This document shows, in pieces, positions 1 to 35,535 of a DNA stretch of 35,535 nt. Source of the stretch: an uncultured Kiritimatiellota bacterium (GTDB lineage Bacteria > Verrucomicrobiota > Kiritimatiellia > RFP12 > DVOR01); NCBI GenBank assembly GCA_944389545.1, contig CALXMT010000058.1:1-35535 (forward strand). The letters run 5' to 3'. Below the pieces are notes generated by a model that saw only the letters and a list, made by a program, of their open reading frames with translations, searched no databases and had not been told where the DNA came from. The translations under genes were made by a program, and so were the position numbers. Positions within the stretch are counted from its first letter, which is position 1. Each line of letters opens with the position of its first letter.

Positions 1-190
1 CAGGTAATCGCGCATCCCCCCTCCCCGGGGAGGGGGGGACTCCTCTATCATCTCATATTTTCCACAATTCTTCCAGACTCCTAATCGCGCATCCCTCTTT
101 AGGACACCTAATCGCTCCCCCCTTCTTAGGAAACCTTATCGCGACATCCCCGAGACTACCCCCGTGCGATTACTTTTCGATTTGGCGGAT
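1..190. repeat. Terminal repeat region with short tandem TAATCGC units
   Basis: No gene is visible. A short unit beginning TAATCGC and followed by C-rich sequence occurs at about 4, 82 and 109, with a weaker version at 136 (TTATCGCGACATCC). The units at 82 and 109 are each 27 nt and align along their whole length. Positions 112-186 recur as an inverted copy at 35461-35535 with two mismatches in 75. Because both ends of the window fall in this sequence, it is probably multi-copy in the genome and the place where the assembly stopped. Confidence 0.75.
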
Positions 191-222
191 TTTAGGCGCG
201 CGATATCGATTCGGTCGACGGA

Positions 223-251
223 TTGACATTTGCGCGCGGTTGTGCGATTAT
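223..251 (+). promoter_or_regulatory. Promoter of small RNA A1
   Basis: TTGACA at 223-228 and GATTAT at 246-251 are separated by exactly 17 nt, a near-consensus housekeeping sigma promoter. The same layout recurs before three more putative RNAs in the next 800 bp. Confidence 0.7.
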
Positions 252-257
252 AGTGTT

Positions 258-360
258 GTCACCCTGGCCGATTGTCGGGGTTGAGGGCGTCTCCTCCGTA
301 GGTTTTAATTTGGCATGGTGTCCCTCCCTGCGGGCCAAAGGGGGCGCCCATTCTTTTTCT
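258..360 (+). ncRNA. Putative small RNA A1 (type A)
   Basis: A transcript from the promoter at 223-251 would start near 258. It would end at a strong terminator-like helix: GGGCGTCTCC at 285-294 pairs with GGGGGCGCCC at 340-349 and is followed by ATTCTTTTTCT. The long loop contains GGTTTTAATT (301-310) and a TCCCTGCGG-like stretch (about 324-333), which recur at the same place in the loop of RNA A3. I see no convincing ORF. The family is not one I recognise. The call rests on promoter, terminator and the paralogous copy. Confidence 0.6.
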
Positions 361-375
361 GTCGCGAGAAAGCGC

Positions 376-478
376 TTGTTTCCTGTGGTCATCTGCGCTA
401 TTTTATTGGTGGCGACCGGGTCGAGCCGCTGTCCTTTCGTGATGGAGGCATGTATTCCCCGGTCGTCACCGTTTTTTA
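376..478 (+). ncRNA. Possible short hairpin transcript with its own promoter
   Basis: A 13-bp helix pairs 408-420 (GGTGGCGACCGGG) with 458-470 (CCCGGTCGTCACC), one GU pair, and is followed by GTTTTTT: an intrinsic terminator. TTGTTT at 376-381 and TATTTT at 399-404 are 17 nt apart and would start a transcript of about 65 nt that is little more than this hairpin. It may instead be a second terminator for RNA A1. The loop is not obviously like the loops of A1 or A3. Confidence 0.4.
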
Positions 479-536
479 CGTGTGCTTTGCGTTCTCTGGA
501 ACGCGCGGTACGAACGCGTATATTTCGTGTCAAGGA

Positions 537-565
537 TTGACCTTTTTGCAAAATTGTGGGATAGT
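537..565 (+). promoter_or_regulatory. Promoter of small RNA B2
   Basis: TTGACC at 537-542, 17-nt spacer, GATAGT at 560-565. The spacer resembles the others of the array, with TTGTG just before the -10 box. Confidence 0.65.
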
Positions 566-571
566 GTCAAT

Positions 572-698
572 GGATTCACGGGCTCCGGGACGCACGTCGT
601 TGCTGGCCTGATCCCCGCCAATGAGACGTGGCTCCCTTAGTTCCAGCAACTCGAGCGAGTAGAGTCTGTTTAGGCTCTGCTCGCTTTAATTTTTTTTT
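572..698 (+). ncRNA. Putative small RNA B2 (type B)
   Basis: The transcript would run about 127 nt from the promoter at 537-565 to a textbook terminator: AGCGAGTAGAG (654-664) pairs with CTCTGCTCGCT (675-685), followed by a T-rich tract ending in nine T. An internal helix pairs GTTGCTGG (599-606) with CCAGCAAC (643-650). The block AGTTCCAGCAA next to GAGCGAGTAGA is shared with RNA B4. I find no ORF with a ribosome binding site. Family unknown to me. Confidence 0.65.
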
Positions 699-757
699 GT
701 CACCTCTAGGAAATATGCGACCTAATACATTGCTTGTTACGGTTCGTACGTTAAGGA

Positions 758-786
758 TTGACCTCTTTGGCGGATTGTGAGATAGT
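758..786 (+). promoter_or_regulatory. Promoter of small RNA A3
   Basis: TTGACC at 758-763, 17-nt spacer, GATAGT at 781-786. Confidence 0.65.
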
Positions 787-792
787 AGGGGC

Positions 793-908
793 GTTGAAGG
801 GACGGCGCCACTCTTTGCGGTTGGCGAGGCCTTTGATGGAGCCGCTCTTCCCGGAGGTTTTAATTGGGGACTTTGCCCCGTCCTGCGGATCCAGAAGAGC
901 GGCTTTTT
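793..908 (+). ncRNA. Putative small RNA A3 (type A)
   Basis: Starting near 793, the transcript would end at a helix of AGCCGCTCTTC (840-850) with GAAGAGCGGCT (894-904) followed by five T. The loop carries CCGGAGGTTTTAATTGGGG and then TCCTGCGG, matching the loop of RNA A1, and a small inner hairpin GGGGACTTTGCCCC. The closing helix has a different sequence from that of A1 but sits at the same place, which supports conserved structure. Confidence 0.65.
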
Positions 909-975
909 GTGTTTACATTTCGCCTTGAAATATTAACTGTCATGTCGGAAGGGGATGAAGATTTCCCACCGAGGG

Positions 976-1004
976 TTGACTTCCACCCTCGGATATGCGA
1001 TAGT
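976..1004 (+). promoter_or_regulatory. Promoter of small RNA B4
   Basis: TTGACT at 976-981, 17-nt spacer, GATAGT at 999-1004. Confidence 0.65.
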
Positions 1005-1010
1005 GGCAGT

Positions 1011-1127
1011 GATGTTTCGGGCTCGAGGAAGGGCCGTGCTGGCGGTGTCCTCGGTGATTAGGCGAGCATCCTTGAGTTCCAGCAAATGAGCGAGTAGACG
1101 TGGAGTCCGTGTCACTCGCTCGTTTTT
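1011..1127 (+). ncRNA. Putative small RNA B4 (type B)
   Basis: About 117 nt, ending at a terminator in which GAGCGAGT (1088-1095) pairs with ACTCGCTC (1114-1121), extended inward by GACGTGG with CCGTGTC through two wobble pairs, then GTTTTT. An internal helix TGCTGG (1037-1042) with CCAGCA (1079-1084) matches the helix of RNA B2. It shares GAGTTCCAGCAA with B2 immediately before the terminator. Confidence 0.65.
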
Positions 1128-1207
1128 ACAGTGAATCAGACTGTCGGCTGATAAGATGAAGCTAAACAAAAAGCTACGTAAGTGTAGAGGTTTACAGGGC
1201 TTTTTAT

Positions 1208-1284
1208 TGGTGGATCCGGGTGGACTTGAACCACCGGCCAAGGGATTATGAGTCCCCTGCTCTGACCGACTGAGCTACGGATCC
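1208..1284 (-). tRNA. tRNA with anticodon CAT (elongator Met or lysidine-type Ile2)
   Basis: On the minus strand a full cloverleaf can be drawn. The acceptor stem is GGATCCG with CGGATCC, and the discriminator A is followed by an encoded CCA (1210-1208). The D arm begins AGCTCAGTCGGTCAGAGC. The anticodon stem GGGGA/TCCCT encloses the loop CTCATAA, so the anticodon is CAT. The T arm reads GGTGG TTCAAGT CCACC. The first pair is G-C, so it is not an initiator of the usual C1-A72 kind. The body resembles tRNA-Ile2, whose C34 is changed to lysidine, as much as elongator tRNA-Met, so I leave the identity open. Confidence 0.9.
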
Positions 1285-1361
1285 TAAAGAGAAAACGAGT
1301 GCATTATACCATCTTTTGAGTGGAGTCTCAAGGGAAAAGTGCAGGGTGGGGGTGGGCGTGG

Positions 1362-1376
1362 TATACTATTTGGCCA
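1362..1376 (+). promoter_or_regulatory. -10 box giving a probable leaderless dut transcript
   Basis: TATACT at 1362-1367 ends 8 nt before the dut ATG at 1376, so transcription would begin at or within two bases of the start codon. No Shine-Dalgarno sequence precedes the ATG. The -35 region is weak. Confidence 0.5.
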
Positions 1377-1831
1377 TGGAAATCGTATTTGAGAGGCTGA
1401 CGGAGACGGCGCAGATGCCGTTTTATGCGCACGAAGGTGACGCAGGGATGGATATTTGCGCGGATGAGGCGTTGACGTTGGGGCCGGGGGAACGGGCGGC
1501 GATCTCGACGGGGTTGCGGGTGCGTCTGCCGATGGGGACGGAAGGGCAGGTGCGGCCGCGGAGCGGGTTGGCCCTGCGACATGGGGTGACGGTTGCGAAC
1601 GCGCCGGGGACGGTGGACGCCGGTTATCGCGGGGAGTTGAAGGTGATTTTGGTGAACTTGGGGCATGAACCTTTCGCCATCGAGCGCGGTGTGCGGATTG
1701 CGCAGTTGGTGGTGGCGCCGATTCTGCGGCCGACCATCACGGAGGGTGCGGTGGACGATGTCACATCGCGCGGTGCGGGTGGGTTTGGCTCGACCGGGCT
1801 TGGGGCGACGACCGTGCCTTCTCAACCTTAA
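1376..1831 (+). CDS. dut: Deoxyuridine 5'-triphosphate nucleotidohydrolase (dUTPase)
   Basis: Hydrolyses dUTP to dUMP and pyrophosphate, keeping uracil out of DNA and feeding dTMP synthesis. The 151-residue product has the five motifs of the homotrimeric dUTPase family in order: HEGDAGMDICA near the N-terminus, the RPRSGLALRHG phosphate-binding loop, the catalytic segment GTVDAGYRGELKVILVN with its Asp and Tyr, RIAQLVV, and the C-terminal GAGGFGSTG arm. A start 60 nt upstream is open but the residues it adds are not family-like; the ATG at 1376 fits the family length and a leaderless transcript. It is followed 25 bp later by crcB. Confidence 0.95.
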   Translation: MEIVFERLTETAQMPFYAHEGDAGMDICADEALTLGPGERAAISTGLRVRLPMGTEGQVRPRSGLALRHGVTVANAPGTVDAGYRGELKVILVNLGHEPFAIERGVRIAQLVVAPILRPTITEGAVDDVTSRGAGGFGSTGLGATTVPSQP

Positions 1832-1856
1832 ACAATACGTTTCACTTGTATCTCAT

Positions 1857-2225
1857 ATGAAAGCGTTTCTTCTTGTATTCTTTGCCGGGGGTGTCGGCAG
1901 CGCGCTGCGTTATCTCGTCCAGCTCGCCCTACAGGGGCGTGTCCAACCGGCGCAGTTTCCATGGGCCACCTTTGCCGTCAACCTGCTCGGTTGTTTTCTC
2001 ATTGGGCTCTTTCACGCGCTTTCTTCTCGCTTTCAACTCTCCCCTGAGACGCGCCTGTTGCTTACGACCGGCCTTTGCGGCGGTTTCACCACCTTCTCCA
2101 CCTTTTGCAATGAGAGTCTGTCCCTGCTTCGCCAAGGATATGCCGTCACGTTCGCCTGTTATATCGGTCTCAGTTTGGTCCTTGGGCTTGGGGCCGTATG
2201 GGCCGGGAACGCGGTGGCGCGTTAA
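1857..2225 (+). CDS. crcB: Fluoride efflux channel CrcB/Fluc
   Basis: Small inner-membrane protein that forms a dimeric fluoride channel and lowers cytoplasmic fluoride. The 122 residues show four hydrophobic segments and family signatures: GGVGSALRYL in helix 1, PWATFAVNLLGCFLIG in helix 2, and TTGLCGGFTTFSTFCNE, which carries the polar track and the central sodium site. It begins 25 bp after dut. No fluoride riboswitch fits in that gap. The rest of the longer open frame, upstream of this ATG, overlaps dut and is not real. Confidence 0.93.
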   Translation: MKAFLLVFFAGGVGSALRYLVQLALQGRVQPAQFPWATFAVNLLGCFLIGLFHALSSRFQLSPETRLLLTTGLCGGFTTFSTFCNESLSLLRQGYAVTFACYIGLSLVLGLGAVWAGNAVAR

Positions 2226-2247
2226 GTCCCGCGTGGTGGCAATCTGT

Positions 2248-2295
2248 TATAATGGCGCGCATGAACAATGACGAGGATTGTTTGGAGGTCAGTTA
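2248..2295 (+). promoter_or_regulatory. hemL promoter and start region
   Basis: A perfect TATAAT at 2248-2253 is followed 7 nt later by an ATG at 2261. That ATG opens a 15-codon frame ending at 2308, overlapping the hemL start. The hemL ATG at 2295 has its own GGAGG at 2284-2288. The short frame may be a leaderless upstream ORF, or the ATG may be incidental. Confidence 0.5.
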
Positions 2296-3587
2296 TGGCA
2301 ACGCATGAGGATTTGTACGCAAAGGCCTGTCGGGTCATCCCCGGGGGCGTGGATTCGCCGGTGCGGGCATTCAACGCGGTCGGTGGGACTCCGATTTTCG
2401 TGGCTTCCGGCAAGGGCGCGTATCTGACCCTGGCCGATGGGCGCAAGGTGCTGGATTGCTGTTGCTCGTGGGGCGCGATGATTCTGGGTCATGCCGACCC
2501 GGGCATTGTGGAAGCGGTGTCGCAAGCGGCGGCGCGTGGGACGACCTTTGGTATCGCCACGCCCGGCGAGGCGGAGTTAGCCGAGCGCATTGTGGCGCGC
2601 ATTCCCTTTGTGGACAAGGTGCGGCTGGTGAACTCCGGCACAGAGGCTGTGATGACGGCCATTCGTCTGGCGCGCGGGGTGACGGGGCGTGACCTCATCA
2701 TCAAGTGCGAAGGGTGCTACCACGGGCACAGCGATGGACTTTTGGTCTCCGCCGGGAGCGGCGCGATGACGGCAGGTGACGGTACGCAACCTGCCAGTGC
2801 GGGCATTCCCACGCCCATTGCCGAGGAGACGCTGGTGGTGCCTTACAACGACGCCGAGGCCGTTGCGGCCGTGCTCGCGGCGCACTCGGGCCGCGTGGCC
2901 GCCGTCATTCTCGAGCCGGTCGCCGGGAACATGGGCTGCGTGCCGCCGAAGCCGGGTTATCTCAAGGCTGTTCAAGAGGCCGCGCACGCGGCCGGCGCCC
3001 TCTTTATCTGCGACGAGGTCATCAATGCTTGGCGTTTTGGCCTGGGGCTTTACTCCGCGGCCGCTGGGCTGGAGCCGGACATCGTGACGATGGGCAAGGT
3101 CATCGGCGGCGGTTTCCCGTTGGCGGCGGTCGGTGCCCGTGCGGCAATCATGGATGCGCTCGCGCCGACGGGTCGCGTCTATCAGGCGGGGACCCTTTCC
3201 GGTAACCCGGTGGCCGTGGCCGCGGCCATTGAGACGCTTGATCGTTTGGCTGCCGATCCGCCCTATGCGCGTCTGGCCGCGATGGCCGAGCGGATTGAAC
3301 GCGGGGTGAACGCCGCCGCCGAACGCCACGGCGTGCCCCTGCGCGTGCAACGCCACGCCACCATCTTCACCCCCTTCGCCACAGACACACTCCCGGTGAC
3401 CAACCTGGCGGAGTCCAAGCGGTGCGATGCGGCGCTCTATGGGCGCTTCTTCCACGGCATGCTCGACCGTGGCGTCTATCTGGAGCCTTCGCAGTTTGAG
3501 GTTAACTTTGTCTCCGCCGCCCACACGGACGCGGACATCGACCTCTTCCTGCAGGCCGCCGACGACACCTTTGCCACACTGGGCTGA
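2295..3587 (+). CDS. hemL: Glutamate-1-semialdehyde 2,1-aminomutase
   Basis: PLP-dependent aminomutase that converts glutamate-1-semialdehyde to 5-aminolevulinate, the entry to haem and other tetrapyrroles by the C5 route. The 430-residue length is typical. It opens with the family-like VIPGGVDSPVRAF; NSGTEAVMTAIRLARG is the PLP phosphate region; ICDEVIN supplies the Asp that contacts the pyridine nitrogen; and TMGKVIGGGFPLAAVG carries the lysine that binds PLP. The start at 2295 has GGAGG six bases upstream; the earlier in-frame start (2268) adds nine unlikely residues. The rest of the haem pathway is not in the window. Confidence 0.95.
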   Translation: MATHEDLYAKACRVIPGGVDSPVRAFNAVGGTPIFVASGKGAYLTLADGRKVLDCCCSWGAMILGHADPGIVEAVSQAAARGTTFGIATPGEAELAERIVARIPFVDKVRLVNSGTEAVMTAIRLARGVTGRDLIIKCEGCYHGHSDGLLVSAGSGAMTAGDGTQPASAGIPTPIAEETLVVPYNDAEAVAAVLAAHSGRVAAVILEPVAGNMGCVPPKPGYLKAVQEAAHAAGALFICDEVINAWRFGLGLYSAAAGLEPDIVTMGKVIGGGFPLAAVGARAAIMDALAPTGRVYQAGTLSGNPVAVAAAIETLDRLAADPPYARLAAMAERIERGVNAAAERHGVPLRVQRHATIFTPFATDTLPVTNLAESKRCDAALYGRFFHGMLDRGVYLEPSQFEVNFVSAAHTDADIDLFLQAADDTFATLG

Positions 3588-3611
3588 TCTCATTGATTTG
3601 TATTCACTTCA

Positions 3612-3645
3612 TGCGCCTCGCGTACCGCGTGGCGCAGGCTTTTTT
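3612..3645 (+). terminator. Terminator after hemL
   Basis: TGCGCCTCGCG (3612-3622) pairs with CGCGTGGCGCA (3626-3636), one T-T mismatch, followed by GGCTTTTTTG. It lies 25 bp after the hemL stop. Confidence 0.75.
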
Positions 3646-3670
3646 GTATCCACTTCCAAGCCTCCTTGCG

Positions 3671-3775
3671 AGACCCTATAGTGGTCCGAGGTCAACCACT
3701 ATAGTGGTCGGTGGTCGACCCCTATAGTGGTCCAGTGTCGACCCTTATAGGGTCTCAAAAAGGCCCCTTATCGAG
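3671..3775. repeat. 23-bp-period palindrome array, copy 1
   Basis: Palindromes around CTATAG (consensus ACCMCTATAGKGGT) occur with TATAG at 3677, 3700, 3723 and 3746, spacing exactly 23 bp. A degenerate fifth (TATCG) is at 3769. The bases between are G/C-rich with GGTCGACC-like sequence. The same 23-bp unit is found at 11066-11123 and 25430-25540. Confidence 0.85.
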
Positions 3776-3804
3776 CCATCCTCGGACGATAAGAAACACC
3801 CTGT

Positions 3805-4135
3805 TTGGAACCGCAGATTACGCAGATTTTGAGCAGATTAAGGGCGTGCTATCGCACGCAGGGACGCGTAATGGAAGCTTGGAGGTTTGGAAGTTTGGAA
3901 GTTTGGAGGAGCCCCAGAGGGTGGAGCCCGGGCCGCCGCCCTTGGCGGCGATGAGACCGGACGCTGCGCGGCTGCCACAAAGAACATAAAGAACCACAAA
4001 GGTACATGAAGGACTGCCAGCGTGAGGGGCCGCAGATTTCGCAGATTTTTGCAGATTTAGGGCGTGCTACCGCACGCAGGACTGCCAGACTATTTTTACC
4101 ACAAAGACCACAAGGAACCACAACAGAATAGGGAT
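3805..4135. repeat. Mosaic intergenic repeat region 1
   Basis: No gene is visible between hemL and the purD operon. The stretch holds two copies of a module that reads GCAGATTAAGGGCGTGC then a hairpin closing on GCACGC (about 3823-3866 and 4029-4083). It also has a run of GGAAGTTTGG-type decamers (3873-3907), a GGGCCGCCGCCCTTGGCGGC hairpin segment near 3929, and CCACAAAGAACA-like tracts (3975-4000 and 4098-4125). The same modules recur in other order in the other gene-free stretches of the window. Confidence 0.7.
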
Positions 4136-4160
4136 GGTACACTTTCGAGGGCAGAAGGAG

Positions 4161-4203
4161 GTAAAAAGAAGACCTCCCAAGACACGCATGGTCATGGGAG
4201 GTC
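4161..4203 (-). terminator. Terminator of the purD-purE-amidase operon
   Basis: On the minus strand GACCTCCCA (4203-4195 side) pairs with TGGGAGGTC (4179-4171 side), followed by TTCTTTTTAC. It lies 40 bp past the stop of the last gene. Confidence 0.8.
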
Positions 4204-4243
4204 GACTCAAAATACTCGGCGCATGGAAACGGCGCGGAGAATT

Positions 4244-5239
4244 TTAGTTGGAGCGGTCTTCGATGGCCTGGGCGGCGGGGGCGAGGGATTCGACGTTTTG
4301 GTTGAGGCGGCGCCAGACGGCGGAACGCTTGACGGCGTTTTCGTCGTAGGGGTGATCCTTTTCCCATTCCTCTTTGGCGGCGGTGAGGCGGCGGATGTTG
4401 GCTTGCAGGCCGGTGGCGGTGTAGCGCAGTTCCTTGCGGAGGTCTTGATATTTCAAGCGCTCGGAGTCGGTCTTGGCGGCCTTTTGGGCGGCTTCATACT
4501 CGCGGTCTTGGCCGGGGATTTTGACGAGTTGGGCCTTGAGTTTGGGGAGGTCTTTGGCGGGGGAGGCGGCGTAGTGTTTGTCACGGGCGCGTTGCTCGTA
4601 GGCATCGCGGGCGCCGCGGGCGGCGTAGTAGTCGCGGAGCGTTCCGCGGTCTTTGACGTAGGCGACGAGGGCATCGGCGCTGTCGGGGGCGATGTCTGGC
4701 GGGGGCGTGAGGATGATGCTGCAGTCGGAACCCAGGAGGACGCATTCGGGTTTGTTCGGATGGGTGTCGAAGATGACGACGTAGGCGGGCTCGCCATCGG
4801 CGGCGATTTCCTTGGTGACGACGAAGGGGGTGCCGGCCTTGGGGGCGAACTTGGTTTCGATACGTTTGCCTTTTTTATTGTAGAAGGTGGGCTTGATGGA
4901 GGCGACGACGCCCCAGCCGATTTGCCCGGAGGCGTTGGCGGGATGGTCGACAGGCTTTGCCGCGGGGCGGTCGGCGGTGCGGGGTTTGGATTTGTCTGTG
5001 GCTTTCGCCTTGGCGGCAGGAGAGGGCTTCTCGTCGACAACGCGCGGCGTGGCCGGCGTGTCTTCCGGAGCGGGGGCGGTCGCTTCGGGCGTTTCTTCAA
5101 CGGGCTGGGTGGCCTCGGGAGTGTCGACCGCGGCCGCGCCGATGAGGGCGTTCCACTGGTCCGGGGCGAAGGTGCGGAAGGCGATGGCGCCGCCGGCGAC
5201 GAGGATGACGAGAACAAAGAATGTGCAGAGGGCTTTCAT
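4244..5239 (-). CDS. Hypothetical membrane-anchored protein with Ala/Pro-rich linker
   Basis: I do not recognise this 331-residue protein. Residues 1-20 form one hydrophobic signal or anchor segment. Residues 36-103 are a low-complexity Thr/Ala/Pro/Lys linker like those that reach through the envelope. A compact domain follows from about 105, beginning GQIGWGVVASIKPTFYNKKG and containing PAYVVIFDTHPNKPECVLLG. From about 200 the sequence is charged and helical, with several Lys/Glu-rich stretches that could form coiled coils. It is last in an operon, 6 bp after the amidase, so a role at the cell wall is plausible but inferred only from position. Confidence 0.75.
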   Translation of the reverse strand: MKALCTFFVLVILVAGGAIAFRTFAPDQWNALIGAAAVDTPEATQPVEETPEATAPAPEDTPATPRVVDEKPSPAAKAKATDKSKPRTADRPAAKPVDHPANASGQIGWGVVASIKPTFYNKKGKRIETKFAPKAGTPFVVTKEIAADGEPAYVVIFDTHPNKPECVLLGSDCSIILTPPPDIAPDSADALVAYVKDRGTLRDYYAARGARDAYEQRARDKHYAASPAKDLPKLKAQLVKIPGQDREYEAAQKAAKTDSERLKYQDLRKELRYTATGLQANIRRLTAAKEEWEKDHPYDENAVKRSAVWRRLNQNVESLAPAAQAIEDRSN

Positions 5240-5245
5240 GGTGTC

Positions 5246-6475
5246 TTAGTTCCTATAAAAGACGAGGGTGCCGGGGGGGACGCGGCGCATGTCGATGTCG
5301 CCGGAGGGTTGGAGCGTTTTGCCGGGGATGAGGTAGAAGGTGTCCGGGGCGTCCCATTGGGTGGGGCAGATTTGGGAGGGGAGTCGCTGGCTGGTGACGG
5401 GGCCGCCGCGGGCATAGCCCACGAGGATTTGGGTGCCGGGGGGCATGGCCGCGAGCGTCTTGGCGTTGAGTTTGGAGCCTTGGATACTGCCGCCGGTGGG
5501 GCGGATGTACCAGGTGTTGGGGGAGTAGACGGCCTCGCCAATGAGGTTGCGGGGGTGAGCACCCTTGGCAAGGGTTTGGAGGGGTGAGCCGGCGGCATCG
5601 GCATCGCCGAGGATGACCTTGGTACCGGCAACGAGGACTTCCCAGTTCTTGATTTTGTCGCCGGTGAGGCTGGTGCCGCTGGGGAAGATGTAGGTGGTGG
5701 AGGCGGCGTTGTAGGCATCGCGGGCGATATCCCAGGCGGTTTGCCCCTTCTGGATGACGTAGGTGCGTGGGCCGGTGGCGACCTCCGCGGGCTTGGCGCC
5801 GGCGGCGCCGGGGAGCTTGTAGGGGAGGAGCTTGTCGCCGTTTTTGGCGTAGAGCACTTGGGCGAGGTAGTCATCGCCCACCACCAGACGGCGGGCCTTC
5901 ACATCGGGGTCGGAGAGCCAACGCTCCTTCAGCCCGAGGAGGTTGCGGACGGAGGGGGTGGCGTAGCCCATGCCGCACCGTTTGCGACCGCGATGGCTGC
6001 GTGGATGCCAGCGGTTTGGCGTGCCGTAGGCCACCTGGGCGTGGGGCATGACGTTGGCGTCTTTGATGCCGTAAATCTGCTGCAACTCCAGGATGAGGTC
6101 GCGGAGTGCGGCGTATTGCTTGGCGGTGAGGGCGCGGTCGTGGTAGCCCACGACCTCGATGCCGATGGAGACGTCATCGAGGTTGCGGCGGCCCCGCCAC
6201 ATGCTCACGCCGCAGTGGTAGGCCACGCGCGAGCGGTCGACGATGCGGTAGACCTTGCCATTGCGGTCGACGCAATAGTGCGCCTCGCCGTTCTTGGAGA
6301 GTTTGCGAAGGGAGGGCTTGGCCTCGCCTTCGGTGGTGTGGAGGATGATGAACTGGGTGGAGTCGCGGCGGGCGCGTTCCCGGTTGCGAGGCGAGAGGTA
6401 GGCGTTGCTGAAGGTGAGCGCGTGGCAAAGGCCGCACGCCAAGACCACCAACAACGCTACCGCCAGCCGTCTCAC
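5246..6475 (-). CDS. N-acetylmuramoyl-L-alanine amidase (Amidase_2) with LysM-like domain
   Basis: Probably an exported zinc amidase that cuts between MurNAc and the stem peptide. Residues 1-19 are a signal peptide (LLVVLACGLCHA). The amidase_2 domain follows: FIILHTTEGE supplies the first zinc His, AYHCG and GIEVVGYHD are family segments, and MPHAQVAYGTPNRWHPR contains later His candidates. A LysM-like stretch YVIQKGQTAWDIARDAYNA lies near residue 240, then about 150 residues of threonine/glycine-rich sequence that I cannot assign. The start codon overlaps the purE stop by 4 bp (ATGA), so the two are translationally coupled. Substrate is inferred from the family. Confidence 0.85.
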   Translation of the reverse strand: MRRLAVALLVVLACGLCHALTFSNAYLSPRNRERARRDSTQFIILHTTEGEAKPSLRKLSKNGEAHYCVDRNGKVYRIVDRSRVAYHCGVSMWRGRRNLDDVSIGIEVVGYHDRALTAKQYAALRDLILELQQIYGIKDANVMPHAQVAYGTPNRWHPRSHRGRKRCGMGYATPSVRNLLGLKERWLSDPDVKARRLVVGDDYLAQVLYAKNGDKLLPYKLPGAAGAKPAEVATGPRTYVIQKGQTAWDIARDAYNAASTTYIFPSGTSLTGDKIKNWEVLVAGTKVILGDADAAGSPLQTLAKGAHPRNLIGEAVYSPNTWYIRPTGGSIQGSKLNAKTLAAMPPGTQILVGYARGGPVTSQRLPSQICPTQWDAPDTFYLIPGKTLQPSGDIDMRRVPPGTLVFYRN

Positions 6476-6972
6476 AGTTCGCCTTGCAGGCGGGCGTCGG
6501 CCTCGGCCACCTTGTCCGCCATCTCCTTCTTATAGGCGTGGAGTTTGTCGCGGAGGGCGGGGTCGTTGAGGGCGAGGATCTGGGCGGCGAGGATGCCGGC
6601 GTTGGTGGCGCCGGCGTTACCGAGGGCGAGGGTCGCCACGGGGATGCCGCCGGGCATTTGCACGGTGGCGAGCAGGGCGTCCAGACCGTCCATGGCGCCA
6701 CCCTTCATGGGCACGCCGATCACGGGGAGCGTGGTGTGGCCCGCGATGACGCCGGCCAAGTGGGCGGCCAGGCCCGCGGCGCAGATGAGCACCTTAAGGC
6801 CGCGGCCTTCGGCCTCGGTCGCGTAGGCGGCGGCGCGGTCGGGGGTGCGGTGCGCGCTCATGACGTGGGCTTCAAAGGGGATGCCGAACTGCTTGAGCAC
6901 GCCCACGCAACGCTGCATGGTGCCCCAATCGGAGTCGCTGCCCATGATGATGCCGACCAAAGGATTGTCCAT
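6472..6972 (-). CDS. purE: N5-carboxyaminoimidazole ribonucleotide mutase (PurE)
   Basis: Purine biosynthesis: moves the carboxyl group of N5-CAIR to give CAIR. The 166 residues show the PurE signatures: MGSDSDWGTMQ at the N-terminus (nucleotide binding), SAHRTPDRA with the catalytic His, AAGLAAHLAGVIAGHTTLPVIGVP and the NAGATNAGILAAQIL helix. It is 12 bp after purD. Class I PurE normally works with PurK, which is not in the window. Confidence 0.95.
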   Translation of the reverse strand: MDNPLVGIIMGSDSDWGTMQRCVGVLKQFGIPFEAHVMSAHRTPDRAAAYATEAEGRGLKVLICAAGLAAHLAGVIAGHTTLPVIGVPMKGGAMDGLDALLATVQMPGGIPVATLALGNAGATNAGILAAQILALNDPALRDKLHAYKKEMADKVAEADARLQGEL

Positions 6973-6984
6973 GATGTGTCCCTT

Positions 6985-8259
6985 TCAGTGGAGATGTTTG
7001 AAGGCCTTGGCCGCGATGTCGCGGCGGAAGTGGGCCCCGTCGAAATGGATTTTGGCGACGCCGGCGTAGGCCGCGTCGACCGCCGCGCGGAGGTCGTCGC
7101 CGTGGGCCGTGACGGTGAGCACGCGCCCGCCGGAGGTGACGGTCTGGCCGTCCTTGCGTGCGGTGCCGGCGTGGAAGACCGTGCAACCGGTGGCCTCGGC
7201 TTCGGCGATGCCCGTGATGGGGAGGCCTTTGGGGTAGGAGGCGGGATAGCCGGGCGCGGCCATCACCACCGTGACCGTCGCGCCGGAGCGGATCTGCACG
7301 GCGGCGGGGTCGAGGCGACCCTCGGCGCAGGCCAGCAAGATGGCGGCGAAGTCACCCAGCAGGCTCGGCAGGACGACCTCCGTCTCGGGGTCGCCGAAGC
7401 GGCAGTTGAACTCCAGCACGTTCACGCCCTTGGGGCCGATCATCAGGCCGCAGAAGAGGACGCCTTTGTAGACGATGCCGCGCTTGCGGAGCTCGGCGAG
7501 CGTGGGGAGAACGACGCGGTCGCGCACCTGCGCCATCACGTCGGGCGTCGCGATGGGGGCGGGGGTGTAGGCGCCCATGCCGCCGGTGTTGGGGCCTTCG
7601 TCGTTGTCGTTGACGCGCTTGTGGTCCTGCGCCGCGGGCAGGAGGGCGACGTGCTCGCCGTCGCACAGGGCGAAGACGGAGGCTTCCTCGCCTTCCAGGA
7701 ATTCCTCGATGAGAACCTCCGCGCCGGCCGCGCCGAAACGTCCGCCGTCGAGCATGTCGCGCACGGTGGCCTCGGCCTCGTCACGCGTCTGGGCGATGAC
7801 CACGCCCTTGCCGGCGGCCAGTCCATCGGCCTTGATGACCACGGGGAGCGAGAAGTCCTTCAGGCCCTCGATGGCGGCGGCAGAGTTCGTGTAGACCTTC
7901 GCGCGGGCCGTGGGCACGCCGGCGGCTTCCATGATTTCCTTGGAGAAGGCTTTGCTGCCCTCCAAGCGCGCGGCGGCCTTGCAGGGACCAAAGACCTTGA
8001 GCCCCTCGGCTTCGAGCGCATCCGTCAGCCCCGCACAGAGCGGCGCCTCCGGTCCCACGACCACCAGGTCGGGACGGTTTTCCTTGGCCCACGCCACGAG
8101 CGCGGGGAGGTCCTCCGCGCCGATGGGCACATTGGTGGCTAAGGCCGCCGTCCCGGCGTTGCCGGGCGCGCAGAAAAGGGTATGCCGAGCGGCGTCCTGC
8201 GCCAATCTCCAAACAATGGCGTGCTCCCGCCCGCCGTTACCAATCACCAGAATCTTCAT
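6985..8259 (-). CDS. purD: Phosphoribosylamine-glycine ligase (GAR synthetase)
   Basis: ATP-dependent ligation of glycine to phosphoribosylamine, the second step of purine synthesis. The 424-residue length is usual. MKILVIGNGGREHAIVW is the N-terminal signature. DLVVVGPEAPLCAGL, FSKEIMEAAGVPTA and the ATP-grasp segment VVIKADGLAAGKGVVIA follow, then EEFLEGEEASVFALCDG and the metal-binding stretch VLEFNCRFGDPETEVVLP. First gene of a four-gene operon with purE, the amidase and a hypothetical gene. The product of this enzyme is the substrate of PurN, which is encoded in another operon of the window. Confidence 0.97.
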   Translation of the reverse strand: MKILVIGNGGREHAIVWRLAQDAARHTLFCAPGNAGTAALATNVPIGAEDLPALVAWAKENRPDLVVVGPEAPLCAGLTDALEAEGLKVFGPCKAAARLEGSKAFSKEIMEAAGVPTARAKVYTNSAAAIEGLKDFSLPVVIKADGLAAGKGVVIAQTRDEAEATVRDMLDGGRFGAAGAEVLIEEFLEGEEASVFALCDGEHVALLPAAQDHKRVNDNDEGPNTGGMGAYTPAPIATPDVMAQVRDRVVLPTLAELRKRGIVYKGVLFCGLMIGPKGVNVLEFNCRFGDPETEVVLPSLLGDFAAILLACAEGRLDPAAVQIRSGATVTVVMAAPGYPASYPKGLPITGIAEAEATGCTVFHAGTARKDGQTVTSGGRVLTVTAHGDDLRAAVDAAYAGVAKIHFDGAHFRRDIAAKAFKHLH

Positions 8260-8272
8260 GTCTATTAGGATA
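8260..8272 (-). promoter_or_regulatory. -10 box for a leaderless purD transcript
   Basis: On the minus strand TATCCT (8272-8267) ends 7 nt before the purD ATG, without a Shine-Dalgarno sequence between them. No convincing -35 box. Confidence 0.4.
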
Positions 8273-8304
8273 CCATATCCGCGCCACCTTCGTTAGCATT
8301 CTGT

Positions 8305-8615
8305 CAGCAGTGGGGCGGGCGGTGCCCGCCCCACTGCCGGAGAACGGAGAACGGAGAACAGAGAACAGAACGCCCCTGCGGGGCGACGGGTGGGCCGTAG
8401 GGAACTGTGGGATGTTATGAGGAAAACACGAAGAACCACGAAGAGACACGAAGACTCCACAGGAGATGCAGGAACGCGCGGCAAGCGCGCGACGGACGTG
8501 ACCGCTTTTCAGGAAAACACAGAAACGCAAGGGATGGGCACGGTAGTGAGGCGCAACGCGCCGAACGGTGAAGTGCCCAGGCCCTTGTGTTCCCTTTGTG
8601 TTTTCGTGGAAACCC
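8305..8615. repeat. Mosaic intergenic repeat region 2
   Basis: No gene between purD and hrpB. Contents in order: a GC hairpin GGGGCGGGCGGTGCCCGCCC near 8312; a GGAGAACGGAGAACGG run (8338-8370); CACGAAGAACCACGAAG tracts (8428-8453); a CGCGCGGCAAGCGCGCG hairpin (8473-8490); and a segment at 8541-8600 whose reverse complement matches 17511-17569, including an identical CTTCACCGTTCGGCGCG core. Confidence 0.7.
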
Positions 8616-8619
8616 CGGG

Positions 8620-10971
8620 CTACCGGTCTCGGTTGGCGAGGTCGGGGCGGATGATGCGGCGGGAAGGGATGGCTTGGGTGGGGTCCTCGGGCCAGTAATG
8701 TTTGGGGTAGCGGCCGCGGAGGTCCTTGCGGACGATGGCGTAGCCGTTGGCCCAGAAGCTGGCGAGGTCGGCGGTCACCTGGACGGGGCGCTGGGCGGGG
8801 GAGAGCAGGTGGAGGAGGAGCGGCACGCGGCCTTTGGCCAGACGCGGGGTGGCCTTGAGGCCGAAGACCTCTTGGATGCGGACGGCGACGTAGGGTTGTT
8901 CACCATCGTAACGCACCTGCATCTCGGAGCCGCTGGGGACGGTGAAGCGTGCGGGGGCCTCGGCATCGAGTTCGCGTTGGGTGTGGCCGCTCTCGGTCAG
9001 GAGGCCGCGAAGGGCGTCGAGGAGCGAGAGACCGGGGCATTGGGCGAGACGGTCAATGAGCGCCGCTTCGTCCGGAGCGGGCCAGTTTTCCTCGGGCAAG
9101 GCCTTGTGGAGGAAGGCGAGGCGCTGGGCCAGTGCGGTCGTCGCCTTGTCCCACGGCAACCCTTGGTGGCGCAGACGGCAACGCTCGGCTTCTGCGCGGG
9201 CCTCCGGCGGGAGGTCGCGGAGCGGGCGGGACTTGAGGACGATGGCTCCGATGCGGGTCTCTTCCGCGGCGACAATCTTTTCGGTGGCTTTGTCCCACTC
9301 TACGCGGGTGTGGACGGCGGTGGGCAGGAGGGTGAGGTCGCGTTCCGCGAGCGGGGCGGCCCAGAGCAGACGGGCCTCGGCGTCGGCATCGCTCATGCGG
9401 GCGGCGAGGAGCCATTCGGCGTTGAGGAGCGGGGAGTCGGGTGGGAGGGCGGCGCCGAATCCCGCGGCCAAAAGGTAACGGCCCGTGCCGCCGCGGCGGC
9501 GGGCGAGATGGCCAGGGAAGGCCCAGAGCAGATAGGGCGCCAGGTCGTCGGGCGAGAGGCGTGGGGTGGGGTCACCGCCGGCCCACCGTTCGGCCAGACG
9601 CCAGAGGTCGCGCGGCCGTTCGCGCAAGACCGTCTCGATGACGCGGCGGAAGTCCTGCAGGGCGCGGAGACGGGGCAGTTTGTCGCCTTCTGCGCAGATG
9701 GCCGCAAGCAGGGCACCGCCCGCGCGGTCCACCTGCCGCATTTTGATCATCATGCTGGCGAGCGCGGGGTGGACGGGGAAACGGGCCATGGCGCGGCCCA
9801 AATCGGTGATGCGCCGCTCGGCATCGACGGCGCCGAGCGCGCGGAGGTTGTCCCAGGCGTGGGCCCAGGCGGAGGGTGGGGGAGGCGTCGTCCAAGGCAG
9901 GTCTGCCGAGCCCCATTCCGCGCAGAGCAGGGCCGTCTGCGTGAGGTCGGCATCGAGGATTTCGGGTTGCGAGGCCTTGGGCAGAGTGCGTTCCTCGCGC
10001 GCGTCCCAGAGACGGTAACAGATGCCCGGACCCAGACGCCCCGCGCGGCCGCGGCGTTGGTCGGCGCGGTCCAGGGGAGTCCGCACGGTCACCAGACGGG
10101 TGAGGCCGTTGCGCGGCAGGAATCGCGGCACGCGTGCCAGGCCCGAATCTACCACCACGCGCACGCCTTCGATGGTGAGCGAACTCTCCGCGATGGAGGT
10201 GGCCAACACGACTTTCCGCGTGCCGGGGGCGGGCGGGGCCACGGCGAAGTCTTGTTCGCGGCGGTCCAGCGCGGCGTAAAGCGGGGCCACGCGTACGTCC
10301 GACGGTAGGTCCGTCGCGCGCAACGCCTCGGCGGCATCGCGGATTTCGCCCTCGCCGGGCAGGAAGACGAGTACCGAGCCGGACTCCTCGCGCAGGGCCT
10401 TCAAGGTCGCCGACACAGGGTCGAAGCCCGGCAGGTGGCGCGTCTCGACGGGATAGGCCACGGAGGGCAAATCGATGCGGCGTGCCTCGGGGAGCGGCGT
10501 CTCGCCGAGCGTCGCGGACATGACCAAAAGCCGCAGGTCGGGCCGCAGGGCCTCGCGCACCTCCCGGGCCAAGGCAAAGGAGACATCCAGCGCCAGAGCG
10601 CGTTCGTGAAACTCGTCGAAGATGATCAGCCCCGTATCCGAAAGCTCCGGGTCGGCCAGGATGCGGCGCGCCAAAAGCCCTTCGGTGAGGAACTCAATGC
10701 GCGTGCGCGGTCCCACGCACCGTTCCAGACGCACCTGCCAACCTACCGTCTCGCCGGGACGCTCGCCCAGGCTCTCGGCGATAAAGGTCGCCGCTCGCCG
10801 CGCGGCCAATCGCCGCGGCTCCAGCACCACAATCTTCTTCCCGGCCAACCACGGTTCGTTCAAGAGCGCCGGAGGCACCCGCGTCGTCTTGCCCGTGCCC
10901 GGCGCCGCGGAGAGCGCCACCGGCTCATTCGCCGCCAAGGCCGCCTTTAATTCCGTCAAATCCAGTCCCAT
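8620..10971 (-). CDS. hrpB: ATP-dependent helicase HrpB
   Basis: DEAH-type superfamily 2 helicase of the HrpB family; its cellular role is poorly defined even where studied. With the start at 10971 the protein has 783 residues, near the usual 800-850. Motifs: Walker A APGTGKTT (residues 23-30), LEPRRLAARRAA (motif Ia), DEFHER (119-124, a DEFH form of the DEAH box), SATLGETPLPEA (motif III), SSLTIEGVRVVVDSGLARVP (motif V) and QRRGRAGRLGPG (motif VI). The HrpB C-terminal region ends with the LASFWANGYAIVRKDLRGRYPKH-type segment seen in family members. An upstream in-frame extension of 62 residues looks non-native. It stands alone, between repeat stretches. Confidence 0.93.
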   Translation of the reverse strand: MGLDLTELKAALAANEPVALSAAPGTGKTTRVPPALLNEPWLAGKKIVVLEPRRLAARRAATFIAESLGERPGETVGWQVRLERCVGPRTRIEFLTEGLLARRILADPELSDTGLIIFDEFHERALALDVSFALAREVREALRPDLRLLVMSATLGETPLPEARRIDLPSVAYPVETRHLPGFDPVSATLKALREESGSVLVFLPGEGEIRDAAEALRATDLPSDVRVAPLYAALDRREQDFAVAPPAPGTRKVVLATSIAESSLTIEGVRVVVDSGLARVPRFLPRNGLTRLVTVRTPLDRADQRRGRAGRLGPGICYRLWDAREERTLPKASQPEILDADLTQTALLCAEWGSADLPWTTPPPPSAWAHAWDNLRALGAVDAERRITDLGRAMARFPVHPALASMMIKMRQVDRAGGALLAAICAEGDKLPRLRALQDFRRVIETVLRERPRDLWRLAERWAGGDPTPRLSPDDLAPYLLWAFPGHLARRRGGTGRYLLAAGFGAALPPDSPLLNAEWLLAARMSDADAEARLLWAAPLAERDLTLLPTAVHTRVEWDKATEKIVAAEETRIGAIVLKSRPLRDLPPEARAEAERCRLRHQGLPWDKATTALAQRLAFLHKALPEENWPAPDEAALIDRLAQCPGLSLLDALRGLLTESGHTQRELDAEAPARFTVPSGSEMQVRYDGEQPYVAVRIQEVFGLKATPRLAKGRVPLLLHLLSPAQRPVQVTADLASFWANGYAIVRKDLRGRYPKHYWPEDPTQAIPSRRIIRPDLANRDR

Positions 10972-10984
10972 GGCCCTAAAGATA
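10972..10984 (-). promoter_or_regulatory. -10 box for a leaderless hrpB transcript
   Basis: On the minus strand TATCTT (10984-10979) ends 7 nt before the hrpB ATG; no ribosome binding site is visible. The -35 region is poor. Confidence 0.4.
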
Positions 10985-11065
10985 CCATAAAATCCGTCCT
11001 CTTTCGCCGACGGGTGCCATCTCTCCCTTCGCCGGGTACCCACTCGACCATGCAAGGGGTGTTCC

Positions 11066-11123
11066 CAGACCCTATAAGGGTCTCGCCTCGAACCCGATAA
11101 GGTCTGACTGTGGGACCTTACAG
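11066..11123. repeat. 23-bp-period palindrome array, copy 2 (degenerate)
   Basis: Three decayed units with cores TATAA (11073), GATAA (11096) and TACAG (11119), again 23 bp apart. It lies between divergent hrpB and the lipoprotein operon. Confidence 0.65.
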
Positions 11124-11212
11124 GGGGAGGCGGGCAAGATGGCATCGAGCGGCACAAATTCCTGCTCCGCGCACTTCTGTAGGCGAAGTTCTCCGGATCC
11201 TGGTGCGAGGCT

Positions 11213-11249
11213 CTGACGGTGCGGAAGGCGGTTTAGTATAATAGCGGAA
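11213..11249 (+). promoter_or_regulatory. Promoter of the lipoprotein operon, probably leaderless
   Basis: CTGACG at 11213-11218, 18-nt spacer, perfect TATAAT at 11237-11242, then only AGCGGA before the ATG at 11249. Transcription would begin at the start codon. Confidence 0.6.
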
Positions 11250-11629
11250 TGAAACGTTTGTTGTTGCTTGCACTGGTTACGCCGTTGTTGGGCGGGTGCA
11301 TTTGGAATCGTGCGAAGGTGAACGACGCCGAGGTGGCGGCGCGTGCGGCGGCCATCGTGCCGGGGAAGACTCATGCCGAAGAGTTGCCTAAACTCATGGG
11401 GACGGTGCCGAGCTCGGTCATCCCGTTGAAGGATGGTCGCACGGTCTATGCCTTCTCTTATGGCGATGCGAAGACGGAGGGCTTCACGTTGCTCCTCTTC
11501 ACGCTGAGCAAGACGAACTCGGCCTTTTCCGCGGTCTATGTCTTCACGGATATGAAGGGCGTGGTGCGGCACGTGGAGGCTTCGCCGGCGCCGGAGACGG
11601 CGTGGGAGACGTGGCCTTTTGGGGAGTGA
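11249..11629 (+). CDS. Small lipoprotein, BamE/SmpA-like, paralogue 1
   Basis: 126 residues. A signal peptide ends in the lipobox LLGGC (Cys at about 17), so the mature protein is probably lipid-anchored. The segment IVPGKTHAEELPKLMGTVPS resembles the PGMT...V...LG.P motif of BamE/SmpA-type domains, and the two following genes carry the same motif in the same place, so the three look like diverged paralogues. BamE belongs to the outer-membrane protein assembly machine, but this match is to the motif only. The stop overlaps possible starts of the next gene. Confidence 0.8.
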   Translation: MKRLLLLALVTPLLGGCIWNRAKVNDAEVAARAAAIVPGKTHAEELPKLMGTVPSSVIPLKDGRTVYAFSYGDAKTEGFTLLLFTLSKTNSAFSAVYVFTDMKGVVRHVEASPAPETAWETWPFGE

Positions 11630-11634
11630 ACGCG

Positions 11635-12045
11635 GTGCGGATCTGGGTACTGGCGTTGGTCGTGGCGCTCTGCGGGGGGTGTACCTTCTCGCGGGTGCGG
11701 ACGAATCCGGAGGTGGCGGATTTGGAGACGGCCTGGATTGTGCCGGGGACAACGACTTACCGCGAGGTGGTGGGGCGGCTGGGGATGCCGCCGCCGGTGG
11801 GGCAGGCGGACAGTGCGCCGGCCTTTGTCTCGGCGGAGACCTTGCATTGGCTGTCGACGGACACGCGAATCTTTGAGCTGAAGGTGGGCTACATCGTTTC
11901 GCCCATCTTTCGGCGGTCGCGGACGGTGGCGGCGGATGACGTGCTGATCCGGTTTGACGACGCGGGGGTGGTGCGCCAAGTGTCGCGGACGCGGCGGCGG
12001 GGCGATGAGACGACAGTCTTGGACTTTCGGGAGGCGCGGCCATGA
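11635..12045 (+). CDS. Small lipoprotein, BamE/SmpA-like, paralogue 2
   Basis: About 136 residues from a GTG at 11635, which has GGGGA nine bases upstream and gives a clean signal peptide (MRIWVLALVVALCGGC). GTG at 11626 overlaps the previous stop as GTGA and is an alternative. The lipobox has Cys at -3, which is unusual. The motif IVPGTTTYREVVGRLGMPPP matches those of its neighbours. The C-terminal half (FELKVGYIVSPIF, DVLIRFDDAGVV) looks like beta strands. Confidence 0.75.
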   Translation: MRIWVLALVVALCGGCTFSRVRTNPEVADLETAWIVPGTTTYREVVGRLGMPPPVGQADSAPAFVSAETLHWLSTDTRIFELKVGYIVSPIFRRSRTVAADDVLIRFDDAGVVRQVSRTRRRGDETTVLDFREARP

Positions 12046-12416
12046 GGGTCGGACTCTTTTTGGCAGTGTTGGCGCTGTGCGCGGGGTGCATTTCCGAGCG
12101 CATGGGTTACGCGGCGCTCGACGTGGAGCCGCCGCGCCCTGGCGCGACCTATCACGATGCGGTGACGACCTTGGGCAATCCCATGACGGTGCATGACCTG
12201 CCGGATGGTAGCACGGAAGCCGTTTGGGTGGGGACAGCCACGTGCGGCGGGGCCTTCGAGATCAGTTTCTGGGGTGTCCGCCTGTTGCGGTTGGGCAACA
12301 CCGAGACGGTGACGCAGGGCCGGCGTCTGGTCTTTGACGCGGCGGGGCGTCTGACCGCGTCGTGGCCGGTGGGCGAGGGCGACCCGCCCTGGGGCGTGGT
12401 GCCCTTCGGGAGGTAA
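12042..12416 (+). CDS. Small lipoprotein, BamE/SmpA-like, paralogue 3
   Basis: 124 residues, start overlapping the previous stop by 4 bp (ATGA). Signal peptide MRVGLFLAVLALCAGC with a lipobox again having Cys at -3. The motif RPGATYHDAVTTLGNPM is the third version of the shared segment. Function unknown; the tight coupling of three paralogues to the membrane protein downstream suggests that they act together. Confidence 0.77.
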   Translation: MRVGLFLAVLALCAGCISERMGYAALDVEPPRPGATYHDAVTTLGNPMTVHDLPDGSTEAVWVGTATCGGAFEISFWGVRLLRLGNTETVTQGRRLVFDAAGRLTASWPVGEGDPPWGVVPFGR

Positions 12417-12419
12417 GAG

Positions 12420-14246
12420 ATGACGCTTGAACGGGTGAAACCGTGGTTGTTGGCCGCCGCGATGACGGCGCTCTATGCGCTGGCCATCGTGCTTTGCTTC
12501 TGGAAGGTGCTGGGGCCGGATGTCGTCTTTGTGGCGCCGGATGCGCCCATCGCGCCGTTGCCGCTCGCCGAGGCGTGGAGGCAATTCCTGCAAGTGCCGA
12601 CGTTGCAGGGGCTGGTGACGCTCCTGCCGTACCGTTTCGCCTATGAGGGAACCTTCTGGGTGGACGGCTACGTGATGTGCCTGGCGGCGGTCTTTTTGTT
12701 GCGCGGGCGGGGAAGTTCGTGGGGGGCCGCGTGGGTGGGAGGCCTATGCGCGGCCTTCGTGGGCTACTTCTTCACGCTCTTCTGCGCGGGACACCGCGGC
12801 GTGGTGGACGCGCTGGCCGTGACGTGCCTCTGCTTCGGCGCATTGCTGCGTGGGGTTCGGACGGGGAGGCTTTGGTGGTGGGCGTTGTTGGGACTCTGTG
12901 CGGCGTTAGGGCTGGGGGCGCAGGTCGACATTTGGTTTATCGTGGCCTGTGCGCTTGTGGCCTATGGCGTGTGGTTGCTCGCGGTGGAGCGTCCGAACTG
13001 GAAACCCTTGCTGGTGGGGGTGGCCATCGCGGCGGCCGTCTTTGGTGTTTGTGCCTGGCCTGCATTTCAGAACAGGGTGGGGGTGGCCCAGGCGACACGT
13101 GAGGATCAACTCAAGCAGGCACAGGCCTCCGCACAGCAAGCCGACCCAACGGCCACGGAGGCCGACGCGCGGTGGGACTTTATCACGGGGTGGTCGTTGC
13201 CGCCGGAAGACCTAGCGGAGCTCATCGTGCCCGGCATCCACGGCCACACCTCTTATCCCTTTGACCCCGAGCCCTATACCGGACGCATGGGCACGGATCA
13301 GATCCACTTGCGACAGCATACCATTCATATCGGGTGGGTGGCGCTGGTGTTGGCGGCACTTTCTTTTCTGCGGCGACGCGAACCCGAGGTGCGTGACCTT
13401 TGGTTCTGGTGGGGGCTCGCGGCGGTGGCGCTGGTGTTGGCCTTGGGCCGCTACACGCCGCTCTATCGTGGCGTGGTTGCATTGCCGTTCTTCGACCAAA
13501 TCCGTGCGCCGGCCAAGTGGTTCCACCTCACGGGCTTCGCCGTTGCCATTCTCGCGGGTATCGGGGCTGAGACCGTGGTGCGGCGTTTTGGCGCCAAGGC
13601 CGCACTGGGGCTGGGCGCGGTGGCGGCGCTTTGCGGCGCGCTCGTGGTACGCCCCTACGTCTTTCCGCGTGACCTTTCGCAGAATGCCCTCACGGCCGCA
13701 GTCCCCGAGGGCGCGACGCTTTGCAATACGCTCCCTTGGGCGGAATTTGCCGATGTCTGCCGCTGGCAGGGCGTTCCTTTGACCACGGACCCGAAACAGG
13801 CGGATGTCTTTGTGGCGCTTGCCCAACCCTGGCCTAAGCCGTCTCTCGCGACGATGTCTGCCACGGATATCCCCGTCACCATGTGTCGCCTGGCGGACTT
13901 CTCCGTTGTGCCGGGGGATGCTCAGCACGCCGTTGCCACTGTCGTGTTTTCCATTCCCGGGCAGAGCCAAAATCTCCAAACGCAGTTGCTCCTTGCTTCT
14001 AGGGATGCCCAGACGCTGGCCCAAGCGGTCGACCCCGAGACCAGAACTTTCCATGCGCATTGGAATGTCCTTGGCACATCGGACGCGCGCACCGGCTTGG
14101 TCGAGTTGCTGGCCTTTGTCTGGCGGCCCGATGCGGACACCACCATGCCTTTGCTTTGCAAGGCCTCGCCTGACTTGGCCCGCCTCTTGCCGCGACTTCG
14201 TGTCTCCGGCACCAAGGTTCCTTTGGCGCTCTTGCCGCAACCGTGA
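12420..14246 (+). CDS. YfhO-like polytopic membrane protein
   Basis: 608 residues. The first 380 hold about ten hydrophobic segments, starting with WLLAAAMTALYALAIVLCFW. A soluble region begins near 395 and runs to the end. The segment WDFITGWSLPPEDLAELIVPG followed by a Pro/Tyr-rich stretch resembles YfhO-type proteins, which are related to GT-C membrane glycosyltransferases. The acidic residue I would expect in a GT-C catalytic loop is not identifiable here. GGAGG lies six bases before the ATG. It is the last gene of the lipoprotein operon and is followed by a terminator. Substrate unknown. Confidence 0.75.
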   Translation: MTLERVKPWLLAAAMTALYALAIVLCFWKVLGPDVVFVAPDAPIAPLPLAEAWRQFLQVPTLQGLVTLLPYRFAYEGTFWVDGYVMCLAAVFLLRGRGSSWGAAWVGGLCAAFVGYFFTLFCAGHRGVVDALAVTCLCFGALLRGVRTGRLWWWALLGLCAALGLGAQVDIWFIVACALVAYGVWLLAVERPNWKPLLVGVAIAAAVFGVCAWPAFQNRVGVAQATREDQLKQAQASAQQADPTATEADARWDFITGWSLPPEDLAELIVPGIHGHTSYPFDPEPYTGRMGTDQIHLRQHTIHIGWVALVLAALSFLRRREPEVRDLWFWWGLAAVALVLALGRYTPLYRGVVALPFFDQIRAPAKWFHLTGFAVAILAGIGAETVVRRFGAKAALGLGAVAALCGALVVRPYVFPRDLSQNALTAAVPEGATLCNTLPWAEFADVCRWQGVPLTTDPKQADVFVALAQPWPKPSLATMSATDIPVTMCRLADFSVVPGDAQHAVATVVFSIPGQSQNLQTQLLLASRDAQTLAQAVDPETRTFHAHWNVLGTSDARTGLVELLAFVWRPDADTTMPLLCKASPDLARLLPRLRVSGTKVPLALLPQP

Positions 14247-14250
14247 TGAG

Positions 14251-14287
14251 ATAAAGAAAGCCCCCGAATGCTCGGGGGCTTCTTTTA
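14251..14287. terminator. Bidirectional terminator
   Basis: AGCCCCCGA (14259-14267) pairs with TCGGGGGCT (14272-14280) around a 4-nt loop. T-rich sequence follows on both strands (TCTTTT on +, TTCTTTAT on -). It serves the YfhO-like gene and, 70 bp past tatA, the secG-rpoZ-smpB-tatA operon. Confidence 0.85.
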
Positions 14288-14356
14288 TGGCTTGAGGCAA
14301 AGACGCACGTGGGTACGTACGGGCGATCTTTGTCTGCTCGCGAGGAAGGAGGGCCG

Positions 14357-14572
14357 TCAGGCCTGCTTGTCGCTCTTCTCGTCCTCGTTCAGAAGGGCTT
14401 CCTTGATTTCTTCTGCCTTTTCGGCCGCGGCGGCGTTGCCTTCCTTGAGGCCCTTCTTGAATTCGCCGGAGGAACGGCCAAGGGCACGCGCGATCTCGGG
14501 AATCTTCTTGGCGCCGAAGATGAGGGCGATGATGAGGATGACGAGGAGAATTTGCCAAAGACCGGGACGCAT
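14357..14572 (-). CDS. tatA: Twin-arginine translocase subunit TatA/E
   Basis: 71 residues: one N-terminal membrane helix (WQILLVILIIALIFGA), the FG-containing hinge, then an amphipathic helix KKIPEIARALGRSSGEFKKGLKE and a charged tail. This is the TatA/E layout for exporting folded proteins. Sits 15 bp after smpB. TatB and TatC are not in the window, so the TatA/TatE distinction is not possible. Confidence 0.92.
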   Translation of the reverse strand: MRPGLWQILLVILIIALIFGAKKIPEIARALGRSSGEFKKGLKEGNAAAAEKAEEIKEALLNEDEKSDKQA

Positions 14573-14587
14573 GGGAGAGACTCCTTT

Positions 14588-15073
14588 TTAACGGTAAACG
14601 CGAACGGCGCGCGCGGCGGCACGGTCGGCCTCGCGGCGTTTGATGGTTTCGCGGCGGTCGTATTGGTTCTTGCCCTGACAGAGGGCGAGTTCGACCTTGA
14701 CCTTGCCGCGAGGGCTGAGATAGAGGCGGAGGGGAATGAGGGAGAGACCCTTCTGCTCCGTCTTTTGGCGGAGGCGAAGAATCTCGGCCCGGTGCATGAG
14801 GAGTTTGCGCTGGCGGAGCTCGCTGTGGTTGAAGCGATTGCCGAAGGCGTAGGGCGGGATGCGCACCTGCATGAGCCAGAGCTGGTTGGCATCGTCGATC
14901 TTGCACCAAGCACCGAGGAGACCGCCCTCGCCGTTGCGAAGGACCTTCACCTCGGTGCCGACAAGCTCGATGCCGGCCTCAAACTTCTCGAGGACGGTAT
15001 AATCGTGGGTGGCCTTGCGGTTGACCGCCAGGTTTGCCGATGGTGGCTTCTTGGCTTTCTTGCCGGAGGCCAT
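14588..15073 (-). CDS. smpB: SsrA-binding protein SmpB
   Basis: Binds tmRNA and delivers it to stalled ribosomes for trans-translation. 161 residues with the family signatures NRKATHDYTVLEKFEAGIELVGTEVK near the N-terminus, the RLYLSPRGKVKVELALCQGKNQYDRRETIKRRE core, and a basic C-terminal tail. Between rpoZ (9 bp) and tatA. The tmRNA gene itself is not in the window. Confidence 0.96.
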   Translation of the reverse strand: MASGKKAKKPPSANLAVNRKATHDYTVLEKFEAGIELVGTEVKVLRNGEGGLLGAWCKIDDANQLWLMQVRIPPYAFGNRFNHSELRQRKLLMHRAEILRLRQKTEQKGLSLIPLRLYLSPRGKVKVELALCQGKNQYDRRETIKRREADRAAARAVRVYR

Positions 15074-15082
15074 GGCGCGTCA

Positions 15083-15334
15083 TCACACGTGGCGGCCCCA
15101 GCGGGCCTGCGCCTCCATGTGCTCCTCAACGGCCTGCATGTCGACCTGGGCGACGACGAGGCCTTCGGCGATCTCGCGCAGGGCGATGTCGCTCTTGTCC
15201 TCGAACTTGGAGAGGGGGCGCAGGAAGGGACGCTCGCCGCGGTTGAGCTGGCGGGTGCGCTGGGAGACCAGATTGACGAGCACGGGGATGCTGGGCACGC
15301 GGGTGCGGGCTTTCTCAAGCATTTCAAGATTCAT
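15083..15334 (-). CDS. rpoZ: RNA polymerase omega subunit
   Basis: 83 residues. The RpoZ-like core is VLVNLVSQRTRQLNRGERPFL, followed by DIALREIAEGLV. Omega binds the beta-prime subunit and helps core assembly. The start at 15334 has GGAGG six bases upstream; an earlier in-frame ATG adds 12 residues and is less likely. Sixteen bp after secG. Confidence 0.88.
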   Translation of the reverse strand: MNLEMLEKARTRVPSIPVLVNLVSQRTRQLNRGERPFLRPLSKFEDKSDIALREIAEGLVVAQVDMQAVEEHMEAQARWGRHV

Positions 15335-15350
15335 CGCGTTCCTCCGTTTG

Positions 15351-15650
15351 TTACTGGGCGGGCTGCTCAACAGGGGCGGGCATCTCGGCGCCGGTGATGG
15401 ATTCGTCCGCGCCGCGGTTCAACAGAGCCAAGCCAAGGGTGTTGAGGATGAGCAGGGCGCCGAGGACGACCGTGGTGCGGGAAAGCACATTGCCGGTGCG
15501 ACCGCCGAAGACCTCTTCGCCGAAGCCGCCACCGAAAGCCGAGCCCATGCCGCCGGAGGGGTCTTTCGGGGGCTGCAACATCACCACCGCGACCATCAAC
15601 AGCGCAATCAGCGCCTCCACGACCAACAAAACGCCAAACAAAAAGTCCAT
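15351..15650 (-). CDS. secG: Protein translocase subunit SecG
   Basis: 99 residues. Two hydrophobic segments (about 1-24 and 58-75) flank a Gly/Ser/Phe-rich linker containing DPSGGMGSAFGGGFGEEVFG, the usual SecG layout; VMLQ ends the first helix. It is part of the SecYEG channel. First gene of the secG-rpoZ-smpB-tatA operon. Upstream (minus) is TATCTT or TATATC and an AAAGGAAAG-like ribosome site. Confidence 0.93.
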   Translation of the reverse strand: MDFLFGVLLVVEALIALLMVAVVMLQPPKDPSGGMGSAFGGGFGEEVFGGRTGNVLSRTTVVLGALLILNTLGLALLNRGADESITGAEMPAPVEQPAQ

Positions 15651-15714
15651 AGACAGGCTTTCCTTTCAGTACTGATTGATATAAGATAGCAAATCCTGCG
15701 CCATTTCGTCAAAT

Positions 15715-15921
15715 TGCGTGGTTTTCCACGAAGACGCAAAAGGAACGCAAGGGCCTGGGCACAGGGGCGGCGTTCGCCGCCCCGGAGAACGGAGAACGGA
15801 AAACAGAGAACAGAGCGCCCGACAAGCGGGCGACAGACGAACCCACTGCCCAAGCTTCTAAGCCTCCAAGCTTCCAAACTTCTAAGCCGTCTTTGCGGTC
15901 CCCATTTCCCCGGACAGGTTG
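15715..15921. repeat. Mosaic repeat element 3
   Basis: Between secG and the large lipoprotein gene. It opens with a CACGAAGACGCAAAAGGAAC tract, then has a GGGGCGGCGTTCGCCGCCCC hairpin (15763-15782), a GGAGAACGGAGAACGG run and the inverted AAGCTTCCAAACTTC module (15854-15888). It closes with TTTGCGGTCCCCATTTCCCC and GGACAG, the right terminus also seen at 24285-24309. Confidence 0.75.
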
Positions 15922-15923
15922 AC

Positions 15924-17438
15924 TCAGAGCCAGAAGAGCCACCAGTCCAGGCCGTCCTCCGTGCGCTCGATGCGGAAGAGTTTGCCGAGGATGGAGAAAG
16001 ACCATTCGTCAGAGTCCTTGTGGGTGGTGACGTTGATGAAGGGGAAGGCGGTGCGGGTGATGGTGCCGTCGGCGTAACGGTTGTAGCGGTAGAGGTAGCC
16101 GAGATAGCCGAGGGTCTCGGTGTCGTTCTCGGCCTTGAAGGTGCGGTCGTAGAGCAGGCCGAAGAGACTGCGGCTGGCGAAGGAGCCGTCGCGGTTTTGC
16201 CCTTCGTACCAATAGATGAGGGGCGTAAGGACGGTGAGGTCTTCGTCGAAGCGGTCGCGCCAAGGCGTCTCGGGTTGGGCGGAGTCGACGGGCCACTGCC
16301 AATCGCGTTCGTCGGTGCGCTCGTGGTAGTAGAGCAGGCCGAAGAGGGCCCTGGTGTCGACGTTGTCGACGATCTTGTGGGTGCGTTTGGAGGGGTCGGC
16401 GCAATTCTCCCGGGTGAAGTCCTCTATGTCGCGCTCGCGATTGTAGAGGAGACCGAAGAGGACCTCGGTGTCGCGGCCGTAGTTCACGCCATCCACATTG
16501 TAGCGCCCGATGTCATCGTCGAAGAGCATCCCCCAGAGGAGGGAGGAGCCATCGTAACGCTCATCCTCGAACTTCCAGCTGATGGCGTAGAGCGCGATGC
16601 CGTGCCTGGAGTCGTCCAGCTTGCCGGTCTTGAGGTCCTGCGTGAAGTCGTAGGCATAAATGGGGGTGAAGTAGGAACGGCTGAGTCGAGTGGGACCTGC
16701 GTTATGCTCGAAGCTTTCGTACCATCGCCAGAGAAGCCAGCCGAAGGTGTGCCCGCGTCGAGCGGTCCACTCCCACGGATGGTAGACCCTGACTTCGTTT
16801 TGTGCGCCCAGCGCGCCCAAGAGCACGGACCACTCCGTACCTTGTTTGCCGGTGTACCAAGAGCCGTTGTCCCGCAGGTCCGCGGGCCAGGCGCCGTTGG
16901 GCGGGAAGTAAGTCTTCTCGAGATTCCACAGCACCAGGCCGAGGTTCCAATGCTCTCTGCGCGGGGCGACGCGGGTCTCGGTGCCGGTGCGGGCCTCGGT
17001 GATGTACCAGTCGCGGTTCCAGTTGAAGAGGAAGGGCGAGCCGGCGGATTCGTAGTCCGTCTCGTCGGCGGCGTAGGCGAAAGGGGCGAACATCCACCAC
17101 GTGGGGCAACGGTAGAAGAGCGGCCACACGCGGTATTCCCCGCTCTTGGGCGAGAGGGTGATGAACCAGAGGATGTCGTGGATGCCGTGGTCGTAATTGT
17201 AGGCCGGCTGGACGGCGAAGCACCCGGGCGAGGACTTGATGATGGGCCACATCCAATAGCTTGCGCGGCCGTCGCTCAGGTAGAGCGGCCAATAGTTCTC
17301 CACCGTGGGGGCCTTCTCCAACTCATTGGCGGAGTCGTCGCCGAAGATGGAGACCTCATTGAAAGGCGTACGTGCCTTCTGCAGACATCCGCAGAGGGCC
17401 ACCATCGCCGCCGTCAGGCAAATCCAACTCGTTTTCAT
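15924..17438 (-). CDS. Large lipoprotein with repeated aromatic FGLLY segments
   Basis: 504 residues; family not recognised. The signal peptide ends in VALCGC, a probable lipobox with Cys near 18. The mature part is very rich in Trp and Tyr. It contains repeats such as LFGLLYNRERD, LFGLLYYHERTD, LFGLLYDRTFK and LGYLGYLYRYN, spaced 30-60 residues apart, with repeated WPLFY or WPLYL. Such periodic amphipathic aromatic segments suggest beta strands, perhaps a barrel or a solenoid; this is inference. Only the start at 17438 gives a proper signal peptide. Confidence 0.75.
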   Translation of the reverse strand: MKTSWICLTAAMVALCGCLQKARTPFNEVSIFGDDSANELEKAPTVENYWPLYLSDGRASYWMWPIIKSSPGCFAVQPAYNYDHGIHDILWFITLSPKSGEYRVWPLFYRCPTWWMFAPFAYAADETDYESAGSPFLFNWNRDWYITEARTGTETRVAPRREHWNLGLVLWNLEKTYFPPNGAWPADLRDNGSWYTGKQGTEWSVLLGALGAQNEVRVYHPWEWTARRGHTFGWLLWRWYESFEHNAGPTRLSRSYFTPIYAYDFTQDLKTGKLDDSRHGIALYAISWKFEDERYDGSSLLWGMLFDDDIGRYNVDGVNYGRDTEVLFGLLYNRERDIEDFTRENCADPSKRTHKIVDNVDTRALFGLLYYHERTDERDWQWPVDSAQPETPWRDRFDEDLTVLTPLIYWYEGQNRDGSFASRSLFGLLYDRTFKAENDTETLGYLGYLYRYNRYADGTITRTAFPFINVTTHKDSDEWSFSILGKLFRIERTEDGLDWWLFWL

Positions 17439-17473
17439 ACCGATAGTATGGCACATTTACTTCCTCTTGGCAA
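17439..17473 (-). promoter_or_regulatory. Promoter of the large lipoprotein gene, leaderless
   Basis: On the minus strand TTGCCA (17473-17468), 17-nt spacer, CATACT (17450-17445), then six bases to the ATG. No ribosome binding site is possible in that gap. Confidence 0.5.
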
Positions 17474-17483
17474 TAAATTTAAT

Positions 17484-17765
17484 ACTGTCCGGGGAAGTTC
17501 TCCACGGAGACACAAAGGAACGCGCGGGCCTAAGCCCTTCACCGTTCGGCGCGGCGCGCCTCACTACCGGGCTTATCCCGTACGTTTCTCTCGTTTCATG
17601 GAAAACCGCACAGGCGCGTGCAGGAGATACAGGCGCGTACAGGAAATGCAGGAACGTCCGGCAAGCGGGCGGCAGATGGTCCTCTTCCACGAATCCCACC
17701 GTCGCCCCAAAGGGGCGTTCCGTTTTCCGTTTTCCGTTCTCTGTTCTCCGGGACGGCAATGCCGT
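17484..17765. repeat. Mosaic repeat element 4
   Basis: Starts with the shared terminus AATACTGTCCGGGGAAG (17481-17497), then CACGGAGACACAAAGGAACG and a segment that matches 8541-8600 inverted. It ends with TTCCGTTTTCCGTTCTCTG-type repeats and the hairpin GGGACGGCAATGCCGTCCC (17751-17769). The hairpin lies against the tyrS stop and might act in termination, but no T run follows. Confidence 0.75.
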
Positions 17766-17768
17766 CCC

Positions 17769-19046
17769 TTAGGCGAGGCGGAGGAGGAAGTAGTTCTTCT
17801 TGCCTTGGCGGAGGAGGAGGGCCTTGCCGTCGACGGGGCTTTCCGGGAGGACGGTCGCGGTGGGGTCGGCGACCTTGACGTTGTTCACGGAGAGGCCACC
17901 GCCCTGGATGAGGCGGCGGGCTTCGCCCTTGCTCTTGAGGAAGCCGGCGGACACGGCGACGTCGACGAGCGCCTGGCCGAGCACCTGATCGCGCGGCAAG
18001 GTGGCCGATGGCACGTCCGCGGCGATGGCCTCGAGGTCGGCGGCGGAGACGCCGTCGAGGGAACCTCCGAAGAGGACCGCGGAGGCGCGCTGGGCGGCGC
18101 GGAGACCGTCCTCGCCGTGGACCGCGCGGGTCAGTTCCTCGGCCAGGACACGTTGGGGCTCGCGGGCCTCGGGGTGCTCGCGCTGGGCGGCGGCGAGCTC
18201 GGCAATGCGCGCGTCGTCCAGGAAGGTGAAGATGCGCAGGTAGCGGATGGCATCGGCGTCGAGCGTGCGCAGGAAGAATTGGTAGAAGGCGTAGACGCTC
18301 GTCTTGTCGCTGTTGAGGAAGATGGCGTTGCCGGCGGACTTGCCGAACTTCTGGCCGTTGGCGTCGCACACCAAGGGGATGGTGAGGCCGTTGACTTCGG
18401 CCTCGGGCTCCAGGCGGCGGATGAGGTCGGTGCCGGCGGTGATGTTGCCCCACTGGTCGGCGCCGCCCACCTGCAGGGTGCAGCCATACTGCTTATAAAG
18501 ATGGTAGAAGTCGTAGCCCTGGAGAATCTGGTAGGTGAACTCCGTGAAGGTCATGGAGTTCGTCTCGGCGTTCAGACGCTTCTGGACGGAATCCTTGGCC
18601 AGCATGGGCTTCATGCGGAAGAGGGTGCCCACCTCGCGCAGGAAGGGGAGGATGGAGTAATCCTTGTACCAATCATAGTTGTTCACCATGATGGCCGGGT
18701 TGGTCGGGCTGTCGAAGTCGAGGAAGCGCGAGAGGTTCTCCTTGATGCCCTCCAGGTTCTTCTGGAGTTGCTCCACGGAGAGGAAGTTACGCTCGGTGGA
18801 ACGGCCGGAAGGGTCGCCGATCATGCCCGTGGCGCCGCCAACGAGGGCAATCACGCGGTGGCCCGCGCGCTGGAACTGAGCAAGGGTCTGGATGGCAACG
18901 TAGTTGCCCGCCTGAAGGCAAGAGGCGGTGGGGTCAAAGCCGATGTACAGGGTGAGCGGCTTCTCGAGGAGCTCGCGCATGCGCTCCTCGGGGCAGGTGG
19001 TGGCTTCGACCAAATGGCGGGACTTGAGGAAATCGTAAAACTTCAT
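17769..19046 (-). CDS. tyrS: Tyrosyl-tRNA synthetase
   Basis: Charges tRNA-Tyr. The 425 residues comprise a class I catalytic domain, with YIGFDPTA at 34-41, ALVGGATGMIGDPSGRSTER at 67-86 and the KMSKS equivalent KFGKS at 233-237. A C-terminal S4-like RNA-binding domain (GEARRLIQGGGLSVNN) follows. The HIGH motif, expected at 45-48, reads QAGN, so both histidines are replaced; the rest of the active-site scaffold is intact and the gene looks functional. Minus-strand TATACT (19079-19074) and AAAAGGA lie upstream of the ATG. No T-box is apparent. Confidence 0.95.
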   Translation of the reverse strand: MKFYDFLKSRHLVEATTCPEERMRELLEKPLTLYIGFDPTASCLQAGNYVAIQTLAQFQRAGHRVIALVGGATGMIGDPSGRSTERNFLSVEQLQKNLEGIKENLSRFLDFDSPTNPAIMVNNYDWYKDYSILPFLREVGTLFRMKPMLAKDSVQKRLNAETNSMTFTEFTYQILQGYDFYHLYKQYGCTLQVGGADQWGNITAGTDLIRRLEPEAEVNGLTIPLVCDANGQKFGKSAGNAIFLNSDKTSVYAFYQFFLRTLDADAIRYLRIFTFLDDARIAELAAAQREHPEAREPQRVLAEELTRAVHGEDGLRAAQRASAVLFGGSLDGVSAADLEAIAADVPSATLPRDQVLGQALVDVAVSAGFLKSKGEARRLIQGGGLSVNNVKVADPTATVLPESPVDGKALLLRQGKKNYFLLRLA

Positions 19047-19122
19047 CGTGCAATCCTTTTGGAAAACGGGGGAAGTATAGCAAAAGTGAGGCTTTTGTGT
19101 GCCTAGTCGTTTTCCACGAACA

Positions 19123-19450
19123 ATAGTGTCCAGGGAAGTTTTACCGCGAAGACGGTCTTGCGTGGAAACCCGGCGGGCTCCATCGCTCCCGTTGGTCGCG
19201 CCGCCCTTGGGATTTCCACGCTATCGCGCCCCTGAAGGGGCGCTCAAAGGGGAATTGGAAGTTTAGAAGCTTGGATACTTGGAAGTTTGGTTTTGTTGGT
19301 GGGGCTCTGCCCCACTCTCCGACTTCCCTTCTTTATAAAAAGGCGACAAGGCGCGAAACGGAGGGCGGCGGTCGCGGTCAGCGGCGAAGCCGCAGAGCGA
19401 CCAATGGAGCCCGAAGCGGTTCGCGCCTCCTCTTGCGTCTTTGCGGTCCT
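19123..19450. repeat. Mosaic repeat element 5
   Basis: Starts with ATAGTGTCCAGGGAAG. The first 101 bp (19124-19224) match 24010-24110 at all but one position. Then come the GGAAGTTTAGAAGCTTGG module (19257-19288), a GTGGGGCTCTGCCCCAC hairpin and a large nested inverted repeat, with outer arms GGCGCGAA (19350-19357) and TTCGCGCC (19420-19427). It ends with TGCGTCTTTGCGGTCC. The rightmost GGACAGT end is missing. Confidence 0.75.
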
Positions 19451-19482
19451 TATCAAGCAGATAAGAGACAAAAGAATTGGGG

Positions 19483-19513
19483 TTGACCTGGAGACCGCTC
19501 CAGGACGTATACT
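19483..19513 (+). promoter_or_regulatory. Promoter of the aldo/keto reductase gene
   Basis: TTGACC (19483-19488) and TATACT (19508-19513), 19 nt apart, 22 bp before the ATG; GGAGG at 19528-19532 is the ribosome site. Confidence 0.6.
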
Positions 19514-19535
19514 AGGTACCATTCACGGAGGTGTT

Positions 19536-20402
19536 ATGCAGACAATCCAATTGAATACCGGCGCGGAGATGCCGATGGTTGGCTTCGGGGTCTTTCAGAT
19601 GGCGCCGGACGTGTGCGAACGCGCGGTTTCGGAGGCGCTGGAGGTAGGCTATCGCCTGATTGACACGGCCTCCTCTTACAAGAATGAGGCCGCCGTGGGC
19701 GCGGCCATTCGCCGTTCCGGCATCTCTAGGGAAGAACTGTTCGTCACATCCAAGGTCTTTGTCGAGGATATGGGAGAACGTAAGACGCGCGATGCCTACC
19801 TGCGCTCCCTTGATGCGTTGGGCTTGGATTACCTCGACCTCTACCTTATTCATATGCCCTATGGCGACGTCTTCGGGGCGTGGCGTGCGCTCGAGGCGCT
19901 TGTGCGCGAGGGCCGCCTCCGCGCCATCGGCGTGAGCAACTTCCAGAGCGACCGTATTTTGGACCTGTGCCAGAACATCGAGATTCGCCCAGCCATTGAC
20001 CAACTCGAACTTCACCCCTTTTATCAGCGCGCCGATGAGTTGGCGCTTCTGTCGGAGTTGGGCATCTGCCCGCAGGCGTGGGCGCCCTTTGCCGAGGGAC
20101 TCAACGGGCTCTTCACCAATCCGGTTCTCGCCGCCATCGCCGCCGCCCATGGCAAGAGCGTTGCGCAGGTGGCCCTGCGGTGGAATCTCCAGCGCGGCGT
20201 CCCTGTTTTGCCGAAGTCCACCCATCGCAATCGCATGGTTGAAAACTTCGCAGTTCAAGCCTTTACCCTCACCGAGGCCGAGATGGCTCAAATCGCCACC
20301 CTCGACCTCGCTCGTCCACAGATGTTTGACCCGCGCTCCCCTGCCGAGGTCCGCCGCATCTACGACTACCTCAACAACCCCGTCCTCACAACCCTACAAT
20401 AA
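19536..20402 (+). CDS. Aldo/keto reductase
   Basis: NADPH-dependent reductase of the AKR superfamily; substrate unknown. 288 residues forming the (beta/alpha)8 barrel, with family signatures GYRLIDTASSYKNEAAVG (catalytic Asp and Tyr), FVTSKV (catalytic Lys), YLDLYLIHMPYG (catalytic His) and AIGVSNFQ. The C-terminal PKSTHRNRMVENFAV segment normally binds the NADPH phosphate. The start at 19536 has GGAGG four bases upstream; the open frame extends leftward into repeat element 5 and that part is not coding. Confidence 0.93.
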   Translation: MQTIQLNTGAEMPMVGFGVFQMAPDVCERAVSEALEVGYRLIDTASSYKNEAAVGAAIRRSGISREELFVTSKVFVEDMGERKTRDAYLRSLDALGLDYLDLYLIHMPYGDVFGAWRALEALVREGRLRAIGVSNFQSDRILDLCQNIEIRPAIDQLELHPFYQRADELALLSELGICPQAWAPFAEGLNGLFTNPVLAAIAAAHGKSVAQVALRWNLQRGVPVLPKSTHRNRMVENFAVQAFTLTEAEMAQIATLDLARPQMFDPRSPAEVRRIYDYLNNPVLTTLQ

Positions 20403-20449
20403 AGGTTATTCTCTGTCACGTACGAGCTGTGAAAGGGTATAGATGATTT

Positions 20450-21247
20450 TTATGGTTCATAAGGTTTGGTGAACCGACAGTCTGGATAACGAGAACATCC
20501 CCAGAAAGGGGACCCTGTATTGGGGCCTCTTTTTGCTATTCTGCGTATCAATGGTGCACCGCAACATGGGCAAAGGTTCGCATGGTTATTTGCCGCGTCT
20601 TTCCGTAATTGCTCGATATGCGCTTGTTTCACTATAGGAGGTACATTCGTGAAAGATTCTAATTGACGATAAATAGATTCAATTGTTGGGCTTGGAATGT
20701 GTGCCCCAGGCATCATTATCTGTTTGATGACAGATTGTCGAAGATCTGCAAGGTGGAGAACCGTGTGCCCACTTTCCACATGAATATCTTTGAAGACGCA
20801 ACGATTAGAGAAAACGATATAAGAGTAATAAGGAAGGCCTTCAATATTCAATATCCGGCGAAGATGGCGGATATGTGCGGCGTTTTGGAGAAGCGGATTG
20901 AAAAAGCGTGTCTTGTGCGCATGCCATTTATCAGGCAGTGTTTGCGTCCAATATTGATGAGATTGAGATCCGAAAATCCAACCAGAGAAATCCTTGGACT
21001 CAAAAACATAAATCCCGCTTTCGTGGACCATCACCAAATCTATTTCGGTGGTGCGTCCAGTGACGGTCGGAAGATAGAGGTTTCTGAAGAAGTATGGGTT
21101 CCCGGGAAGATTCCTTAATGCTGAAAGGAGGCATCGTTCGCCGTTGGATTCGTGGTAGAGAAGAATAGGGAGCTTTGCAACGCAGATAAGGCTCAGTACA
21201 GCTCCGGCCAAGATAATCACGAAAAATAAAAAGATTGCAAGTTCCAT
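20450..21247 (-). CDS. NERD-domain protein with C-terminal topoisomerase-type zinc finger
   Basis: 265 residues. An N-terminal membrane helix (AIFLFFVIILAGAVLSLICVA) is followed by a NERD domain: GRTTEIDLVMVHESGIYVF then ESKD, the EID...ESK pattern being the presumed nuclease-like active site. Near the C-terminus CPCCGAPLIRRI...FWGCSRYPDCRF is a C4 zinc finger of the type in topoisomerase I. NERD proteins are thought to act on nucleic acids, but the function of this one is unknown. Its base composition is visibly AT-richer than its neighbours, suggesting acquisition by transfer. Confidence 0.88.
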   Translation of the reverse strand: MELAIFLFFVIILAGAVLSLICVAKLPILLYHESNGERCLLSALRNLPGNPYFFRNLYLPTVTGRTTEIDLVMVHESGIYVFESKDFSGWIFGSQSHQYWTQTLPDKWHAHKTRFFNPLLQNAAHIRHLRRILNIEGLPYYSYIVFSNRCVFKDIHVESGHTVLHLADLRQSVIKQIMMPGAHIPSPTIESIYRQLESFTNVPPIVKQAHIEQLRKDAANNHANLCPCCGAPLIRRIAKRGPNTGSPFWGCSRYPDCRFTKPYEP

Positions 21248-21342
21248 GATGCTTCGCCGAGTTTAGAATCTGTCTTCATAGCCCAATAAACAATTTAAAG
21301 TTTATCAATCGCATGATACTTTTGAGCAGTGAATGAAGACAA

Positions 21343-21377
21343 AAGGGCCCCGGCCGGATGGCCGGGGGTTTTGTTCA
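21343..21377. terminator. Terminator at the end of the hydrolase operon
   Basis: GGCCCCGGCC and GGCCGGGGG form a strong hairpin around a short loop (21346-21369), flanked by AAAAG on the left and TTTTGTT on the right. It lies between the NERD gene and the hydrolase gene and probably ends the minus-strand hydrolase operon, whose U-run comes from the flanking A run. Confidence 0.75.
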
Positions 21378-21393
21378 CACCTGTGGGGGAAGG

Positions 21394-22434
21394 TCAGAGG
21401 GCGGCCTTGAAGAAGGCGTCGAGGTCGTCGAAGGGGATGAGGTCGGTGCGGTCGTAGAGGTCGACGTGGTTGGCGCCGGGGATGATGAGGAGGCACTTGG
21501 GTTCGGAGGCGCGGCGGTAGGCGTCTTCGCTGAACTCGCGGGAGTGGGCCTCGGAGCCGGTGATGAAGAGGACGGGGCGGGGACTGATGAGGTCGAGGTC
21601 CTCGAAGGGATAGAAGTTCATGAAGCGGACGTTGCTGGCGAGGGTGGGCTTGGTGGTGGCCTCGCGCGGGGCGCCGGGGGGTGTGAATTCGCCGCGGGGC
21701 GTGCGGTACCAGCCGTAGAACTCCAGGGAGATGGGGTCGGTGGCCTCTTCGAGGGTCAGGACGGTGCCGCCGATGTGCTTGGTCTTGGCGCCGGCGGCCT
21801 CGGCGGTGCGTTGGGCGGCGGCTTGGGCGCAGAGGGCCTGACGCGTCGCGAGGTCCATGGGGGCGGCCTTGAGTCCGTGGCGGGCGGCCGTGCCCATGTC
21901 ATACATGCTGGCGGTGGCGACGGCTTTGATGCGCGGGTCGATTTTGGCGGCGGCCAAGGCGAAACTGCCGCTGCCGCAGATGCCGATGGCGCCGATGCGT
22001 TCGGGGGCGGCGAAGGGCTGGGTGGTGAGCCAATCGACGGCGGCGGAGAAGCTCTCGGCGTAGAGGTCGGGAGAGGCAAGGTTACGCGGGCCTTCGCTGG
22101 CGCCCCAGCAGAGGAGGTCGATGGCGAGGGTGGCGTAGCCGCGTTCGGCGAGTTTGACGGCGTAGAGGTTGGCGGCCTGTTCCTTCACGGCGCCCATGGG
22201 GTGGCCGACGATGATTGCGGGCAGACGCGCACCGGGTGCGGCGTCTTTGGGCAGGTGGAGGTTCGCCGCGACCTTGAGGCCGAACTGGCTGGGGAAGGAG
22301 ACGGCCTGCGTGGTGACGCGGTCACTGGCATAGAAGTTGTCTGCGCCGGCGGGAATGGGCGGCAGGGTGGGTGGCTGGGCGAGGGTTGCGCCGGCGAGGG
22401 CTGCCGCGGCCATTAAGAGAAGGGGCTTTTTCAT
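21394..22434 (-). CDS. Exported alpha/beta hydrolase, dienelactone-hydrolase-like
   Basis: 346 residues. Signal peptide of about 19 residues (LLLMAAAALAGATLA). The fold is alpha/beta hydrolase: AIIVGHPMG (oxyanion region), nucleophile elbow GAIGICGSGSFA, later PRPVLFITGS and PGANHVDLYD (catalytic His 323). At the elbow the nucleophile position holds Cys153 rather than Ser, as in dienelactone hydrolases. Its substrate cannot be read from the sequence. The start overlaps the acetyltransferase stop by 4 bp, so the two genes are coupled. Confidence 0.85.
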   Translation of the reverse strand: MKKPLLLMAAAALAGATLAQPPTLPPIPAGADNFYASDRVTTQAVSFPSQFGLKVAANLHLPKDAAPGARLPAIIVGHPMGAVKEQAANLYAVKLAERGYATLAIDLLCWGASEGPRNLASPDLYAESFSAAVDWLTTQPFAAPERIGAIGICGSGSFALAAAKIDPRIKAVATASMYDMGTAARHGLKAAPMDLATRQALCAQAAAQRTAEAAGAKTKHIGGTVLTLEEATDPISLEFYGWYRTPRGEFTPPGAPREATTKPTLASNVRFMNFYPFEDLDLISPRPVLFITGSEAHSREFSEDAYRRASEPKCLLIIPGANHVDLYDRTDLIPFDDLDAFFKAAL

Positions 22435-23045
22435 GGGGTTTCTCCTTTCGTGAGGGCTTCGTCAAGGGTTTTGATTGGACGGGCAGGGACGCCGGCCACG
22501 ATGGTGCGGGGGGCGACGTCGCGCGTGACAACGGCACCGGCGGCGACGATGGCGCCATCGCCGATGGTCACGCCGGGGAGAATGCGGGCGCCAGAACCGA
22601 TCCAGACGCGCGCACCGATTCGCACGGGAGAAGGGATGAGGTCACCCCGGCGCTCTTCCTCGAAACCGTGGTTGAGCGTGCAGATGATGACGGCGTGGCC
22701 GATGAGCGTGCCGTCGCCCACCCACACGCCGCCCTGGTCTTGGAAGTGGCAGCCGGCGTTGAAGAAGACGCCTTTGCCGATGTGCAGGTTCTTGCCGCAA
22801 TCGGTGTAAAAGGGTGGGAAGAGGCGGAAGTCCTCCGGGATGTCACGCCCCGTGAGCTCGGCCATCAGGCGGCGCAGTTTCTCTGGCGTGCGGAACTTGC
22901 CGTTGATTTTGGCCGTGATACGTTGCGCCTCGGCGCTCAGCTTGTGCATGGTCTCATGGACCGGCGAACCCGCGGTCATTCGGGCGCCGGAATTCATCGC
23001 GGCCAAGAAGGCCGTCAGTTCGTCTTTGCTCACCTTGCTTTTCAT
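22431..23045 (-). CDS. Sugar O-acetyltransferase (LacA/Maa family)
   Basis: 204 residues. An N-terminal helical segment is followed by a left-handed beta helix with hexapeptide repeats: IGKGVFFNAGCHFQDQGGVWVGD, then IICTLNH, whose His is the family catalytic residue, and later IGARVWIGSGARILPGVTIGDG. This is the arrangement of maltose/galactoside acetyltransferases, which acetylate sugars with acetyl-CoA. The start at 23045 fits the family; upstream frame sequence overlaps the LysR gene and is not coding. It is first in a two-gene operon, divergent from LysR. Confidence 0.9.
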   Translation of the reverse strand: MKSKVSKDELTAFLAAMNSGARMTAGSPVHETMHKLSAEAQRITAKINGKFRTPEKLRRLMAELTGRDIPEDFRLFPPFYTDCGKNLHIGKGVFFNAGCHFQDQGGVWVGDGTLIGHAVIICTLNHGFEEERRGDLIPSPVRIGARVWIGSGARILPGVTIGDGAIVAAGAVVTRDVAPRTIVAGVPARPIKTLDEALTKGETP

Positions 23046-23060
23046 GCCCCTACTGTAACG

Positions 23061-23107
23061 CATTCCCTGCGGAATGAAAAGAAGTTTGTTATTATGGGTT
23101 CCCATAA
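23061..23107. promoter_or_regulatory. Divergent LysR-type control region
   Basis: The 78 bp between the LysR and acetyltransferase genes hold two palindromes. CATTCC-CTGC-GGAATG lies at 23061-23076 and TTATGGG-TT-CCCATAA at 23092-23107. The second lies 17 bp before the LysR ATG and its length suits a LysR recognition site. Likely operators for autoregulation and for control of the acetyltransferase-hydrolase operon. Confidence 0.6.
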
Positions 23108-23123
23108 CCGGAAGGAATGCTTT

Positions 23124-23993
23124 ATGGAACTTCGCGTGCTCCGCAACTTTCTCATGGTCGCTCGGGAGGGAACCCTTACGCGCGCCGCCGAGCGTCTCTT
23201 CCTCTCTCAGCCGGCGCTCTCCAAACAGCTTCGGGAGTTGGAGGAGGAACTTGGGTGCACCTTCTTTGTGCGCGGGGCCAGACATCTGACCCTCACGCCG
23301 GAGGGCCATTTGTTGCGCACCCGGGCCGAGGAGATTCTTGCCTTGGCCGAGCGGGCGCGCACAGAACTCTCCGCAGGTGAAGCCTTAGCCGGAACCTTAG
23401 CCATCGGCGCCGGTGAAACCCCGGCCATGCGCCAGATCGCCCATGCCGCGCAACTCTTACGCGCGCAACATCCCGCCGTCCGATTCTCCCTCCACAGCGG
23501 CAATGCACAGGATGTTGCCGCACGGTTGGAACATGGCTTGGACGACTTCGGGTTGCTCATCGCCCCCTTTGAGCTGACGCGCTATGATTTTTTGCGTCTC
23601 CCAGAACCCGACCGTTGGGGTCTTTTGCTCCGCAAAGACCATCCCCTTGCCGCGAAGACCGGCATCGCCCCGGACGATCTCCTTGCCCTGCCGCTCTTTC
23701 TTTCCCGCCAAGTTCGTGTCGACAGCGATTTCGTCGCGTGGTTGGGCCACCCCAGCGAAGCCTTGGACATCGTGGGCTCCTATAACCTTATTTATAATGT
23801 TGCGCTCATGGTCGAGGAAGGCCTTGGGTGTGCGCTTGTCTTGGACGGCTTGGCCAATACATCGTCAGAGAGTCCGCTCACCTTTCGTCCGCTTTTCCCC
23901 GCCTTCACGGCCGAGGTCGCCTTGGTCTGGGAACGCCATCGTCCGCTCTCCCGTCTGGCCCGAGCCTTCCTGGAGGTCCTCCGCTCTTTATGA
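23124..23993 (+). CDS. LysR-family transcriptional regulator
   Basis: 289 residues. N-terminal winged helix-turn-helix with the family signature: MELRVLRNFLMVAREGTLT, AAERLFLSQPALSKQLRELEEELG, FFVRG. A periplasmic-binding-protein-like effector domain follows (GTLAIGAGETPAM...). The ATG at 23124 has GGAAGGA upstream; a longer frame beginning at 22371 is antisense to the divergent genes. Divergent from the acetyltransferase-hydrolase pair, which it probably controls. Confidence 0.92.
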   Translation: MELRVLRNFLMVAREGTLTRAAERLFLSQPALSKQLRELEEELGCTFFVRGARHLTLTPEGHLLRTRAEEILALAERARTELSAGEALAGTLAIGAGETPAMRQIAHAAQLLRAQHPAVRFSLHSGNAQDVAARLEHGLDDFGLLIAPFELTRYDFLRLPEPDRWGLLLRKDHPLAAKTGIAPDDLLALPLFLSRQVRVDSDFVAWLGHPSEALDIVGSYNLIYNVALMVEEGLGCALVLDGLANTSSESPLTFRPLFPAFTAEVALVWERHRPLSRLARAFLEVLRSL

Positions 23994-24009
23994 GAGTCGG
24001 CAGGCCCAG

Positions 24010-24310
24010 TAGTGTCCGGGGAAGTTTTACCGCGAAGACGGTCTTGCGTGGAAACCCGGCGGGCTCCATCGCTCCCGTTGGTCGCGCCGCCCTTGGGATT
24101 TCCACGCTATTGTACTTAACTGGAAGTTTAGAAGCTTAGAGGCTTGGAAGTTTGATTTTGGCTTCACTTGTCGCGCGCTTGCCGCGCGTTCTGTTCTCCG
24201 TTCTCCGTGGCCGTGGAAGGTTTGGCCCTTCGGGCCTGCACGCTCTGTTCTCCGGGGCGGCGTAAGCCGCCCCCTGCGTCTTTGCGGTTCCCATTTTCCC
24301 CCGGACAGTA
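24010..24310. repeat. Mosaic repeat element 6
   Basis: The most complete copy. Left end TAGTGTCCGGGGAAGTTTTA; the first 101 bp match 19124-19224. Then follow the GGAAGTTTAGAAGCTTAG module (24121-24150), a CGCGCGCTTGCCGCGCG hairpin, a TTCTGTTCTCCGTTCTCCG run and a GGGGCGGCGTAAGCCGCCCC hairpin. The right end reads TTTGCGGTTCCCATTTTCC then CCCGGACAGTATT. Its left and right termini are inverted copies of one another over the GTCCGGGG part. Confidence 0.78.
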
Positions 24311-24327
24311 TTGCGGCAGGACAGCAA

Positions 24328-24363
24328 CAAAAAGGCGCCGCGTGTGGGACGCGACGCCTTTTT
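24328..24363 (-). terminator. Terminator of the small basic protein gene
   Basis: AAAAAGGCGCCGCG pairs with CGCGACGCCTTTTTT around a short loop; on the minus strand the hairpin ends in a T run. The structure would work on both strands. Confidence 0.8.
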
Positions 24364-24382
24364 TGATTGTAGGGTGGGCGGT

Positions 24383-24538
24383 TTAGGCCTCGGGCATGGT
24401 CTTGCGCAGACCCTGGCCGCGGTCGCCTTCCTTCCACTGCCCACGCTTGATGAGCAGGTTGATGCGCTCGAAACGCTTGAGCACGTTGCGCTTGGCAGTG
24501 ATCTTGCCCGACCCTTTGAGACTTCTGTGCTGGCTCAT
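24383..24538 (-). CDS. PVC-type small basic protein
   Basis: 51 residues, strongly basic, starting MSQHRSLKGSGKITAKRNVL and continuing with KRFERINLLIKRGQWKEG. It matches my memory of the short family (TIGR04137) found in Planctomycetes, Verrucomicrobia, Lentisphaerae and Chlamydiae, function unknown. AGGAGG lies six bases before the ATG. Upstream on the minus strand are TTGCTA, 17 nt, TATCAT, and a 60-nt leader with a small GGGGTT/AACCCC hairpin. A 24-residue N-terminal extension is open but has no support. Confidence 0.85.
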   Translation of the reverse strand: MSQHRSLKGSGKITAKRNVLKRFERINLLIKRGQWKEGDRGQGLRKTMPEA

Positions 24539-24743
24539 GACGAACCTCCTTAACGTTGTGTCAGGGGTTTCTGAACCCCGCATAAAACAAAAGTGCCAAT
24601 ATGATACCACTTTCCCTTCGTCGTAGCAATGCTTTTTTTACTTTTCATTTGCGTTTGGCGATTGGGGTTGCGTTTTGGGCGAAGGGTGGTAAAATACGGG
24701 CCCAATTTCGGCAGGGTGGGCCGGAGAGATGAAAGGACGTTTG

Positions 24744-25409
24744 ATGAAGCATCATGTAAGCGTGGCGCGGCAGTGCGCATTGTTGATTTGTGGTTTGGCG
24801 GTGGCGGGTTTTGGCGTGGCGCTGACGACGTGCGCGGAGCTGGGAACATCGCCCATTTCCTCCTTGCCGTTGGTGGCGCACTATTGCGTGCCCCCGCTCT
24901 CCTTTGGGATGACGACCTTCTTCATCAATCTTCTCTTTGTGGCGACGGAGGTGGCGTTGCTGGGGCGGAAGTTCCCGCCGCTGCAGTTCGCGCAGGTGGC
25001 GGTGGTCTTCGTCTTTGGGATGTTCATTGACTTGGGGATGTGGGTGTGTTCCTTTTGGTCCTTTCAGAATTATGCGTTGCGTATGGCGGAGGTGGTCTTG
25101 GGTAGCGTGGTGCTCTCCCTTGGTATTGCCCTGCAGATTCATGCCAACTTGGTCTTCAATCCGGGCGAAGGGTGCGTCAAGGCTTTGTGCCAGGTCTTCC
25201 ATGCCCGCTTCGCGTGGGTGAAGATTGCCTTTGACGTTTCTTTGGTTCTGATAGCTTTGATTCTTTCTTTGGCCGCGCTCCATGGCGTCTTTGGCCTTCG
25301 CGAGGGGACGCTTGTGGCCGCCTTTGCCGTTGGGCTGAGCCTACGCTGGGCCATGCCGCTCTGCCGTTCCGTAAAGAAATTTCTCCTTATCCCTGCGCCT
25401 CGCCATTGA
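24744..25409 (+). CDS. YczE/YitT-like integral membrane protein
   Basis: 221 residues with five or six hydrophobic segments (CALLICGLAVAGFGVALTT, TTFFINLLFVATEVALLG, FAQVAVVFVFGMFIDLGMW and others) and the family-like features AELGTSPISSLPL near residue 35 and HANLVFNPGEG near 145. Function unknown, probably small-molecule transport. I prefer the ATG at 24744, which has AAGGA seven bases upstream; an ATG at 24729 adds five residues. A promoter TTGCGT-N16-TAAAAT lies about 40-70 bp upstream. Confidence 0.82.
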   Translation: MKHHVSVARQCALLICGLAVAGFGVALTTCAELGTSPISSLPLVAHYCVPPLSFGMTTFFINLLFVATEVALLGRKFPPLQFAQVAVVFVFGMFIDLGMWVCSFWSFQNYALRMAEVVLGSVVLSLGIALQIHANLVFNPGEGCVKALCQVFHARFAWVKIAFDVSLVLIALILSLAALHGVFGLREGTLVAAFAVGLSLRWAMPLCRSVKKFLLIPAPRH

Positions 25410-25429
25410 GGGTCCTAAAGGGGCCTTTT

Positions 25430-25540
25430 TGGCCCCCTATAGGGGTCGGCCTCCGACCACTATAGGGTCTCACCTCGGACCCTTATAGGGTCTCGACCCC
25501 GACCCCTATAGTGGTTGACCTCGGACCCTTATAGGGTCTC
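25430..25540. repeat. 23-bp-period palindrome array, copy 3
   Basis: Five units with TATAG at 25438, 25461, 25484, 25507 and 25530, exactly 23 bp apart. The unit resembles GACCCTTATAGGGTCTCGA with variable flanks. It begins 20 bp past the YczE-like stop. Confidence 0.88.
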
Positions 25541-25773
25541 AGAAAGGGCACTCTGCGAGGGGGAGAAAGCAGGGGTGTGGTGCGGCTTGCGTATTAGGCG
25601 TAAGTCTAACTGTTTCAGTGTCTTGAGGCCGTCTTCAGGTGTTTTTGGCTTTGTGTGGGTGTGCCACGTGGCATACTGACTTGACGTGACTTGCCTCTCG
25701 CACGACCTGCCGTTTGAGGTCGTGGGGCCAGATTTTTTGAGACAGAGAGGGGGCGCCCGAAGGCGGTGTTGAA
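25541..25773. other. Gene-free stretch between yczE-like and rtcB
   Basis: No credible gene. One hairpin, CACGACCT with AGGTCGTG (about 25698-25722), followed by GGGGCCAGATTTTTTG, could act as a weak plus-strand terminator although the T run is not next to the stem. Nothing else stands out. Confidence 0.5.
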
Positions 25774-26979
25774 TCAATCGCCGGCGGCCTTGAAGTTGTA
25801 GAGGGGGCGGAGGCGGGCGACGATGTCCGCGGTGGGGGCGATGTTGTCGAGGATGGCCTCGATGGGTTTGTAGGCCATGGGGCACTCATCGAGGGTGGAT
25901 TGGTCGGCGGTGGTGGTGTAGATGCCGGCCATGGATTGGCGGAAAGCCTCAACGGTGAAGACGCGTTTGGCCTGTGCGCGGCTCATCAGGCGGCCGGCGC
26001 CGTGGGGCGCGGATTGGTTCCAGTCGTCATTGCCCTTGCCGACGCAAATCAGACTGCCGTCGCGCATATTGATGGGAATCAAGAGGCGTTCGCCGGCCCG
26101 GGCGGAGACGGCGCCCTTGCGCAGAATCTTGGCCTCGAGATCAATATAGTTATGGATGGTGGTGAAGCGGTCTTCCACATCCAGGCCCAGGCCTTCAATC
26201 AAGGTGTCGACCATGGCGTGGCGATTGAGCTCGGCGAAGCGCTGCATCAAGCGCATGTCGTGCAGGTAGTCCTCGAGGTGGGGACCGGAGACGTAGGCCA
26301 GAGCTTTCGGAACCAGGTCTTTATTTTTGGCGCTGAAGTCCGCGACGAGCGCCTGGATTTCCTGCCTGCGCCCGGAGGCTTTGAGCTTGGCGATGGCGGC
26401 ATCAAGCGCTTGACCGCGTTCTTGGGCGAGGTCGCGCCAGGCAAGCTCCTGGTAATGTTTGGCCACTTCGAGCCCCGGGTGGCGACTGCCGGAGTGGACG
26501 ACGAGATAGAGGTTGCCGTCGTCATCGCGGTCAACCTCAATGAAGTGGTTGCCGCCGCCGAGCGTGCCGATGCTACGGATGGCGCGGGACATCGTGATGG
26601 ACTTGGCGCACCGGAGCGTCCGCAGGTTGAGTTGCTCCATGTAAGGGTGGGGCGCGTTGCGGACGCAGAAGCCGACAGGGATATGTTTCTTGATGAAGGC
26701 ATCAAGGGCGGCCAAGTCGAGGTCGCGCTGGCGCAGACGGACGGTTTCCATGCCACACCCGATGTCCACGCCCACCAGATTGGGGACGACTTTGTCGGTG
26801 ATGGTCATGGTGGTGCCGATGGTGCACCCCGCGCCGGCATGGACATCCGGCATCAAGCGAATCTTGCTGCCGGCGACAAAGGGTTGGTCGCAAAGGGGCT
26901 GGACCTGCGCAAGGGACTGGTCGTCCACCTGGTCGGTGAACACCTTGGCATCCGCATACGCACCCTTGACCTCAATCAT
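25774..26979 (-). CDS. rtcB: RNA-splicing ligase RtcB
   Basis: GTP- and manganese-dependent ligase that joins 2',3'-cyclic phosphate (or 3'-phosphate) and 5'-hydroxyl RNA ends. 401 residues with family motifs: MPDVHAGAGCTIGTTM, NLVGVDIGCGME (metal-binding Cys), IGTLGGGNHFIEV, YLVVHSGSRHPG and PHGAGRLMSRAQAKR, whose His is the one that is guanylated. No archease gene is next to it. Start overlaps the purN stop by 4 bp (ATGA). The longer frame to the right is antisense noise. Confidence 0.95.
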   Translation of the reverse strand: MIEVKGAYADAKVFTDQVDDQSLAQVQPLCDQPFVAGSKIRLMPDVHAGAGCTIGTTMTITDKVVPNLVGVDIGCGMETVRLRQRDLDLAALDAFIKKHIPVGFCVRNAPHPYMEQLNLRTLRCAKSITMSRAIRSIGTLGGGNHFIEVDRDDDGNLYLVVHSGSRHPGLEVAKHYQELAWRDLAQERGQALDAAIAKLKASGRRQEIQALVADFSAKNKDLVPKALAYVSGPHLEDYLHDMRLMQRFAELNRHAMVDTLIEGLGLDVEDRFTTIHNYIDLEAKILRKGAVSARAGERLLIPINMRDGSLICVGKGNDDWNQSAPHGAGRLMSRAQAKRVFTVEAFRQSMAGIYTTTADQSTLDECPMAYKPIEAILDNIAPTADIVARLRPLYNFKAAGD

Positions 26980-27593
26980 GGCGCAATGACGACGCGGCGG
27001 CCGGAGACGGAGAGGCGGCCCGCGGCGAGAAGACGGAGGGCCTCGGGGAAGGCGAGGTGCTCCTGCTCCTGGATGCGGGCGTGGAGGGTCTCGGGCGTGT
27101 CGCCCTCTAGGACGGGGACGGGACGCTGGACGATGATGGGGCCGCTGTCCGTGCCGGCATCGACGAAGTGGACGGTGCACCCGGCGACCTTGGCGCCGTA
27201 GTCGAGGGCCTGTTTCCACGAGTGGAGGCCGGGGAAGGACGGCAGGAGCGCGGGGTGGATGTTGAGGACGCGGTTGGGGAAGGCGTTCAGGAGACCGGCC
27301 TTGACGATGCGCATGAAGCCGGCCAGGACAATGGTGTCCGCGCCGTAGCTCTTGATGACGCGGATCCATTCCTCTTCGGCCGGGCCTTCGAGTTTGGTCT
27401 TGAAGGGGGCGCAGGAGAGATACTGCGCGGGGATGCCGGCGCGGCGGGCGCGCTCCAGGATGAAGGCATCCTCGACATCGGCCAAGACGCAGACGATTTC
27501 GGCGTCCAGCGTCCCGGCGTTGATGGCGTCGAGGATGGACTGCATATTGGAGCCGGACCCGGAGCCGAGCACGGCGAGGCGAAGCTTAGGCAT
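26976..27593 (-). CDS. purN: Phosphoribosylglycinamide formyltransferase
   Basis: Transfers formyl from 10-formyl-tetrahydrofolate to GAR in purine synthesis, the step after purD. 205 residues with LGSGSGSNMQSILDA (phosphate loop), VLNIHPALLPSFPGLHSW (catalytic Asn and His) and GCTVHFVDAGTDSGPII (catalytic Asp). The start overlaps the end of ftsH-cmk by 8 bp, and the stop overlaps rtcB by 4 bp. Confidence 0.96.
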   Translation of the reverse strand: MPKLRLAVLGSGSGSNMQSILDAINAGTLDAEIVCVLADVEDAFILERARRAGIPAQYLSCAPFKTKLEGPAEEEWIRVIKSYGADTIVLAGFMRIVKAGLLNAFPNRVLNIHPALLPSFPGLHSWKQALDYGAKVAGCTVHFVDAGTDSGPIIVQRPVPVLEGDTPETLHARIQEQEHLAFPEALRLLAAGRLSVSGRRVVIAP

Positions 27594-30342
27594 GGGGAGT
27601 CTCCTCCTTCGCGGGCTTCCAATCCTCGGGCAGGGCGTCGATGACGGTTTGGATGACCTGCTCCAAGGTGAGGTGGGTGGAGTCGATGACGGTGACGCCG
27701 TCGGCCTTGCGGAGGGGAGCGCAAGCGCGAGAGGAGTCAATTTTGTCGCGCGCCAGGAGCGAGGCTTGAACGGCCTCGACGGTCTGGTTGGCGACGCCCT
27801 TCTGCACCTCCTCCAGCTGGCGTCGCTGGGCACGGACGGCGGGGTCGGCCTCGAGGAAGAAGCGGGCGGGGGTGTCGGGGAAGACGGCGGTGGTGATGTC
27901 GCGGCCCTCGACAATGATGTCACCGAACTGGGTGAGGGAGCGGAGGAGCGCGGTGATCTTGGCGCGGACCTCCGGCACGGTGGCGACGGGCGAGGCGAGC
28001 GCGTTGATACGAGGCTCGCGGAGCTCCTTGTCGGGGCGGACGCCGGCGACTTCGTAGACGATGTGGCCGTCTTCGGGCTTGCAGTCGATCTGGAGTTTGT
28101 CGGCGAGCGCGGCGACGGCGGCGGGGTCGGAGGTGTCCACGCCCTGCTCCAGGCATTGCCAGGTGACGATGCGGTAGAGGGCGCCGCTGTCGACGTGGAG
28201 GAAGCCGAGGCGTTGGCCGACGGCGCGGGAGACGGAGGACTTGCCGGCGCCGCTGGGGCCGTCAATGGCGATGACGCGAGAAGGTTTCATGGGGAGTGCT
28301 TTCGGTTTGGGGGCGGGCCGTTCGCCGGTCTTGACGAGGTGCTCGACGTCACGGCCATCCGCGGTCTCGACCTCGAGGAGGTAATCAACAAGCAACGCCA
28401 GGCGCTCCTTGTTGTCGCCGATGAGGCGCTCGCCGCGGCGGTAGGCCTCTTGAAGGAGGCGGGTAACCTCGGCATCGATGGTTTGGGCGGTGGCCTCGGA
28501 GTGGTCTTGTTTGCGGCCGAGTTCGCGGCCCAGGTAGACCTGCTCCTCGTTGTCGCCGAAGGCCTGGAAACCGAAGGCCTCGCTCATGCCGTAGGCGCAG
28601 ACCATCTGGCGGGCCAGGCGCGTGGCCATCTTGATGTCCTGCGAGGCACCGGTGGAGAGGTCGCCGGTGAAGAGTTTCTCGGCGATGCGGCCGGCGGTGA
28701 GGACCACGAGCATATCCTTCATCTCGGCCTCGGTGCGGTTGAGCACGTCGCGCTCGGGCAACGTCATGGTCGCGCCGAGGGCACGTCCGCGGGGGATGAT
28801 GGTGACCTTGTGGAGGGGCTCGGTGTGCTCCAGGAGCACTTGCGCCAAGGCGTGGCCGCCCTCGTGCCAGGCGGTGATGCGGCGGTCGCGGTCGGCCATG
28901 GCGTGGGAACGGCGCTCACGGCCCCACAGAATCTTGTCGCGGGCCTCTTCCAAATCGGCGTGGCAGACATCCTGCCGACGCTCACGGGCGGCGAGGAGGG
29001 CGGCCTCGTTGAGGAGGTTGGCGAGATCGGCGCCGGAGAAACCGGGGGTGCCGCGGGCGATGCGCTGCAGGTCGACGTCGGGGCCGAGCTTGACCTTGGC
29101 GGCGTGGACCTTGAGGATGGCCAAGCGGCCATCGACGGTCGGCAGGTCGACGACGATCTGGCGGTCGAAGCGGCCGGGACGGGTGAGGGCCGGGTCGAGG
29201 ACGTCCACGCGGTTGGTGGCGGCCATGACGATGACGCCGGTGTTGCCCTCGAAGCCGTCCATCTCCACGAGCATGGCGTTGAGGGTCTGCTCACGCTCAT
29301 CGTGTCCGCCGCCGATGCCGGTGAAGCGGGTGCGACCGATGGCGTCGATTTCGTCGATGAAGAGGATGCAGGGCGCATTCTTCTTGGCCTGGGCGAACAT
29401 GTCGCGCACGCGGCTGGCGCCAACACCCACGAACATCTCCACGAAGTCCGAGCCGCTGATGCTGAAGAAGGGCACCTGCGCCTCGCCGGCGATGGCCTTG
29501 GCCAAGAGGGTCTTGCCCGTGCCGGGAGGCCCCATGAGGAGGATGCCTTTGGGGACGCGGCCGCCGAGGGTTTCGAAGCGTTTGGGGTCGCGCAGGAATT
29601 CGACGATTTCCTGCACCTCTTCCTTGGCTTCGTCCACGCCGGCGACGTCCTTGAAACGCACCTTGGCCTCGTCTTTGCTGAGGAGGCGTGCACGGGACTT
29701 GCCGAAGGAGAAGGGACTGTCGCCGCCGCCCATGCCGCGCATGGGACGAAGGAAGAAGAAGTAGAAGAGCAAGAGGAGCAACAGGAGCGGCAGGAGGGAG
29801 ACCAGGATGGAGCCGAACCAATTGGTGCGGTTCTCCTGCGTCACCTTGACGCCCATCTCAGCCAGGTTCTTCTCAAGGTCCCGAGTGTCCAGGAAGTTGA
29901 GCTTGAAGGGTTCGGCCTTTTCCTCGCCGGCCCAGTTGCCTTCCAGGTAAGTGGCGCCGTTGCCTTCACGCACCAAGAGAACGCGCGGGAGGGCCTTGTT
30001 CTCGGTGACGGCCTTACTCTGCTCATCGACGACGCGCCCATCGTTGACGCGTTGCCAGAAGTCGCGCTGGGAGAGCGGTTCGGCCGTGCCGCCGCCCAAC
30101 CCGCCAAAGGCGGGGGCGTTGCCATCGTTGCCGCCGCTGAAGATGCCGAAGAGGGAAACGACAAAGACCGCCAGGAGCACCCAGACGATGAAGGGGCGCT
30201 TCCATTTAGGCCCCTCTCCGCCGGATTTGTCCGGTGGGGTGGGGCCTTTGGCGCCTTTGCCGGAGCGGCCGGGGGCGTCTTTGTCGGGGGCTTTGTTGGA
30301 GTCTTGGGGAGAGGGGGATTGCTTAGGGTCCGAATCGGCCAT
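27586..30342 (-). CDS. ftsH-cmk: FtsH protease fused to cytidylate kinase
   Basis: One uninterrupted 918-codon frame encodes two complete enzymes. Residues 1-684 are FtsH: a Pro/Lys-rich N-terminus, TM1 at 50-68, a periplasmic loop, TM2 at 178-198, Walker A GPPGTGKT at 271-278, Walker B with FIDEID (328-333), the [11 protein letters not shown] second-region segment, zinc site HEGGH at 493-497 and the likely third ligand region GASQDI near 565-570. After a short linker ([13 protein letters not shown]), residues 685-918 are a cytidylate kinase with P-loop GPSGAGKS at 695-702 and the [15 protein letters not shown] segment. The internal Met685 has no ribosome site in front of it, so separate translation is unlikely. 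Start at 30342 has GAGGAG five bases upstream. FtsH degrades membrane and cytosolic proteins; Cmk phosphorylates CMP and dCMP. I know no such fusion. Confidence 0.93.
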
Positions 30343-30343
30343 C

Positions 30344-31279
30344 TCAGCTCCTCTGGGTTTCGCGCCCACGTTCCTGGGACACGATAATCTCGAACATTTG
30401 GTCAGACTGTTTCTTGCACGCGCCCAAAATCAAGCCCACACCAAAGGAGAGGAGGCCGGCGATGGCCACGAATCCGGAGAAGATCTGCGTGGGGACACGC
30501 GGCACCAAGCCGGTCTGGAAATAATCCAGCAACACGGGGACGAAGAGACCCGCCGCAATCAACAGCAGAACCGTACCCACGGTGCCGAAGAAGAGCTCGG
30601 GGCGGTAGAAACGGAAGAGGTTGAAGAGGGTGAAGAGCACGCGGATGCCGTCGCTCACGGTGTTGAGCTTGGAGAAGGAGCCGGCGGGGCGGTCGCGGTA
30701 TTGCACGGGCACCTCGACGAGGCTCATGCGCTTGTCGAGGGTGTGGAGCGTCATCTCCGTCTCGATCTCGAAGCCGTTGGCAAGGACGGGGCAGGATTTG
30801 ACGAAGAGTCGCGAGAAGGCGCGGTAGCCCGTGAGCACGTCGTGGACGCGCTGGCCCCAGAGGAGGCGGATGAGGGTGCACATCAGCGTGTTGCCGAAGT
30901 TGTGCCCCGGACGCTTATTCTCGGTCATGTAGGTGGAGGAGAGCCGGTCACCGTTCACCATGTCCGCCTCGCCATTGAGGATGGGCTGGATGAGCTTCTG
31001 CACCTCGTCGGCGGGATAGGTGTCGTCGGCATCCACCATCACATAGACGTCCGCTTCGATTTCCTGGAACATCCGGCGCACCACATGGCCCTTACCCTGC
31101 TGGACAACGCGGCGGACCTTCGCGCCGGCGGCACGGGCCAAATCACCGGAACCATCCGTACTATTATTGTCATAGACCCAGATGTCCGCGTCATGGAGTT
31201 GGGCACGGAAATCCTTCACGACCTTCTCGATGGTGAGCGATTCGTTGTAACACGGCAACAAAACGGCGACCTTAGGCAT
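30344..31279 (-). CDS. Family 2 glycosyltransferase with two C-terminal membrane helices
   Basis: 311 residues. GT-A fold of the polyprenyl-phosphate glycosyltransferase type: VAVLLPCYNESLTIEKVV, DNNSTDGSG, the metal-binding MVDADDTYPADE, then LTGYRAFSR and VEVPVQYRDRPAGSFSKLNT. Two hydrophobic helices at the C-terminus (LFFGTVGTVLLLIAAGLFV and FVAIAGLLSFGVGLILGA) anchor it in the membrane, as in dolichyl- or undecaprenyl-phosphate sugar transferases. First gene of the operon: AGGAG six bases upstream, TACAAT about 30 bp before the ATG, and one base between its stop and the next start. The sugar is unknown. Confidence 0.9.
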   Translation of the reverse strand: MPKVAVLLPCYNESLTIEKVVKDFRAQLHDADIWVYDNNSTDGSGDLARAAGAKVRRVVQQGKGHVVRRMFQEIEADVYVMVDADDTYPADEVQKLIQPILNGEADMVNGDRLSSTYMTENKRPGHNFGNTLMCTLIRLLWGQRVHDVLTGYRAFSRLFVKSCPVLANGFEIETEMTLHTLDKRMSLVEVPVQYRDRPAGSFSKLNTVSDGIRVLFTLFNLFRFYRPELFFGTVGTVLLLIAAGLFVPVLLDYFQTGLVPRVPTQIFSGFVAIAGLLSFGVGLILGACKKQSDQMFEIIVSQERGRETQRS

Positions 31280-31310
31280 GGCATTCTCCTAGTTGGTTGG
31301 TTGTCGCGTA

Positions 31311-31316
31311 TTGTAG
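31311..31316 (-). promoter_or_regulatory. -10 box of the glycosyltransferase operon
   Basis: TACAAT on the minus strand about 30 nt upstream of the ATG at 31279. A matching -35 box is not convincing. Confidence 0.45.
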
Positions 31317-31352
31317 CAAAGACTTGGCTTTTTTGCAGTGCCGCAGGTAGGC

Positions 31353-31695
31353 AACAGTAGTGTCCGGGGAAAATGGGGACCGCAAAGACGCAAATCTTGC
31401 AGGAAAGGTGGGGCGCTAACGCCGGGCGCACGGTCGTGCGCCCTCCCGCGCCCCACTTTCCTGTGCCAAAGGAGATGAGGAAGTTTGGAAGCTTGGAGGC
31501 TTGGAAGTTTGGTTTTCGGGGAGGGGCTTCGCCCCACACCCCTGCTTCTCTCCTTCAAGCGCGAAACCGATGGGCGGGAGGGAGCGATCAGCGGGCATTT
31601 AGCCCGCAAAGCGACCGGCGTTAGCCCATCAGGTTTCGCGCGCACTGGCGTTTTTGCGGAAAAGGAGGCTTGTCAATTTCCCTGGACAGTATTGA
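31353..31695. repeat. Mosaic repeat element 7
   Basis: Left end AGTAGTGTCCGGGGAAAATG, then GGGACCGCAAAGACGCAAA; right end CAATTTCCCTGGACAGTATT. In order it holds a GGGCGCACGGTCGTGCGCCC hairpin (31424-31443), the GGAAGTTTGGAAGCTTGG module (31481-31511), a GGGGCTTCGCCCC hairpin and a nested inverted repeat. In the latter, GCGCGAAACC (31559-31568) pairs with GGTTTCGCGC (31632-31641) and GATGGGC with GCCCATC inside it. The inner hairpin GCGGGC/GCCCGC corresponds to a differently sequenced hairpin at the same place in element 5. Confidence 0.78.
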
Positions 31696-32015
31696 TTTGG
31701 AGCAGATTCTGGGCGTGCTGCCGCACGCAGGACAAGGGGCGCTGATGCACCCCTGTACCTCTTCGTGTCTTCATGGAAACATCCCCGGGCAGGATGGAGT
31801 ATAGGCGCGAGCGAGGAGGCGCTTGGAACGCGAAAAATAGATTAAGCGGCTACGAGCCCTCTAACACCCCTTTTGGAGCAAAAACTTGATTATTTTTCCC
31901 TTTTTGCAAAAAAGAGTTGCTCATTTTTCCAAGTTGGTGCTATGGTAAACCTCGTTGCGAGGCCGAGTGGCCTTGCGTCAGTGTCGATGAATCTCTGCCT
32001 AGGGAGTATGTTGTC
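31696..32015. other. Gene-free leader region of the LRR operon
   Basis: Begins with a third GGGCGTGCTGCCGCACGC module (31711-31728), then GTGTCTTCATGGAAACATCC, which resembles the repeat elements. From about 31860 the sequence is AT-rich. TTGCTC (31916-31921) followed by TATGGT would give a weak promoter for the LRR gene. I see nothing else. Confidence 0.45.
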
Positions 32016-32936
32016 ATGTGCGAAGAGAAAGCGAACGAGAACACCAATTTGGATGAATCGGACGATTGGATGTTCGAATGGAGTGAGTTGCGGTTGGTGA
32101 AGGGTGAGCCAGAGCGTTGGGAGACGATCCGCGAGCGCTGGGAGGCCATCTACCAGGCGCGGTTAAAGGGTGAAACGTGTGCCGTCAAAACAGATTTCAG
32201 TGCGGATATCGGAGCCCTGCGAAAACAGACGGAAGGCGAAGGCGATTGGCGTGTCACGTGCATGGATGCTCAGAATGAGCAGTTTATGGGGAATGAACAT
32301 CTGCGCCTAGTGGTGGGGGATGGTAGCCCGAGCATCATCACAGGAGCGGGGCTTGGAGGTTTCGCGATTGGCAAACGGGCCTTCAAGAATTGCGTGAACT
32401 TGGAGTATGTCACGCATTTGTCGAATATGGTTTATTCCGTTCTGGAGGAGGCCTTCGCCGGGTGTCGTTCGTTGCGAGACATCGGCTTTCCCTTTTATCT
32501 GGACTTCATCGGCCGTCGAGCCTTTGCAGGATGTGTGATGCTCGGTTCGCTCAGCTTCCCGGATGCTCTGGAGGTGATTGATGAAGAGGCTTTCCTCGGT
32601 TGCACCAACTTGAGATCTCTTTGTTTCTGGGAAACCCTTCCCAGCTTGTTACGTGAGATTAGGGCACGGGCCTTCGTGGGATGTCCAAATCTGCGGAAGG
32701 TTGAAATCTCCAAGGTTGAAATCTCCTCGGATGCGCCGCTTGAGTACATCGGGGAGTCGGCCTTTGAGGGATGTGCAATCCGTGAATTGCGTTTGCCCGA
32801 CAAGCTGAAGGCGTTGAAGCCGCGTGCCTTCGCGAACTGCCTGAACTTGGAAAAGGTGGAGTTGCCGAAGTGTTTGGAATCGCAGGTGGCGGAGGCCTTC
32901 GTGGGTTGCCCCAAGGCGCGATTTGAGTTCTTCTGA
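32016..32936 (+). CDS. BspA-type leucine-rich repeat protein (LRR_5)
   Basis: 306 residues from the ATG at 32016, which has GGGAG nine bases upstream. No signal peptide is visible, so it may be cytoplasmic. After a charged N-terminal region of about 100 residues, eight or so LRR_5 repeats follow with the AFxxCxxL signature (AFKNCVNL, AFAGCRSL, AFAGCVML, AFLGCTNL, AFVGCPNL, AFEGC, AFANCLNL, AFVGCPK). Such repeats usually bind proteins. It precedes the DnaE-like gene by 16 bp, with GGAGG between, so the two are probably co-transcribed. Confidence 0.85.
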   Translation: MCEEKANENTNLDESDDWMFEWSELRLVKGEPERWETIRERWEAIYQARLKGETCAVKTDFSADIGALRKQTEGEGDWRVTCMDAQNEQFMGNEHLRLVVGDGSPSIITGAGLGGFAIGKRAFKNCVNLEYVTHLSNMVYSVLEEAFAGCRSLRDIGFPFYLDFIGRRAFAGCVMLGSLSFPDALEVIDEEAFLGCTNLRSLCFWETLPSLLREIRARAFVGCPNLRKVEISKVEISSDAPLEYIGESAFEGCAIRELRLPDKLKALKPRAFANCLNLEKVELPKCLESQVAEAFVGCPKARFEFF

Positions 32937-32952
32937 GAAATGGAGGTGCAGG

Positions 32953-34113
32953 ATGTGGTCTGTGTTACAGGAGGGGATTGACTTCCGTGCCGCCGACAGT
33001 GCGGCCGAGCTGACGCGACTGACGTGGAGGGGCGCCGAGCATCGATGGCCCAAGGGTATTTCCGCGGAGACGCGTACCCAAATCGAGGACGAGCTGAAGA
33101 AGTTCACCCTTCGCGAGGGGTGGGCCAAGGATTTGCTCTTCGCTGCCGACCGCTTCGCCACCGCACGCCGGATGGGCGCACTGGTTGCTCCGTGTCGCGG
33201 ACGCATTGCGGCCTCGTTTGTGGCCTACTGCCTGGGTATCACGGAGGTTGATCCGTTGGCTTTTGACCTCTGTGCGGAGCGTAGCTTCGGTTATGGCCTG
33301 GTGGATTATCCACAGCGCCACCTGCGCACGACCGTCCCCTTGGAGACGCAAACGAGCTTTCTACCCGAGATTGAGCGTTGGTGTCACACCTATCGCCATG
33401 AGTTTGAGGACATCGAGCGGCTGCTGGGCGTCGATGACGATGGCCGAAAGGAAGCCGAACCTATCCGCCACGCGCTCGACAGGGCCGAAGCGCACCTTAA
33501 AGCCCTCCATGCCGAAAGGCGGGAGGTGGCTTGGGAAGAACTGTCCTTTGATTCCTCCGCCGTCCTCGCCCGCTTTGCCCGTGGCGACACCGAGGGCATC
33601 TACGGCTTTGACACCCTCGAACGCCGCCAGGCCCTCCGCGCCATGCGCCCACGGAACTTGGAAGAGATTCTCACACTCTATGTCCTGACCCTTCCTGGCC
33701 CCGCCCAATGGTTCGACACCTATCTTGCTCGACGCGTCGGCAAAGAGATTCCCCTTTACGCACACCCTCTCCTCGTGCCCATTCTCTCCGCGACCTATGG
33801 CCTCGTCATCTGGCAAGAGCAAGGCGTTCGTATGCTTCGTGACCTTGCCGGCTATGCGCCCGGTAAAGCCACGTATACCATCGCCAGACTCCAACGCAAC
33901 ACCGGGATGGAGGCGATTGTTGAACGCGACTTCATCGAAGGCTGCCTCAAGAATCCAGCCTTCGTTCACGCCCTCCCCGACGGCGAGGCCCACGCCTCCG
34001 CCAAAGCCGTCTGGCGCACCCTCCTCACCCACAAAACCACCCTCTATCCAAAATCTTACGCCCTCTCCCGCACCCTCCTCTCCCTACGCCTCGCTACCCT
34101 CCACCTTTTATGA
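32953..34113 (+). CDS. DnaE-like protein lacking PHP domain and catalytic aspartates
   Basis: 386 residues that align in order with pieces of DNA polymerase III alpha. APCRGRIAASFVAYCLGITEVDPLAFDLCAER (79-110) matches the GPGRGSGAGSLVAYALxITDLDPLxFDLLFER region. YGFDTLERRQALRAMRPRNLEEI (217-239) matches the VFQLES...LKP..FED segment. LPGPAQWFDTYLARRVGKEI, TYGLVIWQEQGVRMLRDLAGY (281-301) and the final HASAKAVWRTLLTHKTTLYP match the PGP, TYGIIxYQEQ and NKSHAAAYA...YQTAWLKAHYP regions. Missing are the PHP domain (about 280 residues), the PDFDxDF aspartates and the KFDFLGL aspartate. Polymerase activity is therefore not expected. It could be a scaffold or a co-opted domain; the function is unknown. 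Start at 32953 has GGAGG six bases upstream. Confidence 0.75.
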   Translation: MWSVLQEGIDFRAADSAAELTRLTWRGAEHRWPKGISAETRTQIEDELKKFTLREGWAKDLLFAADRFATARRMGALVAPCRGRIAASFVAYCLGITEVDPLAFDLCAERSFGYGLVDYPQRHLRTTVPLETQTSFLPEIERWCHTYRHEFEDIERLLGVDDDGRKEAEPIRHALDRAEAHLKALHAERREVAWEELSFDSSAVLARFARGDTEGIYGFDTLERRQALRAMRPRNLEEILTLYVLTLPGPAQWFDTYLARRVGKEIPLYAHPLLVPILSATYGLVIWQEQGVRMLRDLAGYAPGKATYTIARLQRNTGMEAIVERDFIEGCLKNPAFVHALPDGEAHASAKAVWRTLLTHKTTLYPKSYALSRTLLSLRLATLHLL

Positions 34114-34142
34114 TTGACGTGCCGTCCCCCATGTGGTACCTT
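34114..34142 (+). promoter_or_regulatory. Promoter of the DUF262 gene
   Basis: TTGACG at 34114-34119 immediately after the DnaE-like stop, 17-nt spacer, TACCTT at 34137-34142, 26 bp before the ATG at 34168. Confidence 0.6.
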
Positions 34143-34167
34143 ATCCTTGAAACTGGGGGCCTGAGTT

Positions 34168-35511
34168 ATGCGTTCAGATGACAATAAGTTGGTGACGTTG
34201 GTCAATAAAATGTTCAAGCCGGATGTCGCGTGTGACGCTACGGATTGTACGGTGAAAGCCTTCTTTGAAGCGATTGGTAGCTCATTGGACGATGGCAACA
34301 AGCTTGAGGTCGCCATTCCAGACTATCAGCGCGATTACGCGTGGGAAGACGAGCAATTGAATCAGCTCTTTCAGGACTTGCGTCTGGCCAAAGAAAAAGA
34401 AGGCGAGGCCTACCATCTTGGAACGATCATTTTGCATAAAAATGGGAACACGTTAGATGTCGTGGATGGTCAACAGCGTTTGCGCACCTTTGACCTCTTG
34501 CTGAATGGTGACTCTTTGAAATTAGCTTTTAAAGATAAGACGAACGATAAATTTGAACATGCCAGAAAGATGTGTCTAAATGCTACAAAAGAGCTAAGGG
34601 AACCGCTTCAGAATGGAACTGTGGTGTGCCTAATTGTAAAGGAGGCCGATGAGGCCTTCCAACTGTTCGAAACGCAAAATGGCCGTGGGAAAAAGTTGAC
34701 CACTGAGAATCTTTTGAAAGCCTATCATTATAGGGCGATGACACAAACAAAACCTCCCTTTGATCTCTCACAAGATCGACTTTTCCAGTTGGAACGAAAT
34801 TGGGAGGAGGAAGTCATTGATAACGAGGGAACCTCTGTGCTCACGAATCAACTGTTTTATGCCAGACGTTGGGCACGAGGTGATGGGAAAGAAGAATTTG
34901 AGACTGCTCGACATCTCGCTGAGTACAAGGGGCTAACTCTAGGAGTCGAACAAACTCCTATTCAGAACCTTTGGGGAGCCGGCCATTTGCTTCGCTATGT
35001 TCAGCATATTGTAGCTAAAATTAAGAAAATGGGATGCTCAACGGATAAGATCGGCATTCGAGTTTCTGGAGAGGAAACGTGTGTACTTTGCAAAGAAATA
35101 TCTCAAGTGTTCGAGCAATTGCTTAAAGGTTCATACATCGTGAAACGTTATGGCTTGGACGCACAGGAGAGAATGGTGTCTGTCAATCCATTTGTGACGC
35201 TTTGTCAACCGATTATTAATGGAGAAGATTTCTTTGAATATGCGTTGACTTATGCACGCATGCGTAAGCACTTGTTCACAGAATTCGGAGAAAACACTTC
35301 ATCGGATTGTTTGGATGAATTTCGAAAGTTTTATAAATTTTATTGTCTATATGAGGAGAAAGAAGACGCTAGCAGACAAGCTAGACGAAAAGGAGACAGC
35401 GCTGCGCGTACGGTTTATGAGGTTTTTGTTTTGCTTGCCCTTGATAGATTTGGTACAGGCGCCAAATCGAAAAGTAATCGCGCGGGGGTAGTCTCGGGGA
35501 TGTCGCGATAA
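34168..35511 (+). CDS. DUF262 (GmrS/ParB-like) protein with altered 3' end
   Basis: 447 residues. N-terminal DUF262 domain: IPDYQRDYAW at 50-59, YHLGTII, DGQQR at 100-104 and the FETQNGRG segment at 168-175 with NLLKAY. These motifs are the nucleotide-binding/hydrolysis site of GmrS-type and related defence proteins. A helical C-terminal region follows, without a visible HNH or DUF1524 nuclease domain. The last 17 or so residues (from GAKSKSNR) and the stop codon are encoded within the terminal repeat at 35461-35535, so the gene may be truncated by it. Base composition is AT-richer than the main chromosome. Role in phage or plasmid defence is likely by family only. Confidence 0.78.
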   Translation: MRSDDNKLVTLVNKMFKPDVACDATDCTVKAFFEAIGSSLDDGNKLEVAIPDYQRDYAWEDEQLNQLFQDLRLAKEKEGEAYHLGTIILHKNGNTLDVVDGQQRLRTFDLLLNGDSLKLAFKDKTNDKFEHARKMCLNATKELREPLQNGTVVCLIVKEADEAFQLFETQNGRGKKLTTENLLKAYHYRAMTQTKPPFDLSQDRLFQLERNWEEEVIDNEGTSVLTNQLFYARRWARGDGKEEFETARHLAEYKGLTLGVEQTPIQNLWGAGHLLRYVQHIVAKIKKMGCSTDKIGIRVSGEETCVLCKEISQVFEQLLKGSYIVKRYGLDAQERMVSVNPFVTLCQPIINGEDFFEYALTYARMRKHLFTEFGENTSSDCLDEFRKFYKFYCLYEEKEDASRQARRKGDSAARTVYEVFVLLALDRFGTGAKSKSNRAGVVSGMSR

Positions 35512-35535
35512 GGTTTCCTAAGAAGGGGAGAGCGA
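35461..35535. repeat. Right-end copy of the terminal inverted repeat
   Basis: Reverse complement of 112-186 with two mismatches in 75. It continues out of the window. The copies share the boundary CGATTTGGC; beyond it one is followed by the small-RNA array, the other by the DUF262 gene. Confidence 0.9.

What the first reader, a model, noticed from the sequence alone, without database searches (positions are those of the whole stretch)
220..1130. Array of four promoter-terminator small-RNA units of two alternating types
In 900 bp without a credible gene, TTGAC[ACT]-N17-GAT[AT][GA]T occurs four times (223, 537, 758, 976), and in every case an intrinsic terminator follows 100-150 bp later. Units 1 and 3 share one loop sequence, units 2 and 4 another, so two RNA types alternate. 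I know no family with this arrangement. It could be a multi-copy regulatory RNA locus, like tandem sibling sRNAs, or an RNA part of a defence or mobile system next to a tRNA and a terminal repeat.
Basis: partly seen in the sequence, partly recalled or inferred. Interest (0 to 1): 0.8.

Follow-up and report, generated by a model that had tools for sequence, protein, structure and literature searches.

The report
Small-RNA gene array from polyvalent-protein linkers
Four small structured RNA genes sit in a row beside a tRNA gene in an uncultured Kiritimatiellaeota bacterium; in related species the same RNA genes lie backwards inside the linkers of giant phage-type "polyvalent" protein genes, which suggests an unrecognised RNA family that may regulate or counteract those proteins.

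Summary
In detail: four TTGAC[ACT]-N17-GAT[AT][GA]T promoters at 223, 537, 758 and 976, each followed by a folded terminator, of two types (1+3 = A, 2+4 = B). These are very probably real RNA genes. No Rfam family matches. Stems of both types are held by many two-sided compensatory changes, against shuffled and slid controls. Type B has no match in 145 genomes of the order outside this genus.

The surprise lies in the relatives. There the same units lie antisense inside intact polyvalent-protein genes of up to 2,900 residues (ART-PolyVal, LPD3, MuF_C, PBECR3), at domain ends: B at the end of LPD3, A after MuF_C. The promoter is written into the protein linker [TS][IV][AP]x....V[NK], with rare codons (Thr = ACT) that indicate a DNA-level constraint.

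In the window and at least three other loci the units stand alone, without the domains. The same tRNA-Met locus in a close relative holds different units.

Best reading: a genus-restricted family of antisense RNA genes that travels with polyvalent modules and persists as orphan arrays, perhaps as antitoxin-like repressors. RNA genes: well supported. Function: inferred. No expression data were available.

The parts
223..251 (+). unit 1 (type A) promoter: -35 TTGACA 223-228, TG, -10 GATTAT 246-251
258..358 (+). unit 1 predicted RNA with 3' terminator stem and T tract (about 351-358); type A, counterpart of the antisense strand of a MuF_C domain end plus linker
   Evidence: (142.6 bits)
537..565 (+). 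unit 2 (type B) promoter: -35 TTGACC 537-542, -10 GATAGT 560-565
572..696 (+). unit 2 predicted RNA; 15-bp terminator hairpin 653-686 and T run; type B, counterpart of an LPD3 domain end plus linker
   Evidence: 144.1 bits
758..786 (+). unit 3 (type A) promoter: -35 TTGACC 758-763, -10 GATAGT 781-786
793..909 (+). unit 3 predicted RNA, type A; 83% identical to a second copy in the same genome (C2:196985-197128)
976..1004 (+). unit 4 (type B) promoter: -35 TTGACT 976-981, -10 GATAGT 999-1004
1011..1127 (+). unit 4 predicted RNA, type B; 78-82% identical to copies in G005, G008 and G003
   Evidence: (142 bits)
1208..1284 (-). tRNA-Met (CAT) whose 3' end faces the array; the same tRNA flanks the array in G003 and a polyvalent gene in G013, and has no array in G008

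Best explanation
The locus is an array of four stand-alone small-RNA genes. Each has its own sigma70-type, TG-extended promoter (TTGAC[ACT]-17-GATAGT or GATTAT) and is predicted to make a 100-125-nt structured RNA ending in an intrinsic terminator. The RNAs belong to a genus-specific family whose other home is the antisense strand of domain junctions in polyvalent-protein genes (phage/mobile-element effectors). Shown here by sequence: promoter and terminator layout, structural covariation, nested antisense placement, DNA-level constraint inside the coding linkers, and unit-only arrays. Inferred: each RNA is expressed, travels with a polyvalent module as its antisense partner and represses that module (at its mRNA, or as an antitoxin-like RNA); orphan arrays such as the window's act in trans on polyvalent genes of incoming or lost elements. 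Probability that these are real RNA genes about 0.85; that they act as antisense or antitoxin-like regulators of polyvalent proteins about 0.4.
For: Four exact promoters against 0.0012 expected. Covariance models: type B at nine places outside the window (one of them, G003:C8:67624, not in the training set and folding the same way) and type A at three; strong type B matches in 6 of 17 genus genomes and none in 145 other genomes of the order. Covariation: type B 93% of cells paired, 16 of 29 pairs with two-sided changes, 48 such cells against 17.4 in shuffles (0/500) and 8-16 when slid; type A 10 of 21 pairs, 16 cells against 6.3. Polyvalent domains in the proteins that hold nested units. Codon test with an amino-acid-only motif: Thr of the domain-end linker is ACT in all 15 Thr cases (background 5.4%), the A/P/S codon after T-[IV] ends in CA, V is GTC. 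Terminator-like stems downstream: 13/16 free and 15/20 other units, against 34/420 random antisense and 13/420 random sense positions in the same ORFs. Free-free comparisons: promoter elements differ at 1 of 39 sites, spacers at 24 of 48. No domain remnants between units.
Against: No transcript evidence. The window genome has one ART-PolyVal gene (1,590-residue frame) but no LPD3 or MuF_C match, and that gene carries no unit, so the window RNAs have no obvious matching target in their own genome. Several polyvalent genes of the genus lack units, so the RNA is not obligatory. Free copies are only about 80% identical to nested ones. Some nested units have weak -10 boxes (GACACT) or no clear terminator (types E and F).
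Confidence: 0.42

Rival explanations
1. Relic: a polyvalent gene once sat at this tRNA-Met hotspot, as in G013, and has eroded; the units are its surviving linkers without function.
For: In G013:C18 an intact polyvalent gene with two nested units lies beside the same tRNA-Met. The antisense frame is broken in units 1 and 4. G000 lacks LPD3 and MuF_C.
Against: Only the units remain, in four separate arrays, with no domain remnants between them. Promoter elements stay while spacers diverge, also in free-free comparisons, and stems stay paired. In unit 2 the -10 has a consensus T that the nearest nested copy lacks, and its T tract is longer.
Confidence: 0.25
2. The RNAs are real but act elsewhere: protein-binding or trans-acting sRNAs with host targets, whose genes use flexible linkers of polyvalent genes as landing sites (a mobile RNA gene).
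For: Structure is kept while sequence drifts by about 20%. Polyvalent genes with and without units coexist. Arrays are mixed with an unrelated hairpin-RNA-like family. Unit types have unrelated outer stems.
Against: Units contain domain-specific codons such as the LPD3 end SEQ..YSLELLEL, so they are not simple insertions.
Confidence: 0.2
3. DNA element: the hairpin plus the 29-bp core is a recombination site (attC-like or REP-like) for shuffling polyvalent domains, and the resemblance to promoter and terminator is incidental.
For: Polyvalent genes are known to be mosaic, with cassette-like loci (PMC5512222). Folded single-strand DNA would also covary. An rve transposase gene lies beside the G003 array.
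Against: The spacer is fixed at 17 with TTGAC and TG-extended GATAGT, and T tracts lie on the correct side and strand. No attC-type GTTRRRY/RYYYAAC core was seen by eye. No recombinase was identified, but none was searched for systematically.
Confidence: 0.13

Closest known systems
Polyvalent proteins of phages and conjugative elements (Iyer et al. 2017, PMC5512222)
   Same: The genes with nested units carry ART-PolyVal, LPD3, MuF_C and PBECR3 domains; domain mosaicism and cassette-like loci are described there.
   Different: The words antisense, linker, promoter, small RNA and noncoding do not occur in that paper's text. Here several junctions of one gene carry an antisense RNA gene, and arrays of such genes stand alone.
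cis-antisense RNAs / type I toxin-antitoxin systems
   Same: A short RNA gene lies antisense to an effector gene, with its own promoter and terminator.
   Different: Placed at internal domain junctions, several per gene, and also as orphan arrays; repression is untested.
Type III toxin-antitoxin RNAs (ToxI and relatives)
   Same: Tandem structured RNAs; type B has a possible 6-bp loop-tail pseudoknot.
   Different: Each unit has its own promoter and terminator; no ToxN-like gene is apparent beside the array; nested counterparts lie antisense in polyvalent genes.
Tandem sibling sRNAs (e.g. NgncR_162/163, PMC9973317)
   Same: Related sRNA genes in tandem.
   Different: Unit types are unrelated in the transcribed part and share only promoter and layout; protein-coding counterparts exist.
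Integron attC sites; REP and Rickettsia palindromic elements (recalled, not tested)
   Same: Structured repeats at gene or module borders, some read in frame within proteins.
   Different: Promoter spacing and oriented terminators; no recombinase found.

Membership tests
Intrinsically terminated sRNA genes | sigma70-type promoter upstream | tested here: met
   4 of 4, spacer 17, TG-extended -10; activity not tested
Intrinsically terminated sRNA genes | terminator stem and T tract downstream | tested here: met
   all four window units; 13/16 free and 15/20 other units against 34/420 random antisense positions
Intrinsically terminated sRNA genes | conserved RNA secondary structure | tested here: met
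   covariation above shuffled and slid controls
Intrinsically terminated sRNA genes | expression | not testable with these tools
   no transcriptome held
Any Rfam 15 family | match above the gathering score | tested here: not met
   only tRNA in the window and in the other arrays' loci; no credible match at permissive threshold
cis-antisense RNA / type I TA | encoded opposite an effector gene | tested here: met
   in relatives; not in the window itself
cis-antisense RNA / type I TA | represses that gene | not testable with these tools
   needs an experiment
Type III TA (ToxIN-like) | adjacent endoribonuclease toxin gene | tested here: inconclusive
   tRNA-Met follows the array and no toxin gene was apparent, but the contig starts 220 bases before unit 1 and the flanking frames were not scanned against TA families
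Integron attC site | RYYYAAC / GTTRRRY core sites | tested here: inconclusive
   read by eye in units 1-4 only; none seen

The most novel reading that the evidence does not exclude
A modular conflict system in which domain modules of a polyvalent effector carry their own antisense antitoxin RNA, written into the protein linker, and cells bank orphan copies of these RNA genes in fast-changing arrays (beside a tRNA gene and beside a CRISPR-like array) as protection against such effectors.
Probability: 0.2. Interest if true: 0.92.

Novelty: new variant of a known kind. Interest (0 to 1): 0.72.

Why it matters
If true, protein linkers do double duty as complete RNA genes on the opposite strand, with codon choice held by promoter and terminator needs. 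Polyvalent effectors, whose control is largely unknown, would gain a testable RNA regulator. Orphan arrays that differ between related species suggest fast turnover, as in an arms race. The claim is directly testable with metatranscriptomes and a simple two-plasmid assay.

Tried and rejected
Rfam at gathering and permissive thresholds: only the tRNA is credible. The type B hairpin pattern in viral contigs gave one chance hit without unit context; in genome contigs the 3 real hits among 22 are all Kiritimatiellaeota MAGs. Phage and plasmid collections: no match; a polyvalent LPD3 segment in viral contigs: none. A pure protein reading ('the promoter is just a conserved linker') was rejected by the codon test and by frame-broken free copies that keep the promoter. 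'Decayed gene' as sole explanation was weakened by missing remnants between units. That polyvalent linkers always carry the motif was rejected: several polyvalent genes have none. Clear prophage context for the polyvalent genes was not found. The same promoter pattern outside the genus is rare and mostly not in such linkers. A first pseudoknot count was off by one column and was redone. Literature searches for such an arrangement gave nothing relevant.

Full report
WHAT WAS CHECKED. All have a 17-base spacer and TG before the -10. Each is followed by a strong stem and T tract; RNAs from the predicted starts fold with z-scores of -2.4 to -3.8. Units 1 and 3 are one type (A), units 2 and 4 another (B). 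No gene is credible in the stretch, and tRNA-Met (1208-1284, minus) follows.

WHERE ELSE IT OCCURS. The window is contig C58 of a 2.53-Mb, 96% complete genome. Related units were found only in this genus: G003, G005, G006, G008, G013, G015 and a second locus of the same genome. Covariance model R1 (type B) gives strong matches in 6 of 17 genus genomes, a weak promoter-only match in a seventh, and none in 145 other genomes of the order. Phage and plasmid records and viral contigs gave none.

THE SURPRISE. In several relatives the homologous stretch lies antisense inside one long open frame, up to about 2,900 residues. The four such proteins scanned carry ART-PolyVal, LPD3, MuF_C and PBECR3 domains, i.e. 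they are polyvalent proteins as described in PMC5512222. The units sit at domain ends: type B covers the last residues of LPD3 (SEQ..RVYSLELLEL) and the following linker, type A the linker after MuF_C. Other types (called C to H here) end in the same linker, [TS][IV][APS]x....V[NK]. On the opposite strand this linker is the promoter: GTCAA reads TTGAC, ACT[AG]TC reads GAYAGT, and NCA gives the TG of the extended -10.

IS THE CONSTRAINT ON DNA OR ON PROTEIN? With a motif that looks at amino acids only, the threonine of the domain-end linkers is ACT in all 15 Thr cases, although ACT is 5.4% of Thr codons in the same frames; the codon after T-[IV] ends in CA throughout (about 11% expected for Ala and Pro) and the valine is GTC. 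The loose motif also hits a few sites that are not domain-end linkers (in unrelated frames, and one ACG-ATC-ACG site inside a polyvalent frame of G004); these lack the other features and I read them as chance. Common descent of the linkers inflates the test, but neighbouring codons vary. In stand-alone copies, where frames are broken in units 1 and 4 and stops occur in G003:C16, the promoter is still held: comparing U2-C2b, U4-C16c and U3-C2c, promoter elements differ at 1 of 39 sites and spacers at 24 of 48.

IS IT AN RNA? Type B (10 copies): 93% of cells paired, 16 of 29 pairs with two-sided changes, 48 such cells against 17.4 in shuffles (0/500 reach it) and 8-16 in slid structures. Type A (5 copies): 10 of 21 pairs, 16 cells against 6.3. 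The structure was derived from the same alignments, which favours it over slid versions, and related sequences can exceed shuffles; but a copy found later by the model and outside the training set (G003:C8:67624) folds the same way on its own. Helix 1 of type B begins at the expected start of transcription. A 6-bp loop-tail pairing UGYUGG/CCARCA is complete or nearly so in all 10 type B copies, with one pair compensated in two of them; this pseudoknot is only suggestive. Terminator-like stems follow 13/16 free and 15/20 other units, against 34/420 random antisense and 13/420 random sense positions in the giant frames; the 'other' class includes a few units in short frames.

FREE ARRAYS. Besides the window (A, B, A, B), stand-alone arrays occur in G000:C2 (three units, then a CRISPR-like repeat array), G000:C24 (about six units with long outer stems) and G003:C16 (three units). 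The last is the same place as the window: DNA over the tRNA and the following gene is 92% identical, yet its units are of types C, G and B. In G013 an intact polyvalent gene with two nested units lies beside the same tRNA-Met; in G008 the tRNA has no array and directly follows another gene. So the site looks like a hotspot with fast turnover. Significant similarity to polyvalent proteins is confined to the units; no domain remnants stand out between them.

HOW IT MOST LIKELY WORKS. Shown by sequence: structured RNA genes with promoters and terminators, nested antisense in polyvalent linkers and standing alone. Inferred: the RNA is the antisense partner of its module and represses it, and orphan arrays act in trans. 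Against this: the window genome has one ART-PolyVal gene without units and no LPD3 or MuF_C, so no matching target is apparent in the same cell, and many polyvalent genes lack units. Rivals are non-functional relics, RNAs with other targets that use linkers as landing sites, and DNA recombination sites. The relic view explains the hotspot but not the selective survival of RNA features; the recombination view explains hairpins at module borders but not promoter spacing and oriented T tracts.

VERDICT. The nested antisense arrangement was not found in the papers searched; that library is limited to open-licence papers. Function is open.

Noticed in passing
L023:4476-4617 (+) and L112 about 1010-1130 (-); also G005:C5:41630 and G003:C7:86555: A second hairpin-RNA-like family with core GTCGGTGAGGCYGGNNCGAACCG and a different promoter, mixed into two unit arrays of the same genome; the L023 copy folds with z = -4.2.
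   Followed up: partly
L023:5380-6842 (G000:C2 contig end): A CRISPR-like array with repeat GTTTCAATTCACGCTCCCGTGTAGGGAGCGAC directly beside a unit array.
   Followed up: no
L027:421-1500 (-): An rve-type transposase gene beside the G003 array at the tRNA-Met locus.
   Followed up: partly
window 1-184: A perfect 22-base palindrome at 16-37 and repeats of TAATCGCGCATCCC near the contig start; parts recur at the start of G003:C16 (7-72) and beside the array in G000:C2.
   Followed up: no
L110:9645 (G003:C4:161644): A promoter of the same kind followed by a weaker terminator-like stem; a possible further unit type.
   Followed up: partly
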